The notes beneath the pieces were generated by a model. That model made no database searches and was not told where the DNA came from. It saw nothing but the letters and a program-made list of their open reading frames with translations. A stretch of DNA of 64,000 nucleotides. Origin: Tsukamurella asaccharolytica (GTDB lineage: Bacteria; Actinomycetota; Actinomycetes; Mycobacteriales; Mycobacteriaceae). Position numbers and translations under genes: made by a program. This document shows positions 1 to 64,000 of the stretch, one piece after another. Where the stretch lies: positions 372,001-436,000 of the forward strand of contig NZ_VIGW01000002.1 in the NCBI RefSeq assembly GCF_007858435.1. The letters run 5' to 3'. The stretch's first letter is position 1. The number at the start of each line of letters is the position of its first letter.

Positions 1-3000
1 ACGACGATGAACGGAGTGGTGGTGTGCGCGCGGGCGAGGCCGGCCACCCCGGCCCAGACCTCGGGCGCGACACGGGTGTCGATCGAGCGAGCCGCGGAGA
101 CGACGCCGCCGGAGCGGGGAACGGCGGAGGGCGGCACCGACTCGGCCGGCGGGTCGGCGAGGACCTCAGCCCAGAATCGGTCGAGCGCCTGGCGCGGCGC
201 CCCGGTCAGGCGGTGCTTGTACGAGCGGGCGTGCTCGGTGTAGGTCCGCGGGAGTGGTGGGAACTTCGGCGACTTGCCCCTCGTTCGCGAGGCGTAGGCC
301 GTAGCAACGTCGCCCGCCAGCGGCATCATCGACCAGCCGTCGGCGGCGATGTGGTGGATCACCAGAACGAGTACCTGGTGCCGGTCATTGATACGGTACA
401 GGCGCGCACGGATCGGGACGTCGGCGGCGAGGTCGAAGGGCTCGCCCGCGTAATCCGCGGCTGCCGCCATCAACTCATCGAGCGCGACGGATCGCTCGGT
501 GAAGGGAACCAGGTTCGGGCCCGCCGGAAGCACCTGCACTTCGGGCTCGCCCGCGGTGGGGCCATTGCGGTAGACCGTGCGCAGCGGGGTGTGGCGGGCG
601 ACGACATCGCCCAGGGCCGCGCGCATGGCGGAGACGTCGACGGCGCCGCGCAGGTGCAGCGCGACCGGGATGTGGTACGAGCCATCCGGACTCACTCGGT
701 TGCGGACCCACATCTGATGCTGTGCGGGCAGTAGCTCGGCCGCTTCCTCGGGATCCGACGGTGCCGCGAACTCCGGCTCCCGATCAGTGGTTTCGGCGGT
801 CGACGTCGCAGGCTCAGCCGCGACGGACATTGACGGCGCGGGCACTGGCGCGCCGCCGATCGCGGCGGCGAGCCCCTCGACGGTGGGGTTCGCGAAGACC
901 GTCGCGACGCTGACCCGGGTTCCGGTGGCGGAGCCCAGGCGCGCGGCGATCCTGGTGGCGGACAAGGAGTTCCCGCCAAGATCGAAGAGTGTGGTGGCGA
1001 CGTCGAGGCCGCCCTTGTCGACGCCCGGTATGACCTCGGCGAAGGCATCGGCGACGAGTTCCTCGACGTCGGTTCGTGGGCCGCGACCGGCGACTCCGGT
1101 CACGGCCCCGCGCTCGGGCTGCGGCAGCTGCTTGTGATCGACCTTGCCGTTCACGGTGAGCGGGAACGCTTCGAGCGCGATGATGTGCGACGGGATCATG
1201 TACGTCGGCAGCTCGGCCGCCATGCTCGCGGCGATCGCGTCGACATCGGCGGCGCCGGTGACGTAGGTGACCAGCTCTGCGGTGGCGGTGTCGTCGCCGT
1301 GCACGACGGTGACGGCACGCTCGGCGCCGGGCACGCGCATGGCGGCCGCGTCGATCTCGCCGAGCTCGATGCGGAAGCCCCGCAGCTTCACCTGCGAGTC
1401 GATGCGACCGAGGAACTCCAGCGTCCCGTCCGTGTCCCAGCGCACGAGGTCGCCGGAGCGGTACATGCGACCACCCTCGGCCTCGAAGGGATTGGCCACG
1501 AACCGTTCCGCAGTGAGTCGCGGGTTTCCGTGGTAGCCACGTGCGATGCCCGGCCCGGAGATGTACAGCTCGCCGGCGACGCCGACGGGCGCCGGCCGGA
1601 GGTAGGAGTCCAGCACGTACAGCCGCGTCCCGGGGATCGGGCCGCCGAGCCGGACGGGCTCCCCCGCCCGGAGCGCCCCCAGGGTGACAGCGATCGTGGT
1701 CTCGGTGGGGCCGTAGACGTTGACGAGGCTGCGCCCCTTGCCTGTCCATCTGTCGACGACTGCCTGCGGCACGGTGTCGCCGCCCACGCCGAGCGAGGTG
1801 AGGGCGGGGAGCTTCGCCGGGTCGAGGGTCGCGACGGCGGCGGGCGTGATGAAGCCGCCGTTGACCCCGCCGTCCGCCAGAACTTCTTCCAACTCCTCGC
1901 CGCCGTAGACGTCGGGCGGGACCACGACAAGCGTGGAGGCGCTGTCAACGGCCATGAGGAGCTCGAGGACGGAGGCGTCGAAGCCAGGGGAGACGAAGTG
2001 CATCACGCGCGCGCCGTCGGCGAGACCGTGCGAGCGGACCAGCTCGGCCGCGAGGCTCGACAGGCCGGCGTGTGTGACGCTGACCCCCTTGGGCCTGCCG
2101 GTCGAGCCCGAGGTGAAGATCACGTACGCAGGGTTCGCCAGGTCGATCGCCGGCCAGTCCGCCTCGCTGGCAACGGCGTTCGCGCCGGGGCCCCACACGC
2201 GGGCGAGGTCCGCCGGGGTGAGGGTCGCGACGGGGGTGGCGGCGGAGGCGATGTGCTCGGCGCGCTCGGCGGGGAGCTTGGGGTCGATCGGCACGAAGGC
2301 GGCGCCGGTCTTCGCGACGGCCCAGACGGCGATCACCGACTCCAGCGAACGCGGAATACGCAGTGCCACCCGCTCTTCGGGGGCCGCGCCCACGGTCATC
2401 AGGTAGCGCGCGAGCCGGTCGCTGTACTGATCCAGTTCCCCGTAGGTGATGCTGCGATCGCCGTCGATGACGCCGACCCGCTCCGGGTGCGCGGCCGCGG
2501 CGCGGCGCAACAGGTCGGGCAACGGGATCGACTGGCCGGCCGCCGCGGGCGTACCAGCGGATGCGCCGGCGAAACGCGACCATTCGGTGTGCTCGGCGTC
2601 GGTGGCGACGGGGAGCGCGACGACCGGCGTGCCGCCGGGCGCCGCGGCGAACCGCTCGAGGTACTCCATGAAGCGCTCGAAGTGCGCGTCCAGGTCCGCC
2701 ACGGTGTAGGAGGCCGGATTGGCCTCCATGTCGATCCGCAGGGCGCCCTGTTCGGACTCGTAGACGGTGACCGCGATGTCCTCGGCCGGACCGGAGGTGA
2801 GGAGGTTCAAGGTCCCGGCCGCCTGGCCGAGCGTGATCGCCGACGAGAACATCATGATGTTGATGGTGTCGCCGAAGGTGGAGCCCACCACGCCGTCGCG
2901 CAGCGTGGGCGCATTCATCCTGGCCGCGGGGTACAACTGGTGCCGCAAGCCGTTGCGCAGGTCGAGACCGGTGCCGTCGATGATGTCGGAGACAGTGGCA

Positions 3001-3920
3001 CCTACGCCGGCTCGCACCGGAATGGGCAGTACGTTGGCGGTCATACCGGTCGAGCCGCGCAGCGCGGCGGTGGTGCGGGCGGCCACCGGCACGGACACCG
3101 AGATCTGCTCGCGCCCCGAGACCGCGGCGACATAAGCGCCGAAGGCCGCGATCACGAGGCCGGTGCGGTTGGTGCCCAGGCGCTCAGCCGCGGCCTCGAG
3201 GCGGGCGCCGGGCTCGGCGCTGGGGACGCCGTTGCGGCGCAGGTTCAGGCTCGACGGTGCCGCCACCACGCGGCTCAGGCCCGCCGCCTCGGGGAGATCC
3301 GCGACGATCCCCGCCCAGTATTCGGCATCGCCGTCCGCGCGGGCGGAGCCGAAGTACTTCTCTTCCGCCGCGACGAAGCCCTCGGGCGTAAGGGGAGCGG
3401 GTTTGAGCGGTGGGACTTCCGTACCGGCCGCGCGCGCGGTGTACAGCTCGGCAACGCGCTGGAGCAGGATCGAGGCGCCGTAGCCGTCGATGACCGCGTG
3501 GTGCGCGCGGGCGTACCAGAGCCAGCGGTCGTCGGCGACGCGGATGAGGCGGTTGATCATCAGATCGTCGGTCGCGAGATCGAGCGGGCGCGAGTACTCG
3601 GCGCGCATCCACGCTACGGCGGCATCGATGCGCTGGTCCTCGGGTAGGTCCGCGAGCCCCAGGTCGATCACCTCTGCGGTGCAGTCGATGCTCCGGTCGA
3701 GCCGCTGCACGGGTGCGCCGGACTCGTCTACCTCGATCCGGACGTACGGGGAGAGGAACTCGTCGCTCGCGGCACGGGTGGCGGCCTGCATGATGTCGAC
3801 ATCGAACGGCCCCTGGATGTCGACGTACTGCGCAACCGTGAAAGCGACGTCGGGGGACATCTGCTGACTGAGCCACATTCCGTACTGGGCTCCGGTCAGG
3901 GAGTGCACCACGTGGTCCAC
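1..3920 (-). CDS. Non-ribosomal peptide synthetase, 5' part (C-A-PCP-C), runs off left edge
   Basis: Large modular enzyme that builds a peptide from amino acids on carrier-protein arms. About 1306 residues are visible and the frame is still open at base 1. Domains in order: condensation with HHAVIDG near residue 141; adenylation with the TSGSTGRPKG loop near 600 and NVYGPTETT; carrier protein with LGGNSLSA near 982; a second condensation domain with HHIAADG near 1186. The GTG start at 3920 follows a GGAG ribosome site. Starting with a complete condensation domain suggests the first residue is acylated or accepts a starter from another protein. Hand alignment to GrsA gives specificity residues about D-A-L-F-G-G-V-I-A, which I cannot assign to an amino acid. 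Product unknown; a siderophore or lipopeptide is only a guess. Confidence 0.93.
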   Translation of the reverse strand, partial: MDHVVHSLTGAQYGMWLSQQMSPDVAFTVAQYVDIQGPFDVDIMQAATRAASDEFLSPYVRIEVDESGAPVQRLDRSIDCTAEVIDLGLADLPEDQRIDAAVAWMRAEYSRPLDLATDDLMINRLIRVADDRWLWYARAHHAVIDGYGASILLQRVAELYTARAAGTEVPPLKPAPLTPEGFVAAEEKYFGSARADGDAEYWAGIVADLPEAAGLSRVVAAPSSLNLRRNGVPSAEPGARLEAAAERLGTNRTGLVIAAFGAYVAAVSGREQISVSVPVAARTTAALRGSTGMTANVLPIPVRAGVGATVSDIIDGTGLDLRNGLRHQLYPAARMNAPTLRDGVVGSTFGDTINIMMFSSAITLGQAAGTLNLLTSGPAEDIAVTVYESEQGALRIDMEANPASYTVADLDAHFERFMEYLERFAAAPGGTPVVALPVATDAEHTEWSRFAGASAGTPAAAGQSIPLPDLLRRAAAAHPERVGVIDGDRSITYGELDQYSDRLARYLMTVGAAPEERVALRIPRSLESVIAVWAVAKTGAAFVPIDPKLPAERAEHIASAATPVATLTPADLARVWGPGANAVASEADWPAIDLANPAYVIFTSGSTGRPKGVSVTHAGLSSLAAELVRSHGLADGARVMHFVSPGFDASVLELLMAVDSASTLVVVPPDVYGGEELEEVLADGGVNGGFITPAAVATLDPAKLPALTSLGVGGDTVPQAVVDRWTGKGRSLVNVYGPTETTIAVTLGALRAGEPVRLGGPIPGTRLYVLDSYLRPAPVGVAGELYISGPGIARGYHGNPRLTAERFVANPFEAEGGRMYRSGDLVRWDTDGTLEFLGRIDSQVKLRGFRIELGEIDAAAMRVPGAERAVTVVHGDDTATAELVTYVTGAADVDAIAASMAAELPTYMIPSHIIALEAFPLTVNGKVDHKQLPQPERGAVTGVAGRGPRTDVEELVADAFAEVIPGVDKGGLDVATTLFDLGGNSLSATRIAARLGSATGTRVSVATVFANPTVEGLAAAIGGAPVPAPSMSVAAEPATSTAETTDREPEFAAPSDPEEAAELLPAQHQMWVRNRVSPDGSYHIPVALHLRGAVDVSAMRAALGDVVARHTPLRTVYRNGPTAGEPEVQVLPAGPNLVPFTERSVALDELMAAAADYAGEPFDLAADVPIRARLYRINDRHQVLVLVIHHIAADGWSMMPLAGDVATAYASRTRGKSPKFPPLPRTYTEHARSYKHRLTGAPRQALDRFWAEVLADPPAESVPPSAVPRSGGVVSAARSIDTRVAPEVWAGVAGLARAHTTTPFIV

Positions 3921-3958
3921 CGAGGTCTCCTCTACATCACGCTGACAACACGCGAAGG

Positions 3959-4001
3959 TTGCAATCGCAAGATTGTAGGGACGCTTCTCTCAAAATTGCA
4001 A
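3959..4001 (-). promoter_or_regulatory. Promoter and candidate operator of the NRPS gene
   Basis: On the minus strand a TTGCAA -35 box (4001-3996) and a TACAAT -10 box (3977-3972) are separated by 18 bases, close to the sigma-A consensus. The predicted start of transcription falls inside the inverted repeat TTGC-AATC-GCAA (3959-3970), and a similar ATTGCAA motif overlaps the -35 box. This arrangement looks like a repressor site. No IdeR/DtxR-type iron box was seen. Confidence 0.55.
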
Positions 4002-4168
4002 CATCTACGATCGGGATTCCGGCGAGCGAACCTCACAGGAACACCGCAGGTCGCACAGGGCGGTGCGCCAAAGGTTTCACGCGGCTCGCTGCCCTGCGGG
4101 TTTGCCGCACACTGACGCCATCGCGAATGTCGAGAGCCGCACGAACAGCCCACGTCGCCCCATCCCCG

Positions 4169-4197
4169 TTTCCTGCCCGACGACGATGCGCTACATT
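4169..4197 (+). promoter_or_regulatory. Putative leuA promoter
   Basis: A TACATT -10 box lies at 4192-4197, six bases before a GTG that opens the Leu-rich leader peptide. A weak TTTCCT -35 (4169-4174) sits 17 bases upstream. The spacing implies that the transcript starts at or next to the GTG, so the leader peptide would be translated from a leaderless RNA. Confidence 0.45.
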
Positions 4198-4203
4198 CGA
4201 CTC

Positions 4204-4248
4204 GTGCAGTGGCGCGCCCTTCTCCTCGGTTGCCGCGGCGGGGTCTGA
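4204..4248 (+). CDS. Putative Leu-rich leader peptide of leuA
   Basis: A 14-residue open frame, VQWRALLLGCRGGV, with three consecutive leucine codons (CTT CTC CTC at 4219-4227). A longer in-frame ATG start at 4186 would give 20 residues and a fourth leucine, but the -10 box at 4192-4197 favours the GTG. It lies 128 bases upstream of leuA and its stop codon is inside the first arm of a hairpin. Leader-peptide attenuation of leuA has been predicted in actinobacteria; leucine starvation would stall the ribosome on the Leu run. Assignment is inference from position, codons and RNA pairing. Confidence 0.5.
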   Translation: MQWRALLLGCRGGV

Positions 4249-4349
4249 TCCAGACCGGCTCCCCGTCGCGGGTTGAGCCGTGCAGTCGCTCCAGCGCCGG
4301 TCGAGTCCTCCCGGCCCTCGCGGTCGAACAGTCCCTGCCCGTCGCAGGG
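4242..4349 (+). promoter_or_regulatory. Candidate attenuator: mutually exclusive hairpins before leuA
   Basis: Several pairings compete. GGTCTG (4242-4247) pairs with CAGACC (4251-4256) across the leader stop codon. GACCGGC (4253-4259) can instead pair with GCCGGTC (4296-4302). A strong stem (CGGCTC plus CCCG with CGGG plus GAGCCG, 4256-4280) directly follows the leader. A last stem CCCTGC/GCAGGG (4333-4349) lies 27 bases before the leuA start. No clear T-run follows any of them, so the mechanism could be Rho-linked or translational. Confidence 0.45.
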
Positions 4350-4367
4350 GCGCACCCGAGAAAGTAA

Positions 4368-6245
<1,878 letters not shown>

Positions 6246-6383
6246 GTCCCGCAACTCCGGGCGACTCCGGGGCGCAGCCGGAGCGGTACACCGAGACCGC
6301 GGCGATCCTGCAGGACGCCGTTACGCGGTCCGGTCGCGGCCGCTTCGGCTGCGTCTCGCGTCGTCGACGACGACGTGAGGTAG

Positions 6384-7190
6384 CTACCGCTTAAGGCCGT
6401 GCTTGCGGGCCACGATGCTGGAGACGACCTCGACCGGCACCAGCCGCTTGAGCAGGAAGACCAGCGGCGCATTGCTACCCACCGCGTAGAACTCGCGCGG
6501 CTTGTCGGCCTCGATCGCCTTGACGATCACCTCCGCCACCTGCGTCGGCGTGATACCCCCGCGCTCGTTGGCGTCGAGCTTCTCGATCATCGTGTCGAAG
6601 TCGGTGCGGTACACGGAGTCCTCGGCGACATATTTGGTGCGCCGCTCACCGATCCCGGTGGCGATGGAACCCGGCTCCACCGTGGAGACCCATACCCCGA
6701 AGGGCGAGAGTTCCTGCCGCGCCGCGGAGGCGAAACCTTTGAGCGCGGCCTTGGCGGCGACATACGAGCCACGATACGCGAGCGGGAAGCTGGCGAGCAT
6801 CGAGCCGACCATGATCACCCGACCGTAGCCCCGCTCCCGCATCGACGGCAGCAGGCGCTGAGTGAGCTGTACCGCGCCGAAGACGTTGGTCTGGAAGAGT
6901 CGGTCGACTGCGTCCGCAGGGAGCTCCTCGAGCGGGCCGGACTGGCTCTCTCCGGCGTTGTTGACGACGACGTCGACGGCACCGGCCGCGGTCGCACACG
7001 CGGCGACGGAGTCGCGGTCCGCGAGGTCCAGCGCCAGGTACTCCACGCCGGGGATCCGCTTCTCGGCGGCGATGGTCCCGGGATCGCGACTGGTACCGAG
7101 GACCCGATAGCCCTTCTGCGCCAACAGCTTAGCCGTCTCGTAGCCGATGCCGGAGGTCGCTCCGGTCACCAGTGCCGTGCGTGCGCTCAT
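6384..7190 (-). CDS. Short-chain dehydrogenase/reductase
   Basis: NAD(P)-dependent oxidoreductase of the classical SDR type, 268 residues from MSARTALV. It shows the TGATSGIG cofactor loop at about 8-15, NNAG near 80, and the YxxxK catalytic pair in SYVAAKAA near 145. The ATG start overlaps the stop codon of the upstream FAD dehydrogenase by four bases (ATGA), so the two are translationally coupled. A longer in-frame reading to 7265 would run into that gene and is not used. Substrate unknown. Confidence 0.9.
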   Translation of the reverse strand: MSARTALVTGATSGIGYETAKLLAQKGYRVLGTSRDPGTIAAEKRIPGVEYLALDLADRDSVAACATAAGAVDVVVNNAGESQSGPLEELPADAVDRLFQTNVFGAVQLTQRLLPSMRERGYGRVIMVGSMLASFPLAYRGSYVAAKAALKGFASAARQELSPFGVWVSTVEPGSIATGIGERRTKYVAEDSVYRTDFDTMIEKLDANERGGITPTQVAEVIVKAIEADKPREFYAVGSNAPLVFLLKRLVPVEVVSSIVARKHGLKR

Positions 7191-8884
7191 GCTCGTGTAC
7201 CTCCGATTCGATCGCCCGTCGCGGCGGCCGCGGCGCGGCCCGCCGTCATCCCCGAGAATATGCACCCGCCGAGGAACGTACCCTCCAGCGCGTTGTAGCC
7301 GTGCACGCCGCCGCCGCCGAAGCCGGCCACCTCGCCCGCCGCGTACAGACCGCCGACGGGCGTACCGTCGGCCCCGAGGACCCGGGCCGAGAGATCGGTC
7401 TCGAGCCCGCCGAGGGTCTTGCGGGACAGGATGTTCAGACGGACCGCGATGAGCGGGCCGTGCGCCGGGTCCAAGATGCGGTGGGGCTTGGCGACGCGCA
7501 CCACCTTGTCGCCTAGGTAGTTCCGCGCGTTGTGCATCGCCTGAAGCTGGGCGTCCTTGCTGAAGGCGTTGGCGGTCTCCCGGTCACGGGCCTCGATCTG
7601 GGTGCGCAGGTGGTCGAGGTCGACGTGCCCGCCGCGGCCGATCCGGTTCATCCCCGCGACCAGTTCCTCGAGCGTGTCGGCGACGACGAAGTCCTCGCCG
7701 TGCTGCTTGAACGCCTCGACCGGGCCCGGCGCACCCTTCGACTTCACGCGTCCGAGCGCGAGTTTCAGGTCCTTCTCCGTGATGTCCGGGTTCTGCTCCG
7801 AGCCGGAGAGCGCGAACTCCTTCTCGATGATCGTCTCGGTGAGTACGAACCACGAGTAGTCGAAGCCGGTCTCGAGGATGGCCTTCATCGTCGAATTCGT
7901 GTCGAAGCCGGGGAAGTTCGGGGCCGCGAAGCGGTTGCCGTTCGCGTCGAACCACAGCGACGACGGGCCCGGAATGATCCGGATCGCGTGGTCGGGCCAG
8001 ATCGGGTCCCAGTTATGGATGCCCTCGGTGTAGGCCCACACCCGGTCGCGGTTCACGATGTTCGCGCCCGCCGACTCCGAGATCGCGAGCATGCGGCCGT
8101 CCACGTGCGCGGGGACGCCGGCGATCATGTGCTGCGGGAACGGACCGAGCCGCTCGGTGGGCCAGTACTGCCGCATGAGCTCGAAGTTGTGGCCGATGCC
8201 GCCGGAGGTCACGAGGACCGTCGGCGCACGGAACTCGAACTCGCCTTGCACATCGCGAGGGCTCGCGATGCCGCGTTCGAGCTCGGTCGGCTCGAGGACT
8301 GCGCCGCGGACTCCGACCACGGCACCGTCGTCGCCGGTGACGAGCTCGTCGACGCGGTGGCGGAAGGCGAAACGCACCAGGCCCTGAGCCTCCGCGCGCT
8401 CGACGGGCTCGCGGAAGACGCGAACGACCTCGGGGCCGGTGCCCCAGGTGAGGTGGAAGCGGGGGACGGAGTTGCCGTGACCGTCGGCCGCGCCGCCGCC
8501 CCGCTCGGCCCAGCCGACGACGGGCGTGAACCCGAGCCCGAGGCGCCGCAGGTAGTCGCGCTTGCGGTGGGTGGCGAACTCGACGTAGGCGCGGGCCCAC
8601 TGCCGCGGCCAATGATCCTGGTCCTCCCGGTCGAAGCCTGCGGAGCCCGTCCAGTCCTGCCAGGCCAGCTCGAAGGAGTCCTTGATACCCAGGCGCCGCT
8701 GCTCCGGGGAGTCCACCAGAAACAGGCCGCCGAGGCTCCAGAATGCCTGGCCGCCGAGGTTGTTGCGGTTCCCCTGGTCGAGGATCAGGACCGTGCGCCC
8801 CGCCCGCGACAGCTCGTACGCGGCCACCAGGCCCGCGAGTCCCGCGCCGACGACGATCGCGTCCAGCGTGCCGTGTTCACTCAT
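7187..8884 (-). CDS. FAD-binding dehydrogenase (3-ketosteroid dehydrogenase-like family)
   Basis: A 565-residue flavoprotein. The N-terminus has the Rossmann FAD motif VVGAGLAGLVAAYELS, followed by a conserved GGQAFWSLGG segment, and the C-terminus has the second FAD-contact GLYAAGEVAGFGGGG. Length and motifs match, from memory, the mycobacterial Rv0785 group of fumarate-reductase/KstD-like proteins. Substrate is not known. It is the first gene of a two-gene operon with the downstream SDR; both could act on one hydroxy or keto substrate, which is inference. Confidence 0.88.
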   Translation of the reverse strand: MSEHGTLDAIVVGAGLAGLVAAYELSRAGRTVLILDQGNRNNLGGQAFWSLGGLFLVDSPEQRRLGIKDSFELAWQDWTGSAGFDREDQDHWPRQWARAYVEFATHRKRDYLRRLGLGFTPVVGWAERGGGAADGHGNSVPRFHLTWGTGPEVVRVFREPVERAEAQGLVRFAFRHRVDELVTGDDGAVVGVRGAVLEPTELERGIASPRDVQGEFEFRAPTVLVTSGGIGHNFELMRQYWPTERLGPFPQHMIAGVPAHVDGRMLAISESAGANIVNRDRVWAYTEGIHNWDPIWPDHAIRIIPGPSSLWFDANGNRFAAPNFPGFDTNSTMKAILETGFDYSWFVLTETIIEKEFALSGSEQNPDITEKDLKLALGRVKSKGAPGPVEAFKQHGEDFVVADTLEELVAGMNRIGRGGHVDLDHLRTQIEARDRETANAFSKDAQLQAMHNARNYLGDKVVRVAKPHRILDPAHGPLIAVRLNILSRKTLGGLETDLSARVLGADGTPVGGLYAAGEVAGFGGGGVHGYNALEGTFLGGCIFSGMTAGRAAAAATGDRIGGTRA

Positions 8885-8903
8885 GTGCCCACCTTACGTC
8901 CCG

Positions 8904-9794
8904 TCAACTCACCGCATGGACCTCCTCGTCGAGCGCGCGGAGCACCGCAGCGACGGCCGGCCGGCGCTCGGCGCCGGGCCGGGTCGCCACCTCGAGGATG
9001 CGGGCGGCGAGGACTCCGACGATCTCGAGGCCCCGGACGCCGGGGTGGGTCACTGCGTGGCGCGCGACGAGCGCCACCCCCAGCCCGGCCGCCACCATGG
9101 CTTGGATCGTGTGGAAGTCGTTGATCCGCTGCACCACTCGCGGCTGCACGCCGGTGATCGTAGCCAGGGAGCGGAGCACGTCGTCGACAGGGAAGCCGTC
9201 GCGCACGCTGATCCACTCGAGGTCCGCGAGTTGCGTCGCGTCGACCCGTCCGGCCGCGGCGAGCGGGTGATCGACCGGGACGACCAGGTCGATCGGCTCG
9301 CGCATGAGGATGCGGCAGGCGATGCGGGGACCGCCCAGCGGGGTCGCCCGCTCATCGCGGTGCGCCACCACGACGTCCGCGTCCGCGAGCATGGCCGGCA
9401 GCTCCGTCCCCGGGAGGTCCGCGTCCGCGGCGGCCACCTGGATTCCCGCTGCGGCGGTGCGGCGCAGCACGCCGGGAAGCAGGAGTTCGGCCGCCGACGG
9501 GAAGAGCGTCAGCCGGACCACGCCGACCGGCGTCGAACGGTAGCGGTCCATCTCCGCGCGTGCCCGGTCGAGTTCGCCCAGCACGGATTCCGCCCGGACG
9601 ACCAGCGCCAGCCCGGCGGCGGTGAGCCGCACCCGCCGGCCGTCGGGCTCGAGCAGGTCCACCCCCGCCTCCCGCGCGAGCACCTTGAGCTGCTGGGACA
9701 CCGCCGACGGCGTCATGTCCATCGCGCGCGCAGTCGCGCCGACGGTCCCCCGGTCGGCGAGCTCGCGCAGAATTCGCAGCCGGTGGACATCCAT
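8904..9794 (-). CDS. LysR-family transcriptional regulator
   Basis: A 296-residue regulator. The N-terminal winged helix-turn-helix (residues 1-60) includes GTVGATARAMDMTPSAVSQQ; the rest is a periplasmic-binding-fold effector domain. It is transcribed away from an EamA transporter gene 72 bases off, the usual arrangement for a LysR protein that controls its neighbour. The start codon overlaps a perfect palindrome, ATGTAG-N5-CTACAT, which fits the T-N11-A LysR box and suggests autoregulation. Confidence 0.92.
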   Translation of the reverse strand: MDVHRLRILRELADRGTVGATARAMDMTPSAVSQQLKVLAREAGVDLLEPDGRRVRLTAAGLALVVRAESVLGELDRARAEMDRYRSTPVGVVRLTLFPSAAELLLPGVLRRTAAAGIQVAAADADLPGTELPAMLADADVVVAHRDERATPLGGPRIACRILMREPIDLVVPVDHPLAAAGRVDATQLADLEWISVRDGFPVDDVLRSLATITGVQPRVVQRINDFHTIQAMVAAGLGVALVARHAVTHPGVRGLEIVGVLAARILEVATRPGAERRPAVAAVLRALDEEVHAVS

Positions 9795-9828
9795 GTAGTA
9801 AAGCTACATGAATAGTCAATAAGTATTC
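9793..9828. promoter_or_regulatory. Operator region between LysR and EamA genes
   Basis: Two inverted repeats stand side by side: ATGTAGTAAAGCTACAT (9793-9809), perfect, and GAATA-N9-TATTC (9810-9828). The first overlaps the LysR start codon. Both would be read by a dimeric or tetrameric LysR protein, giving an autoregulatory site and an activation site for the transporter. Function is inferred from position and symmetry. Confidence 0.5.
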
Positions 9829-9866
9829 GATTGTTCTTCTGTTCCCGCAGCGGGACAGTGGACCGC

Positions 9867-10862
9867 ATGAGCCCCCGCCACCGCCTCGTCGCCCTCACCG
9901 TCGTCGTGCTCTGGGGGCTGAACTTCCTCGCCATCCGCTACGGCCTCGACTACTTCCCGCCCCTGTTCCTCGGAGCGCTGCGCTTCCTCGTGCTGGCACT
10001 GCCGGTGCTGCTGTTCGTGCGACCGCCGAAGGGACCGGTGAAGTGGCTGCTGCTGTACGGCAACGGCTCGGGCACCTTCCAGTTCGGCCTGCTGTTCACC
10101 GCGATGCACATCGGGATGCCGACCGGACTCGCCTCGCTGGTGCTGCAGTCGTCGGCGCCGTTCACCGTGCTGCTCGGCGCCGTCCTCCTGCACGAGAAGC
10201 TCACCGTCCGGCAGGTCGCGGGCATCGGCATCGCCGTCGTCGGTATGGGCCTGATCATCGCGGACCGCGCGGACGCGGCGGCCGGGGTGGGCGTGCTCGG
10301 CGTGATCCTCACCCTGCTCGGCGGACTCAGCTGGGCGTTCGGCAACATCGGACAGCGGCTGGCGGCACCGTCGGAGCCCTTCCGCTTCACCCTCTGGATG
10401 TCGGTCATCCCGCCCCTGCCGATGCTGGCGCTCAGCGCCGCGGTCGAGGGCCCCACCACCGGCTGGAAGGCCCTGGCCCACAGCCTCGACGCTGCCGACG
10501 GGCGCCTCGCGCTCCTGGGCGTCGCGTACATCGCGATCCTGAGCACCGTCGTCGGGTACGGGCTGTGGGGCGCGCTGATGGCCCGGTACCCGGCGTCAAC
10601 GGTCGCGCCCGCAACACTCCTCGTGCCGGTCGTCGGCATCGCCGCGAGTGCGATCGTGCTCGGCGAGCACCCAACGGCGCTCGCCCTGGCGGGCGCCGGG
10701 GTAGTGATCTTCGGCTGCCTCCTGGGGATGCTGCGCAAGCCCGCGCCGCTACCGCTCGGCGATGAGGGCGATCGTGCCGGCGGCGAGCTCGACGTCACCG
10801 TCGCCGATGACCTCGGCGAGCGCGGCGCGCAGGGCAACCCGGCGGTCCTCCGGCAGGGTTGA
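9867..10862 (+). CDS. EamA/DMT-family transporter
   Basis: Ten-helix inner-membrane exporter of the drug/metabolite superfamily, 331 residues, with two EamA repeats. The start used is the ATG of MSPRHRLV, since upstream residues in frame are not conserved-looking. Members often export amino acids or related metabolites; substrate here is unknown. It diverges from a LysR regulator that probably controls it. The last 38 residues lie over the 3' end of the opposing methyltransferase gene (114-base tail-to-tail overlap), so the natural stop may have been lost and a later one used. Confidence 0.88.
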   Translation: MSPRHRLVALTVVVLWGLNFLAIRYGLDYFPPLFLGALRFLVLALPVLLFVRPPKGPVKWLLLYGNGSGTFQFGLLFTAMHIGMPTGLASLVLQSSAPFTVLLGAVLLHEKLTVRQVAGIGIAVVGMGLIIADRADAAAGVGVLGVILTLLGGLSWAFGNIGQRLAAPSEPFRFTLWMSVIPPLPMLALSAAVEGPTTGWKALAHSLDAADGRLALLGVAYIAILSTVVGYGLWGALMARYPASTVAPATLLVPVVGIAASAIVLGEHPTALALAGAGVVIFGCLLGMLRKPAPLPLGDEGDRAGGELDVTVADDLGERGAQGNPAVLRQG

Positions 10863-11495
10863 GTGCCCCGAGTAGGTGAAAACCAGGTCGAGCCACCGGT
10901 CCTTCTCCTGGGTCTCGGTCCACGAGTCCTCCCGCTCGGTGACGGTGAAGCCCGCGGCTTCGAACCGTCCGCGCAGCTCGGCCATCTTGTACATCTGGTC
11001 GTGCGTGCTGCCCGCGCCCGCCGCCTCCACGTTGACGTAGTCCTCGCTCGCGGCCCGCAGGTCGTCGTTCGACGGCGCGGTCGGCCGCAACCTGTTCCAG
11101 AGCAGGACGACGCGGCCACCGGGGTTGAGCAGTCCGGACAGGCGCGGGATCGCGGTGTCTGCGTCCACCCAGTGCCAGGACTGGCCGAAGGTCACCAGGT
11201 CGAAGGTGCGGCCCCGCGCGTCCCACTCCTCGAAAGTCGCTACCTCGGCCGACACGCCCGACGCCCGCGCGACGTCGGCCATGGCACCGTCGGGCTCGAC
11301 GGCGAGCACGTCCATCCCGCGGTCCCGGAGCTGCCGGGCGAGGATTCCCGTCCCGGCGCCGACGTCCAGCGACGTGCTGCCGGTGGTGATCGCATCCAGG
11401 GTGACGTCGCTGTAGCGGGGCCTGAGCCGGTCGTAGGCGCCCGCGATCGCCCCGAAGGAGAGCGCGCGACGCCGATCTTCGTGCAGTTCAGCCAT
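10749..11495 (-). CDS. Class I SAM-dependent methyltransferase
   Basis: A 248-residue methyltransferase starting MAELHEDRRRALSF. The SAM-binding motif I LDVGAGTGILARQL lies near residue 42, motif II around VLAVEPD, and the WHWVD segment near 100 is typical of the UbiE/Tam-like group. Substrate unknown. It diverges from murT with overlapping upstream regions (28 bases between starts) and converges on the EamA gene with a 114-base overlap. Confidence 0.88.
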   Translation of the reverse strand: MAELHEDRRRALSFGAIAGAYDRLRPRYSDVTLDAITTGSTSLDVGAGTGILARQLRDRGMDVLAVEPDGAMADVARASGVSAEVATFEEWDARGRTFDLVTFGQSWHWVDADTAIPRLSGLLNPGGRVVLLWNRLRPTAPSNDDLRAASEDYVNVEAAGAGSTHDQMYKMAELRGRFEAAGFTVTEREDSWTETQEKDRWLDLVFTYSGHSTLPEDRRVALRAALAEVIGDGDVELAAGTIALIAER

Positions 11496-11523
11496 GAAAC
11501 CAGCTTGCCCTATCCTGGAGCGC

Positions 11524-12765
11524 ATGCCCGGACTCCCCCTCCGCGCCCGCGCGGCGCTGCTCGCCGCCCGATCCGCAGCCTGGGCGTCGCAGCGCGCCGG
11601 GCGCGGCAAGGGCTCGATGATCGGCGGCCTCGTCGCGCTCAAGATCGAGCCGAACCTGATGTCGCGGCTCGCCGCTGGCAAGCGCACCGTGGTGGTGACC
11701 GGCACCAACGGCAAGTCGACCACCACTCGGATGACCGCGGCCGCGCTCGCCACGCTCGGCCGCGAGGTCGCCACGCAGGCCGACGGGGCCAACATGGACG
11801 CCGGCATCGTCGCTGCGCTCACCGCGCACCAGGACGCGCCGTTGGCCGCCCTCGAGGTCGACGAGCTGCACGTCCCGCACGTCCTGGACGCCACCGACGC
11901 CGAGGCGCTGGTGCTGCTGAACCTGTCCCGCGATCAGCTCGACCGCGTCGGCGAGATCAACGCCATCGAGCGCCGGCTCCGCGCGGGCGTCGAGGCGCAC
12001 CCCGAGCTCACGGTGATCGCCAACTGCGACGATGTTCTCGTGACCTCGGTCGCGTACGACGCGGAGAACGTCGTGTGGGTCGCGGCCGGCGGCGGCTGGA
12101 CCAGCGACTCGACGTCGTGCCCTCGCTCGGGCGAGCCCATCGTCCACGACGGCGCGCACTGGTACTCGACGGGGACCGACTTCTCGCGCCCGGAGCCCGA
12201 CTGGTGGGTCGACGAGACCACCATTCACGGCCCCGACGGCTTCGCCGCGCCGTTGACGCTGCGCCTGCCGGGTCGCGCCAACCGCGGCAATGCCGCGCAG
12301 GCCGTCGCTGCGGCGGTCGCGATGGGCGCCGACCCTCTGGCGGCGGTCGAGGCCGTCGGCACCGTCGGCGAGGTCGCCGGACGGTACGCCACCGTCACCG
12401 TCGGCGAGCACACCGTGCGGATGCTGCTCGCGAAGAACCCAGCCGGCTGGCAAGAGGCCATGTCGATGATCGACGGCACCGCCGAGGGCCTCGTGATCGC
12501 CGTGAACGGGCAGGTCCCCGACGGCGAGGACCTCTCCTGGCTGTGGGACGTGCAGTTCGAGCGGTTCGAGAACGGCAAGGTGGTGGCGTCGGGCGAACGC
12601 GGCGCCGACCTCGCCGTACGACTGACCTACGCGGGTGCGGAGCACTCGCTCGTCGCCGATCCGCTGGCGGCGATCGCCTCGTGCCCGCCCGGGCGCGTGG
12701 AGGTGCTCGCCAACTACACCGCGTTCCGCGACCTGAACACCGCACTCGAAGGGCGGCGCGCGTGA
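11524..12765 (+). CDS. murT: Lipid II isoglutaminyl synthase, MurT subunit
   Basis: ATP-dependent half of the MurT/GatD complex that amidates D-glutamate in lipid II at the cytoplasmic membrane. The 413 residues have a Mur-ligase ATP loop TGTNGKSTTT near 58 and the C-terminal DUF1727 domain. The Cys4 zinc ribbon known from staphylococcal MurT is largely gone: CPRSG keeps one cysteine and the second knuckle reads STGTDF. The ATG at 11524 is used; TATCCT lies seven bases before it, and GGAG also precedes it, so leaderless or normal initiation are both possible. GatD overlaps its stop by four bases. Confidence 0.95.
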   Translation: MPGLPLRARAALLAARSAAWASQRAGRGKGSMIGGLVALKIEPNLMSRLAAGKRTVVVTGTNGKSTTTRMTAAALATLGREVATQADGANMDAGIVAALTAHQDAPLAALEVDELHVPHVLDATDAEALVLLNLSRDQLDRVGEINAIERRLRAGVEAHPELTVIANCDDVLVTSVAYDAENVVWVAAGGGWTSDSTSCPRSGEPIVHDGAHWYSTGTDFSRPEPDWWVDETTIHGPDGFAAPLTLRLPGRANRGNAAQAVAAAVAMGADPLAAVEAVGTVGEVAGRYATVTVGEHTVRMLLAKNPAGWQEAMSMIDGTAEGLVIAVNGQVPDGEDLSWLWDVQFERFENGKVVASGERGADLAVRLTYAGAEHSLVADPLAAIASCPPGRVEVLANYTAFRDLNTALEGRRA

Positions 12766-13499
12766 TCGACTTCTCCGGATCCGAGGCCCGGATCACCGAG
12801 TCCACACTGGTCATCGGCCTGGTGCTGCCCGACGTGATGGGCACCTACGGCGACGGTGGCAACGCCCTCGTGCTGCGCCAGCGGGCGCGCCTGCGCGGTA
12901 TCGACGCCGAGGTCCTGCCGATCACGCTGGCCGACCCCGTACCCGCGACGTGCGACATCTACACGCTGGGCGGCGCCGAGGACTATGCGCAGCGCCTGGC
13001 CACCCGACACCTCACGCAGTACCCGGGCATGCAGGAGGCCGCCGGTCGCGGCGCGCCCGTGCTGGCGATCTGCGCGGCGATCCAGGTGCTCGGCCACTGG
13101 TACGAGACCTCCGAGGGCGAGCGAGTGGACGGCATCTCGCTGTTCGACCTCACCACGACGCCGCAGGCGACGCGCTCGATCGGCGAGATCGAGGGCGTGC
13201 CGCTGGTCGACGGGCTCACCCAGCCGCTCACCGGTTTCGAGAACCACCGCGGCGGTTCGGCTCTCGGCCCGGACGCCGCGCCGCTGATGCGCGTGGTCCG
13301 GGGCACGGGCAACGGCGCCGGCTCGCCGGTCGACGGTGTCGTCCAGGGCAGCGTGCTCGGCACGTACATGCACGGCCCCGCGCTCGCCCGGAACCCCGAG
13401 CTCGCCGATCTCCTGCTGTCCCGCGCGACCGGGCGGTCGCTGGAGCCCTTGGACCTGCCGGACGTGGAGCTGCTCCGGCGCGAGCGCCTGCGGAAGTAG
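12762..13499 (+). CDS. gatD: Lipid II isoglutaminyl synthase, GatD glutaminase subunit
   Basis: Class I glutamine amidotransferase (CobB/CobQ-like), 245 residues, that supplies ammonia to MurT. The catalytic cysteine sits in LAICAAIQVLG near residue 105 and the catalytic histidine in GTYMHGP near 205. The GTG start overlaps the murT stop (GTGA), so the two subunits are translationally coupled. A strong intrinsic-type hairpin follows 80 bases downstream. Amidation lowers the wall charge and allows 3-3 and 4-3 cross-links in mycolata. Confidence 0.95.
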   Translation: MIDFSGSEARITESTLVIGLVLPDVMGTYGDGGNALVLRQRARLRGIDAEVLPITLADPVPATCDIYTLGGAEDYAQRLATRHLTQYPGMQEAAGRGAPVLAICAAIQVLGHWYETSEGERVDGISLFDLTTTPQATRSIGEIEGVPLVDGLTQPLTGFENHRGGSALGPDAAPLMRVVRGTGNGAGSPVDGVVQGSVLGTYMHGPALARNPELADLLLSRATGRSLEPLDLPDVELLRRERLRK

Positions 13500-13580
13500 A
13501 GCGCTGCTGCGCCTCGGGGCGCGTGGTCCGGGGCACCGGGTCGGCGCGGGATGTGCCGGACGACGCGGGTGTCTTCTCGG

Positions 13581-13607
13581 GAAGCCATGCGCGCGGTGCA
13601 TGGCTTC
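13581..13607 (+). terminator. Terminator after murT-gatD
   Basis: Perfect 10-base stem GAAGCCATGC / GCATGGCTTC with a seven-base loop, followed by a moderately T-rich run. It stands between gatD and the next gene on the same strand. Confidence 0.7.
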
Positions 13608-13708
13608 GCCCTCGCTCTATTTCATGTGACGCGTCCGCCGACGACGGAAAACATGTCGGTGCCCCGTCTTACCCTCGGTGTCATCATCGAGAGTTCGGGG
13701 GGGACATC

Positions 13709-14077
13709 GTGAGCAGAACAAGCAAACAACGCCGGGACGCGCGGAAGAAGCGGAATCGCGGAGCACCGACGCCACCGCGTAACCACATCCCGGTCGAGAC
13801 GCCCGAAGTGCTTGTCGAGGCAGCCAACCCGACTCCGGCGTCGGGCATTTCCCATGCCGTGGAACGCAATATCGAGGAAGACCTGCGGACAATGAAGCGG
13901 AACACGCTGCGGGTAGACGTCGAAGACTTCTTCCGTGAGTACTTCTACGACGACTGGGATCTTTGGCCGGGTCCCGGCGTGGTGATCGACCCCGCGGTCC
14001 TGGAAGCCGTCATCAGCGACGTGCTTACCCGAGAGAGTGTGTACCTGGCACATCGCGACAAGAACGGCGCAGCATGA
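13709..14077 (+). CDS. Hypothetical protein, basic N-terminus
   Basis: 122 residues starting at GTG after a G-rich ribosome site (GGGGGG, six bases before the start). The N-terminus is strongly basic (SKQRRDARKKRNRG), followed by a Pro-rich stretch and an acidic C-terminal half with DVEDFFREYFYDDWDLWPG. No family recognised. It lies directly before the vapBC-type pair, and its stop codon is next to the antitoxin operator. It could be part of the same accessory block, but nothing shows a functional link. Confidence 0.65.
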   Translation: MSRTSKQRRDARKKRNRGAPTPPRNHIPVETPEVLVEAANPTPASGISHAVERNIEEDLRTMKRNTLRVDVEDFFREYFYDDWDLWPGPGVVIDPAVLEAVISDVLTRESVYLAHRDKNGAA

Positions 14078-14099
14078 GTAGCACATCAAGTGCTACCGT
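14078..14099 (+). promoter_or_regulatory. vapBC promoter and operator
   Basis: GTAGCACATCAAGTGCTAC (14078-14096) is a perfect 7-base inverted repeat with a 5-base spacer. It overlaps the -10 box TACCGT (14094-14099), which lies seven bases before the ATG at 14107. This is the expected layout for an antitoxin that represses its own operon and supports a leaderless start at 14107. Confidence 0.65.
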
Positions 14100-14106
14100 C
14101 GATCGC

Positions 14107-14397
14107 ATGGAGCAGATCGGGGTCCGCGAGCTGCGGCAGCACGCGTCGAAGTACCTCGCCCGCGTAGAGGCGGGTGAGGAAATCGAGGTCACCAACCACG
14201 GGAGACTCGTCGCTCGACTCGTGCCGGTGAGCGAGAAGGAGCGCCGATACCGCGAGCTGGTCGCGTTGGGTCAGATCATCCCCGCCAAGCGTCCGCTCGA
14301 CCTCGAGAAGATCACAGCCATGAGGAAGGCACGAAGGCCGCTGAAGCCAGGGGAGAAATCTGCCTCGCAGATCCTCGAGGAGATGAGGAACGAGTGA
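14107..14397 (+). CDS. vapB: Antitoxin, Phd/YefM-VapB type
   Basis: 96-residue antitoxin with the conserved N-terminal DNA-binding fold IGVRELRQHASKYLARV and EIEVTNHGRLVARLVP, then a charged C-terminal tail that would cover the toxin. An earlier in-frame ATG at 14074 overlaps the stop of the upstream gene, but the palindrome and -10 box between the two starts favour 14107. The stop overlaps the toxin start (GTGA). It should neutralise VapC and autoregulate the operon. Confidence 0.9.
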   Translation: MEQIGVRELRQHASKYLARVEAGEEIEVTNHGRLVARLVPVSEKERRYRELVALGQIIPAKRPLDLEKITAMRKARRPLKPGEKSASQILEEMRNE

Positions 14398-14801
14398 ACT
14401 ACCTCGACACCTCCGCCTTGATCAAGCTGCTGGCGCCCGAGTTCGAATCAGATGCGCTCACGATCTGGATGGCTCGACAGGCGAACGAAGGCGAGGCGTT
14501 CGGTACCAGCGTGATCGGACAGATCGAGCTCACGCGCGCCGCCGCACGAATGACTGACCCTGACACGACTTCCCAGGCTCAGTACATCGGCGAACAGGCG
14601 GAGACGATTCCACTGACCGTGGCAATGGCCAAGCTCGCCGAAACAATCGGTCCGCCGCATCTTCGATCGCTCGACGCCGTCCATCTGGCGTCAGCTATGA
14701 GCATCCGCGATCAGATCAGCGCGTTCGTCACGTACGACAAGCGCCTTAGCGACGCAGCCGAGGTCGAGGGGCTCACTGTGGTCTCGCCAGGCGCGGAATA
14801 G
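14394..14801 (+). CDS. vapC: VapC-type PIN-domain toxin ribonuclease
   Basis: 135-residue PIN-domain RNase. Expected acidic metal ligands are present: D5 in MNYLDTSAL, a Glu in GQIELTRA (about 45), D in LDAVHLA (about 94) and D in TYDKRL (about 115). Family members cut tRNA or rRNA when freed from their antitoxin. GTG start overlaps the antitoxin stop by four bases; the stop abuts the ogt stop on the other strand. Confidence 0.92.
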   Translation: MNYLDTSALIKLLAPEFESDALTIWMARQANEGEAFGTSVIGQIELTRAAARMTDPDTTSQAQYIGEQAETIPLTVAMAKLAETIGPPHLRSLDAVHLASAMSIRDQISAFVTYDKRLSDAAEVEGLTVVSPGAE

Positions 14802-15326
14802 TCACCAGAGGCCGAGGACTGCCTGTTCAGTCGCGAGGAGGCGCATCTTGGTCTCCACACCGCCGCCGGCGGAGAAGCCGCCGGTGCGGCCGTTCGCGGC
14901 GGTCACGCGGTGGCAGGGCACGACCGGCGGGAAAGGGTTCTCGCCCAACGCCCGGCCGACTGCACGGGCGGAGCCAGGGAGGCCGATCTCCGTGGCGATC
15001 TCGCCGTAGGTCCGGGTGGAGCCGGGCGGGATCCGCCGCGCGACGTCGTACACGACGCGCTGAAAATCGGTGAGCCCCTGCATGTCCAGCGACACCCAGG
15101 CAAGGTCGTCGTCGAGGTTCGCGCCGGAGACCAGGGCGACGACGGCCGCGATCACCCGCGCGACCGACTCCGGCGGTTCGGACGGTGCGTCACCACCGCC
15201 GAGGTGCTGCGCGGTGGCCTCGTCGGAGTCCTCCGGCAGCCGAACGGCGGTCACGGCACCGTGGGTGCCCCAAGCGATCCCGCACCGCCCGACGGCCGTA
15301 TCGAAGAGGGTGTAGCCGGCGGGCAC
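14802..15326 (-). CDS. ogt: Methylated-DNA--protein-cysteine methyltransferase
   Basis: Suicide repair enzyme that takes methyl groups off O6-methylguanine. 174 residues with the active-site PCHRV near residue 137 and the helix-turn-helix segment TRTYGEIATEIGLPGSARAVG before it. The start is a GTG; a 32-codon open frame ends one base upstream, so its translation may feed into ogt. Confidence 0.95.
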   Translation of the reverse strand: MPAGYTLFDTAVGRCGIAWGTHGAVTAVRLPEDSDEATAQHLGGGDAPSEPPESVARVIAAVVALVSGANLDDDLAWVSLDMQGLTDFQRVVYDVARRIPPGSTRTYGEIATEIGLPGSARAVGRALGENPFPPVVPCHRVTAANGRTGGFSAGGGVETKMRLLATEQAVLGLW

Positions 15327-15327
15327 G

Positions 15328-15426
15328 TCAGCCCACCTCCCGCGCGAGGAGATCGAGTTCGGCCCCCAGGTAGTCGCGCCAGCGACCTGGGCGGACGTCG
15401 AAGATCGGGTGGTCGGGCAGGCGCAT
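15328..15426 (-). CDS. Putative 32-residue protein upstream of ogt
   Basis: Small open frame beginning MRLPDHPIFDVRPGRWRDY and ending one base before the ogt GTG. A TAGGAT -10 box (15438-15433) lies six bases upstream of its ATG, so it would be leaderless and the promoter would lie in the end of the DinB-type gene. Its codon use is like that of the neighbours. It may be a real micro-protein, a translational coupler for ogt, or both. No family recognised. Confidence 0.45.
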   Translation of the reverse strand: MRLPDHPIFDVRPGRWRDYLGAELDLLAREVG

Positions 15427-15435
15427 GGGGCGATC

Positions 15436-16023
15436 CTATTCCGCGGCCCGCGCGGCGGCCTCGATCTTCGCCTGGTGCGCGGGCCAGTCGACGCCGTCGG
15501 GGAGATTGCTGTTACCGGCCTGTAGGCCCGCTGCGCCGTCGATCAGTTCGCGAATGATGTCGGCGTGACCGGCGTGCCGGTCCAGATCGAAGAAGGTGTG
15601 CATCGCGAGGCGGTGCAGCGTGACCGACCGTCCGCGGTCGCCCCACCACGGCACCGTCCCGGTGGCGTCGAGCGGGAGCTGCGCGAGGGTCGCGGTGGCG
15701 TGGACCCGCGACTGTGCGAACAGGTCGACGATCGCGGCGGTCGGCTCGTGGGCCTGTACCCACAGGTCGTCGCCGGCGACGTAGTCCGGTGACTCCGGGT
15801 CGGGAAGGAAGGGATGCGAGAAGGGCCGCCCGAGGCAACCGCCGAGGTATCCCGAATCGACCATGGCACAGTGTTTGACCAGGCCCAGTAGGTTCGTACC
15901 CGTGGGAGTGAGGGGTCGGCGCAGGTCGTACTCGCCTAGACCGTCGAGCTTCCAGATCAGCGCGTCCCGCGCCCGATCCAGATAGCCCTGAAGTTCGGCC
16001 TTCATGCTTTCGTCGCCATCCAT
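15436..16023 (-). CDS. DinB-family (DUF664) protein
   Basis: 195-residue four-helix metal-binding protein. Histidines expected to bind metal are in LVKHCAMV (about 50) and RHAGHADIIRELIDG (about 153-157), the signature of this group. Members include mycothiol- or bacillithiol-dependent transferases, but the reaction here is unknown. Start could also be the second ATG at 16005 (MKAELQGY). A second DinB-type gene lies at 41455. Confidence 0.85.
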   Translation of the reverse strand: MDGDESMKAELQGYLDRARDALIWKLDGLGEYDLRRPLTPTGTNLLGLVKHCAMVDSGYLGGCLGRPFSHPFLPDPESPDYVAGDDLWVQAHEPTAAIVDLFAQSRVHATATLAQLPLDATGTVPWWGDRGRSVTLHRLAMHTFFDLDRHAGHADIIRELIDGAAGLQAGNSNLPDGVDWPAHQAKIEAAARAAE

Positions 16024-16056
16024 ACCCCGACGGTGCCAGAGGCCGCCGACAGGTTT

Positions 16057-16605
16057 TCACGCCCCGACGGTGCGCGGCTCGACGGCGACGCAGCGCTCGC
16101 GCGTACCGTCGACCGCGAACCAGCCGCGCTCGAACTCCTGCCAGCGCATGAGCTCGGCCCGCGATTCCTCGCCGTCGCGTGCGACGGCCCACTCGAGCCG
16201 CTGCGCCGCGGTGCCGCCGTCCAGCCAGAGGCCCAGAGACAGACGGTCAGCGAAGGAACGACGAGCGCTGGAGACGCCCTCGATGACGATGAGCGAGGCG
16301 TGCGGCACCCGCATTTCCTCCCCTGGCGTCGGTACGCCGTCTCGCCACACCATGGGGCGGTAAAAGGCGTCGCGGCCGCGCACCAACGGATCGATCACCT
16401 CGTCGACGAGCTGCGGCCACCACGACACCGGGTCGTCCCAGGTGGCGTAGTGATCCGTGCTGATGAGGGCGACGCGGGCACCGCCGGCCCGGAGGTCGCC
16501 GACGAGGCGCCGCGCGTACGTGGACTTGCCGACCCCGGACGGCCCGTCGATCGCGACGATGCCCTCGGGGCCGCCCAGCCGGGCCAGCAGCGCGGAGGCC
16601 TCCAT
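16057..16605 (-). CDS. Uridine kinase-like P-loop protein
   Basis: 182-residue NTP-binding protein with Walker A GPSGVGKSTYARR at about 20-32 and a kinase-like ISTDHYATWDDP segment. It resembles uridine/pantothenate kinase-fold proteins, but the nucleoside-binding residues cannot be judged here. It starts three bases after the recR stop and is likely co-transcribed with recR and ybaB. Confidence 0.8.
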   Translation of the reverse strand: MEASALLARLGGPEGIVAIDGPSGVGKSTYARRLVGDLRAGGARVALISTDHYATWDDPVSWWPQLVDEVIDPLVRGRDAFYRPMVWRDGVPTPGEEMRVPHASLIVIEGVSSARRSFADRLSLGLWLDGGTAAQRLEWAVARDGEESRAELMRWQEFERGWFAVDGTRERCVAVEPRTVGA

Positions 16606-16608
16606 GCC

Positions 16609-17262
16609 TCACCCGCCCGCGGGCGGGAACTCCTCGAGCACGCGCGGCGGCTCGGACAGGGAGCGGCGACCGCTCATGGCGCGGCCGAGGGTCAGCTCGT
16701 CGGCGAACTCGAGCTCGGCGCCCATCGGCAGGCCCGCAGCGGGCCGCGTGACAGTGAGACCGGGGAAGTCCTTGAGCATCCGCACGAGGAAGGCCGCGGT
16801 GGCCTCGCCCTCGGTGTTCGGATCGGTCGCGATGATCACCTCGTCGACGTCGACCCCGTCGACCGACGTGCCGAGGCGGACGAGCAACTCACGGATCCGC
16901 AACTTGTCGGGGCCGACCGATTTGATCGGGTTCAAAGCACCGCCGAGCACGTGATAGAGGCCGCGGTATTCGCGGGTGCGCTCGACGGCCTGGACGTCCT
17001 TGGCCTCCTCGACCACGCAGATCTTCGAGGCGTCGCGGCGCGGATCGGAGCAGATCCGGCACCGGGTCTCGGCGGAGACGTTGCCGCACACCTCGCAGTA
17101 GCGCACATCGTTGCGCACGCGAGTGAGCGCATTCGTGAGCCGATCGATGTCGGTGGGCTGCACTCCCAGGAGATGGAACGCGATGCGCTGGGCGCCGCGC
17201 GGTCCCACTCCCGGGAGCTTCGCCAACTCGTCGATCAGCTCCTGTACGGGTCCTTCGTACAC
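16609..17262 (-). CDS. recR: Recombination mediator RecR
   Basis: Acts with RecO/RecF to load RecA at gaps. 217 residues: N-terminal helix-hairpin-helix ([17 protein letters not shown]), Cys4 zinc finger CEVCG...CRIC at about 56-71, then a Toprim domain with the acidic [14 protein letters not shown] near 130. GTG start. It sits ten bases downstream of ybaB, the usual dnaX-ybaB-recR association, although dnaX is 5 kb away as in mycobacteria. Confidence 0.97.
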
Positions 17263-17272
17263 CTGCCGACCG

Positions 17273-17581
17273 TCAGAAGGGCAGGCCGCCGGCGAGCGGG
17301 CCCATCTTTTGCTGCGCGACGGCGGCGGTGTTCTCCGCCAGGTTCGCCAGGGCGCCCAAGACCAGGTCCTGCAGGGTCTCGACGTCCTCCGGATCGACCA
17401 CCTTGGGGTCGATGGTCACGGACTTCACCTGTCCGTCACCGGTGCCGGTGACCGTGACGAGCCCGCCGCCGGCCTGGCCCTCGACGGTCGTCACCGCGAG
17501 CTCCTGCTGGGCCGTCATGAGCTGCTGCTGCATCGCGCCGACCTGAGCCATCAGGTCTTCCATCGAGCCTCCGGGCTGCAT
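17273..17581 (-). CDS. YbaB/EbfC nucleoid-associated protein
   Basis: 102-residue DNA-binding dimer of the YbaB/EbfC family. It starts [20 protein letters not shown], has a helical N-terminus, a central beta region with [18 protein letters not shown], and ends with a helix. First gene of the ybaB-recR-kinase operon. Role in the family is nucleoid binding, often linked to RecR. Confidence 0.93.
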
Positions 17582-17674
17582 ACTTCTCTCCCTACGCCGG
17601 TCGGGTGACCCGCTATGTCCGATTTGTGTTACTTGTGTTACCGCTGTGCAGACTGAGGCGGTACAGTGCGATCC

Positions 17675-18499
17675 GTGACGAACCGCCGTTCCGCCCTCGT
17701 GGTCGCGACCGTACTCCCCGCCCTGGTCCTCTCCGGCTGCACCATCGGTGACGCCGGACCGCAGCGGAACGCGGCCGCATCTCCCAGCCTATCGCCCGCC
17801 GGGCCCGCCCTCGTGAACAACGCGGCGCCGCTCGCCGCCGGCGCGCTGAGCGGGAAGAAGATCTTCGTCGATCCCGGCCACAACGGCGCGAACGACGCCT
17901 CGATCAACAAGCAGGTCCCCACCGGCCGCGGCGGCACCAAGCCGTGCCAGACCACAGGGACGACCAGCGTGAACGGGGTTCCGGAGCACACCTTCAACTA
18001 CGCCGTGGCGTACAAGCTGTACCAGGCGCTCACCGCCGCCGGTGCGCAGGTGATGCTCTCCCGCAAGGACGACACGTCGGTCGCGTCCTGCATCGACGCC
18101 CGCGCGGCGGCCGCGAACTCGTGGGGCGCCGACGCCGCCGTCAGCATCCACGCCGACGGCTCTGCCCCGGGCAATCGAGGGTTTCACGTGAATCTCTCCT
18201 CGCCGCCGCTCAACCCCACGCAGCAGACCGCGAGCCCCGCGTACGCCGCGAAAATGCGTGACGCGCTCGTGGCGGGAGGCTTCACCCCGGCCGCCTACAT
18301 CGGTTCGGGCGGGCTCTACCCGCGCTCGGACCTCGCCGGGCTCAACCTCGCGACCGTGCCGTCGGTGCTCGTCGAGGCGGGCAACCTCCGGGACGCGACC
18401 GAGGCGAAGGTGCTCGAGTCGGCCGACGGCCAACAGCGACTCGCCGACGCCATTGCCGCCGGGCTCGCCGCGTACCTGGGCTCTCCCGCGACGCGGTAG
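17675..18499 (+). CDS. N-acetylmuramoyl-L-alanine amidase, lipoprotein-like
   Basis: Cell-wall hydrolase of the Amidase_3 (zinc) family, similar in position and type to mycobacterial Rv3717. The signal peptide ends in VLSGC, a lipobox, so it may be membrane-anchored. Zinc/catalytic features: FVDPGHNG near 65, EHTFNYAV (Glu ligand), SIHADG near 160 and VEAGNLRD near the C-terminus. The GTG at 17675 is chosen because TACAGT (17662-17667) lies seven bases upstream, giving a leaderless start; a GTG at 17666 overlaps that box. Confidence 0.92.
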
Positions 18500-18523
18500 T
18501 CGTGAATTCGGCAGTATCCGGGG

Positions 18524-19462
18524 CTACGAAGCCGAATCCGGCCTCCTGGAGCTCTCAGCCGCCGATTTCACGACCGTCAGATCACGCGAGCTCACGTATT
18601 CGCGCTCGGTGCCGTCCACCGGATCGGTGAAGGCGAGCGTGCGCGCCAGCAGGCGCAGCGGGTCGGAGAAGTCGCCGTCCACGACCTCGCGCGGCTCCGG
18701 GTACAGCGGGTCCCCCAGGATCGGCACGCCCAAGCCGGCCATGTGCAGCCGGAGCTGGTGAGTCTTGCCCGTCTCCGGGCGTAGCCCGTACCTCCCGACG
18801 GTGCCGCCCCGGCCGTCCGGGACCTCGGCCAGCTGGTCCACGCGCGAGCGCGCGTTCACGGGACCGTCAACCTCGTAGGCGCGCATGATGCCGGGCGTCT
18901 TCTCGATGCGTGACTCCACGGTCGCGGGCAACTCCAGCCCGGCGCGCAGCGGCGCGAGCGCCACGTACTCCTTGCGTGCCCGCCCGGTGGCGAAGAGCTG
19001 CTGGTAGGCGCCGCGTACCGCCGGGTCGCGGGTGAACAGCAGCACGCCGGCGGTGAGCCGGTCGAGCCGATGCGCGGGCGAGAGCAGCGGCTCGTCGAGC
19101 TCGCGGCGCAGCCGCACCAGGGCGCTCTGGACGACGCGCGCCCCGCGCGGCATCGTCGCGAGGAAGTGCGGCTTGTCCACTACCACGATCCGCTCGTCCT
19201 GGTACAGGACCGGCATCGCGAAGGGAACGTCGATCTCATCCGGCAGTTCGCGGTACATCCACACCGCTTGCCGAGCGGTCACGGTCGTCGACGGGGCCAG
19301 GCGGGCTCCGTCGGAGCTCAGAACGGCTCCAGCCGCGCTCTCCCGCGCCACGTACTCCGCGGTGCCCGGGAACCGGGCCTCGAGGACGTCGCCGAGCGTG
19401 CGCCCGGCCTCCTCCTCGGCGATGACGAGCCGCGTCGGGTCGACCCCGTCGCGCAGCGGCAA
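18524..19462 (-). CDS. RluA-family RNA pseudouridine synthase
   Basis: Converts uridine to pseudouridine in rRNA or tRNA. The catalytic Asp is in the motif AHRLDRLTAGVLLF; VVDKPHFLATMP and the C-terminal GKTHQLRLHMAGLGVPILGD are also family hallmarks. No ATG or GTG exists in frame between the core and the end of the upstream SRPBCC gene; TTG at 19462 is proposed (312 residues), giving LPLRDGVDPTRL. The frame stays open through the SRPBCC gene up to an ATG at 19675, which I consider less likely. Confidence 0.88.
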   Translation of the reverse strand: MPLRDGVDPTRLVIAEEEAGRTLGDVLEARFPGTAEYVARESAAGAVLSSDGARLAPSTTVTARQAVWMYRELPDEIDVPFAMPVLYQDERIVVVDKPHFLATMPRGARVVQSALVRLRRELDEPLLSPAHRLDRLTAGVLLFTRDPAVRGAYQQLFATGRARKEYVALAPLRAGLELPATVESRIEKTPGIMRAYEVDGPVNARSRVDQLAEVPDGRGGTVGRYGLRPETGKTHQLRLHMAGLGVPILGDPLYPEPREVVDGDFSDPLRLLARTLAFTDPVDGTEREYVSSRDLTVVKSAAESSRRPDSAS

Positions 19463-19499
19463 CGGCGCGACGGGGCTTCCGCGGTGCCGTCGGGGGCGC

Positions 19500-19949
19500 C
19501 TAGCCGTTGGACTCGACCTGCACCTTGAGGTTGGTGAGCAGCTCGTCGTAGATGCGGCCGAGGCCCTTGGGCGCGAAGATCTTCTCGAAGAAGCCCCCGA
19601 TGCCGCCGGCGCCCTGCCACGTGGTGGTGATCGTGGCCGTGGTCGCGTCGCCGGCGCTATCCGCGGCGACGGCACGGTACGTCGTGACCATCGAGCTGTT
19701 CGCGTCGGTCTCGGTCACGGTCGCGCCGTCGACGGTGACGGTGGCGCGCACGTCGCGCGAGCGCTTCTCGGTGGCCTGCAGGATCCACTCCGCGACGGTG
19801 CCCGAGCCCTGACCGCCCTCGACGACGCGGTACTCGCGGTAGTTCGGGGGCAGGATCTCGGCACGTCGTGTGTAGTCCGCGATGACGGCGAGGACCTTCT
19901 CCGGCGTGGCGGCGATGGTGATGGACTTAGTGGCGGTTACCTGGGCCAA
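19500..19949 (-). CDS. SRPBCC-family protein
   Basis: 149-residue START/Bet v 1-like fold protein that usually binds a small hydrophobic ligand. Recognisable features are KSITIAATPEKVLAVIADY at the N-terminus and the C-terminal helix. Its place between the amidase/pseudouridine synthase and the FAD oxidase matches Rv3718c. TTG is proposed as start (LAQVTATK), overlapping a TACATT box; an alternative start cannot be excluded. Ligand unknown. Confidence 0.8.
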   Translation of the reverse strand: MAQVTATKSITIAATPEKVLAVIADYTRRAEILPPNYREYRVVEGGQGSGTVAEWILQATEKRSRDVRATVTVDGATVTETDANSSMVTTYRAVAADSAGDATTATITTTWQGAGGIGGFFEKIFAPKGLGRIYDELLTNLKVQVESNG

Positions 19950-20090
19950 TGTACTTCGACTCTCTGAGTATCGGCGTCCCCGACCAGGTCGGCGACATGG
20001 ATGTCGGCACCGCCGACGGGTTCGATGCCAGCCTAACCAATCGGTAACGTCCCGCGCGCGCCGCGCCCGAGAGGTATAGCGTCGATGCTC

Positions 20091-21536
20091 GTGAGTGCTC
20101 GCAATGCAACGTCGGCACGGCCCCCCTCGCCGATCCCGATCGCGGGCGAAGCCGCGTATCAAGCCGGCCTCGAGCGGCTGCGGGAGAGCTATCAGGCCAT
20201 CCCACTCAACGCGCGGGTCCGCCTGGCCAAGAAGACCTCCAACCTATTCCGCGCCCGCGCGGCCACCGATGCCCCCGGGCTCGACGTCTCGGGCCTGGCT
20301 TCGGTCATCTCCCTCGACCCCGGGGCCCGGACCGCGGACGTGGGCGGCATGTGCACCTACGAGGACCTGGTCGCGGCGACGCTGCCCTTCGGCCTCGCTC
20401 CGACGGTCGTGCCACAGCTCAAGACCATCACCCTCGGTGGTGCCGTCAGCGGCATGGGCATCGAATCCAGTTCCTTCCGGGCCGGCCTCCCACACGAGGC
20501 CGTGTTGTCGATGGACATCCTCACCGGCAGCGGCGAGGTGGTGACCGCCTCCCCCGAAGGGCCGGACGCGGAGTTGTTCTTCGGCTTCCCCAACTCGTAT
20601 GGCACGCTGGGCTATTCGACGCGGCTGACCGTAGAGCTGGAGCCCGTCGCGAGGTACGTTGAGCTGCGGCACGTGCGCTTCCACACGCTCGACGACCTGC
20701 AGGAGGCGATGGCGGGCATCGTCGACGCGCGGGAGTACGAGGGCGAGCCCGTCGACTATCTCGACGGGGTGGTCTTCTCCGCCCGGGAGTCTTATCTCGT
20801 CCTCGGTCGCACGACCGACGAGCCGGGGCCGCTCAGCGACTACACCGGCCGCGAGATCTACTACCGGTCGATCCAGCACGACGGCGGAGTGAAGCGCGAC
20901 CGGCTCACCACGCACGACTACCTGTGGCGGTGGGACACGGACTGGTTCTGGTGCTCGCGCGCCTTCGGCGCGCAGAATCCGAAGGTGCGGCGCGTGTGGC
21001 CGAAACACCTGCTGCGCAGCAGCTTCTACTGGAAGCTCGTGGCGCTGGACCGCCGCTGGGACATCGGCGATCGGCTTGCCGCACGCAAGGGCGAGCCGCC
21101 CGGCGAGCGCGTGGTGCAGGACATCGAGGTGCACATCGACACGATCGTCGACTTCCTGGAATGGTTCCTGGACGAGATCCCCATCGAGCCGATCTGGCTG
21201 TGCCCTTTGCGGTTGCGCGATCCGCTCCCCGTCGGCGCCGATCCGGAACGGCCGTGGCCCCTGTACCCGTTGAAACCCCGCGAGACCTACGTGAACGTCG
21301 GTTTCTGGTCCGCGGTCCCGAAGCAACCCGGCCAGATCGAGGGTCGGGCGAACCGCCTCATCGAGGAGAAGGTCTCGGAGTTGGGTGGACACAAGTCCCT
21401 GTACTCCGAGGCCTTCTACGAGCGCGCCGAATTCGACGAGCTCTACGGCGGAGACCATCTGGAGAAGTACAAGTCCCGCTACGACCCGGGCGATCGCCTG
21501 CTGGGGCTGTACGACAAGACTGTCAGGAGGCAGTGA
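20091..21536 (+). CDS. FAD-linked oxidoreductase paired with CFA-synthase-like gene
   Basis: Flavoprotein of the VAO/FAD_binding_4 fold, about 481 residues. The FAD segment includes SLDPGARTADVGGMCTYEDL and LGGAVSGMGIESSSF. It is followed two bases later by a cyclopropane-synthase-like methyltransferase, the same pairing as Rv3719-Rv3720 and, in general layout, as the tmsAB/bfaAB genes that make 10-methyl-branched fatty acids. A role in reducing a methylene-lipid intermediate is inference. The GTG at 20091 fits a leaderless start after TAGCGT (20077-20082); an in-frame ATG at 20085 is the alternative. Confidence 0.87.
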   Translation: MSARNATSARPPSPIPIAGEAAYQAGLERLRESYQAIPLNARVRLAKKTSNLFRARAATDAPGLDVSGLASVISLDPGARTADVGGMCTYEDLVAATLPFGLAPTVVPQLKTITLGGAVSGMGIESSSFRAGLPHEAVLSMDILTGSGEVVTASPEGPDAELFFGFPNSYGTLGYSTRLTVELEPVARYVELRHVRFHTLDDLQEAMAGIVDAREYEGEPVDYLDGVVFSARESYLVLGRTTDEPGPLSDYTGREIYYRSIQHDGGVKRDRLTTHDYLWRWDTDWFWCSRAFGAQNPKVRRVWPKHLLRSSFYWKLVALDRRWDIGDRLAARKGEPPGERVVQDIEVHIDTIVDFLEWFLDEIPIEPIWLCPLRLRDPLPVGADPERPWPLYPLKPRETYVNVGFWSAVPKQPGQIEGRANRLIEEKVSELGGHKSLYSEAFYERAEFDELYGGDHLEKYKSRYDPGDRLLGLYDKTVRRQ

Positions 21537-21537
21537 A

Positions 21538-22839
21538 TTGACGCGATCCACTGAGCATCTCCCCAAGCTCAGCCTCGCCGAGATCATCGAGAAGGTGGCG
21601 GGCGGCAGGCTCGCCATCCGGGTGCAGGCCTACGACGGCTCGTCGGCCGGACCGGACGACGCGCCCTACGGTCTCGACCTGCTCACCCCGCGCGGAACGA
21701 CCTATCTCGCAACAGCGCCCGGCGACATGGGACTCGCCCGCGCCTACATCTCGGGAGACCTCGAGCTGACCGGTGCCCACCCGGGGGACCCGTACGAGGC
21801 ACTGCGCGCCCTCTCGGATGACCTGCAGTTCACCAAGCCGGGGCCCCGGCTGATCGCCCAGATCGCCCGCTCGGTGGGCGCCGAGCACATGATCCCGATC
21901 GCCCCGCCCCCGCAAGAAGCGGTGCCGCGTTGGCGCCGGATCGCGGAGGGAATGCGGCACAGCAGGACCCGCGACGCCGACGCGATCCACCACCACTACG
22001 ACGTCTCCAACCGGTTCTACGAGCTGGTGCTCGGGCCGTCGATGACGTACACCTGCGCGTGCTATCCCAGCACCGACGCAACGCTGGAGGAGGCGCAGGA
22101 GAACAAGTACCGCCTCGTCTTCGAGAAGCTGCGACTGGCACCCGGAGACCGGCTGCTCGACGTGGGTTGCGGCTGGGGCGGGATGGTGCGCTACGCGGCC
22201 CGCCGCGGCGTGCACGCCATCGGCGCGACGCTCTCCAAGGAGCAGGCCGAGTGGGCGCAGGCCGCGATCGAGGCGGAGGGTCTGGGCGAGTTCGCGGAGG
22301 TCCGCTACAGCGACTACCGCGACGTGCCCGAAGGCGACTTCGACGCGATCAGCTCGATCGGCCTCACCGAGCACATCGGCGTGCACAACTACCCGTCGTA
22401 CTTCACCTCGCTGCGCGAGAAGCTGAACACCGGCGGCCTGCTGCTCAATCACACGATCACGCGGCACGACAACAAGGTTTCGGGCAAGGGCGGCCAGTTC
22501 ATCGACCGGTACGTCTTCCCCGACGGGGAGCTCACCGGCTCCGGTCGTGTGATCGCCGCGATACAGGACATCGGCGGCATGGAGGTGCGGCACGAGGAGA
22601 ACCTGCGCGAGCACTACGCGCTGACCCTCGCCGAATGGTGCAGGAACCTGGTCGACAACTGGGACGAGGCGGTAGCCGAAGTGGGCCTGGGCACCGCCCG
22701 GGTGTGGGGCCTGTACATGGCAGGATCGCGGCTCGGTTTCGAGCGCAACGTGGTCCAGTTGCACCAGGTGCTGGCCGTGAAGCTGGACGAGAAGGGCGGA
22801 GCGGGCGACCTGCCGCTGCGTCCGTGGTGGGACGCATAG
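21538..22839 (+). CDS. Cyclopropane-fatty-acyl-phospholipid synthase-family methyltransferase
   Basis: SAM-dependent methyltransferase acting on unsaturated acyl chains, 433 residues. Hallmarks are HHHYDVSNRFYELVLG near 158, the SAM motif LLDVGCGWGGM near 205, and SIGLTEHIGVHNY. It has the long N-terminal lipid-binding domain of true CFA synthases, unlike the shorter mycolic acid cyclopropanases. TTG start with AGGAGG seven bases upstream, one base after the stop of the FAD oxidase. The pair likely modifies membrane fatty acids. Confidence 0.9.
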   Translation: MTRSTEHLPKLSLAEIIEKVAGGRLAIRVQAYDGSSAGPDDAPYGLDLLTPRGTTYLATAPGDMGLARAYISGDLELTGAHPGDPYEALRALSDDLQFTKPGPRLIAQIARSVGAEHMIPIAPPPQEAVPRWRRIAEGMRHSRTRDADAIHHHYDVSNRFYELVLGPSMTYTCACYPSTDATLEEAQENKYRLVFEKLRLAPGDRLLDVGCGWGGMVRYAARRGVHAIGATLSKEQAEWAQAAIEAEGLGEFAEVRYSDYRDVPEGDFDAISSIGLTEHIGVHNYPSYFTSLREKLNTGGLLLNHTITRHDNKVSGKGGQFIDRYVFPDGELTGSGRVIAAIQDIGGMEVRHEENLREHYALTLAEWCRNLVDNWDEAVAEVGLGTARVWGLYMAGSRLGFERNVVQLHQVLAVKLDEKGGAGDLPLRPWWDA

Positions 22840-22869
22840 CCGCACAACGCGACCCGGCGCTCGTCCCGA

Positions 22870-24975
22870 TCAGATCGGGCGGGCGCCGAGTTCGTTCTTG
22901 AGTAGTTCCAGCGCGACTTCTTCGGGATCGCGCCGCGGCGCGCTGGTGCCGCCGGACACGGCGTCCTCGCGGTGCGCCGCGTCCATCATCTCCTCCTCGG
23001 AGACCTCGACCGGTGCCGGCTCGGGGTCCGGCTCGGGCGGGAGGGGGATGTCGTCGTGGTGCGCGGGTGCGCGGTTCTCCCGGCCCGCCGGACGGGGATC
23101 GGGTCGCTGATCGCCTGCGCGGCTGCGGCGCTCGAACGTGGGCGGCGCCTTTCGCGGCTCGCCCGTCGAGCGCTGCTGCACCGGAGCGGTGGCGGTGCCC
23201 TGCGTGCGGGCGCCGCTACCGTCGCCGACCTCGACGTTCCACTGCGTGCCGAAGACCTCGCGGACCGCTTCCCGCAGGTTGCCGACGTGCTGCTGATCGC
23301 TGAACCTGCTGAGGAGCGCGGGGATCGGCAATCCGAGGTGCAGCACGTCGCCGGCGAGGCCGAGCACCTGCACGTTCGGCATCAGCGCGAAGGTCACCGT
23401 GCTCCGGTCCTTGACGGCGCGAAGCACCTTCGGCCAGGCCGTGCGGACCTCCTCCACCGAGGGCCCGGGCGCTGCCTGCGCCGCCGGCGCCGGTGCGGGG
23501 GGCGGGGATTCGACGGGTTCCGGGTCCGGCGCGGGACGATGCAGGACCGGCTCGGATTCGACGGTGCGCGCGGGCTCGGCCGGAGGGGACTCCGCCGCCG
23601 GACCCGGCTCCGCGGGCGGAGTGACCGGGGCTGCAGCGGCGGCGGGCGGCGACGACGGCGCGGGCGGCGTCACCGGGGCGGATGCCTCGGCAGCCGGGGT
23701 CGGCTCTGCCGCGGCCTCGACCGGGCGCCGGCTGGGTCGGACGAAACGGGACGGCGGACCGTCGGACGACGGGGCGTCACCAGCGGCCGGAGCGGGGGCA
23801 GTGGCGGACGTGGCGGACGTGCCTGCGGGGCGGCTCTCGAGTGCCTCTATGCGCTGGAGCAAGGCGGCCTGCGAGTCGTCGGCGGCGGGGAGGAGCATCC
23901 GCGCGCACATCACCTCGAGGAGCAGACGCGGCGACGTGGCGCCCCGCATCTCCGCGAGCGAGGCGTGCGTGACCTCGGCGCAGCGGGTGAGGGTGGCGAG
24001 GCCGAGCTCGGCCGCCTCGCCGCACATGCTCTCGCGAACGTCCTGCGGCACGTCGATCAGTCCGCGGTCGGCGGCGTCCGGGACGGTGTGCAGGAGGATG
24101 AGGTCGCGGAAGCGTTCGAGCAGGTCGGTGGCGAACCGTCGAGGGTCGTGCCCGGCCTCCATCACCTTCTCGACGGCACCGAAGAGGCCCGCACCGTCGG
24201 CGGTGGCCAGCGCGTCGACCGCGGCGTCGATCAGCGCGGTGTCGGTGACGCCCAGCAGGCCGAGGGCCCGCTGGTAGGTGACGCCCTCCGGGCCGGAGCC
24301 GGCCAGCAACTGGTCCATGATCGAGAGCGAGTCTCGCGGCGAGCCGCCGCCCGCGCGGATGACCAGGGGGTACACCTGCGGCTCGACCGCGACCTGCTCG
24401 GCGCTCGTGATCCTCTCCAGCAGCGGCCGCATGACGTTCGGCGCGAGCAGCCGGAACGGGTAGTGATGCGTGCGGGACCGGATGGTGGTGAGCACCTTCT
24501 CCGGCTCTGTGGTGGCGAAGATGAAGATGAGGTGCTCCGGCGGCTCCTCGACGATCTTCAGTAGGGCGTTGAAGCCCTGCGGGGTGACCATGTGCGCCTC
24601 GTCGACGATGAAGACGCGGTAGCGCGATTCGGCCGGTGCGTAGAAGGCACGATCGCGCAGCTCGCGCGCGTCGTCCACGCCGCCGTGGCTGGCAGCGTCC
24701 ATCTCCGTGACGTCGAGGTTGCCCGGGCCGCCGGGAGCGAGCGCGACGCACGAGTTGCAGACGCCGCACGGCGTACTGGTGGGGCCCTGCTCGCAGTTGA
24801 GCGATCGGGCCAGGATGCGGGCCGACGAGGTCTTGCCGCAGCCGCGCGGACCGGAGAACAGGTACGCATGGTTCACGCGACCCGAATCGAGTGCCATGCT
24901 CAGCGGCTCAGTGACGTGTTCCTGCCCGACGACCTCGGCGAACGTCGCTGGACGGTACTTGCGGTAGAGAGCCAC
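22870..24975 (-). CDS. dnaX: DNA polymerase III subunits gamma/tau
   Basis: Clamp-loader ATPase of the replisome, 701 residues. N-terminal AAA+ domain with Walker A GPRGCGKTSS near 44, zinc knuckle CEQGPTSTPCGVCNSC, and Walker B VDEAHM. Domain III follows to about 370, then a long Ala/Pro/Glu-rich linker (about 380-500) and the C-terminal tau region. ATG start; convergent with the CFA-synthase gene. Confidence 0.97.
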   Translation of the reverse strand: MALYRKYRPATFAEVVGQEHVTEPLSMALDSGRVNHAYLFSGPRGCGKTSSARILARSLNCEQGPTSTPCGVCNSCVALAPGGPGNLDVTEMDAASHGGVDDARELRDRAFYAPAESRYRVFIVDEAHMVTPQGFNALLKIVEEPPEHLIFIFATTEPEKVLTTIRSRTHHYPFRLLAPNVMRPLLERITSAEQVAVEPQVYPLVIRAGGGSPRDSLSIMDQLLAGSGPEGVTYQRALGLLGVTDTALIDAAVDALATADGAGLFGAVEKVMEAGHDPRRFATDLLERFRDLILLHTVPDAADRGLIDVPQDVRESMCGEAAELGLATLTRCAEVTHASLAEMRGATSPRLLLEVMCARMLLPAADDSQAALLQRIEALESRPAGTSATSATAPAPAAGDAPSSDGPPSRFVRPSRRPVEAAAEPTPAAEASAPVTPPAPSSPPAAAAAPVTPPAEPGPAAESPPAEPARTVESEPVLHRPAPDPEPVESPPPAPAPAAQAAPGPSVEEVRTAWPKVLRAVKDRSTVTFALMPNVQVLGLAGDVLHLGLPIPALLSRFSDQQHVGNLREAVREVFGTQWNVEVGDGSGARTQGTATAPVQQRSTGEPRKAPPTFERRSRAGDQRPDPRPAGRENRAPAHHDDIPLPPEPDPEPAPVEVSEEEMMDAAHREDAVSGGTSAPRRDPEEVALELLKNELGARPI

Positions 24976-25080
24976 GGTGTCAGGCTACCGGCACCGTCCG
25001 ACAGCGGCGCAGCTCGCTCCGACACCGTCGGCGCGCAGGGGAACCGCACCGTCGGATGCTGCGGGAGGGGCGAACGCCGC

Positions 25081-25116
25081 GAGCCGCGGCTCCCGGGTTT
25101 CCGGGGGCCGCGGCTC
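25081..25116 (-). terminator. Terminator after alkaline phosphatase
   Basis: Perfect 10-base stem GAGCCGCGGC / GCCGCGGCTC with further CCCGG/CCGGG pairing inside, between the alkaline phosphatase stop and the dnaX start. No strong T-run follows on the minus strand. Confidence 0.65.
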
Positions 25117-25126
25117 GCGAACGGGG

Positions 25127-25247
25127 CTACTGCTTGTTGCGTGCTTGTTGCGGTCCAGGCCGAGGACGTCGTGATGTCCGAACGGCCCGCACGCCGCTAC
25201 TGCTTGTTGCGGTCCAGGCCGAGGACGTCCGTGATGTAGAAGAACGG
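25127..25247. repeat. Tandem duplication of the alkaline phosphatase 3' end
   Basis: The last codons and stop of the phosphatase gene (from 25197) recur about 69 bases downstream (25127-25180) with the block GCGGTCCAGGCCGAGGACGT shared. The downstream copy carries an extra short internal repeat of TGCTTGTTGCG and one base less in the body. It is non-coding in its present place and looks like a recent replication-slippage duplication. Confidence 0.8.
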
Positions 25248-26684
25248 ATCGGTCTGGTCGGTCACGCCCAGGACGTTGGCGCCGCCGGGGCCGTAGGCCG
25301 CGATGCGGACCTGGCCGCCGGTGTGCTGCTCCTCGCCCGGCTCGAGCGACGTGCCGTAGTTGACGGTCAGCAGGCCGCCGTCCTTGGTGTTCAGCGTGCG
25401 GGTCAGACCGGGGGTGTCGGAACCGACCTCGATGATCTGGCTGGTGTGCGCGTGATCGCCGGTGACGATGACCAGGGTGTCCTTGTCGTTCTTGGCGAAC
25501 TCGAGCGCGGCGGTCACCGCGTCCGACAGCTGGACGGTCTCGCCGATCTGGCCGCAGGGGTCGGCGTCGTGGTTCGCCTTGTCGACGGAGCCCGACTCGA
25601 CCTGGAGGAAGAAGCCCTCGTTGCCCTTGAGCAGGTCGATTGCCTTCTTGGTCAGCGTGCCCAGCTTGGGCGTGGCGCCGAACTCGGGGTTGTCCGAGCA
25701 CGTGACGGCCGGCTCCTTGCCGCCGCCCTTGGTAGCGGTGGCCTTGCCCCACAGGCGGGGCAGGTTGCCGTCGGCGAAGACGCCGAGCAGCGGCTTGTCC
25801 TGGTTCGCCTGCGTGATCCCGTCGAGCTCGGAGCCCGACCGGACGATCTGGTAGCCGCGCTCCTTGGCCTGCACCTCGAGGGTCTTGCCGTTGTACTCGC
25901 CGGCGTCGGCGGTCTCCTGGAAGGTCTTCCAGCCGCCGCCGAGGGTGACGTCGGCGCGGGCCGCGAGCAGCTGCTCGGTGATCGAGCCGAGGCCGCCGTT
26001 GCTGAGCGCGTCCGGGGCGCACAACGTCTTGGTCGCGACGGGGCCGTAGCACTTGCGCTGCGCGACGTGCGCGACCTGCACGGCCGGGGTGGCGTCCTGC
26101 AGTTCGGTCGTGGTCACGTTGCCGGTCTTGCGGCCGTTGGCCTTGGCGATCTGGAGGATCGAGCGCTGGGGCTTGCCGTTGACGTCCACGCCGACGCCGC
26201 CGTTGTAGGTCTTGGTGCCGGTCGCCCACGCGGTGCCGGAGGCCGCGGAGTCGGTCGTGTAGTCCGGCTTCTTCGTGGTCTTGTCGAGCGCGTAGGTGGT
26301 GTAGTCGCCCGACAGGGGCAGCTGGTCGATACCGGGGATCTGCGCACCGGCACCCCACTGGTAGTCCCGCGCGAGGGTGAGCTCCTGGTTGGCGGTGCCG
26401 TCACCGATCACCAGGATCACGTTCTTGGCCTTCGAGCGCTGGATCGAATCGGCGATCGCCTGCGTCTGGTCACCCGAGAGGCGCTTGGCGCCTCCGTGCG
26501 TCGTGATGTCGCCGGCCGCCTGGCGGTTGATCTCCACCTTCGAGGCGGTGTCGCCCGAGTTTCCGGGACCGCTGTCGTTGCTGCCGTTGCTCCCATTGCT
26601 GCCGCAGGCCGCGACTACGCCGAGCACCGCCACTGCGCTGACGGCGAACGCCGTCCGAGCTTTCCTACTACCGAGATTCGTCAT
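25197..26684 (-). CDS. Alkaline phosphatase, PhoA family lipoprotein
   Basis: Secreted phosphomonoesterase. A signal peptide ending in GVVAAC makes it a likely lipoprotein; a Gly/Asn/Ser linker follows. Active-site features of the PhoA family: VILVIGDGTANQE (metal-binding Asp), TDSAASGTAWATG (the catalytic Ser region), ESGSVDKANHDAD, TGDHAHTS and the C-terminal HTGGQV histidine. ATG at 26684 is chosen because it leaves a normal signal peptide; an ATG at 26714 would add ten residues. The 3' end is duplicated just downstream. Confidence 0.93.
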   Translation of the reverse strand: MTNLGSRKARTAFAVSAVAVLGVVAACGSNGSNGSNDSGPGNSGDTASKVEINRQAAGDITTHGGAKRLSGDQTQAIADSIQRSKAKNVILVIGDGTANQELTLARDYQWGAGAQIPGIDQLPLSGDYTTYALDKTTKKPDYTTDSAASGTAWATGTKTYNGGVGVDVNGKPQRSILQIAKANGRKTGNVTTTELQDATPAVQVAHVAQRKCYGPVATKTLCAPDALSNGGLGSITEQLLAARADVTLGGGWKTFQETADAGEYNGKTLEVQAKERGYQIVRSGSELDGITQANQDKPLLGVFADGNLPRLWGKATATKGGGKEPAVTCSDNPEFGATPKLGTLTKKAIDLLKGNEGFFLQVESGSVDKANHDADPCGQIGETVQLSDAVTAALEFAKNDKDTLVIVTGDHAHTSQIIEVGSDTPGLTRTLNTKDGGLLTVNYGTSLEPGEEQHTGGQVRIAAYGPGGANVLGVTDQTDPFFYITDVLGLDRNKQ

Positions 26685-26743
26685 TGCTGCAGCGAAACAT
26701 GCGCGAATGAACATAAGTCGCTGGGTGGGTAAACACTTCCCCC

Positions 26744-27973
26744 TCAGGTGTGTTTGCGCCGCTCGAAGCGTCCGGTCATCGCCTGGGCCAGGGCGGAGCC
26801 GAAGAGCAATCCGAGGGCGAGTGCGCAGATGACCGCGGCCACGTCGACGACGGTGCGCACACCCTGTTCGGGATCGATACCCACCGACGTGACGGAGAGC
26901 AGGCCGAGACTACCGGGCACGAGCACCCAGAACGCGGGCAGGAACACGACGAGTCGCGGCAGCCGCGGCCGCACCGACGCCACGAGCGACGCGCCCAGGC
27001 TGCCCGCGATCGCCCCGAGGAAGCCACCGAGAACGGCACCGGAGATGTGCTGGCCCGCGAGCTGCGCGCCGAAAGCCGCGGCCACGACGAGACCGATCGC
27101 CGGGAGCAGCCGCATCGACGCTCCCTCGTTCAGGCAAACGCCGACGCAGATCAGCGCCAGACCGACCGGCGGACCCCACCAGCCGAGCTGATTGACCCGT
27201 TCGTTGACGAGCAGGTCGGGCGCGACGCCGAGCACGGACGTCGCGCTGAGGATGCCGAGCGAGAACAGGAGGAGCTGCACTGTCCCGAAGGTCAGCCGGG
27301 AACTGCCCGCGACCATCGCCCCCGCGGCGAGCTCCGACATGCCGGTGACCATCAGGGCGCCGGGTAGCAGGACCGCGAGCGGCGCGAGCAGTGTGCGCAG
27401 CGGACCGTCGAGCCACCCGGCCTGGGCGGCGGCGAAGACTCCCGTGCCGACGGTGAAGGCGGCGATCGTGGGAAGCAGCGTGGCGGCGAACCGCACCCGC
27501 CCCGCGAGCTTCACGAGCAGCATCACGACGATGCCGCCGATCGCCGCAGCCGCGATGTTGGGCCACCCGGGCTGCAACAGCATCGCGATGCCCACGGCGA
27601 TCACCGGCCACGAGGCGTCCTGCACCCACTGCGGGTAGCGGTGCGGCAGCGAGCGCAGGGTGCCGAGGCGGGCGAAGGCCTCGTCGACCGAGAGAGTCCG
27701 CGCGACGAGGCCCCGCCGGACGTCCGCGACGACGGCCGACTGGTCGAGTCGCAGCGGCCCGTCGACGGACTCGAAAGTGGCTGCGGCGCCAGGCTCGAGC
27801 CCCAGCGTGAGCCCGGTGGGCGTGGCCCCGATCTGGGCGAGCGGATGTCCCATGGCCGTGGCCACGCTCGTGAGCTCGTCCTCGACCTCGTGCACGGGTT
27901 GGCCGCCCGCGATCATCGCGGCGCCGAGATAGGCGAGCAGTCGGCGGTCTTCGGCGATCCGGTCAGGCTGCAC
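26744..27973 (-). CDS. Threonine/serine exporter family protein (ThrE type)
   Basis: 409-residue membrane protein with the fused ThrE layout: an N-terminal soluble DUF1212 region (AAMIAGGQPVHEVEDEL, then ATPTGLTLGL) and about ten membrane helices ending in the second ThrE domain. Members export threonine and serine. The GTG start overlaps the end of the upstream mannosyltransferase gene by eleven bases, so the genes are coupled. Confidence 0.88.
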   Translation of the reverse strand: MQPDRIAEDRRLLAYLGAAMIAGGQPVHEVEDELTSVATAMGHPLAQIGATPTGLTLGLEPGAAATFESVDGPLRLDQSAVVADVRRGLVARTLSVDEAFARLGTLRSLPHRYPQWVQDASWPVIAVGIAMLLQPGWPNIAAAAIGGIVVMLLVKLAGRVRFAATLLPTIAAFTVGTGVFAAAQAGWLDGPLRTLLAPLAVLLPGALMVTGMSELAAGAMVAGSSRLTFGTVQLLLFSLGILSATSVLGVAPDLLVNERVNQLGWWGPPVGLALICVGVCLNEGASMRLLPAIGLVVAAAFGAQLAGQHISGAVLGGFLGAIAGSLGASLVASVRPRLPRLVVFLPAFWVLVPGSLGLLSVTSVGIDPEQGVRTVVDVAAVICALALGLLFGSALAQAMTGRFERRKHT

Positions 27974-29267
27974 GGCCGACCGACTCCGCGTTCGCCGGCA
28001 CGGACCCGTCCGTGCTCCGCAGGTACCAGGCCGAGCCGATGAGGGTGGCCGCGAAGATCCACACGTAGGCGCCGCCGGCGAGGGCCTTGAGGAGTGGATT
28101 CTCCAGCGGCCGCAGGAAGATCCCGACGGCGTAGGTGGCGTGGACGTCCTCGACGCCGGTCGGCTGCAGCGTCGGGAAGTAGGTGATCCAGATAAACGTC
28201 ACCGCGACGAGGGCGGCGGCCGCGATCAGCGCGAGCGCCCGGCGCCGCGGGTCGTCGGTCAGCAGCGCCAGGCTGAGGAGAAGGACCAGCAGCGGAACGA
28301 TCCACACCCAGTGGTGTCCCCACGAGAAGGGCGAGACGGCGCAGGCCGTGAGCCCCACGACGGTGATGGCGAGCAGGACCACGCCGCGCCGGTACGCCCA
28401 CGCCGCCACCGCGAGGCCCGCGAGCGCGGCGGGCACGGCGACCGCGAGCCAGACGACCGTCGACGGCTTCTCCGCGTTGGTCAGGTACGCGATCAGGCCG
28501 TTGATGGACTGGTTGCCGACCTGGTTCGGCTCGCCCACACGGTTCGCGTCGAGGAATGTCCCCGACCAGTACTGCCACGACTCCTGCGGGATCACCAGGA
28601 AGCCGATCACCACGGTGCCGGCCAGGGTCGCCACGGCGGTGCGGGCCGCGCGCCACTGCCGGGTGACCACGAGGTAGGCCAGGAAGAACAACGGGGTGAG
28701 TTTGATGCCCGCTGCGATGCCGATGCTGAAGCCCTTGAACCGCGCCCCGGCGGGCCGCCCGAGGTCCCACAGCAGGAGCAGCATGAGGAAGACGTTGATC
28801 TGACCGAACCAGAGGGTGGTGCGGACCGGCTCGAGGACCGTGGCGACCAGTGTCAGGCAGATCGCCGCGAACCAGACCCGACCGTCGCGGACGAAGCCGA
28901 CGAGCCGGAAGGCGATGAGGATGCACGCCAGCAGCGCCAGCATCACCGCGCTCAACCACACCCACCGCACCATGTCGGTGGACATCCAACTCAGCGGCAC
29001 GAACAGGACGCCGGCGAACGGGGTGTAGGTGAAGGGCAGGATGTCGTTGAGTAGCGGACCGTCGTACAGCCCGCCGCCACCGCGCGCGACGATCGCGCCG
29101 CCCTGGCGGTAGACCTCGGCGTCGATCTGATTGTGGAACAGACCGAACATCGGTGTGGAGAACGGGATCCGCACGAACTGCTGCCACACCGCGACTCCCG
29201 CGGACACCGCGAAGAGGACCAGCACCCACCACTGCCGGGGGAACCGCCGGCTGTTCTCGTCCGCCAC
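27963..29267 (-). CDS. GT87-family polyprenol-phosphate mannosyltransferase
   Basis: 434-residue multi-spanning GT-C enzyme of the DUF2029/GT87 family, which adds alpha-1,2-mannose from polyprenyl-phosphate-mannose to lipomannan or related glycolipids outside the membrane. Features: QIDAEVYRQGG with the catalytic-type acidic residues near 48, FTYTPFAGVLFVPL, and VGNQSINGLIAYLT near 245. It lies 28 bases after the aminotransferase gene and overlaps the exporter gene downstream. Acceptor unknown. Confidence 0.85.
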   Translation of the reverse strand: MADENSRRFPRQWWVLVLFAVSAGVAVWQQFVRIPFSTPMFGLFHNQIDAEVYRQGGAIVARGGGGLYDGPLLNDILPFTYTPFAGVLFVPLSWMSTDMVRWVWLSAVMLALLACILIAFRLVGFVRDGRVWFAAICLTLVATVLEPVRTTLWFGQINVFLMLLLLWDLGRPAGARFKGFSIGIAAGIKLTPLFFLAYLVVTRQWRAARTAVATLAGTVVIGFLVIPQESWQYWSGTFLDANRVGEPNQVGNQSINGLIAYLTNAEKPSTVVWLAVAVPAALAGLAVAAWAYRRGVVLLAITVVGLTACAVSPFSWGHHWVWIVPLLVLLLSLALLTDDPRRRALALIAAAALVAVTFIWITYFPTLQPTGVEDVHATYAVGIFLRPLENPLLKALAGGAYVWIFAATLIGSAWYLRSTDGSVPANAESVGRAA

Positions 29268-29295
29268 CGGCGCGATCCTCCTGCTCAGGCGCGCC

Positions 29296-30717
<1,422 letters not shown>

Positions 30718-30774
30718 CTATACGTGGTCGTCCTGGTTTGGGTCGACAGGGGCGTCTCGTCTACGATGGTCGAC

Positions 30775-30860
30775 GGAGGATTCGCCTAGTGGCCTATGGC
30801 GCTCGCCTGGAACGCGGGTTGGGTTAATAGCCCTCAGGGGTTCAAATCCCCTATCCTCCG
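30775..30860 (+). tRNA. tRNA-Ser (anticodon GGA)
   Basis: 86 bases with acceptor GGAGGAT/ATCCTCC, a CTGGAAC anticodon loop giving GGA, a long variable arm, and GGGGTTCAAATCCCC T-arm. CCA is not encoded. A TACGAT -10 box (30762-30767) lies seven bases upstream. It diverges from the SRP RNA gene. Confidence 0.95.
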
Positions 30861-30925
30861 CCGCGGAACGGCCCGTGACCAGCACTGTTGGTCGCGGGCC
30901 GGTCCTCTATCCAGGGGCGCGACTG

Positions 30926-31366
30926 TCAGCCTTCGAGCGCGATCACGGCGGTGGCGAGCTTCGGGAGCAGCGAGTTGCGGTAACCGCGCTCGACGGCGTT
31001 GCGGGCGAACCTCTGCTGCCGATCGTCCGGATCGAAGCCCGACATCGTCATGACGACCCGCGTGCCCTTCCCCTCCGGCACTAGCCGCCAATCCACGATC
31101 CACCGCACAGGCCGGACGGCCCGGAGATCGGTGTAGCTGTGCGTGAAACGCTCGCCGGCAACGGCGGAGAGCACCTCGCAGGACACCTCACCCGGCGGAT
31201 CCGACGGGATTTCGAGAATGAATGTGGCGCCCTCGTGGGGCCCGAGCCCGACGGAACGCATCAGCCACCGCTCCACGATCTCGGGCTCGGTGAGGGCCCG
31301 CCACACGGCGGCGGGCGCGCAGGGAACGAAGCGATCGAGCTCGACGATCGACGGGTCGCGCTCCAT
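30926..31366 (-). CDS. SRPBCC/AHSA1-domain protein
   Basis: 146-residue Bet v 1-like protein of the Aha1-like (AHSA1) group. N-terminal LDRFVPCAPAAVWRALTEPEIVERWLM is the family signature, and the C-terminal helix ERGYRNSLLPKLATAV is intact. GTG at 31375 is an alternative start. A decayed relative lies at 33005-33290. Ligand unknown. Confidence 0.82.
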   Translation of the reverse strand: MERDPSIVELDRFVPCAPAAVWRALTEPEIVERWLMRSVGLGPHEGATFILEIPSDPPGEVSCEVLSAVAGERFTHSYTDLRAVRPVRWIVDWRLVPEGKGTRVVMTMSGFDPDDRQQRFARNAVERGYRNSLLPKLATAVIALEG

Positions 31367-31477
31367 CTCGAACACGCGACCAGTACACCACGGGTCGCAC
31401 TGATTGAGCTCGCAAAGCGAAACGGGAAGAGTCGTGCGAAACTGGGCGCATCCCGAAACCCGAGAGGTTGCTCTGTC

Positions 31478-33004
31478 ATGCGCGAAACCGCCCGCAAGCT
31501 TGGATACGTCCTGGTCGCACTGTTCGGTGCGATCGCCCTCACGTTCACCTCCGCAATCGCATGGGCGGCCACGACGGTGCTGGTCGTCCCCGGAACGGGA
31601 ACGAAGGATCCGTCGACCGTGCCGGGTTACCAGGAGAACGTCGTCGGCTACTACGTGCAGCCGACCGGCGCGTGCGGCGCCACCGACTGCGTCGCGAAGC
31701 CCGTCCCCTACATCGCCGAGTTCTGGCCGATCCCGCTCCCCGGATGGGGCGGGCTCGAAGGAGCGAAGTGGGACGACTCCGTGGCGAGCGGCGTCGCGAG
31801 CCTGAACGAGCAGTACGCCGCCGCCGACAAGGACTCCCCGATCGTGATCTTCGGGTACTCCCAGGGCGGCACCGTGGTCACCGATGTGAAGAAGCAGCTG
31901 TCCGAGAACGGCGGCGTCCCCGACAACGTCTCGTTCGTGCTCATCGGCAACGCGAGCCGTCCCAACGGCGGTCTGTTCACCCGGCCGTCCTTCCTCGGGC
32001 ACATCCCGATCCTCGACGTGACCTTCGGCCCCGGCACCCCGACGAACACGGGAACCCCGACCCGGCCGATCAACACCACCGACGTGGGCTTTCAGTACGA
32101 CGGCGTGACCGACTTCCCGAAGTACCCCGTCAACCTGCTGGCGACTGTCAACGCACTCGCCGGGTTCTCCTACGTGCACGGGAAGATGCTGGCGCCCAAG
32201 GGCTCCGACGAGCCGTCGGCGACGCCGATCGGGTACACGCCGGACGAGGTCCGCGCGGCCGTCGAGGCGGCCACCGCGAACTGCTCCGCGGAAACCTACT
32301 GCCAGGTGAGCGGTGACACCCGTTTCGTCACGCTGCCGGCGAAGATCCTGCCGCTCATGCTGCCGCTCCTGGACCTCGGGACGGCCACCGGCACGACTGG
32401 ATTCGTCGTCCCCCTGGTCGATCTCGTCTCGCCGGTGGCACGCGTGCTCATCGAGACCGGGTACGACCGCCGCGACTACGGCGCCGCCAACCCCTTCGGC
32501 CTGTTCCCCGTGATCGATCCGCTGCGCCTCGGCGTGGACCTGATCGGCGCCGCCGTGCAGGGCGTTGAACAGGCCTCGACCGGCACGGGCGACGCCTCGA
32601 AGTTCCTGGCGCCCAAGCCCACCGCGCCCGCGACGACCGACGCCGACGCCGACCGCACCGGAACCACGGAGCCGAAGGTCACCGAGCCGTCGAACCCGCA
32701 GACGACGCAGGAGCAGGCGCCCGTGCTGCAGCTCGTCAAGACGGCGGAGCCGAAGGCCAAGTCGGAGTCCGATCCGGCCCCGATCACCGCGCCGACCGGC
32801 GCCGTCGAGACGACCGGCACGGCGGCGACCGGCACGGCGACGACCGGCACGGCGGCGGAGAAGACGACCGAGAAGACGGCGGAAGCCTCAGCCCCCGCTC
32901 CGAGCGCGACGGAGAAGGCCACGGCACCGACGGCCACCGAGCAGAAGCCCGAGACGGCCGAGCCCGCCGCCGACGAGCCGGTGGTCGCGACCGCCGCCGC
33001 CTGA
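31478..33004 (+). CDS. Secreted PE-PPE-domain (serine hydrolase) esterase
   Basis: 508 residues. Signal peptide ending around AIAWA-A; then an alpha/beta hydrolase domain of the PE-PPE type with VLVVPGTGTKDP and the nucleophile elbow FGYSQGG near 128. This domain is a lipase/esterase in mycolata, here without PE or PPE leader domains. From about residue 345 the protein is Thr/Ala/Pro/Glu-rich and probably disordered, suitable for spanning the wall. GAGAGG lies ten bases before the ATG. Confidence 0.88.
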   Translation: MRETARKLGYVLVALFGAIALTFTSAIAWAATTVLVVPGTGTKDPSTVPGYQENVVGYYVQPTGACGATDCVAKPVPYIAEFWPIPLPGWGGLEGAKWDDSVASGVASLNEQYAAADKDSPIVIFGYSQGGTVVTDVKKQLSENGGVPDNVSFVLIGNASRPNGGLFTRPSFLGHIPILDVTFGPGTPTNTGTPTRPINTTDVGFQYDGVTDFPKYPVNLLATVNALAGFSYVHGKMLAPKGSDEPSATPIGYTPDEVRAAVEAATANCSAETYCQVSGDTRFVTLPAKILPLMLPLLDLGTATGTTGFVVPLVDLVSPVARVLIETGYDRRDYGAANPFGLFPVIDPLRLGVDLIGAAVQGVEQASTGTGDASKFLAPKPTAPATTDADADRTGTTEPKVTEPSNPQTTQEQAPVLQLVKTAEPKAKSESDPAPITAPTGAVETTGTAATGTATTGTAAEKTTEKTAEASAPAPSATEKATAPTATEQKPETAEPAADEPVVATAAA

Positions 33005-33290
33005 GCGCTACCCGCCGGAGAAGAACGCGGCGGTGCGACCGCCCTGCGCGGCAGCCTGTTCCGCGGGGACGCCGGCGATGAGGGCGGCCGTGTGGCCGGG
33101 GTGCCGAAGAACGCCTCCGCGTCCTCGGGACGGTCCTGCCCGGTGACGACACCGTGCCGGCGTTCCCCTCGACGTGGAACCGGCAGCCGAGCTCGAGCTC
33201 GCCGTGGACCGGGGCGAACCAGCGCGGCAGGCGCTCGGCGCTGGTGACGGCGTCCCAGAGATCGGCGACGTCGGTGTGGGATAGGTCTGG
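33005..33290 (-). pseudogene. Decayed AHSA1/SRPBCC gene
   Basis: Protein-like pieces of one SRPBCC protein appear in different frames on the minus strand: SLIQTYPT, then TDVADLWDAVTSAERLPRWF and GELELGCRFHVEGNAGTV, then DRPEDAEAFFGTP, then GHTAALIAGVPAEQAAAQGG followed by a stop. At least three frame changes and loss of the middle of the fold are needed, so the gene is non-functional. It overlaps no intact gene. Confidence 0.75.
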
Positions 33291-33395
33291 ATGAGCGAGG
33301 CGGGGACAAAGACGTCACGAGTGCACGCACTTCAAATCTCGACTCACATAAGTCGAGGGTGAAACAGTTCCCGGGGGCGGCACGTCCTGGTCGTG

Positions 33396-34919
33396 CTATC
33401 CGACGGTGACGGTGATCGTCCGCTCGGCGGTGGGCTCGTTCAGCTTGGTGGTATCGACCTTGAGCACCTCGAGGCTGTCCTGCAGACCGTTGGCGAGGAC
33501 CTTCGCCTTGAGCTGGTACGGAGTCTGCGGCCCCGCGATCCCGGCCAGGCCGAAGTCGCTGTCGTTGGCGATGAACAGGGTCTTTCCGCCGTCGGGTGAC
33601 GAGAGGCCCTCCACCTTGTCGTGCCCGAAGAACTTGCCGGCGGGGTTGAGCTTGTCGACGAGTCCGCTGAGGTCGAGCGCCACCGTCTTGCGAACCGGGG
33701 TGATTCCGGCGCCCTTGAGTGCCGCCTCCGCCGCCACGGTGGTGCTCACGCCGGCGATCGTCTCTGGGTTCCGCTCGCCGAGCGGCGTCGCACCGTCGAG
33801 GCTGATCCGGTAGATCGTCTTGTTCGCCTTGGGAGCGAGCTTGCCATCGCGCTCGTCGACCAAGAACTCCGTGTCGGAGATCGCGGTGATCTCGGAGACG
33901 GCTTTCTTCGTGTCCTTCGGGTTGTCCAGCAGGTAGGCGTACTGCTGGACCGCCTTGGTGGCGAGATCGATCGCGACGATCCGGGTCACGGGCACCTCCT
34001 TCGCGTTGCCGCTCAGCCCGGGAACGTTCAACGCGGACTGAATGATTCCGACCAGGCGTTTGCCGTCCGGCGTCACCGTGAGGCCCTCCATGCCCTGATT
34101 GGGCGTGCGGCTGCGGAGCACCTCGGGCAGCCCCCTGCCGGGGAGGAGACGCTCGAGCTCCTGACCGTTGGCGTCGAAGTGGATGAGGAAGGGGCCGTAC
34201 TCGTCCGAGACCCAGAAGGAGCCGTCGGGCAGGGCCACGAGGCCCTCGGAGTCGATGCCGTGGTCCGTGGGCGGGAGCGCCGCGCCGTCGAGGTCGAGCA
34301 TCCTCTCGCCTGTGGGTGCCGCGGTGTCGTTGAGGCCGTTGAGCGGGCGGCCGTCGCGGCCCTTGAGGGTGATGACGCTCTGGAGAACCGCGGCGCCGTC
34401 CTCGAGCTTGAACCGGCCGATCTGCGGGGTGAAATCGGGCATGACCGCGACCTTTTCGTCCTTGCCCGGCCCGTCGACATTGGGACCGCGGTCCGTGAGG
34501 CCGTAGAACTCGCCGGGTGCGCCCGGGACCGGCGTCCACGACGAGCCGTATCCGCTGCCGTCGATCGAGACGCCGCCGATGGTGGCGAGCGGGGGGATGT
34601 TCGACGAGTACAACGCGACGGCGGGCGAGACGACGGCCGTGAGCTGCACCGAGCCGGTGAACCCGGCCTTGGGCTTGAAGACGAGTGCCCCGCCCTTCGC
34701 GGCCTCGATGGTGCCGTCGGCCGTGGGCTTGACGTCGACGACCGCGCCGCCCTGGGCGAGCCCGGCGAGCTGCGCGGCGGTAATGGTCAGCGGGGAGTTC
34801 GTGCCGGTCTTGAGGTCCAGCGTGGCTATCTCCTCACCCCCGCCGGAGGAGCAGGCGACGAGTGAGCCGCCGGCGAGGACGGCGACCAGGGCAACGGCGA
34901 GGCGGCGATTCGAGCGCAT
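33396..34919 (-). CDS. Lipoprotein with esterase-like/phytase-like domain
   Basis: 507 residues, lipobox SLVACSS. After about 110 residues a beta-propeller of the phytase-like esterase family (PF13449 type) begins, with PPLATIGGVSIDGSGYGS, YGLTDRGPNVDG, GIDSEGLVALPDGSFWVSDEYGP and KVEGLSSPDGGKTLFIANDSD. Substrate unknown. Phosphate-ester work would fit the PhoA-type gene 8 kb away, but that is speculation. Confidence 0.85.
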   Translation of the reverse strand: MRSNRRLAVALVAVLAGGSLVACSSGGGEEIATLDLKTGTNSPLTITAAQLAGLAQGGAVVDVKPTADGTIEAAKGGALVFKPKAGFTGSVQLTAVVSPAVALYSSNIPPLATIGGVSIDGSGYGSSWTPVPGAPGEFYGLTDRGPNVDGPGKDEKVAVMPDFTPQIGRFKLEDGAAVLQSVITLKGRDGRPLNGLNDTAAPTGERMLDLDGAALPPTDHGIDSEGLVALPDGSFWVSDEYGPFLIHFDANGQELERLLPGRGLPEVLRSRTPNQGMEGLTVTPDGKRLVGIIQSALNVPGLSGNAKEVPVTRIVAIDLATKAVQQYAYLLDNPKDTKKAVSEITAISDTEFLVDERDGKLAPKANKTIYRISLDGATPLGERNPETIAGVSTTVAAEAALKGAGITPVRKTVALDLSGLVDKLNPAGKFFGHDKVEGLSSPDGGKTLFIANDSDFGLAGIAGPQTPYQLKAKVLANGLQDSLEVLKVDTTKLNEPTAERTITVTVG

Positions 34920-35020
34920 GCCCTGTGCTTACCAGACGCGGGTGAATGCCGCGCCACTCCAGGCGGGGCTTGGTTCGCCCGGCGTCCGCCTCGGATGTAT
35001 CTCGGCTACCCGGGGCGGGA

Positions 35021-36646
35021 CTACACGTCGAGCAGGTGCAAGAGATGGACGCCCCCGGACTCCACCGATGCCGCGATCGCGTCCCGCAGCTCATCCCGCG
35101 TCACCCGCCTGCCCCGTGCGCCGAACGCCTCCGCCAGCGCGGGCCAGTCGGGTTGGTGCAGTTCGACTCCGATGGGAGCGATCGCGCGGTCCACCTCGTT
35201 CTGCTTGATCTCGGCGTAGCCACCGTTGTCCACGCAGACGATCGTGAGGTCGACCCGTTGCTCCACCGCGGTGGCCAGCTCGTTGACGCTGAACATCAGC
35301 GCGCCGTCGCCGAGCACGGCTACCACGGGCCGGTCCGGTTCGGCGATCCGGGCGCCGATGGCCGCCGGCAGGCCGTAACCCAGTGTCGCGTAGGTCGGCA
35401 TGTACAGAAATCTGCGGGGGGAGTCCTGCTTGAGAACGTTACTCAGACCGAGGTAGATGATCTGGGACGAATCCCCCGCCACGATCGCCCCGTCGGGGAC
35501 GGCCGCCGCGATGTCTTCTGCGAGCGCGACCGTCGTCGGCGCCGCCGCCCGCGTCTCCTCCGCGATCGCACGCCGCAGGGGCTCCAGGTCCGGCGTGGGC
35601 CTATCACCAGCGGGAACTCCCTCGAGCAGCGCATCGAGTACCGCGGCACTGTCGCCGCGCAGGCCGACCGTGGCCGCCAGGTTCTTATCGAGCTGGTCCG
35701 CGGAGACGTCGATGCGGATCACGGCACCCCGGGGCTCTATCGCCGGCCACCAGAGTTCCGCCTCGCCCAGTTTGGAGCCCACGACCAGCAGCACGTCGGC
35801 GCCTTCGGCGAACTCCCGCGCGCTCGGCAGCCGCAGATTCGCCCCCAGCGACAGCGGGTGATGTTCGTCGAGTACTCCCTTGCCGTTCGTCGTGGTGAGG
35901 ACGGGCGCGGAGAGCCGCTGAGCGAGATCGGCGACCTGGGCGGTTGCCCGGGTGGCACCACCGCCGACGATGATCACCGGCCGCTCGGCGCCACGGAGCA
36001 GCTGCACGGCGCGCGCGACGCCGGCGGGATCCGGTGCGCCGGCGCCGCCCGAGGGCCGGGCCCGACGGACCTCCGGGTCGACGCCCGCGGACTCCTCGAG
36101 CAAGTCGAGCGGGATTTCGATGTGTACCGGCCGGGGCCGGCTCGAACGGAACAGCTCGAAGGCGTCGTGGACGGCCTCGACCGCCGCCTCGGCGGTGACG
36201 ACCCGGCGCGACCACTGCGCCACCGCATCGACCATGGCCGAGGCGTTCTTGGTCTCGTGCAGGGTGCCGACGTCGGCGAACTCCGCGCCGCGGGCGGTAC
36301 CGGGGGAGATCACCAGCAGCGGCCGGGACTCGCAGAACGCCGTGCCGATCGCGCTCAGCGCGTTCTGCAGCCCGGGCCCCGACGTGGTGATGACGACGCC
36401 GGGCAAGCCCGTGCGCTGCGACCAGCCATCGGCGCCGTAGCCGGCGCCCTGCTCGTGTCGATTGGTCACCGCCCTGATGCCGAGATCGGCGAGCGGTCGA
36501 TAGAGCTCGAGGTTGTGCGTACCGGGGATCCCGAAGATCGTGGTGACACCGTACGCGGCCACGCATTCCATGACGGCGCGCCCCGTGGTATCGGCGTACC
36601 GCTGCGCCGGATCCTCGACAGTCGGCTGGTCATCCATACCCGTCAT
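35021..36646 (-). CDS. Thiamine-diphosphate-dependent enzyme (acetolactate synthase-like)
   Basis: 541 residues with the three-domain ThDP fold. The catalytic Glu is in NRHEQGAGYGADG near 60; the cofactor motif is VLGDGALMFSVNELATAVEQ with VDNGG near 470. The pattern (FGIPGTHNLELYR, GTLHETKNASAMVDAV) resembles 2-oxo-acid decarboxylases such as 5-guanidino-2-oxopentanoate decarboxylase more than true IlvB, which is judged from memory. Downstream of an MFS transporter on the same strand. Start may be 36646 or 36637. Confidence 0.87.
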   Translation of the reverse strand: MTGMDDQPTVEDPAQRYADTTGRAVMECVAAYGVTTIFGIPGTHNLELYRPLADLGIRAVTNRHEQGAGYGADGWSQRTGLPGVVITTSGPGLQNALSAIGTAFCESRPLLVISPGTARGAEFADVGTLHETKNASAMVDAVAQWSRRVVTAEAAVEAVHDAFELFRSSRPRPVHIEIPLDLLEESAGVDPEVRRARPSGGAGAPDPAGVARAVQLLRGAERPVIIVGGGATRATAQVADLAQRLSAPVLTTTNGKGVLDEHHPLSLGANLRLPSAREFAEGADVLLVVGSKLGEAELWWPAIEPRGAVIRIDVSADQLDKNLAATVGLRGDSAAVLDALLEGVPAGDRPTPDLEPLRRAIAEETRAAAPTTVALAEDIAAAVPDGAIVAGDSSQIIYLGLSNVLKQDSPRRFLYMPTYATLGYGLPAAIGARIAEPDRPVVAVLGDGALMFSVNELATAVEQRVDLTIVCVDNGGYAEIKQNEVDRAIAPIGVELHQPDWPALAEAFGARGRRVTRDELRDAIAASVESGGVHLLHLLDV

Positions 36647-36710
36647 GAGACACCATGCCGACGGCACCCGACGATCCAGGCCATCGTCTGTCCGTACCCG
36701 GCGAGCCTGT

Positions 36711-38024
36711 TCATACCGCGTTCCTGCCGGGAACCGCGTTGTCCTCCAGTCGATCCGGTTCGGTATCCACGTACTGCGGCGCGAAGTAGGTACACACCGT
36801 GGCGATGGCGGCCATCACCGCGAACATGGCGACCACCGACCAGATGGTGCCGGTCCAGCCGAGCAGCATCGTCGCGAACCAGGGAGAGAATCCGGCCCAG
36901 ATCGCGGCGCCGATCCCGTAGGTCAGCCCCACCGAGGTGTAACGCGCTCCGGGCGGGAACAGTTGCGACATGATCGCGGCAAGCGGGGCATAGGTCGCGC
37001 TCAATGCCACGCGCACGAGTGACGCGAACAGGAAGACGAGGGGTTCGATGCGCCCCGGCAGTATCAGCAGGAACGGCACGAAGGTCAGGACGGAGGTGGC
37101 CAATCCGATGTACATGACGTTCTTGCGGCCCCATTTGTCGCCGAGCCAGGCGACCGGCAGGGTCACGAGCAACTCGACGAGGGATGCCACGGTCATGGCG
37201 TCAAGGATGAGCTGCTCGGACATCTCGATGGGCGCATTCGTCGCATAGGACGTGACGAAGGTGGTTGCCAGGTAATAGCCGCCGGTGGAGATCGGCAGGA
37301 TTCCGATGCCCAGGAGGATGGCCAGGCGATTCGTCCGCAGCGCGGAGCGCAGGGGGAGACCGTGGTCCTTGCCCTGCACCTCGGCCTCGAACACTGGAGA
37401 CTCCTCCACCCGACTCCGCACCCAGAACCCGACGGCGACCAGGACGATCGACAGCAGGAACGGGATCCGCCACCCGCCGTTGATGATGAAGTCGTCACCC
37501 ATCCGCGTCATGAGAGCGAAGGTGCCCGAAGCGAGGAGCGCGCCGGCCGGGTTACCGAGCTGCGTGAAGCCGCCGTAAAAGGTCTTCGACTTCTCGGGGG
37601 CGTGTTCCACGCTGATCAATACGGCCCCGCCCCACTCACCGCCGACGGCGAGGCCTTGCATCGCGCGGAGGAAGATCAGCAGGACGGGCGCCCAGATACC
37701 GATCTGGGCGTGCGTGGGCAGTACGCCCACGAGGACCGTCGAAACTCCCATCAGCAGCAGGGTCCAGACGAGCGCACGGCGGCGGCCGAACCGATCGCCG
37801 ATGTGGCCGAAGAGGATCGCGCCGAAGGGCCGCACGACGAAGGCGACGGCGAGGGACGCGAACGCCGCCGCCGTTTCGCCCAGGGCGTTGTCGCCTGGGA
37901 AGAAGAGCGGCCCGAAGACCAGCGCCGCCGCGGTGGCGTAGATGTAGAAGTCGTACCACTCGATCGTCGTGCCGACGAACGCGGCGAGACCCGCGCGGCG
38001 AGATCTGTTCGAACCGGATTGCAT
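36711..38024 (-). CDS. MFS transporter, metabolite:H+ symporter (MHS) type
   Basis: 437-residue twelve-helix permease of the proline/betaine-shikimate-alpha-ketoglutarate symporter group: TTIEWYDFYIYATAAALVFGPLFFP at helix 1, GHIGDRFGRRRAL after helix 2, and RAMQGLAVGGEWGGAVL. GAGGAG lies nine bases before the ATG. Cotranscribed with the ThDP enzyme (65-base gap) and divergent from an Lrp-type regulator, suggesting uptake of the organic or amino acid that the enzyme degrades. Confidence 0.9.
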   Translation of the reverse strand: MQSGSNRSRRAGLAAFVGTTIEWYDFYIYATAAALVFGPLFFPGDNALGETAAAFASLAVAFVVRPFGAILFGHIGDRFGRRRALVWTLLLMGVSTVLVGVLPTHAQIGIWAPVLLIFLRAMQGLAVGGEWGGAVLISVEHAPEKSKTFYGGFTQLGNPAGALLASGTFALMTRMGDDFIINGGWRIPFLLSIVLVAVGFWVRSRVEESPVFEAEVQGKDHGLPLRSALRTNRLAILLGIGILPISTGGYYLATTFVTSYATNAPIEMSEQLILDAMTVASLVELLVTLPVAWLGDKWGRKNVMYIGLATSVLTFVPFLLILPGRIEPLVFLFASLVRVALSATYAPLAAIMSQLFPPGARYTSVGLTYGIGAAIWAGFSPWFATMLLGWTGTIWSVVAMFAVMAAIATVCTYFAPQYVDTEPDRLEDNAVPGRNAV

Positions 38025-38073
38025 GGGGCACAGCTCCTCGCTGGGTGAAATATGCGCATGATCGTAAGTTCGA

Positions 38074-38099
38074 CCAGGTGTGGCGGCAACCACACTTGG
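38074..38099. promoter_or_regulatory. Candidate operator between MFS and Lrp-type genes
   Basis: Inverted repeat CCAGGTGTGG-N6-CCACACTTGG with one mismatch in ten pairs, in the 218-base divergent promoter region. AATATTTG also occurs twice (about 38150 and 38191), adding AT-rich sites of the kind Lrp proteins bind. Likely target of the adjacent regulator. Confidence 0.45.
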
Positions 38100-38242
38100 A
38101 CTGCCGCCCCTGCTCCGATCCGCATGTTTGCGAGAACTGCTCCGCTAATATTTGGCTGATGACTCGACCGTGTGCGAATCGGCGCAATATTTGTCGTCCA
38201 CTTCGAGCGAATCCAGCTATTCGGGTGAATATCGGGTGAACG

Positions 38243-39181
38243 ATGGATATCGATGACGATCTCGTCCACGCCCTCCAGGAGGACGGGCGGGTCAGCGTGC
38301 AGGACCTGTCGCGCCGCCTCGGGGTGTCGCGGGCAACGGTGGCCACCCGGCTACAGACGATGTTCGACTCCGGCGCGGTCCGGGTGGTGGCCGCCGTCGA
38401 CCCCGGCTTCCTCGGGCAGCACGTGCTCGCCCACCTGATGATCAGTGCCGCGGGCCCGGCCCGTCCCATCGCCGCCGCCCTCGCCGCGTACGAACAGGCG
38501 GTGCTGGTCTCGGCGGTCGGAGGCGCGCCGGACCTCATCGCCGAGGTCCGCTCGGGATCGCGCGCCGAGCTGCACGATCTGGTTCGCGCGATCCGTGCGA
38601 TCCCCACCGTGACAGCGGTGGAGACGCACGTCTACTCCTCGGTCATCAAGGGCTTGTTGGTGTCGGGCCACCAGGGCGAGACCACGATCGACGACATCGA
38701 CGTGGCGCTCATCGAGCAGCTTCAGCGCGACGGCCGCACCTCCTTCCGCGCGCTGGGCGACGCCGTGCGGCTGTCCCCCTCGTCGGTGGCGGTGCGGGTG
38801 CGGCGCTTGATCGACAACAGAGTCATCCGCATCAGCACGGTCGAGACGCGCACCGTCACGCAGCGACAACTCCCGCTCGGCATCGGCATCGTGCTGCGCG
38901 GCGACGACGACACGGTGGTCGAATACCTCACCCAGCGCCGCGGTGTCGACTTCGCCGCGCGCGTGATCGGACGATTCGATGTGCTCGCGACGCTCCTGGA
39001 GCGCAGTAGCGAAGCGCTCCTGCAGATCATGGAGGACCTGCGAGCGATGGCCGGGGTCGGCCACGTCGAGGCGTGGGTGCATCTCTCGGTCCAGAAGGAG
39101 GACTACTCGCGCACCATCACGGAGCCGGCGCTCCGCACCATCCGCGCTCTCCGAAACCCGACGAACTCTCCTTACGCATGA
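38243..39181 (+). CDS. Lrp/AsnC-family regulator with two tandem modules
   Basis: 312 residues made of two repeats of the Lrp unit: helix-turn-helix (VSVQDLSRRLGVSRATVATRL) plus ligand-sensing region at 1-140, and a second helix-turn-helix (RTSFRALGDAVRLSPSSVAVR) plus RAM-like domain at 150-300. Single-chain double Lrp proteins are a known variant. It probably senses an amino acid or keto acid and controls the divergent transporter/ThDP operon. Confidence 0.9.
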   Translation: MDIDDDLVHALQEDGRVSVQDLSRRLGVSRATVATRLQTMFDSGAVRVVAAVDPGFLGQHVLAHLMISAAGPARPIAAALAAYEQAVLVSAVGGAPDLIAEVRSGSRAELHDLVRAIRAIPTVTAVETHVYSSVIKGLLVSGHQGETTIDDIDVALIEQLQRDGRTSFRALGDAVRLSPSSVAVRVRRLIDNRVIRISTVETRTVTQRQLPLGIGIVLRGDDDTVVEYLTQRRGVDFAARVIGRFDVLATLLERSSEALLQIMEDLRAMAGVGHVEAWVHLSVQKEDYSRTITEPALRTIRALRNPTNSPYA

Positions 39182-39248
39182 CGGTCTCGATACCGCCTAG
39201 TCTCGGAGCAGAGTGCGGCCGCCACTGGTCGGCTGTGTGTGAGCCCGC

Positions 39249-40346
39249 CTACTCGATGCGGTTGCCGTCGGCGTCCCAGTGCTCGGCGACCTTCTTACTG
39301 GGCTGCACGCGCGGGGGCTCGCCGGGCATCTTCGGGTAGTCGGGCGGGTAGTTCAGCTCGACGGGGTGCTGCTCCCACTTCTCGAGCAGGGGCGTGAGAT
39401 CGTGCGCGACCTCGTCCATATCGGCCCACGGGTTCCCGTCGGCGAGTCGCTCGGGCACGGTGAACAGGTTGAGCTCGTGCGGGTCCTTGAGCTCGGCCAG
39501 CGCATCCCAGGTGAGCGGGGTGGAGACGGTGGCGCCCTGGACGGCGCGCAGCGACCAGGCGGAGGCGATAGTGCGGTCGCGGCTGTTCTGGTTGTAGTCC
39601 ACGAAGATCCGCTCCCCGCGCTCCTCCTTCCACCACGCGGTGGTGACGCCGCTGTCGCGCTTCTCCAGCTCGCGGCCGAAGGCGATCGCGGCGTGCCGCA
39701 CGTCCACGAAGTCCCACCGCGGTGCGATGCGGATGAAGACGTGCACGCCGCGGTTACCGGAGGTCTTGCAGTACGCCCGCAGCCCGAGGTCGTCGGCGAG
39801 CTCGCGGGCGATCCCCGCGACCCGCACGGCGTCGCGGAAGTCGGTGCCCGGCTGTGGATCCAGGTCGATCCGCAACTCGTCGGGATGGTCCACGTCGGCG
39901 CTGCGCACCGGCCACGGGTGGAAGGTGATCGTGCCCATCTGCGCGCACCACACCGGGATCGCGATCTCGGAGGGGCACAGCTCGTCGGCGGGGCGGCCGG
40001 ACGGGAAGGCGATGCGCACCGTCTGCGCGTACTCGGGGGCACCTTTCATCATCCGCTTCTGATAGAAGCCGTCAGCGTCCCGGTCCTGCGGCCCCTGCGC
40101 CAGCCGCCCGCCGGGGTGGACTCCGCCGGGCCACCGCTCGAGCGCGGTGGGACGGTCCCCGATCGCCGCGAGCAGCGGCTCGCCGACCGCGGCGAAGTAC
40201 TGCGCCACCTGGAGTTTGGAGACCTCGGGGGTGAGATCGGTGGCGGGGTAGATGATCCGGTCCGGGCTCGAAACCCTGACGGTGCGGTCAGCGCCCTCGC
40301 CGCCGGGACCGGGGACGACCACCTCGGCCGTCGGGGCCTTCGCCAT
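39249..40346 (-). CDS. LigD-type polymerase-domain primase (PolDom)
   Basis: Archaeo-eukaryotic primase-type polymerase, 365 residues. The catalytic DxD is in ELRIDLDPQPG near 160, and KTSGNRGVHVFIR follows. As a stand-alone PolDom next to an ATP-dependent ligase it corresponds to Rv3730c (Prim-PolC type), which fills short gaps in base-excision or end-joining repair. ATG start overlaps the ligC stop (TGATG). Confidence 0.92.
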   Translation of the reverse strand: MAKAPTAEVVVPGPGGEGADRTVRVSSPDRIIYPATDLTPEVSKLQVAQYFAAVGEPLLAAIGDRPTALERWPGGVHPGGRLAQGPQDRDADGFYQKRMMKGAPEYAQTVRIAFPSGRPADELCPSEIAIPVWCAQMGTITFHPWPVRSADVDHPDELRIDLDPQPGTDFRDAVRVAGIARELADDLGLRAYCKTSGNRGVHVFIRIAPRWDFVDVRHAAIAFGRELEKRDSGVTTAWWKEERGERIFVDYNQNSRDRTIASAWSLRAVQGATVSTPLTWDALAELKDPHELNLFTVPERLADGNPWADMDEVAHDLTPLLEKWEQHPVELNYPPDYPKMPGEPPRVQPSKKVAEHWDADGNRIE

Positions 40347-41374
40347 CACTCGCCCTCCTGCAGCACGTCATCGAGGTCGTAGTTGACGGGGACCTCGAGC
40401 TGGTCGTACCCGCAGCTCGACGGCTCGCGGTCCGGGCGCCAGCGCCTGAACTTGGCGGTGTGCCGCAGGCGCATGCCCTCCATCTGGTCGTAGTCGAACT
40501 CGACCACCAGCTCCGGGCGCACGGGCACCCACTCCCCCGTCTTCTCCGGGGTGGCCCACCGGTTGGGCTCGCCCTGGACGGAGTCGGCGGTGCGCATGGG
40601 CTCGAGGAGCTGCAGGTACTCCTCGCGCTTCGCGGCGGTGAAGGCACCAATGCCCCCGATCGGCAGCAGGTTCCCATCCTGGTAGAGCCCGAGCAGGACC
40701 GAGCCGACGGCGCCTCGCTGCGACTTGTGCGGGCGGTAGCCGATGACCACGGCCTCGGCGGTGCGGGCGTGCTTGACCTTGATCATCTCGCGCTTACCCG
40801 GCAGGTACGGCCCGTCGATCCGCTTGGAGATCACCCCGTCGAGGCCGGCGCCCTCGAACCGCTCGAACCAGTCGGCGGCGGCGCCCGCATCGGTGGTGAC
40901 GCGGCTGATCTTGCAGGTCCCCGTGCCGGCGTACGCGGAGACGAGCACCTGGCGGCGCGCGCTGAAGGGCTTGCCCGTGAGGTCCACATCTTCCATCGCG
41001 ATCGCGTCGAATCCGACGAAGATCGCCGGGGTCTCCTCCGAGAGCTTGGCGATCCGGGATTCCGCCGGGTGGATGCGCGCGGAGAGCGATTCCCAGTCGA
41101 GGCGTTTGCGGCCCTCGCGGTGCACGGCGACCGCGATCTCCCCGTCGAGCACGCAGCGCTCGGGGAGCTCGTCGCGGGCCGCGGCGACCACCTCGGGGAA
41201 GTAGCGGCCGAGGTCCTTGCCGCTGCGGGAGCCGATGAACACCTCGTCGCCGTCGCGGAAGATCAGGGCGCGGAAACCGTCCCACTTGGGCTCGTGGGAA
41301 TATCCCTCGCCGGGCACGGCCTTCGCGGCTTTGGCGAGCATCGGATCGAGCGGCGGGTTCACGGGGAGGTCCAC
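40346..41374 (-). CDS. ligC: ATP-dependent DNA ligase, LigC type
   Basis: 342-residue ligase. The adenylated lysine is in SHEPKWDGFR near 30; motif III is VLDGEIAVAV, motif IV AIFVGFDAIA, motif V GVISKRIDGPYLPGKREMIKVK, then an OB-fold. GTG or ATG at the start, MDLPVNPPLDPML. Works with the overlapping PolDom gene in repair, as inferred for mycobacterial LigC. Confidence 0.93.
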   Translation of the reverse strand: MDLPVNPPLDPMLAKAAKAVPGEGYSHEPKWDGFRALIFRDGDEVFIGSRSGKDLGRYFPEVVAAARDELPERCVLDGEIAVAVHREGRKRLDWESLSARIHPAESRIAKLSEETPAIFVGFDAIAMEDVDLTGKPFSARRQVLVSAYAGTGTCKISRVTTDAGAAADWFERFEGAGLDGVISKRIDGPYLPGKREMIKVKHARTAEAVVIGYRPHKSQRGAVGSVLLGLYQDGNLLPIGGIGAFTAAKREEYLQLLEPMRTADSVQGEPNRWATPEKTGEWVPVRPELVVEFDYDQMEGMRLRHTAKFRRWRPDREPSSCGYDQLEVPVNYDLDDVLQEGE

Positions 41375-41414
41375 GCCTCGATCCTAGGCGGGCGTACCGA
41401 CGAAACGGGCGGAA

Positions 41415-41441
41415 GCGGGACCCCGCACCGCGGGGCCCCGC
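41415..41441 (-). terminator. Terminator hairpin downstream of DinB-type gene
   Basis: GCGGGACCCCGC-ACC-GCGGGGCCCCGC, eleven of twelve pairs, between the DinB-type stop and the ligC start. No T-run. Confidence 0.5.
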
Positions 41442-41454
41442 TCGCGACGGTCGT

Positions 41455-41991
41455 TCAGCCCATGCTCTTCTGGCCGTCGATGGCCTCGCGGATGATGTCG
41501 GCGTGGCCGGAATGATGCGCGGTCTCGGCGGCGACGTGCAGGAAGACGCGGCGCACGGTCCAGAACACGCCGGCGGGCTGCCAGGGCGCCTCGGGCAGCT
41601 CGTACGAGGAGTCGAGGTCGAGCGTGCGCACCAGCTCGTCGGTGCGGGCGGCCGCGGCATCGAAATCCGCGAGGATGCCCGCGAGGGTCTCGCCCTCGGC
41701 GATCCGGAACTTGTCCGCCCACTGCGCCAGGACCTCGGGGCTGGGGTTCTGCCAGTCGACGTCCGTATAGGCGTCGTCGCGCTTACCCTCGGCGAAATCG
41801 GCCCAACTCCTCTCCACCTCTGCGCAATGCTTGATCAGTCCGCCCACCGTCAGCTCGCTGACGGTGCTGCGGGTGTTCGCCTGCTCGTCGGTGAGGCCCT
41901 CCGCGGTGTGGCGGAGGAACTGCCGGCGATCGGCGAGGAGGCTGAGGAGGTCGGCGCGTTCTCCGGGGGCGGTCTGCTGTGTCTCGGTCAT
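41455..41991 (-). CDS. DinB-family (DUF664) protein
   Basis: 178-residue metal-dependent four-helix protein with GGLIKHCAEVERSW near 52 and HHSGHADIIREAIDG near 160. Enzymatic role unknown. A TAGTCT box lies six bases before the ATG (leaderless start). It diverges from the frameshifted WYL-type regulator, which probably once controlled it. Confidence 0.87.
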   Translation of the reverse strand: MTETQQTAPGERADLLSLLADRRQFLRHTAEGLTDEQANTRSTVSELTVGGLIKHCAEVERSWADFAEGKRDDAYTDVDWQNPSPEVLAQWADKFRIAEGETLAGILADFDAAAARTDELVRTLDLDSSYELPEAPWQPAGVFWTVRRVFLHVAAETAHHSGHADIIREAIDGQKSMG

Positions 41992-42052
41992 GAGATAAGA
42001 CTATTGAGCCAAGTGCCAGTTTCTGTCCTCAATCGAAGGAATTCTGAAAGAC

Positions 42053-43002
42053 ATGGCGAACACGAGCTCCCGCACCCTGCGACTGCTGTCCCTGCTGCAG
42101 ACCCATCGCTATTGGCCGGGCTCCGAGCTGGCGGACCGGCTCGAGGTGTCGGTACGCACCCTGCGGCGTGACATCGAGCGCCTGCGCGACCTCGGGTACC
42201 CCGTCTCCGCGACCCGCGGCGTCGACGGCGGATACCAGCTCGCGGCCGGCGCCGCGCTGCCGCCGCTGGTCCTCGACGACGAGGAGGCCGTCGCGATCGC
42301 GGTCGGCCTGCAGACCGCGGCCCAGGGTGGGATCGCCGGCATCGCCGAGACCTCCGTCCGGGCGCTGGGCAAGGTGGCCGCCGTCATGCCGCCCCGGCTG
42401 CGCAAACGCGTCGAGGCCCTGGGCGCCGTCACCCAACCCGCCGCCCTCACCGGCGGTCCTGCCGTCGACCCGCGCGTTCTCACCGGACTCGCGGAGGCGT
42501 GCCGCGCGGAGGAACGGATCGAATTCGGCTACACCGCCGCCACGGCGCGCGCACCGACCGGCTCGCCGAGCCGATGCGGCTCGTACCGCTCGGGCGCCGC
42601 TGGTACCTGGTGGCCTACGACCTGTACCGCCACGACTGGCGCAGCTTCCGGCTCGACCGGATCAGCGGACCGTCGCGGACGGGCGTGCGCTTCCGGCCCC
42701 GCGAGCTGCCCGCCGAGGATGCGGCCGCGTACGTCCGCGCATCCGTCGGCCAGCGCACCCCGAGCCATCGCATCCAGTTCCGCGTGCACGCGCCGATCGA
42801 CCACGTGCGTTCGCTCATCGGCCGCTGGGCCCGACTGGAGGAAACAACCGACGGCATCGTCGTGCGGATGGAGGCCGATACGCTCGACTGGCCCGCGATG
42901 GCGATCGCCGTGCTGGACGCGGAGGTCACCGTCGTCGAGCCCGCGGAACTGACGGCCCACCTGGCCCGATGGGCGGGCAATCTCTCCCGCGCGCGCTCGT
43001 AA
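42053..43002 (+). pseudogene. HTH-WYL (YafY-type) transcriptional regulator, frameshifted
   Basis: The first 163 codons encode a DeoR/HTH_11 winged helix (RTLRLLSLLQTHRYWPGSEL) and the start of a WYL-type domain up to RIEFGYTAA. At about 42541 the matching sequence moves to another frame (GARTDRLAEPMRLVPLGRRW, continuing to LARWAGNLSRARS and stop at 43002). One missing base in a CCGCCGCCACGG run explains it. As written the protein would lose the effector domain and continue in a nonsense frame to 42952. Real mutation or sequencing error cannot be told apart here. Confidence 0.85.
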
Positions 43003-43011
43003 GCTGGTGCG

Positions 43012-43869
43012 GTGACAGCTGGACGGTACGCGCCGAGCCCGTCGGGCGATCTGCACGTGGGCAACCTGCGCACCGCCCTGCTCGCGTGGCTCTTCGCCCG
43101 CTCGACGGGGCGGGACTTCCTGCTGCGCGTCGAGGACCTGGACACCGGGCGCACGGCCGACGGTGCCGAGGCGCGCCAGCTCGCCGACCTGGCCGCGCTC
43201 GGCCTTCACTGGGACGGGGACGTGGTGCGGCAGTCGTCCCGCACCGACCTGTACGAAGCGGCGCTGGGGCGTCTCGACGTCTACGAGTGTTATTGCACGC
43301 GCCGCGAGATCCTCGCGGCCCCGTCGGCGCCGCACGCACCGGACGGTGCGTACCCCGGCACGTGTCGCAACCTCACGGAGGGCGAACGGGAGGCCCGGCG
43401 GCGGAATCGGCCTGCGGCGGTGCGCCTGCGGTCGACGGTCTCCTCGTTCACCGTCACGGATCTGCTGCACGGCGAATACACCGGCACGGTCGATGACGTC
43501 GTCCTCCGGCGCGGCGACGGGACGTACGCCTACAACCTGGCCGTCGTGGTGGACGACGCGGCACAGGGTGTCGACCAGGTGGTGCGCGGCGACGACCTGC
43601 TCTCCTCCGCGCCACGCCAGGCGTACTTGACGAGCCTCCTCGGCGGTACGCCTCCGACCTACGCCCACGTGCCGATGGTGCTGGGACCCAGCGGCATCCG
43701 GCTCGCCAAGCGCGACGGTGCCGTCACCCTCGCGGAGCGTGGTGGACCCGCGGTGGTGCTCCCGGAGATCGCGGCGAGCCTAGGGCTGCGCGGTCGCACC
43801 CCGCACGAGATGCTCGACGGGTTCGACCCCGCCCGACTCCCCCGGAACCCCTGGACGCTACCGCTCTGA
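43012..43869 (+). CDS. gluQ: Glutamyl-Q tRNA(Asp) synthetase
   Basis: Truncated glutamyl-tRNA synthetase paralogue that attaches glutamate to queuosine at position 34 of tRNA-Asp. 285 residues, no anticodon-binding domain. HIGH-type motif [12 protein letters not shown] near 7, zinc-type cysteines in YECYCTRRE and PGTCRNL, KMSKS-like [10 protein letters not shown] near 230. GTG start after a TAAGCT -10 box with six bases between, so likely leaderless. Its substrate requires queuosine, which the Tgt domain 2 kb downstream would start to install. Confidence 0.93.
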
Positions 43870-44076
43870 GGCGTGCCCCGTCGTGTGAGCCCGGCCCCGC
43901 CGGGGCCGCTCGCAGATCCGTGCGCCGTGCGCGCCCGGAACGTCTGCTCCGTGGCGAACGAGGTTGCCCGCCGCCACGCCGGAGGCGAACTCCCGCAACC
44001 ATCCCGGGGAACGGTTCGTCGCCGTCGGGGCCGCCCGGGTGCCGCCGAAGACCTTCCGCATCTCCTGAATCCGCAT
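43858..44076 (-). CDS. Possible small hypothetical protein
   Basis: 72-codon open frame starting [17 protein letters not shown], with a TAGCGT box seven bases before the ATG as in other leaderless genes here. It overlaps the gluQ 3' end by twelve bases. The C-terminal half is Arg/His-rich and unconvincing. Not recognised; could be a remnant or non-coding. Confidence 0.3.
43892..43908 (+). terminator. Short GC-rich hairpin after gluQ
   Basis: CGGCCCC-GCC-GGGGCCG, a perfect 7-base stem 22 bases after the gluQ stop, without a T-run. Confidence 0.4.
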
Positions 44077-44133
44077 GGCATGAACGCTATCCGGGGCGAA
44101 GGCCGGCGCCCAGGTGTGCGGTGCCGGAATTCC

Positions 44134-45123
44134 TCAAGATCCGGCCACGGAGCGCGCGGAGCTGCGGCCGACCTCGCTGCCGTGGAAGCGCTCGCGATAG
44201 GCCGTCGGAGCGAGCCCGGTCTGCCGCTTGAAGTGATACCGCAGCGTCTCCTCGGCGTCGAAGCCCGCGCGGCCCGTGATCGCGGTGACGGAGTCGTTCG
44301 TGGTCTCCAACAGCCGCATAGCGCGGTAGACGCGTTGGCGCATCAGCCATTCCAGCGGAGCGACGCCGGTGTACCGCCGGAACCGGCGGTGTAGAGTGCG
44401 GCGGGAGACGCCCGCGCGGGCCGCCATGTCATCGAGGCCCTTGACGCCGCCGATGCCGTGGGCGAGGCCCTGCAGGAAGTCGGCGAAGCGCTTGTCCATA
44501 TCGGGCCGCAGGGTATCGATGTTGACGAACTGCGACTGGTCGCCATCGCGGTGCGGCGCCACCACGAGGCGGCGTGCCACCTCGTTCGCAGTGTCGGCGC
44601 CGTGATCGGTGCGGATCAGATGCAGACACAGGTCGAGGCCCGCCGCCGAGCCCGCGCCGGTGAGCACTGGACCGTCCTGGATGAACAGTTCCGACGGCGT
44701 GACGTGCACCCGCGGGAAGCGGTACTGCAGCAGGCCCGCGTGCCGCCAGTGGGTCGTCGCCCGCCGGTCGTCCAGCAAGCCCGCCGCGGCCAGCGCGAAG
44801 GCGCCCGTGCAGATGGAGACGATCCGCGCACCGTTCGCCGCGGCCGCACGCAGCGGCTCGTGCCACTCCGGGTTCGAGTCGGTCCGCGGGTCCGACACGG
44901 CCGAGACGACGACGGTGTCCGCGTCGGCGATCTCGTCGAGGCCGTAGCCGGGCACCAGCACCGCGCCCCCGAGCGTCCGCACCCCGTCGGCCGGACCGCA
45001 CCCGCGCACGTCGTACCCGAGCGACGGGAGGTCCTTCCAGGCGAAGCTCAGCGCCTCGACCACGATGCCGTACTCGAGCATCGTCATCCCGTCGCAGACG
45101 GGCAGGGCGACGACGTGAGCCAT
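44134..45123 (-). CDS. GlxA-family AraC-type regulator (DJ-1/PfpI plus HTH)
   Basis: 329 residues. The N-terminal DJ-1/PfpI-like domain (to about 190) holds the cysteine elbow VSICTGAFALAAAG near 105; the C-terminal AraC double helix-turn-helix includes DDMAARAGVSRRTLHRRFRRYTG and SVTAITGRAGFDAEETLRYHF. Such proteins sense small molecules through the PfpI-like domain. Target genes unknown. Confidence 0.92.
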   Translation of the reverse strand: MAHVVALPVCDGMTMLEYGIVVEALSFAWKDLPSLGYDVRGCGPADGVRTLGGAVLVPGYGLDEIADADTVVVSAVSDPRTDSNPEWHEPLRAAAANGARIVSICTGAFALAAAGLLDDRRATTHWRHAGLLQYRFPRVHVTPSELFIQDGPVLTGAGSAAGLDLCLHLIRTDHGADTANEVARRLVVAPHRDGDQSQFVNIDTLRPDMDKRFADFLQGLAHGIGGVKGLDDMAARAGVSRRTLHRRFRRYTGVAPLEWLMRQRVYRAMRLLETTNDSVTAITGRAGFDAEETLRYHFKRQTGLAPTAYRERFHGSEVGRSSARSVAGS

Positions 45124-45157
45124 GTCCGAATTCTACGGGCGGAACGTGCCCGTCGCG

Positions 45158-48100
45158 TCAGTCGGACTTGGCGAGGTGCTGCTGGGTGCCTTTGTAGTAG
45201 CGCCCCAGGAACTCCTCCTTGAACTCCCAGTACGTCCCGTCGAGCATCGACTGCCGGATCTTCGCGACCAGGGAGACGATGAACTGCTCGTTGTGGATCG
45301 TCGCCAGCGTGGCCGCGAGGCTCTCCTTCGCCTTGAACAGGTGATGGATGTACGCGCGGGTGTACTGCGAGGTGAAGTTCTCCGTCTCGGGATCGAGCGG
45401 GCGGAAGTCCGTCTTGAACCGCGAGTTGGTCACGTTGTAGCGACCGTCGAGGGAGTAGATCGCGCCGTTGCGGGCCACGCGCGACGGCGAAACGCAGTCG
45501 AAGGTGTCGATGCCCTGCTCGACCGCGGCGAAGATGTCGTCCGGCTCGGAGATCCCGAGCAGGTGCTTCGGCTTGCCCTCCTCGAGCTCCTCGTTGACCC
45601 AGCGCACGATGGTCGACAGGTTCGCCTTCTCCAGCGCGCCGCCGATACCGTAGCCGCCGAACCCGAGGCCGCCGGCGAGCCGGTCCTCCTCGCTCAGCGC
45701 CCGCAGGTCGCGGGCCGCCTTGCGGCGCAGATCCTCGTACTGCGCACCCTGCACCACGCCCCAGAGGGAGACCGCATCGTTCCGCTGCGCCGTGAGCCAG
45801 TTGTGCTCCGACAGGCAGCGCCGCGCCCAGAGGCGGGTCCGTTCGAGCGATTCCACCTGGTACGCACGGGTGTTGTGCAGCGTGGTCAGCTCGTCGAAGG
45901 CGAAGATCACGTCGGCGCCCAGCTGATGCTGGATCTGCATCGACCGTTCCGGCGTGAACCGGTGCTCGGTGCCGTCGAGGTGGCTCAGGAAGGTCACGCC
46001 GTCGTCGTCCACCCGGGAGAGGCGGTCCTTGCCCTCGGCGATCGCGTCGTCGCCCTGCAGCTCCTCACCGCCGGTCATGTCGATGACCTTCTTGAAGCCC
46101 GAGCCGAGCGACATGACCTGGAAGCCGCCGGAATCGGTGAAGGTCGGGCCGTCCCAGTTCATGAACGCCCCCAGGCCGCCGGCCTGCTCCACGATCTCCG
46201 GGCCCGGCTGCAGGTACAGGTGGTAGGCGTTCGCCAGGATCGCCTGCGCGCCGAGCTCCGAGACCGCCTCGGGCAGCACCGTCTTGACCGTCCCCTTGGT
46301 GCCGACGGGGATGAAGGCCGGCGTGAGCATCTCGCCGTGCGGCGTGAGAAGGCGGCCGGCGCGGCCGAGCGGACCGTTCGGCCCCTCGAGACGACCCTCG
46401 ATCTCGAAGCGGGTGGGGTCGCTGATGTGCTCGCTCTGCAGCCGGGTTCGACTGGCCATGGACCGGTAATCGGAACGCAGTGCGCTGAGCTCCGCCGCGA
46501 TCGCCCTGTTCTGCTCCCGCAGCTGGGCGATCTCGTCCCGGGTGCGGTCCCGCTGGCGGATGGGACCGGTCGTCGTCTGGTCCGGGCGCGGGACGCCCGG
46601 CCGCGCGACGGGGTACTCGCCGGTGTCCGCGACACCGTCCGCCGCGGTCTCCGATGCCGCCGCGGCGACCTGCGCCGCCTCGACCTGCTCCGTGTCGGCG
46701 TGCACCGGTGCTTGCTCGGTCACGTGCTCGTCCGCCGTGCCGGAGGGCAGCGGCACGGGCACCGTCGGGGCGGCGGTAGGAAGCTCGGCACCGTGCGCAG
46801 CACCGTTGGTGGTGTCGCCGGCGTGGCCGTTGAGGCCGACGGCCTGCTCGACCCGCGCCGGGCCGCGCGCGGGGACGTCGGTCGCGCCGACGGCCACCAA
46901 CTGCTCCGTGGGCACCGGGATCTCGGCGGTGACCGGCGAGGGGATCTCGGCGGTGTCGGTCTTCGTGTCGCCGCGGCCGAGCTGCTTGACGAGTGCCTCG
47001 CCCTCGATGTCGACGTTCGGCAGGATCTTGTCGAGCCACTTCGGCAGCCACCAGGCCGACGCGCCGAGCAGGGTCATCACCGACGGGATGATCACCATCC
47101 GCACGACGAAGGCGTCCAGCAGCACGGCGGCGGCGAGACCGAAGCCGATCTCCTTGATGAACACCTGGTCGTTGAGGATGAACGAGGCGAAGACCGAGAT
47201 CATGATGATCGCCGCCGCGGTCACGACGCGGGCGCCGTACTGCACGCCCGTCACCACGGACTGTGTGGCGTCGCCGGTGTGCACGAACTCCTCGCGCATG
47301 CGGGAGACGAGGAAGACCTGGTAGTCCATCGCGAGGCCGAAGACGATGCCGATCATGAAGATCGGCAGGAACGAGACCAGCGGCTGCGTGTTGTCGATGA
47401 GGCCGAGGGCGCCGTCGCTGAAGATCGCGGACGTAACGCCGAACGTCGCGACGACGGACAGCAGGAAGCCCAGGACGGCGGTGAGCGGCACCAGGATCGA
47501 GCGGAAGGCGATGAGCAGCAGCAGGAACGCCAGGCCCACCACGATCGCCAGGTAGATCCACAGGGCGTCGCCGAGTTTCTCCGAGATGTCCATCTCGATG
47601 GCGGTGGCGCCCGCGACGCCGAGGTCGACGCCGAGCCGGGCCTTCGTCCCGCCGTCGCCGTTGGCCATGGCGCGGAGCTTGGTGACCAGCGTCTTGGTGT
47701 CGTCGTCATTGGGCCCGGACTTGGGCGTCACCACGATGGTGGCGGCCTTGTTCTCCGGCGCGAGCTGGGTGAGCTGGGCGTTCGCGATCAGCGGCGCGAC
47801 GGCCTGGTTGCTGTTGAGCTGGTCGACGATCTGCTTGTAGGCGGCGAGGCGCTGGTTCGGCTGCGCCTCGGCACCGTCGAGCGCGACGAGGAGGGTGCCG
47901 TTGGCGCCCTTGCCCCAGCCGTCTGCGATGAGGTCGTAGGCCTGCCGCTCCGACGTGCTCTTCTCGCTCATTCCCGAGCTCGGCAGCGCGGTCTTCATGT
48001 CCTTCATCGGGATCGCGAGGATGCCGAGCACCGCGACACCCGCGACGAGGGTGACAACGGGAACCTTCTTGACCAGGTTGGCCCAGCGCAGGCCGTTGGC

Positions 48101-49348
48101 GACGCGACCGTCGCCCTGGTCGGTGTCCGGCGGGTGCAGGCCCTTGACCCGCCCGGCGAAGACCTTGGTGCCGAACAGGCCCAGCAGGGCCGGAAGCAGG
48201 GTCAGCGCGACGAGGACCGCGATGAGGACGCCCCACGCGGCGGCGACGCCCATCTGACCGAGGAAGTCCATGCCGATGAAGGCGAGCGCGGCGAGCGCAA
48301 TGATCACCGTCAGGCCGGCGAAGACCACCGCGGTGCCGGCGGTGCCGACGGCGATGCCCGCCGCCTCGGCCCGCTGTTCCTTGGTCGAGGCGCCGAGGCG
48401 CCGCAGTTCGTGCCGGTACCGGGACACGATGAACAGGGCGTAGTCGATGGAGACCGCCAGGCCGATCATCGAGGTCAGGACGGTCGGGAACGTACCGAGC
48501 TCGATGAAGCGGGTGGCGAGCAGGACGCCACCGAGGGCGATGCCGACGGCGATGATCGCGTTGATCAGCGGCATGCCCCAGGCGACGAGCGAGGCGAAGG
48601 TGATGATCAGCACGATCGCGGCGACGATCATGCCGATGATCTCGCTGGTCAAGCCGATGTCGGCGGCACCGCGAGCGGCGGAACCGTCCGCCTCGACCTG
48701 CAGGGTTCCGTTCGACGCGGCCTCGCCGGCCTCGCGGGCCTTCGTGATGTCCTCGGAGACGGTGCTCGGGAGTTCGGTGACCTTGCCGATGAAGTTCACC
48801 GTGATCCTGGCGGTCTTGCCATCCGGGCTCACCGACGAGGTCGCCGCCGCGTCGGCGGTCTTCTGCGCCGGCGTCTTGGTCGACGCGATGTCCCGGCCCT
48901 GCGCCGTGACCGCCTCGAGCTTCGATCGCTGCTCCGGAGTGAGCGCGCTCGGGTCGAGCTCGCCCGTCGGGTTGTGCAGGAGTTCCGGGTCCTGGACCAC
49001 GGAGACCTTCCGGCCGTCCTCGTCCTTGGTGAGGTTCTTCAGGTCGGCGATGGTGCGGTCGATGCCCGCGGCAGCCGCGGGATCGGTGAGCCTGCCGTCC
49101 TTGGTGTGGAAGACGATGGTCGCCGAGGCGGTGGTGAACGGGTCGCCGCCGCTGTCGCCGAAGTTCTGGGAGACGATGTCGGTCGCCTTCGCCGAGGGCA
49201 GGCCCGGCAGGGAGAAGTTGTCGACCGTGGGTTTGCTGAGCGCCGCACCACCCGCGAGCATGCCGACGAAGATCAGCAGCCACGCGGCGATGACTTTGAA
49301 GCGATTGAGGTAGGCGAACCTCCCCAGGCGGTACAGGAACAATGCCAT
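45158..49348 (-). CDS. MmpL-family transporter fused in frame to tRNA-guanine transglycosylase
   Basis: One open frame of 1396 codons. Residues 1-790: RND/MmpL transporter with N-terminal LNRFKVIAAWLLIFVGML, two periplasmic loops, and the proton-relay Asp-Tyr pairs SIDYALF and AMDYQVF. Residues 790-960: Ala/Pro/Glu-rich linker with a short coiled coil (DEIAQLREQNRAIAAEL). From about 964 (MASRTRLQ, possible internal ATG at 46459): Tgt with FTDSGGFQVMSLG and nucleophile region DTFDCVSPSRVARNG. The usual CxCxxC zinc ligands are replaced (PETENFTS) while the later His is kept. No stop or frame change separates the parts. GGAG eight bases before the ATG at 49348. Confidence 0.88.
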   Translation of the reverse strand: MALFLYRLGRFAYLNRFKVIAAWLLIFVGMLAGGAALSKPTVDNFSLPGLPSAKATDIVSQNFGDSGGDPFTTASATIVFHTKDGRLTDPAAAAGIDRTIADLKNLTKDEDGRKVSVVQDPELLHNPTGELDPSALTPEQRSKLEAVTAQGRDIASTKTPAQKTADAAATSSVSPDGKTARITVNFIGKVTELPSTVSEDITKAREAGEAASNGTLQVEADGSAARGAADIGLTSEIIGMIVAAIVLIITFASLVAWGMPLINAIIAVGIALGGVLLATRFIELGTFPTVLTSMIGLAVSIDYALFIVSRYRHELRRLGASTKEQRAEAAGIAVGTAGTAVVFAGLTVIIALAALAFIGMDFLGQMGVAAAWGVLIAVLVALTLLPALLGLFGTKVFAGRVKGLHPPDTDQGDGRVANGLRWANLVKKVPVVTLVAGVAVLGILAIPMKDMKTALPSSGMSEKSTSERQAYDLIADGWGKGANGTLLVALDGAEAQPNQRLAAYKQIVDQLNSNQAVAPLIANAQLTQLAPENKAATIVVTPKSGPNDDDTKTLVTKLRAMANGDGGTKARLGVDLGVAGATAIEMDISEKLGDALWIYLAIVVGLAFLLLLIAFRSILVPLTAVLGFLLSVVATFGVTSAIFSDGALGLIDNTQPLVSFLPIFMIGIVFGLAMDYQVFLVSRMREEFVHTGDATQSVVTGVQYGARVVTAAAIIMISVFASFILNDQVFIKEIGFGLAAAVLLDAFVVRMVIIPSVMTLLGASAWWLPKWLDKILPNVDIEGEALVKQLGRGDTKTDTAEIPSPVTAEIPVPTEQLVAVGATDVPARGPARVEQAVGLNGHAGDTTNGAAHGAELPTAAPTVPVPLPSGTADEHVTEQAPVHADTEQVEAAQVAAAASETAADGVADTGEYPVARPGVPRPDQTTTGPIRQRDRTRDEIAQLREQNRAIAAELSALRSDYRSMASRTRLQSEHISDPTRFEIEGRLEGPNGPLGRAGRLLTPHGEMLTPAFIPVGTKGTVKTVLPEAVSELGAQAILANAYHLYLQPGPEIVEQAGGLGAFMNWDGPTFTDSGGFQVMSLGSGFKKVIDMTGGEELQGDDAIAEGKDRLSRVDDDGVTFLSHLDGTEHRFTPERSMQIQHQLGADVIFAFDELTTLHNTRAYQVESLERTRLWARRCLSEHNWLTAQRNDAVSLWGVVQGAQYEDLRRKAARDLRALSEEDRLAGGLGFGGYGIGGALEKANLSTIVRWVNEELEEGKPKHLLGISEPDDIFAAVEQGIDTFDCVSPSRVARNGAIYSLDGRYNVTNSRFKTDFRPLDPETENFTSQYTRAYIHHLFKAKESLAATLATIHNEQFIVSLVAKIRQSMLDGTYWEFKEEFLGRYYKGTQQHLAKSD

Positions 49349-49491
49349 GCGGGTCACTCCGAGTCGTCGAGGCGCGACGGGCTGCGCGATGCGGGTCGGC
49401 TTCGAGTGTACCGATAGTTGTCGCCCGCAATAATGCCGCTGACCGGCGGCTTTGTGAGACTCGTCACCGTGAGGAGGGTACGGTGCAGGCT

Positions 49492-49887
49492 ATGACCGCA
49501 ATTCGGCACGTCGCAACGCCCGTCACAGCCGTCGCAGCTGCAACACTGTGCGGCCTGCTCCTTGCAGGCTGCGGTAGTTCGTCCGACCCCGCCACGAGCC
49601 CCGCGCCGTCCGGCGCACCGTCGGCCGCGACGGCGGCGGCCGAGGCCCGCGGGGAGATGTGCGGCCAGACCCGTGGCCCCGACGGGGCCCTGTACGTGCA
49701 CGCGCTCGGCACCGTCAAGGTCGACTGCGCCGAGGCGATGCGCGTAGCGAACGCCTTCGGACCGCAGATCGCGACGGCGAAGCCCGTCACCGTCGAGGGA
49801 TGGAACTGCACGTTCCCGCAGACTCCGGGGGTGCTCGCGCGCTGCGACAGCGGCGACAAGGCGATCGGCTTCTTCAGCTCCCACTGA
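49492..49887 (+). CDS. Small lipoprotein
   Basis: 131 residues with a signal peptide ending in LLLAGCGSS (lipobox). After a Ser/Pro/Ala linker there is a compact domain with paired cysteines (EMCGQT, KVDCAEAM, WNCTFP, ARCDSG) that probably forms two disulfides. Similar small exported proteins are frequent in mycolata; function unknown. TACGGT lies seven bases before the ATG (leaderless). Confidence 0.8.
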   Translation: MTAIRHVATPVTAVAAATLCGLLLAGCGSSSDPATSPAPSGAPSAATAAAEARGEMCGQTRGPDGALYVHALGTVKVDCAEAMRVANAFGPQIATAKPVTVEGWNCTFPQTPGVLARCDSGDKAIGFFSSH

Positions 49888-49984
49888 CCGCCGCAGACGC
49901 GACGCCGCCTCACCCCCGCGGACTACACAGACCCACCCGCGCGGGGGATCCTCCGTCGCGGCGACCGCTCCTAGCGTGTGGTCC

Positions 49985-50650
49985 ATGAAGAAACTGCTGG
50001 TCGGCACGCTGATCGTGCTGGTCTTCCTCGCCTACTCTCTCCCGCCGTATCTCACGGGCGGCAGTCGCGTGCCCCTCGACGATCAACCGGGCTGGTACTA
50101 CGGGCTGCTCGTCGGGCACATCCTGCTCGGGTCGGTGGCGATGCTCGCCGGGCTGGTGCAGTTGGGCCGACGCTGGTTCGCGAAGTACCACTGGATCGCC
50201 GGCCGGATCTACGTCGCGTGCGCCCTGCCCGTGGGACTCGCGGCGATCGCGATCGGCACGGTCACGCCGTTCGGTCCGCTCAACGCCGCCTCCAATGTCA
50301 CGCTGGGCTCGCTGATGCTGCTGTTCACGGCGCTCGGCGTCCGCGCGATCGTCGGCGGCGACGTGGCCGCCCACCGGCGCTGGATGCTGCGCAGCGCGGC
50401 GCTGATGTATTCGGTGATCGTCAACCGCGTCCTGGGGCCGGTGTCGTTCCTCGTGCTCGACGCCGCCGGCGCACCGGAGTCCTTCATGGACGCCTGGGGG
50501 CCGGCGATCGTCGCCTGGCCGAGCTGGCTCATCGCGATCGGCCTCTGCGAGTGGTGGCTGCGGCGCAGCGCGCACAGTCCCCGGAACGGGAGAAACCCCC
50601 TCCGAACGGAATCGGAGAGGGTTTCCCTCAGCGGTGGCGGGGGGATTTGA
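49985..50650 (+). CDS. DUF2306-type membrane protein
   Basis: 221 residues, about six membrane helices. YHWIAGRIYVACALPVGLAA and DVAAHRRWMLRSAALM, with a His that could bind haem, are typical of the DUF2306 family. Function unknown. TAGCGT lies seven bases before the ATG. The last 20 codons (from NGRNPLR) read through a terminator hairpin and into the end of the opposing tRNA-Ser gene. Confidence 0.82.
   Translation: MKKLLVGTLIVLVFLAYSLPPYLTGGSRVPLDDQPGWYYGLLVGHILLGSVAMLAGLVQLGRRWFAKYHWIAGRIYVACALPVGLAAIAIGTVTPFGPLNAASNVTLGSLMLLFTALGVRAIVGGDVAAHRRWMLRSAALMYSVIVNRVLGPVSFLVLDAAGAPESFMDAWGPAIVAWPSWLIAIGLCEWWLRRSAHSPRNGRNPLRTESERVSLSGGGGI
50592..50625 (-). terminator. Terminator of tRNA-Ser(CGA)
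   Basis: Stem GAAACCC..TCCGA / TCGGA..GGGTTTC with loop ACGGAA. On the minus strand it follows the tRNA 3' end closely; it lies inside the end of the DUF2306 gene on the other strand. Confidence 0.75.
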
Positions 50651-50719
50651 ACCCCCGGTACGGGGTTACCGCACACAACATTTCGAGTGTTGCACCTTCG
50701 GCCGCTCGGACACGCCACC
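50632..50719 (-). tRNA. tRNA-Ser (anticodon CGA)
   Basis: 88 bases; acceptor GGTGGCG/CGCCACC, anticodon loop CTCGAAA giving CGA, long variable arm TGTGCGGTAACCCCGTAC, T-arm GGGGGTTCAAATCCCCC. CCA not encoded. Confidence 0.95.
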
Positions 50720-50765
50720 GTCGGAGTACTTTACCGGAAGTCACCTCGGGAGGTAAATCGCCAGG

Positions 50766-51230
50766 TCAGGAACGGTGCGACTGGAAGAAGTCGTGGAGCA
50801 GCGCCGCGCACTCGGCCTCCCGGACGCCGCCGCGCACCGTCACCCGGTGGGTGACGCGGGGATCGCGCACCACGTCCCACACCGAGCCGACGGCCCCGGT
50901 CTTGGGTTCGAAGGCGCCGAAGACGAGGTGCCCGATGCGGGCCGCGACCAGCGCTCCCGCACACATCGCGCACGGCTCCAGTGTGACGGCCAGGGTGCAA
51001 CCGCCGAGCCGCCAGCCGTCGCCGAAGATGCCGGCCGCCTCCCGGATCGCGAGGATCTCCGCGTGGGCCGTCGGGTCGCCCAGCTGTTCCCGACGGTTCC
51101 CGGCGAGCGCGAGCACGGCTCCGTCGGGCCCGATCACCGCGGCGCCCACGGGCACGTCATCGGGGCCGGCCAGGCCGGCGGCCTCAAGGGCGAAGCCCAT
51201 CGCCGAGCGTTCCGCGTCCAGCAGCGCCAC
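50766..51230 (-). CDS. tadA: tRNA-specific adenosine deaminase
   Basis: Converts A34 to inosine in tRNA-Arg(ACG). 154 residues with the zinc/proton-shuttle HAEI (about 70) and TLEPCAMCAGA (about 98). GTG start overlaps the stop of the upstream partner gene (TAGTG). Synteny with mycobacterial Rv3752c supports the call. Confidence 0.95.
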   Translation of the reverse strand: MALLDAERSAMGFALEAAGLAGPDDVPVGAAVIGPDGAVLALAGNRREQLGDPTAHAEILAIREAAGIFGDGWRLGGCTLAVTLEPCAMCAGALVAARIGHLVFGAFEPKTGAVGSVWDVVRDPRVTHRVTVRGGVREAECAALLHDFFQSHRS

Positions 51231-51748
51231 TAGCCCAGCGAGTCGAGGATCGCGCCCAGTTCGGCGTCGAACCGGAGCCGCTCGGCGATCACCTGCAGCT
51301 GCTCGTCCGGGTAGAGGTCCGGATCGGCGAGCAGCACGCTGAGCTCCTGCTCGCCCAGGCCGAGATCGCTGAGGATGCCGAGATCGCCCTCGGGCCACGG
51401 ATCGGTGTCCTCGATCTCCTCGGGGTCGATGTCCGGCACCTCGACATCGAGCCGGTCCAGCGCCTGCACGGCCAACTCGTCGAACACCGCGGCGGTGGCG
51501 TCGGAGAGCAGCAGCCGCGTGCCCGACGGACCGGGCCGCACGACGACGAAGTACTCGTCGTCCACGTTGAGCAGGCCGATCACGGCCCCGGTCGCGCGCA
51601 GCGCCTTGAGCTCCTGCTCCGCCTTGGCGATGCTGCCCAGCGCCCCGGGGTCGAGCAGGTGCACGGTCCAGGCGGTCTCCCCGCGGATCACGGCCACGGC
51701 GTAGCCGTCGGTGTCGTCGTAGCGCTCCGGTGAGGTCTCTGCGGCCAT
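51230..51748 (-). CDS. tRNA adenosine deaminase-associated protein
   Basis: 172-residue acidic protein always found next to tadA in actinobacteria. N-terminal RYDDTDGYAVAVIRGETAWTV and C-terminal DLGLGEQELSVLLADPDLYP are typical. Biochemical role unknown; the overlap with tadA indicates coupled synthesis. Confidence 0.92.
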   Translation of the reverse strand: MAAETSPERYDDTDGYAVAVIRGETAWTVHLLDPGALGSIAKAEQELKALRATGAVIGLLNVDDEYFVVVRPGPSGTRLLLSDATAAVFDELAVQALDRLDVEVPDIDPEEIEDTDPWPEGDLGILSDLGLGEQELSVLLADPDLYPDEQLQVIAERLRFDAELGAILDSLG

Positions 51749-51826
51749 GGGTCAAACCGTATCCGTAAACGCGCGTCCGCGACACGTCTCCCTCGGCTTC
51801 GCACACCGTTGTGGAACGCTGGCGGG

Positions 51827-52786
51827 GTGCCCACTCTGCATTCCGACGTTCCTGTCTGCGTCCTCGGCCTCGGCCTGATCGGCGGCTCGATCCTGCGCGC
51901 GCTCGGCCGCGCGGGGCGCCCCGCCTACGGCTGGAACCGGTCGGCCGCCGCCGTCGACGATGCCGGGGCCGCCGGCTTCGACGCGTCGTCGGACCTCGCC
52001 GCGACGCTCCGCCGGGCCGATGCGGGCGGGCACGTCGTCGTGGTCGCGGTGCCCGTGCCCGCGCTCGACGAGGTGCTCGCCGCCATCGCTGAGCACGCCC
52101 CGCACGCCTGGCTGACCGACGCGGTCAGTGTCAAGGGCGACGTCGCGCGTCGGGTCTCCGCCGCGGGCCTGACGGGACGGTACGCGGGCGGGCACCCGAT
52201 GGCGGGGACCTCCTTCTCCGGCTGGGGGGCCACCGATCCCGCGCTGTTCGACGACGCCACCTGGGTGGTCACGGCCGACGACCGGACACCGGCGGAGGCG
52301 TGGCGCCTCGCCGCATCCGTCGGACTGGACTGCGGCGCGGTGATCGTGCCCGCCGGCTCCGCCGAACACGACGCGGCCGTCGCGCGGATCTCCCACTCGG
52401 TACACGTGGTCGCCGAGGCGGTCGCGATCACGGCCGAGCTGGATCCGGCGGCGAAGCAGCTGGCTCTCTCGCTGGCCGCCGGCAGCTTCCGCGACGTGAC
52501 GCGGGTCGCGGGCACGGCCCCGTCGTTGGTGAACGCGATGTGCGAGGCGAACGCCGACGCCCTGCTCGACGCCCTCGACGACACCATCGCCGAGCTCATC
52601 GCAGCCCGCGCCGAACTGGCCGAGCGGGGTACCGTCGGGGACATCACCGCGCGCGGCTACGCGGCGCGCAAACGGTACGAGAGCGCCCGCCGCACCCCCT
52701 TCTCCCCCGTGCTCGACGGGGCGGGGTGGCAGCGGGCGCTGCGCGAGGCCGGTCACGCGGGTGGCGTGATCACGGCGCTCGGCTGA
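51827..52786 (+). CDS. tyrA: Prephenate dehydrogenase
   Basis: NAD-dependent enzyme of tyrosine synthesis, 319 residues. Rossmann motif VLGLGLIGGSILRAL near 11; HPMAGTSFSGWGA near 125 and the central SHSVHVVAEAV helix. GTG start (VPTLHSDVP) is chosen; a TTG nine... six codons upstream is possible. Divergent from the tadA-associated gene and ends directly against the next gene's stop. Confidence 0.93.
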   Translation: MPTLHSDVPVCVLGLGLIGGSILRALGRAGRPAYGWNRSAAAVDDAGAAGFDASSDLAATLRRADAGGHVVVVAVPVPALDEVLAAIAEHAPHAWLTDAVSVKGDVARRVSAAGLTGRYAGGHPMAGTSFSGWGATDPALFDDATWVVTADDRTPAEAWRLAASVGLDCGAVIVPAGSAEHDAAVARISHSVHVVAEAVAITAELDPAAKQLALSLAAGSFRDVTRVAGTAPSLVNAMCEANADALLDALDDTIAELIAARAELAERGTVGDITARGYAARKRYESARRTPFSPVLDGAGWQRALREAGHAGGVITALG

Positions 52787-53401
52787 CTATTCGACGCGGC
52801 TCGACAGGCCCGGGTAGTCGATGACGAAGCCGTCGGCGTCCACGGAGATCTTCGAGCTGCTGATCGGGGAGATGACGGTGATGCCGTCGGCGGCACCGTC
52901 GTAGTTGATGACCGTCTCCTTGACCGCGAGGCTCGGCAGGTCGACGTAGACGACCGGTACGTCGAGTTCCGCGGGGTGGGACTGCAGGTCGAACCGGCGG
53001 ATCGTGAGGGCGTTGAAGAACGCCGACTTGAGCACGTCGACGCTGAGCGCGCCGGAGAAGAAACCGCGCTCGGAGCCTTGCGCGCCCTGCACGAGCCAGT
53101 GGTTCTCGCCGTCGCGGGCGATCGTCACCTGCGACTCGCCGGCCGCGGTGAGCGCGTGCACGGAAAGCCGCTTGGTGACGCCCTCGTCGTCGGTGACGAG
53201 GTCGTAGGAGGCGTTGAAGGCGGGGCCGTCGGCCGACGGGGCCGCGATGATCCGACCGTAGGCCTTGATCCGATCGCCCGTGAGCTGCACGCGGACCGAC
53301 TCGAGGAGGTTCCCGTCCTCGGAGCGCCAGGTGAGGATCCTGGGCCAGCTCGCCCCGGTGATCACGGTCGCCACTGCGTCTGCGGATGAAAGGCTACTCA
53401 C
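52787..53401 (-). CDS. Putative glycolipid-binding protein (PF06475 type)
   Basis: 204-residue protein of the DUF1089/putative glycolipid-binding family: WRSEDGNLLESVRVQ, KRLSVHAL and FFNALTIRRFDLQSH, which match the family from memory. Starts at GTG with TACCGT seven bases upstream (leaderless). Ligand unproven. Confidence 0.8.
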   Translation of the reverse strand: MSSLSSADAVATVITGASWPRILTWRSEDGNLLESVRVQLTGDRIKAYGRIIAAPSADGPAFNASYDLVTDDEGVTKRLSVHALTAAGESQVTIARDGENHWLVQGAQGSERGFFSGALSVDVLKSAFFNALTIRRFDLQSHPAELDVPVVYVDLPSLAVKETVINYDGAADGITVISPISSSKISVDADGFVIDYPGLSSRVE

Positions 53402-53510
53402 GCCCCCTACGGTAACCCCTCGCGTGCGGGCCGAACGAACCCTGTGGCGCCACTCGACCAGCGCCGGGGCTGTGCCGACGCTCACACCGGCCCGCCCGCG
53501 ACCTCCGCGC

Positions 53511-53903
53511 CTACAACGCCGCGACGGCCTCCAGCTCGACGACCTGATCGTCGTAGCGCAGCCGGCTGACACCGACGAGGGAGACGGGCGGCACGTCCCC
53601 GAGGACCTCGGCGAGCGTCTCACCCGCGACCTGCAGGTCCACCTGCAGGTGCTCTGCGACGAAGACGGTGAGCCGGGCGACGTCGGACAGCTCCGCGCCG
53701 CGCTCGCCCAGGATCACGCGGAGGTTCGCGACGACCGCACGCACCTGGCCCTGCACGTCGCCTGGGGCGACGGTGGTACCGCCCTCGTCCAGCGGCGCGA
53801 CGCCGGCGATGTGCAGGGTTCGGCCCGCAGGCACAGTCGCGCTGTATGCGTGCTCGACCGCGGTTGTCAGCCGGTCCGAGCCGTTGAGCTGCACCTTCCC
53901 CAT
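53511..53903 (-). CDS. RidA-family protein
   Basis: 130 residues of the RidA/YjgF/UK114 trimer fold that hydrolyses reactive enamines or imines. VAPGDVQGQVRAVVANL and DVARLTVFVAEH are typical. The usual substrate-binding Arg of true RidA (in the C-terminal R-x-x motif) seems placed as VSRLRYDDQVVELEAVAAL, so subclass uncertain. Two bases after the upstream gene. Confidence 0.88.
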   Translation of the reverse strand: MGKVQLNGSDRLTTAVEHAYSATVPAGRTLHIAGVAPLDEGGTTVAPGDVQGQVRAVVANLRVILGERGAELSDVARLTVFVAEHLQVDLQVAGETLAEVLGDVPPVSLVGVSRLRYDDQVVELEAVAAL

Positions 53904-53905
53904 GA

Positions 53906-54346
53906 TCAGGCGGCGTTCTTCTGCACGGCCGCACCGACGCGCGGGAGCGCGGCGACGACGTTCTCCTTGGCCTTGCCGCGCAGGCTCGCGTACGCCTTCC
54001 GCAGCGCGGGCTGGCTGGTGGACTCGGCCTTCTTGTCGGTGACCGCGAGCAGGGCGTCGCCCACCTGATCGCCGCGGGCGGCGAGGAACTGGCCGAAGTC
54101 GCCGGGGCCCTGGGCCTGGAACTCGGTCCAGAACGGATCCAGTGCGGCCGCGAAATCGGGGAGCAGCTTGGTCAGGGCTGACTCGATGACGTTCGGCGAG
54201 ACCTTCTTGACGGTGCCGTAGGCGGCCTTGATGACGGTGCCGGACAGCCCACTCTTATCGCCGACCTCGGCTTCGACGACCGACGCGAAGTCGGCGACGA
54301 CGGCCGGCTGGCGCGCGGGATCGAGGAGCGTGGTGGACAGCGACAT
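53906..54346 (-). CDS. DUF6918-like conserved protein
   Basis: 146-residue helical protein starting MSLSTTLLDPARQPAVVADF, with repeated Lys/Ala helices near the C-terminus. The family is restricted to actinobacteria and uncharacterised (name from memory). GGAGG precedes the ATG. Operon with the RidA gene. Confidence 0.8.
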   Translation of the reverse strand: MSLSTTLLDPARQPAVVADFASVVEAEVGDKSGLSGTVIKAAYGTVKKVSPNVIESALTKLLPDFAAALDPFWTEFQAQGPGDFGQFLAARGDQVGDALLAVTDKKAESTSQPALRKAYASLRGKAKENVVAALPRVGAAVQKNAA

Positions 54347-54418
54347 GGGAACCTCCGGGTTCTTCGTGGGCGATTGCGAGACCGAGCTTATCGGGCCTCC
54401 CAGAGCGGTGGGGAGTGC

Positions 54419-54453
54419 TGCATTCCCAGTGAGCGGGACGCGCCGGGAATGCA
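54419..54453. promoter_or_regulatory. Long inverted repeat in divergent promoter
   Basis: TGCATTCCC (54419-54427) and GGGAATGCA (54445-54453) form a perfect 9-base inverted repeat with 17 bases between, in the 190-base gap separating the DUF6918 and CocE genes. Could be a repressor operator or RNA hairpin. Confidence 0.4.
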
Positions 54454-54540
54454 ACCGTTCTGCATCGGATCTGCAACAACCGCACCCGCGGTGTGTGAGG
54501 TTCGTCACGGGTGCTCTAAGTTGACGATTGAAGGAAAGGG

Positions 54541-56574
54541 GTGGCCATGGTGACCAGCCGATCCGGCAGGGCGAACGCCCGACTGTCGAGCGTGCGTCTA
54601 CCGCTCTGGGACCGCAGCTCCGCACTCCCCTCCCCGTCGCGCGGACAGCATCACTCGCGCGTCGATCACACGCTGCCACTCGGCGACCCCACCGGCGGCG
54701 CAGATGCCCTCGCCTGGCGCGAGGCCGTCGACGGCCGGCTGACCTATCCCCGCGTCCACATCGACCGCAACGTCGACATCCGCATGTCCGACGGTGTCGT
54801 GCTGCGCGCCACCGTCGTGCGGCCCGCCGAGCTCGACGGGGTGCCGGTCGCGCGCCCGTACCCCGCGATCCTCAACCTGAACCCGTACAACCGGATGGTG
54901 GTCGACGCGATCGACGAGACCACGCACGCCGCGTTCGTCGGGCCCGCGCTGACCAACGCGTCGAAAGCGCTCACCGGCGGCACCGTCGACTTCTCGGGCG
55001 GCCTCCTGCAGGGCTTCGGCATCAACCGGCGCCTGGTGCGCAGCGGCTACGTACAGGTGATCGTCGACGTGCGCGGCACCGGCACCTCGCACGGGGTGTG
55101 GCAGATCCTCGGCCCGCGCGAGCAGCGCGACTCGGTCGAGGTCCTGGCCTGGGCCCGCGAGCAGGCGTGGTGCGACGGCAAGCTCGGCATGGGCGGCTGG
55201 TCGTACTCAGCGATCAACTCGCTGCAGGCCGCCGGCCACGCGCCGGAGGGCCTCGGCGCCGTCTTCGCGATCGAGGGCAGCGAGGACATCGTCCGCGACA
55301 TCTACATCACGGGCGGCCTCCCGTCGGTGTTCATCCCATTGTGGCTCGGCGCAGTGAACGCCCTCAAGTGGTTGTACAACCCGCGCACTCTGCTCCGCGA
55401 CACCGTCAACGGCAACGTCTTCCGCTGGCTGCACAGCCGCCTCCTCTCGCCCGCGACGGAGGTCTCTACCGTGGTGGCGGGCGTGCTCACCGGACGCGAC
55501 CCGCGCGTCAACGACAACCCGTACTTCACCGAGCGGAACGCGAACATCGAGTCGATCACCGCCCCGACGTTCCTGTTCGGCGGCTGGCACGACCTCTTCG
55601 GCCGCAGCACACCCCGGGTGTTCTCCCGCCTGAACCTGCCCGCGGGCCGCAAGCAGATGGTGATCACCAACGGCTTCCACTTCGACATGGGCGCCGGCTT
55701 CGGCGGCACCCAGGCGCCGCCGCGCATCGACGTCCTCGAGCGGGCCTGGTACGACCGCTGGCTCAAGGGCATCGACAACGGCGTCGACCGGTACGGCCCC
55801 GTCACGCTGCAGCAGCAGGGCGGTGGCTGGAGCGCGGGCGAGTCCTTCCCCCGTGCCGGGGCCCGCACGCGGCGGCTCTACGCGACCCCGGCGTCGTCGG
55901 GCACGGCGGGGCACACCCGGTACGACGGCGGGCTCGCCGCCGTCCCGGAGCGCCGGCGCGCGTCCGCGTCCACGCGGATCGATCTGCGCGGGCTGGCCTC
56001 CCCCGACCTCACTCAGGTCCTGGCGGGGCTGACGAAGGCCGTCCCCGCGCTGGCGGACGCGGGGGTGCAGGAACGCGGCGCGATCTCCTTCACCTCGCCG
56101 CCCGCCGTGGTGCCGGTGCAGCTCAGCGGCTCGATCAACGTGCACCTCGTGACGCAGTGCGAGGGCGAGGAGGCGATCTGGGCGGTCACCGTCAACGACG
56201 TCGCGCCCGACGGCACCTCGACGGTCCTCTCGGGCGGCGCCCTCATGGCCTCGAATCGGGCCCTCGATGCCGCACGCAGTAGTTACGACCTCGACGGCGA
56301 ACTCCTCGGCGCCTTCCACCCGCTCACGTGGTCGGCGAAGCAACCGGTCGTGCCGGGCGAGACGATCGAGCTCGACATCGACGTGGTGCCCACCGATGCC
56401 CTGCTCGAGGAGGGCCACCGCCTGCGCGTGGACGTCTACGCCGGCAGCGTTCCGCGCTACCTCGCGACGGTCCCCGACCTGCTCAAGACGCGGTTCGGCA
56501 AGCAGACGGTGCTGTTCAGCCCCGACCGGCCGTCGTACGTGAGCCTGCAGATCGTGGGCGATCCGGGCTGGTGA
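54541..56574 (+). CDS. CocE/NonD-family hydrolase
   Basis: 677-residue X-Pro dipeptidyl-peptidase-like alpha/beta hydrolase. The nucleophile is in MGGWSYSAINSL near 222, the Asp in GGWHDLFGRS near 348, the His in GFHFDMGAG near 385; the C-terminal jelly-roll domain follows from 450. Substrates of the family include esters, amides and prodrugs. Initiation is either GTG at 54541 or ATG at 54547, both after an AAGGAAAGG site. Confidence 0.92.
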   Translation: MAMVTSRSGRANARLSSVRLPLWDRSSALPSPSRGQHHSRVDHTLPLGDPTGGADALAWREAVDGRLTYPRVHIDRNVDIRMSDGVVLRATVVRPAELDGVPVARPYPAILNLNPYNRMVVDAIDETTHAAFVGPALTNASKALTGGTVDFSGGLLQGFGINRRLVRSGYVQVIVDVRGTGTSHGVWQILGPREQRDSVEVLAWAREQAWCDGKLGMGGWSYSAINSLQAAGHAPEGLGAVFAIEGSEDIVRDIYITGGLPSVFIPLWLGAVNALKWLYNPRTLLRDTVNGNVFRWLHSRLLSPATEVSTVVAGVLTGRDPRVNDNPYFTERNANIESITAPTFLFGGWHDLFGRSTPRVFSRLNLPAGRKQMVITNGFHFDMGAGFGGTQAPPRIDVLERAWYDRWLKGIDNGVDRYGPVTLQQQGGGWSAGESFPRAGARTRRLYATPASSGTAGHTRYDGGLAAVPERRRASASTRIDLRGLASPDLTQVLAGLTKAVPALADAGVQERGAISFTSPPAVVPVQLSGSINVHLVTQCEGEEAIWAVTVNDVAPDGTSTVLSGGALMASNRALDAARSSYDLDGELLGAFHPLTWSAKQPVVPGETIELDIDVVPTDALLEEGHRLRVDVYAGSVPRYLATVPDLLKTRFGKQTVLFSPDRPSYVSLQIVGDPGW

Positions 56575-56795
56575 CGGCCCGTTCCGGGCTCGCCTTTCGG
56601 ACGCCCGGCGGTGGTGCGGGCCGACGGTGCTGCGGCCGACGGCGACGTCGGTGGAACGGTCCCCTGGCTACACCCGAGGGTATCCGCGGCACGCCTCACA
56701 CCGTCCGGTACCTCGCCCCGACGGCTTCATAGGTGCGCGGCGCCCGCAGGTCAGCGGTCAGGAGAGTCATTCCGTGGTGCGCCACGTCGACTGAC

Positions 56796-57494
56796 TCAGT
56801 CCACCGGGATCGTGGTGGTACCGAGGAGGTCGCCGAGCTGCCACGGGTCGAGGCCGTTGGCGGCGTTCATGTCGCATCGGACGCTGCCGTAGCCCTCCGG
56901 CAACCCGCCGCCGTAGCCGCTGCCGTCGGTGTACTGGTGGATCGCGAAGCGCCGCCCCAATTCGGGCGCCCGGGAGAAGTCGGGCAGCGCGCCGTACGAG
57001 GGCACCACGAACGGCATCTCGGGCAGCGTCGGCCAGATGCTGATGTCGTTGGGGTTGAGGTAGCCGATGCAGCGGGTCGGCCGCGGATCCGCGCCGCCGC
57101 CGCGCCAGTCGGACGCGCCCCAGGTGAACCGATTGAAGGCGTCGGAGTGGTCGCCCACGATCTGCCCGCCCCAGGACTCCGCATCCGCCATCGTCACCAC
57201 GTCGGGCCGGTCCTCGCTCTGCATCTCCAGGTGCACGGCGAGGCTGTCCTCCCAGTTGGGACGCACCACGGCGTAGACGATGGCGCCCACCAGACGGTCG
57301 TCGTCGAGCATGCGCCGCACCGTGTCCCAGTTGGCGGCGAAGCGACGGTCGCGGTACGTGCCGTCGTTGGAGCGGATGGCCACCCACCGGTAGGGGTAGG
57401 TTTCGGGAAGCGGCGGCTGCCACTCGGAGACGTCCGCGTAGAGGGTGTCCCGCTGCAGCCGTGCCGCCCGCGCCCGCCTCAGTCGCTTCCTCAC
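56796..57494 (-). CDS. Glycoside-hydrolase-like protein (GH25-type barrel)
   Basis: 232 residues resembling lysozyme-like TIM barrels: LYADVSEWQPPLPETYPYRWVAIRSNDGTYRD at the start and MADAESWGG, with IHQYTDGSGYGGG near the end. Acidic residues at D/E positions (DVSEW, DAESW) fit GH25 catalysis. No signal peptide, so location is unclear; it may be a domesticated phage lysin. GTG start after TAGCGT with seven bases between (leaderless); an ATG at 57527 is the alternative. Confidence 0.75.
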   Translation of the reverse strand: MRKRLRRARAARLQRDTLYADVSEWQPPLPETYPYRWVAIRSNDGTYRDRRFAANWDTVRRMLDDDRLVGAIVYAVVRPNWEDSLAVHLEMQSEDRPDVVTMADAESWGGQIVGDHSDAFNRFTWGASDWRGGGADPRPTRCIGYLNPNDISIWPTLPEMPFVVPSYGALPDFSRAPELGRRFAIHQYTDGSGYGGGLPEGYGSVRCDMNAANGLDPWQLGDLLGTTTIPVD

Positions 57495-57588
57495 CCCGCC
57501 AACGCTACCCCCGACAACCCCCGTCATGAGGGGCGCTTTACCCGGTCTTGGGTTGCGCGAACGACTTTCGTGCGGGCAATCTGGTCTG

Positions 57589-58281
57589 ATGCCCACCCTC
57601 GCCCGGCGCAGCCGGTTCTGCCTGGCCGCCGCCGTGCTCGTCGCGGCCGTCATCGCCCTCGGCCTGCTCGTCGGGTGGCGGCCCGTCACCGAGACCGACG
57701 GCGAGGTGCTGGAGGAGATGATCGAGCACCGCGACACGGCCACGACCTCGGTGATGACGCTCATCACGAACGTCTTCTCGCCCGGCGGCACGATCGCGCT
57801 CGGCGTCCTCGTCGCCGCACTCCTGGTCTGGCGTCGTTCCGCCGCATCCGCCGTCTTCGTGCTCGGCAGCACGGCGGTCGCCGCAGCGGCCACCCTTGCG
57901 CTGAAATACACCTTCGCCCGACAGCGTCCGCCGCTCATCGATCACCTCGCGAACGAGACCGACTACGGCTTCCCCTCGGGCCATGTCACCGGCACAACGG
58001 CCCTGCTCCTGGCCACGACGGTGGCGGTCACCGCGAGCTGGACCGCCCGCCGGCGCCTCCTGGCTCTCCTCGTCCCCGCCGCAGTGATCGGCGCGGTGGC
58101 GGCGAGCCGGCTGTACCTGGGCGTGCACTGGTTCTCGGACACCGCGGCCGGTTTCGCGATCGGGCTGGCGGGCGTCGCCGTGGGACTGGCGGTCCTTCCG
58201 CCTGCGTCGTGGGCACGGTGGGACCGCCAGCTGGCCGACACCGTCCGGCGTCGTCGCGCTTCGCGAACACACCCCGTGTGA
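57589..58281 (+). CDS. PAP2-family membrane phosphatase
   Basis: 230 residues, about six helices. Complete phosphatase signature: KYTFARQRPP near 105, FPSGHVTGT near 130 and SRLYLGVHWFSDTAAG near 185. Likely acts on lipid phosphates such as undecaprenyl diphosphate or phosphatidic acid. Last host gene before the prophage. Confidence 0.92.
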   Translation: MPTLARRSRFCLAAAVLVAAVIALGLLVGWRPVTETDGEVLEEMIEHRDTATTSVMTLITNVFSPGGTIALGVLVAALLVWRRSAASAVFVLGSTAVAAAATLALKYTFARQRPPLIDHLANETDYGFPSGHVTGTTALLLATTVAVTASWTARRRLLALLVPAAVIGAVAASRLYLGVHWFSDTAAGFAIGLAGVAVGLAVLPPASWARWDRQLADTVRRRRASRTHPV

Positions 58282-58311
58282 CTCCCGCCCTTCGACGGGG
58301 GGACGCGACAG

Positions 58312-58344
58312 AAACGCCGGGTCAGACGAACTGACCCGGCGTTT
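58312..58344 (+). terminator. Intrinsic terminator after PAP2 gene
   Basis: Perfect 14-base stem AAACGCCGGGTCAG / CTGACCCGGCGTTT with loop ACGAA, followed by TTTCCTGT. Works on both strands and also lies at the 3' side of the tRNA scar. Confidence 0.9.
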
Positions 58345-58350
58345 TCCTGT

Positions 58351-58383
58351 GCGCCCGAAGGGATTCGAACCCCTGACCTTCTG
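58351..58383 (-). other. Truncated tRNA 3' end (attachment-site core)
   Basis: The minus strand reads the 3' part of a tRNA: the end of the anticodon stem, a GGGGTTCGAATCCC-type T-arm and CGGGCGC acceptor, with no 5' half upstream. This is the displaced fragment left when a phage integrates in a tRNA; the complete tRNA should be at the far end of the element. Acceptor GCGCCCG suggests tRNA-Arg or tRNA-Lys. Confidence 0.85.
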
Positions 58384-58409
58384 GCACTAACAGGCCGCCT
58401 TGCGGCGTC

Positions 58410-58475
58410 TTGTAGTTGCCATCTTGCCCGCACATTCCGTTTACATTCGCCTTTCGTGGCGGCTTGTGGCTGCCA
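58410..58475 (+). repeat. Direct repeats next to the attachment site
   Basis: TTGTAGTTGCCA (58410-58421) and TTGTGGCTGCCA (58464-58475) differ at two of twelve bases and are 54 bases apart, just inside the element. Their place suggests integrase arm-type sites. No gene is in 58384-58517. Confidence 0.4.
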
Positions 58476-58517
58476 CTTCCGGTGGTTCCTGCGGATTACG
58501 GACCCGTGAAAGACCCG

Positions 58518-58913
58518 TCACCAGTTCTCGTTGCCCAGTATAGACATGATCAAGCCTGGCTTCTTCGGCAGCGGAGCGGGCCGCGGATCGGCCGGCGGAT
58601 CACACGGCGTCGCCGTCGCCATCGCCAGGCGGATCCGGTCAGCGAAGTCGCTGGGCTTCTCCTTGCCGGCGAGGAGCCCGTTGAGGTCGCGGGCGACATC
58701 CTTGTGCCAGCCGACGCGACCGCGCAGCACGACGCGCAGCGACGGCATCATGCCGCCCTTCGTCTCGACGGACTCGATGGCGCCGAGCGGTACGACCCAC
58801 GGGCCGGTGAACCCGCCACGCGCCTTCGCCGAGGACCCCTTGAAGGTAAAGGTCAGCGTCCGACCGATCTCGTCGAGCACCGCGGTGCCGCCGGTGCCGG
58901 TAAACGTCTCCAT
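58518..58913 (-). CDS. DUF4429-like protein
   Basis: 131 residues (or 135 from an ATG at 58925) of the DUF4429/SHOCT-associated type: TFTFKGSSAKARGGFTGPWV, VPLGAIESVETK and GMMPSLRVVLRG, then a C-terminal Pro-rich tail. Found in actinobacteria and their phages; function unknown. First gene after the attachment site. Confidence 0.65.
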   Translation of the reverse strand: METFTGTGGTAVLDEIGRTLTFTFKGSSAKARGGFTGPWVVPLGAIESVETKGGMMPSLRVVLRGRVGWHKDVARDLNGLLAGKEKPSDFADRIRLAMATATPCDPPADPRPAPLPKKPGLIMSILGNENW

Positions 58914-59068
58914 ATTGCAGATCATGCCACTGCAGGGGCGAGCGGAACAGCCCCCTCCGTAGAACCCGCTTCACCTGGGACTTTGCATCGATACTTGCAC
59001 TCAAATCGAAAGCCATGTATCCTGCGCATCCCCGTGTGATAGGATAGATACAGAGCACGTGCACGAAA

Positions 59069-59100
59069 GAGCCCGAGATCGCTTCTCAGATCTCGGGCTC
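59069..59100 (-). terminator. Hairpin terminator
   Basis: Perfect 12-base stem GAGCCCGAGATC / GATCTCGGGCTC with an 8-base loop, followed on the minus strand by TTTCGTG. The surrounding 58914-59219 stretch shows no convincing gene; a TAGGAT box at 59040-59045 on the plus strand could drive a very short transcript ending here. Confidence 0.6.
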
Positions 59101-59219
59101 GCACTTGTTCGATTCAATGTCGGCCGCACGGGGCCTGTTCCTGGCAGAACAACCCCAGTCTACGCGCTGACACTCCATTTCACAACCCGGGCAACCGTGC
59201 CCGAGACAGGAGTGCTGCT

Positions 59220-59390
59220 ATGGCACCTACCGAAATCAACGCTGCGCCAACGACAGTGAACAGGTCGTCCCTGTGGGGCGCCCGTGTCAAGTTGGCGTAC
59301 CGCGTCGCGCGACTCGTGCAGTTCGTGCATTGGCTGTGGGAGCACGCGCCCGGCTTCATCACGCAGCTCGCCGAGTGGTGGTCGTTGTAG
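59220..59390 (+). CDS. Small phage protein, amphipathic C-terminus
   Basis: 56 residues beginning MAPTEINAAPTTVNRSS. AGGAG lies seven bases before the ATG. The C-terminal half (YRVARLVQFVHWLWEHAPGF) is amphipathic and Trp-rich, as in proteins that lie on membranes. No family recognised. Close to a leaderless zinc-ribbon gene downstream. Confidence 0.6.
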   Translation: MAPTEINAAPTTVNRSSLWGARVKLAYRVARLVQFVHWLWEHAPGFITQLAEWWSL

Positions 59391-59429
59391 CCCCACTGCA
59401 TGTCGGTGGCCGGTCGTACCGTCGGCGCC

Positions 59430-59603
59430 ATGGTGAGCGTGGAGATCGGCCCGAAGCGGTGCGAGGCGTGCGGTAGCTGGTTCGGGCCGCACCGCGTGCT
59501 CGTCGGGTGGGACAACCTGCACGATCCGCCGTGCCGGTCGTACACGTGCCGCGCGTGCGGGCACGTCACCCACGTGCTGCACCTGCGGTACGTAGACCGG
59601 TAG
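59430..59603 (+). CDS. Small zinc-ribbon protein
   Basis: 57 residues. Two CxxC knuckles (CEACG near 11, CRACG near 40) and an extra Cys form a likely zinc ribbon. TACCGT lies seven bases before the ATG, so it is leaderless. Probably nucleic-acid binding; role unknown. Confidence 0.6.
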   Translation: MVSVEIGPKRCEACGSWFGPHRVLVGWDNLHDPPCRSYTCRACGHVTHVLHLRYVDR

Positions 59604-59629
59604 CCCCGAGCCGTGGGGCGCGGGGCTAC
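59600..59629. terminator. Bidirectional terminator between convergent phage genes
   Basis: Perfect 9-base stem GTAGCCCCG / CGGGGCTAC with a 12-base loop between convergent genes. Confidence 0.6.
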
Positions 59630-59644
59630 GTGGGCCGGACCGGG

Positions 59645-60137
59645 TCAGCGGTTCCCGGGGCACGAGGCCGCGTTGTTCGGGCACCACGGCTTCGACGGCA
59701 CCGCGCCGCCGGCGCCCTGATGCTGGGCGGCCTCCGCGGCGGCCTTCGCGCGCTGCGCCTGCTGCCGCGCGTACTCCGCCGACTTCGCGTTCGCGTTCGC
59801 CGACACCTGCCGGTCGTACTCCGCCTTCGCCGCGTCGTACGCCTTCATCGCCTTCTCGTGCTCGGCCTTCTCCGCTGGGGTCGCGTTCGCCGGTAGATCC
59901 TTCGGCTTCTCCGGGTTCGACGCCGTCACCGACGGGATCGACACGGGCACGTCGTAGCTCGGCGACCCCTTCCCGTCCCCCGGGCTCGGGGCCGCGGCGG
60001 GCGAGCCGGTGCCGACCGAGGTGCTGCTGTTCCCGTCGCCGGGATCGGCGTAGGACGCGGCGGTCGGGGTCGCGAAGATCATCGCGGCCAGGGCGGCACC
60101 GGCGGCCATCATGGCGGCGTGCTGCTTGATCGTGGGC
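59645..60137 (-). CDS. Secreted protein with coiled-coil segment
   Basis: 163 residues. Signal peptide MPTIKQHAAMMAAGAALAAM ends near TAASYA. Then a Gly/Ser/Pro-rich stretch, and a charged helical region (EKAEHEKAMKAYDAAKAEYD) and a C-terminal CPNNAASCPGNR with two cysteines. GAGGAG site before the ATG. A prophage gene for an exported protein is often expressed in the lysogen and may change the host surface; function unknown. Confidence 0.7.
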
Positions 60138-60266
60138 ATGGCTGTACTCCTCGGGTGGGGTGTGGGTGATCGCCCCGCAGAGGTGCGGGGTCTTGCGCCT
60201 CCGCGAGTGCGGGGCGTCGTGCCCGCCCCTCCCATGACGGAGGGGCGCCGGCTGGCCGGGTACGGG

Positions 60267-60530
60267 CTACTTGGCGGCAGGCCAGGGGCCGTGCGCGCGG
60301 TCGCATCCGCGGGCGCACACGCACGGGCCGTCGGCGTAGCAGCCCCCGCAGTCCGGGCAGACGGGGCGGGCCGTGGCCTTCGAGCGCGCGGTGTTCTTCC
60401 AGCTCTGGAGCACGACGCCGTGAAGCTTGAACTGGTGCGGCCCCGCGTGGCCCGACGTCCGCGAGCAGTCGACCTTGACGCTCGGGCACGCCTTGTTCGG
60501 AGTCTTCGCCCGGCACCGTCGAGCGCTCAT
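60267..60530 (-). CDS. Cys-rich phage protein with GHxGPH motif
   Basis: 87 residues. CSRTSGHAGPHQF is the C-x-GHxGPH motif frequent in actinophage small proteins; a second cluster (CPDCGGCYADGPCVCARGC) may bind zinc. ATG overlaps the upstream stop (ATGA). Function unknown. Confidence 0.65.
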   Translation of the reverse strand: MSARRCRAKTPNKACPSVKVDCSRTSGHAGPHQFKLHGVVLQSWKNTARSKATARPVCPDCGGCYADGPCVCARGCDRAHGPWPAAK

Positions 60531-60763
60531 CGGTTCGCCGCCTTGCGGATCTTGCGGGCCACCGTCTGCAGGTAGCGACGCTCGGGGCCGGCGACGGATT
60601 CGAGGCGCTTCGCGATCGTGGCGAGCGCGAGGTCGGCGTCCTGGAAGGTCGCGGTGGTCGCGCTCATCGTCGCGGTGCCGTCGCCCCAGAACGCGAGTTC
60701 CAGGTGCCGGATGTGCATGGCGGTCAGGCCGGTGATCTTGGTGGGCGTGGCGGTGGTGGTCAT
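60527..60763 (-). CDS. Hypothetical phage protein
   Basis: 78 residues, MTTTATPTKITGLTAMHIRH. Not recognised. GGAG before the ATG. It is the first gene of a leftward operon controlled by the promoter at 60793-60817. Confidence 0.6.
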   Translation of the reverse strand: MTTTATPTKITGLTAMHIRHLELAFWGDGTATMSATTATFQDADLALATIAKRLESVAGPERRYLQTVARKIRKAANR

Positions 60764-60792
60764 TTGTTTCTCCGTTCCTCGGTGATGACACC

Positions 60793-60866
60793 AAGCTATA
60801 CCCTAGCTAGGTCATTGGCAAGTGTTCTGACGGAACATTTTCAAAACCCCAGCTAGGGGGTAGGAT
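60793..60866. promoter_or_regulatory. Divergent prophage control region with two operators
   Basis: Leftward promoter: TTGCCA -35, 17 bases, TAGCTT -10; its spacer holds the perfect palindrome CCTAGCTAGG (60802-60811). Rightward promoter: TTTTCA -35 (60838-60843), 17 bases, TAGGAT -10 (60861-60866); its spacer holds CCCCAGCTAGGGG (60847-60859). One protein bound at both would block both directions, as in a phage switch. Confidence 0.6.
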
Positions 60867-60873
60867 CGAGCGC

Positions 60874-61083
60874 ATGACGACCAGGTATCTCGCACTCACC
60901 GACATAGCCGACATAGGAGGCCACCCTCTTGAGCGGCTGAAATCCCGCGTGCGCACAGGCAACTTCCCGCCTGCAGACGCAATGGTCGGCGTCGGCCCGC
61001 ACCAACGCCGTCGACTCGGCTGGCTGCCCGCGACCGTCTCCGAATACTTACCCGAAAACTTTTCCCTGGATTCGGTTGACTAA
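60874..61083 (+). CDS. Small helix-turn-helix-like DNA-binding protein
   Basis: 69 residues beginning MTTRYLALTDIADIGGH. The pattern (LTDIADIGG...RVRTGNFPPADAMVG...RRRLGWLPATVSEYL) is like AlpA/MerR-type excisionase or small phage repressors, with a wing that reads RTGNFPP. It is leaderless, starting seven bases after TAGGAT, and diverges from the leftward operon. Candidate for the repressor or Cro-like/Xis protein of the switch. Confidence 0.65.
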   Translation: MTTRYLALTDIADIGGHPLERLKSRVRTGNFPPADAMVGVGPHQRRRLGWLPATVSEYLPENFSLDSVD

Positions 61084-61105
61084 TACCCTAGCTATGGCTT
61101 AGACT
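61076..61105 (+). promoter_or_regulatory. Prophage promoter with third operator
   Basis: TTGACT -35 (61076-61081), 18-base spacer, TAGACT -10 (61100-61105). The spacer contains CCCTAGCTATGG (61086-61097), a variant of the palindrome at 60802. It reads into the small membrane-protein genes at 61132 and 61354. Confidence 0.6.
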
Positions 61106-61131
61106 GGTGTTACCAACAACGAGGGGAGGTG

Positions 61132-61260
61132 ATGAATTTGGACGAAGCCCGCATCGGGCTCGTGCTAGCGGGGCTGACCCTCCTGGTCAACCTCTGGATG
61201 GCAATCCAGAACCGCAAGCCACAACCCCCGAAGGGCCGACACCGCAAGAAGCGGAAGTAG
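61132..61260 (+). CDS. 42-residue single-helix membrane protein
   Basis: MNLDEARIGLVLAGLTLLVN starts it, with a single hydrophobic helix (residues 8-25) and a strongly basic tail (KGRHRKKRK). GAGGGGAGG ribosome site. The layout matches small phage membrane proteins such as superinfection-exclusion or holin-like factors; unproven. Confidence 0.65.
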   Translation: MNLDEARIGLVLAGLTLLVNLWMAIQNRKPQPPKGRHRKKRK

Positions 61261-61268
61261 CCCCCAAC

Positions 61269-61303
61269 CGGGGACCGGGCGGAATGTGGCCGCCTGGTCC
61301 CCG
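61269..61303 (+). terminator. Hairpin between two small membrane-protein genes
   Basis: Stem CGGGGACC..GGCGG / CCGCC..GGTCCCCG. Followed by TACAGT (61314-61319) and TAGCTAG (61321-61327), which may be a further promoter with a half operator. Confidence 0.5.
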
Positions 61304-61353
61304 ACCGGGGACTTACAGTGTAGCTAGACAAACACGCAGGAAGGAGACCCAGA

Positions 61354-61509
61354 ATGCTCCGACGAAACTACGACCTCGTCGCCACCGCGGGATCAGCCGG
61401 CGTGCTCCTCGCGATCGGTGCGCCCTGGCCGCTGTGGCTGGTTCTCGGCGGCATCGTCACCTTCCAGGTGGCGAACCGGATCACGCGCCGCTCCCCTGCG
61501 GCGACCTGA
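61354..61509 (+). CDS. 51-residue membrane protein
   Basis: Begins MLRRNYDLVATAGSAGVLLA and has two likely helices (about 8-24 and 26-42) with a basic end. AAGGAGA before the ATG. Unknown function; with the previous gene probably part of one rightward unit. Confidence 0.6.
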   Translation: MLRRNYDLVATAGSAGVLLAIGAPWPLWLVLGGIVTFQVANRITRRSPAAT

Positions 61510-61525
61510 CCCGGAGACGACGAAA

Positions 61526-61560
61526 GCGGCCCCTCACCCTGGGGATGGGTGAGGGGCCGC
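61526..61560. terminator. Terminator between convergent phage operons
   Basis: Perfect 14-base stem GCGGCCCCTCACCC / GGGTGAGGGGCCGC, loop TGGGGAT, between the rightward small genes and the leftward lysis cassette. Confidence 0.85.
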
Positions 61561-61579
61561 ACTTCGTGCTCAAGATGGC

Positions 61580-61975
61580 CTAGACGAGGTCGCTGATTTC
61601 CTCCGGCGGCTCCGGCAACGGCGCGTCCGGCGCGTGCCGCCGCAGGACGTCCTTCAAGTCCCGCACGTGATCACGGAACGCCCACAGCCGCCGCTGCGCT
61701 CGGTCGAGCGCCTCCTCGAGCTTGTTGACCCGCTCCCGCAGATCCGGGACGACACGGTCGTAGTCGGCGCGCAGCTCGTGCAGCTCCGCGCTTATCCGGC
61801 CCAGCTCGTCCTGCGACACCTGCGCGATCTTCCTCGCTTGCCACCACCGGCCGGTCGCACCGAGCACACCGGGGATCCGCGCCGCAATCTTCGATCCGAG
61901 TGCGGGCGGGCCGAAGATGAGCATGATGGCCAGCCACAACAGCCAGGGCACCCCTGCGGGTGCCGCCCAGTTCAC
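61580..61975 (-). CDS. Membrane protein with coiled coil, last gene of lysis cassette
   Basis: 131 residues: an N-terminal hydrophobic helix (VPWLLWLAIMLIFGPPAL) then a long charged helix rich in heptads (RADYDRVVPDLRERVNKLEE). GTG start overlaps the previous stop (GTGA), AGGAG site upstream. Layout is like a spanin or a tail-lysis accessory protein; function unknown. Confidence 0.65.
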   Translation of the reverse strand: MNWAAPAGVPWLLWLAIMLIFGPPALGSKIAARIPGVLGATGRWWQARKIAQVSQDELGRISAELHELRADYDRVVPDLRERVNKLEEALDRAQRRLWAFRDHVRDLKDVLRRHAPDAPLPEPPEEISDLV

Positions 61976-62382
61976 TCGGGCTCCTGGCGCGCGTAGCCGA
62001 GCGCGATACCCGCCATCGCGGCGCCGAAGATCGTGACGATGGCCGGGCCGCGAATACCGTCCCACCACGGATGCCCCGACACCTCGACCCACTGCCCCAC
62101 CGCGAGGGTGAGGTAGGTGGCGGCGCCGAGCCACATCCCCGCGATGCAGACGGTGCGCCACCTCGCCCAGAACCCGACCAGCGCGACGACGCCCGCGATG
62201 AGGCAGAGCGCGCCCCACACTGGCATCGGCGCGGCGGCCTCGATGAGGTTGAGCTGCGGAGCCGTCTCACCGCCGGGGAGGACGTAGTCGATGCCGCGCA
62301 GGATCGGTTCGACCGGCACGATGCCGACGACGACGTTGCGCGCGTGTGGTGGGAGGAGCGGCACCCACGTGCCGCGCTTCAC
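61972..62382 (-). CDS. Phage membrane protein
   Basis: 136 residues with about three to four hydrophobic segments (WGALCLIAGVVALVGFW, CIAGMWLGAATYLTLAV, AIVTIFGAAMAGIALGY). GTG start overlaps the holin stop. Could be a second holin or antiholin. Function inferred from position only. Confidence 0.65.
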   Translation of the reverse strand: MKRGTWVPLLPPHARNVVVGIVPVEPILRGIDYVLPGGETAPQLNLIEAAAPMPVWGALCLIAGVVALVGFWARWRTVCIAGMWLGAATYLTLAVGQWVEVSGHPWWDGIRGPAIVTIFGAAMAGIALGYARQEPE

Positions 62383-62765
62383 TCGATGCCCCGGTGGCGC
62401 CCGGTCGTGCCGTCGGCCGGGCTGGTGTCGGTGTTCGCCACCGCCGGAGCGACCGCCGCGCCGCCGATGAGGAACGTCACGAGCGGCATCCACGCGTCGA
62501 GCTGCCCGTCCTGCAGCAAGCCGTAGCCGATCGCGAGGGCCTGCCCGGCGGCGAGCACCGCGTAGAACGCGGCTCGGAACGTCGACACCGAGCGGGCCTG
62601 CACCGCCGAGATCACCGGTCCGAGCACCGCGGTGGCGAGCGCGACCCACAGGGTCGCCTTCTGCTGGTCGAGGACGCTGTACCCGACGAGGAGCGTCGAG
62701 AGCAGCGGGAGGAGCGCGTACGCCCCGGCGCGGACGTCCGCCCAGGTGCGGATGTTGAGCAGCAT
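62379..62765 (-). CDS. Putative holin
   Basis: 128 residues, four hydrophobic helices (AYALLPLLSTLLVGYSVL, WVALATAVLGPVISAV, AFYAVLAAGQALAIGYGLL, MPLVTFLIGGAAVAPAV) and a polar tail. Topology and place after the endolysin fit actinophage holins that release the lysin through the membrane. Confidence 0.65.
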   Translation of the reverse strand: MLLNIRTWADVRAGAYALLPLLSTLLVGYSVLDQQKATLWVALATAVLGPVISAVQARSVSTFRAAFYAVLAAGQALAIGYGLLQDGQLDAWMPLVTFLIGGAAVAPAVANTDTSPADGTTGRHRGIE

Positions 62766-62768
62766 GAT

Positions 62769-62915
62769 CTACAGACCTCCGTAGCGGAATGCGAGCTTGA
62801 ACGTGGTGATCGCGGCCACCGTGGCCGCGACGGTGTACAGCGCGGTGTACCCGGCGCGCGCGAGCACGGGGCCGGCGGCGAGACGGGTGAACTCGAGCCG
62901 CTGCGCGCCGGTCAC
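62769..62915 (-). CDS. 48-residue single-helix membrane protein
   Basis: VTGAQRLEFTRLAAG at the start; one membrane helix (YTALYTVAATVAAITTFKL). GTG start overlaps the endolysin stop (GTGA). Its place between endolysin and holin suggests a role in lysis timing. Confidence 0.6.
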   Translation of the reverse strand: MTGAQRLEFTRLAAGPVLARAGYTALYTVAATVAAITTFKLAFRYGGL

Positions 62916-64000
62916 TTCTTCACGTCCTTGCATCCCGGGACGCCGAGCTTCTCGCCGATGGCGCCGAGCGCCTCGACGACGGTGCGGTTCCCGAGGCACT
63001 CCCAGCCGGGGAACCCGGCGCCGTTGCGAGCGTTGGGACCAGCGAGCTGGTCGAGGGTGAGGCCGGCCGCGGTCTGGGTGTCGAGGGGCGGGTTGGGCAT
63101 GGGAGTACCTCCTGTGTTAGTGCCGAAGATGCGGTCCAGCGCGGCCGGGTCCTTGACCGCGTTGGCGTCGATGCGCTGGCCTGCAACCTGCGCCTGCTCG
63201 GTGAACTGCAGGATGCGGACGTCGGCACCGCCGAAGCCCTGCCATCCCGCCGAGTTCGGGTCGTACAGCGCCGACCCGTAGCCGGTGCCGCTCACGTAGT
63301 TGCTGTTCCAGAGGCCGACGTCGCGGAGGAATGCGAGATCCGGCGAACCCATGTGGTCGCGCCAGAACCAGCGCGGCAGGTACACCGGCAGCAATCGCAC
63401 GCCGCGGTCGCGGTAAGCCTGCACGCGCGCGGCGAGGTCTCGGCCGCTGCCGCCGTTCGTGGTGTCCTCGTAGTCGATCTGCACCGGAATGCTCGGGTCG
63501 CCGAGCTTCCCGAGCATGAAGTCGGCTTCGCGCTGCGGGTCGACGTTGGTGCGGCAGAACACATAGCCGCCGAACCGGCCCGGGAAGTGCCGGCGCATCT
63601 CGTCGCGGGCGCGCGGCCAGAACGGGTCCGCGTAGCCGTCGCCCTCGACGACCTTGTGCGTGGCGAACCGGTAGCCCTCGGCGGCGGCGCCCGCGAAGTT
63701 GAAGTCGCCCTGGTGGTTCGATACGTCGATGCCGAACACGGGATCGGTCATGGTGCCTCCTGGTGTCGTCGGTCCGGGGGCGGTCGCCTCGCCGGGGTAC
63801 TGGGCTCCCTGCAGCAGCGGGAGCGGGTCGAGCCGGTCAGGCCCGGGTGGCACCCACACGGAGCGGTGCCACTCGAGATGCAGGTGCGGCGCGACGCCGC
63901 CGTTCGTGTTGCTGTCGGGGTTGATCCGCGCGATGCGCTGCCCCGCCTCGACGCGCTGGCCGACACGCACCTCCGGGATGACGTGGCCGTAGACGGTGAG
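62912..64000 (-). CDS. Endolysin, M23 peptidase plus GH25 muramidase (5' end outside window)
   Basis: 362 residues are visible and the frame is open at the right edge. Domain order: end of a zinc M23 peptidase (LTVYGHVIPEVRVGQRVEAG and PHLHLEWH), a short Pro/Thr linker, a GH25 lysozyme (FGIDVSNHQGDFNF; catalytic DxE in VQIDYEDTT; WLF-type barrel strands; LQFTEQ), and a C-terminal tail of about 80 residues (TAAGLTLDQLAGP...GWECLGNRTVVEALGAIGEK) that may bind wall. The host is cleaved at both peptide and glycan bonds. Confidence 0.88.
   Translation of the reverse strand, partial: LTVYGHVIPEVRVGQRVEAGQRIARINPDSNTNGGVAPHLHLEWHRSVWVPPGPDRLDPLPLLQGAQYPGEATAPGPTTPGGTMTDPVFGIDVSNHQGDFNFAGAAAEGYRFATHKVVEGDGYADPFWPRARDEMRRHFPGRFGGYVFCRTNVDPQREADFMLGKLGDPSIPVQIDYEDTTNGGSGRDLAARVQAYRDRGVRLLPVYLPRWFWRDHMGSPDLAFLRDVGLWNSNYVSGTGYGSALYDPNSAGWQGFGGADVRILQFTEQAQVAGQRIDANAVKDPAALDRIFGTNTGGTPMPNPPLDTQTAAGLTLDQLAGPNARNGAGFPGWECLGNRTVVEALGAIGEKLGVPGCKDVKK

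Follow-up and report, generated by a model that had tools for sequence, protein, structure and literature searches.

A transporter–Tgt fusion gene in Tsukamurella asaccharolytica, probably a membrane-tethered queuine-inserting enzyme, and related modules on other transporters

The window analyzed here, a stretch of 64,000 nucleotides from a Tsukamurella asaccharolytica contig, encodes an MMPL-family transporter and a tRNA-guanine transglycosylase (Tgt) in one stop-free frame of 1396 codons (Table 1). This gene probably arose by loss of the stop codon between two neighbors and supplies the only working Tgt of the cell in membrane-tethered form, its module having later been reused on other transporters. 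The product would be a single membrane protein in which the MmpL part anchors Tgt at the membrane, and the cytosolic tail, the cell's only working Tgt, would exchange guanine 34 of GUN tRNAs for salvaged queuine. Membrane tethering was among the readings offered by the initial annotation and is the best of them, with indirect support. Read-through and a horizontal origin, which it had also proposed, did not withstand the comparisons below, and its suggestion of two genes sharing a frame is not supported.

Table 1. Features of the fusion gene and its neighbor (window positions).
Feature	Position	Strand	Remarks
Fusion gene	45158..49348	-	1396 aa, ATG 49348 to TGA 45158; MMPL transporter, linker, coiled coil, Tgt
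MMPL-family transporter part	46964..49348	-	Residues 1–795; Pfam PF03176
Variable linker	46544..46963	-	Residues 796–935; GC3 0.93; dN/dS 0.19–0.53 (9 species pairs)
Coiled coil	46421..46543	-	Residues 936–976; heptad pattern I-L-N-I-L-L-Y, Asn at 'a' position
Internal ATG (Met964)	46457..46459	-	No Shine-Dalgarno-like sequence
Tgt domain	45161..46420	-	Residues 977–1396; catalytic residues kept
Asp1072 (= Asp102 of Z. mobilis TGT)	46133..46135	-	Alignment to solved TGT; kept in 15/15 type-A rows
Asp1152 (= Asp156 of Z. mobilis TGT)	45893..45895	-	Alignment to solved TGT; type-A row comparison
Asp1284 (= Asp280, nucleophile)	45497..45499	-	Alignment to solved TGT; type-A row comparison
Place of lost zinc site, ETENFTS	45368..45388	-	Alignment
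GluQRS, tRNA glutamyl-Q(34) synthetase	43012..43869	+	NF004315, 311 bits (cut-off 250); TIGR03838, 300 bits (cut-off 276.7)

Pfam searches matched the MMPL family model in two stretches of the product (best at residues 48–430; 296.2 bits against a cut-off of 20.5) and the TGT model at residues 995–1385 (E 2.8e-113). GGAG is found upstream of the start codon, and GC at codon position 3 is 0.88 in the coil and 0.95 in both flanking domains. The description of the locus as a transporter and an enzyme in one reading frame was accurate, and leaky read-through is excluded, since no stop is present between the parts. Comparison of the domain junction across related genomes, a check the initial annotation had called for, showed the whole fusion to be uninterrupted in 14 of the 16 genus genomes, that of the window included; one more copy is frameshifted and one fragmentary. 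With 13 further open orthologs at 70–92% identity to the window gene, and nothing in its favor for the window copy, an assembly or base-calling artefact has a negligible probability. The fusion also occurs in five named Tsukamurella records, apparently assemblies already among the 16. Against the fusion reading, the MmpL half and the Tgt half are out of frame with each other in genome G009, where the linker is shortened; an assembly error is likely there, since this genome is listed as 83% complete.

The Tgt domain scored 376.5 bits with the NCBIfam equivalog TIGR00430, above the cut-off of 306.75. Tgt modules of the genus were grouped by host as type A (on the window-type MmpL), type B (on a second MmpL) and type C (on MFS transporters). 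Aligned to the solved Zymomonas mobilis structure, the window domain retains the aspartate segments of the active site, as had been noted from the sequence; Asp1152 presumably corresponds to Asp156 and acts in base recognition. Taking the active site to comprise the equivalents of Asp102, Asp156, Gln203, Asp280, Arg286 and Arg289, we found the full set in 15/15 type-A rows and in 96/96 free Tgt rows, which include some loci fetched twice. Asp102 and Asp280 are named as active residues of Tgt in the part of the literature considered here (PMC6165067). No other Tgt with an intact active site, free or fused elsewhere, was found in the genus genomes.

Compared with other bacterial Tgt enzymes, the window protein keeps all the catalytic and tRNA-contact residues checked; it differs in being joined to a transporter and in lacking the zinc cysteines. 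The replacement of the CxCxxC ligands by PETENFTS, with the His kept, was correctly described in the initial annotation, which took it as a possible mark of horizontal transfer. This does not follow, as free Tgts of sister genera share the loss. Fewer than three cysteines occupy the site in 25 of the 96 free Tgt rows as well, so that the zinc site does not define the Tgt family in this group, and a single branch of a 45-row tree separates zinc-less from zinc-bearing rows. The idea that the fusion brought about the zinc loss was also rejected, given the zinc-less free enzymes of sister genera. A recent horizontal origin of Tgt was likewise rejected, its nearest free relatives, placed in part by a quick tree with long branches, belonging to the same family and being up to 77% identical. 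Metal independence at the lost site is plausible from the sequence, and a literature search found no paper on zinc in the tRNA-guanine transglycosylase of Actinobacteria.

Constraint on the fused Tgt is much stronger than on the transporter part. Across nine species pairs of the fusion gene, which share species and are hence non-independent, dN/dS was 0.01–0.08 for Tgt, 0–0.11 for the coil and 0.11–0.25 for MmpL, with the linker range given in Table 1; outside the window genome (G000) each frame was read from its earliest potential start codon, so that for pairs lacking G000 the MmpL values cover some codons that are probably untranslated. Two C1–C2 pairs, excluded from these ranges, gave 0.33 and 0.34 for Tgt. 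For the stand-alone module of G009 the ratio was 0.26–0.38, and 0.16–0.43 for four control pairs, looser than in close pairs among the nine.

These values bear on the proposal that two genes share the frame through the internal ATG, and on a broader version of it, in which an internal start or proteolysis frees a soluble Tgt and fusion as such is functionally meaningless. The ATG is present in 13 of the 14 orthologs examined and missing in G010; no Shine-Dalgarno-like 4-mer was found just upstream of it in any of the 13, and the nearly invariant coil preceding it shows a level of constraint similar to that of the enzyme, so that the shared-frame proposal is not supported. A GTG at 46915 is common to 10 of the 14 orthologs, six of these 10 having a Shine-Dalgarno-like 4-mer (none in the window), from which some soluble coil–Tgt could be made. 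The fast-evolving linker could also be cut, and the frames do differ in G009. However, among the start codons common to at least seven of the 14 orthologs, none occurs in all 14, and we regard two products with a meaningless fused frame as quite unlikely.

The origin of the gene can be approached through related genera, in which a free tgt follows an mmpL gene encoded on the same strand. The mmpL stop codon precedes the earliest potential start codon of tgt by 17 nt in locus L192, 33 in L191, 80 in L130 and more than 600 in L143 and L194. Within the 0.9–1.5 kb of upstream sequence examined, MmpL was encoded at 8 of 50 free-tgt loci, a count that does not represent a random sample, as 20 loci were hand-picked and 30 were the best-scoring. 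In a quick tree with long branches, the fused MmpL grouped with six MmpL neighbors of free tgt (support 81). In a separate Tgt tree, 16 fused rows fell on one side of a branch from 17 free ones (support 100/99; odd letter composition was flagged in six rows of this tree). Loss of the stop between neighboring mmpL and tgt is the simplest origin of the fusion: in the ancestor of Tsukamurella the two adjacent genes would have become one, and the coiled coil would have arisen within the linker. The fused transporter was rejected as MmpL3, the trehalose monomycolate exporter of the MMPL family, as it scored 214.4 bits with that NCBIfam equivalog, far below the cut-off of 1400.

GluQRS, which needs Q in tRNA-Asp, neighbors the fusion gene. 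Across the genus, GluQRS (TIGR03838 above cut-off) and the precursor transporter QPTR/Vut_1 were each detected in 16/16 genomes, and QueA in 0/16. Against a salvage reading, the QueC model gave weak, short matches in 15 of the 16 genomes, 14 of them just above the cut-off; we tentatively read these as another enzyme. Together with the adjoining GluQRS gene, the presence of QPTR and GluQRS and the lack of QueA suggest that the fusion is most likely the enzyme that inserts queuine in these cells, in membrane-tethered form.

Following the logic of Quaiyum et al. (2024), the transporter part might instead bring in a queuosine precursor and pass it to the fused Tgt. Transporter–Tgt fusions and neighborhoods, a known QPTR–Tgt fusion among them (in the passages of PMC11130926 considered here), and the mmpL–tgt neighbors of several genera are in line with this, but the standard precursor transporter is retained throughout the genus, and the MmpL of Corynebacterium propinquum gave no preQ1 transport in E. 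coli, a result to which the authors attach an expression caveat (same passages). The further hosts of the module also argue against import: of the three MFS hosts, two score high enough for the DHA2 efflux model and one does not, each has a MarR or TetR gene as a neighbor (one genome examined), and the MFS-hosted Tgt domains lack the active-site residues. With 25 of 40 fused Tgt rows devoid of the active-site set and three of five hosts being efflux-type MFS proteins, fusion to Tgt does not equate to transport of a queuosine precursor, and we consider import by the fused MmpL very unlikely.

The coil–Tgt module is carried by five different transporters in the genus, two MmpL and three MFS proteins. 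Judged by its heptad pattern, the putative coil was matched in 38 of the 40 module rows; another fits on visual inspection, and the last is cut. The active-site set, complete in every type-A row, is kept in 0/25 type-B and type-C rows; the nucleophile Asp280 is Glu in 7/8 type-B rows and is retained in 17/17 of type C. Those compared among these 25 modules are under purifying selection, with a nearly invariant coil. The type-B MmpL forms a separate, far branch (quick tree, long branches), which led us to reject an origin of type B by duplication of the entire type-A gene. In one genome, a type-B MmpL occurs with no module attached. We infer that copying ran from the active fusion to the other transporters: the module would have been copied onto a second MmpL and three efflux-type MFS proteins, its active site decaying while fold and coil were retained, most likely to dimerize, either with its own kind or with the active Tgt. 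Of the four residues of the Z. mobilis TGT dimer hot spot, Tyr330 and His333 are kept in both groups; Trp326, a Tyr in the active Tgts here, is lost in both (mostly Phe in C), and Phe92 is kept in the three B rows and in 2/6 C rows shown. Retention of the interface is thus only partial, two of four residues in both groups, and it is on these residues that the proposed dimerization role of the extra copies draws.

A neutral fusion, in which one protein carries a normal Tgt and gains nothing from membrane attachment, would agree with the fact that stop loss can join adjacent genes and with the linker being the least constrained part. The retained coil, and the presence of the module on other transporters, where it is kept without the active-site set, speak against it, and we find it unlikely. 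Apparently inactive tails on several transporters suggest instead that the tail gained a second, structural job.

Contrary to the initial annotation, which knew of no such fusion, MMPL–Tgt is already in print: Quaiyum et al. 2024 (PMC11130926) list Tsukamurella Tpau_4044 (D5UNC0) as MMPL–Tgt and Tpau_0550 (D5USC3) as MFS–Tgt in the passages considered. Genus and both architectures coincide with ours, and the window gene is of the MMPL type by domain content, the accessions being compared by description. Those passages do not mention inactivated catalytic sites, the coil, additional hosts or a stop-loss origin, and our literature search did not find the module on five hosts with decayed active sites in print. 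A parallel is offered by the eukaryotic QTRT1/QTRT2 pair, in which a catalytic Tgt subunit is joined by a dead one and QTRT2 has Glu in place of the nucleophilic Asp (PMC6165067, in the part considered), as in most type-B rows. Types B and C share with a QTRT2-like partner the loss of catalytic residues; unlike it, the dead copies here are transporter tails, and type C keeps the Asp. By this analogy, Tgt might be a reusable transporter module whose coil and fold hold transporter molecules together in pairs and whose dead tails on drug- and lipid-type exporters dimerize with the active MmpL–Tgt, tying tRNA queuosine status to pump assembly or control, an idea we put forward tentatively and think rather unlikely.

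Together, our results indicate that a widespread enzyme, Tgt, is found in Tsukamurella only as what would be a membrane-bound tail, with decayed copies reused on other transporters. This makes testable both the insertion of queuosine from the membrane and the service of a dead enzyme fold as a transporter module.

The reading frame that joins an MmpL transporter to a tRNA-guanine transglycosylase (Tgt) runs uninterrupted from ATG to TGA in the window sequence and encodes a product of 1396 aa, in which Pfam detected the MMPL and TGT domains and no others at E 0.001. The Tgt part scored over the NCBIfam equivalog cut-off, and high GC3 is maintained across the linker and the coiled coil. Full-length fusions were found in five Tsukamurella records, likely overlapping the 16 genus genomes analyzed, with best segments 77-90% identical to that of the window. 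The fusion is a single open frame in 14 of these 16 genomes, the window's own included; in genome G009 the MmpL and Tgt halves are out of frame with each other, and in G011 only fragments are present. The lack of a stop or frame change described in the initial annotation was thus borne out, and the fusion is real and conserved. The accompanying statement that no such fusion was known does not hold, as the bare fusion is already in print: the available portion of Quaiyum et al. (2024, PMC11130926) reports fusions of Tgt with QPTR, and also with Tsukamurella-specific MFS and MMPL transporters, and uses them to point out queuosine-precursor transporters. A literature search on the four accessions concerned returned nothing besides this paper.

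Features of the fusion locus and of related coiled coil-Tgt modules
Feature	Region	Coordinates (strand)	Occurrence or remark
Type A, MmpL-coil-Tgt fusion	Window	45158-49348 (-)	
AraC-type regulator with DJ-1/PfpI domain	Window	44134-45123 (-)	Directly 3' of the fusion, before GluQRS
Two tRNA-Ser genes	Window	50631-50719 (-) and 30775-30862 (+)	Anticodons CGA and GGA
B, coil-Tgt on second MmpL			8/16 genomes; G008 copy cut by contig ends, G015 copy interrupted
Other sequence, ~3.7 kb	L045 (G015:C3:3861500-3878000)	About 5916-9668	Splits the type-B MmpL frame
Type-B-like MmpL without module	L044 (G012:C78:147500-158000)		MerR-like frame (by eye) comes next
C1, coil-Tgt on MFS protein			Module in 15/16 genomes; G009 without host
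Lone coil and decayed Tgt	L035 (G009:C1:406000-416000)	4478-5794	Separate open frame
C2, coil-Tgt on second MFS			G006 only
C3, coil-Tgt on third MFS			G010; also G011, host and coil visible, then contig end

Alignment of the window Tgt confirmed that the CxCxxC zinc ligands are missing and the His is retained. Among free Tgts, i.e., those not joined to a transporter, at least three Cys occupy the zinc site in 71 of 96 rows and fewer in 25 (duplicates included). In a 45-row tree, built with the zinc-site columns left out, one branch (support 97) separates zinc-less from zinc-bearing rows. The proposal that the loss marks horizontal acquisition was not upheld, as no sign of transfer was seen; since the loss is common to free relatives, it would most simply predate the fusion. 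Zinc-less free Tgts occur in several related genera (e.g., loci L086, L087, L089, and L195), with several sequence patterns. Literature searched for zinc and this enzyme in Actinobacteria yielded nothing.

Williamsia, Hoyosella, Lolliginicoccus, and other relatives have a separate tgt preceded by an mmpL gene of the same orientation. Measured from the mmpL stop codon, the first possible tgt start lies 17 nt away in G027 (locus L192), 33 in L191, 80 in L130, and >600 nt in L143 and L194; overall, MmpL was found upstream at 8 of the 50 free-tgt loci for which 0.9-1.5 kb of upstream sequence was examined. The type-A fused MmpL clusters with six free-tgt neighbor MmpLs (support 81). When decayed copies, which lack the active-site set, were left out of the Tgt tree, the free tgt of G027 adjoined the fused ones (support 97), an adjacency not recovered in the tree that includes them. 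The simplest origin of the fusion would be loss of the stop between neighboring mmpL and tgt genes.

The coil-Tgt module recurs on a second MmpL and on three MFS proteins. A tree built from 33 selected rows put the 16 fused and 17 free Tgts on opposite sides of one branch (support 100/99), and a quick tree of all 72 rows repeated the split (support 99). Type-B MmpL is distant from type-A MmpL in the MmpL tree; because of this distance and the module-free MmpL of G012, the module was more likely attached to the B transporter than inherited with the whole gene. The C1 hosts share 66-92% identity with that of the window's genome, and the mutual likeness of C1, C2, and C3 is just 25-30%. As annotations only, C1 and C3 score over the cut-off of the DHA2 efflux model and C2 under it, the latter matching LfrA-type efflux models also under their cut-offs, and the adjoining regulators are MarR by C1 (window's genome), TetR by C2 (G006), and TetR by C3 (G010).

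None of the 25 B and C rows retains the active-site set: by Z. mobilis TGT numbering, Gln203 is lost in all 25 and Asp156 in 24, with Glu replacing Asp280 in 7/8 B rows and Asp280 unchanged in 17/17 C rows. The Tgt part is nonetheless constrained: nine close C1 pairs gave a dN/dS of 0.10-0.20 and four B pairs 0.19-0.31, with linkers reaching ~1; more distant C1 pairs, coil included, gave 0.16-0.43. A pattern search matched I/L-L/I-N-L/I/M-L-L-Y at the coil a/d positions in 38 of the 40 rows; one more agrees by eye, and the last is cut. Asn in such an 'a' position is characteristic of parallel two-stranded coils. Across 111 active-type rows, 173 positions show at least 95% agreement; B and C both retain 48 of these, including Tyr330 and His333, which belong to the Z. 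mobilis TGT dimer hot spot described in the accessible part of PMC5395182. The active Tgts analyzed have Tyr in place of Trp326, and both B and C have lost the residue; among the rows shown, Phe92 is kept in all three of B and 2/6 of C. The C1 locus of G009 lacks the MFS, which would lie between coil and MarR-like gene. Because the remaining coil-Tgt frame is open and its dN/dS against other species (0.26-0.38) is similar to controls, this one genome, of doubtful quality, suggests that the module may have a role apart from its host.

In type A, nine checked positions, both catalytic Asp among them, are identical in 15/15 rows. Across nine species pairs, dN/dS was 0.01-0.08 for the Tgt part and 0-0.11 for the coil, with the MmpL part (0.11-0.25) and linker (0.19-0.53) both above these. 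A GluQRS gene lies near the fusion in the window; the substrate of GluQRS is Q34 of tRNA-Asp. GluQRS passed its cut-off in all 16 genus genomes versus 3/14 controls, QPTR/Vut_1 was present in 16/16, and QueA was found in 0/16, a gene set that is the profile of queuine salvage. The QueC model gave one weak match per genome in 15/16 (20.7-22.4 bits, cut-off 22; 14 counted over it), covering 53-56 of 210 positions within long frames, and these are taken as a probable different enzyme with a similar loop. In the family survey, Tgt was present in 142/151 genomes: 132/141 non-genus genomes, always with one match, and all 10 Tsukamurella genomes drawn, with 2-5 matches each, some being pieces of one copy. 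A module-alignment search of the genus genomes found no other Tgt with an intact active site, G011 being too fragmented to exclude one.

The dead active sites, coil, extra hosts, and stop-loss origin were not found in the part of the literature searched. Aspects that seem new are the likely origin, the zinc correction, the argument for a sole enzyme, and the dispersal of decayed coil-Tgt modules among several transporters. Judged from sequence, the fused Tgt probably acts on tRNA, and no Tgt other than the fusion was found that would be able to serve queuine salvage in Tsukamurella.
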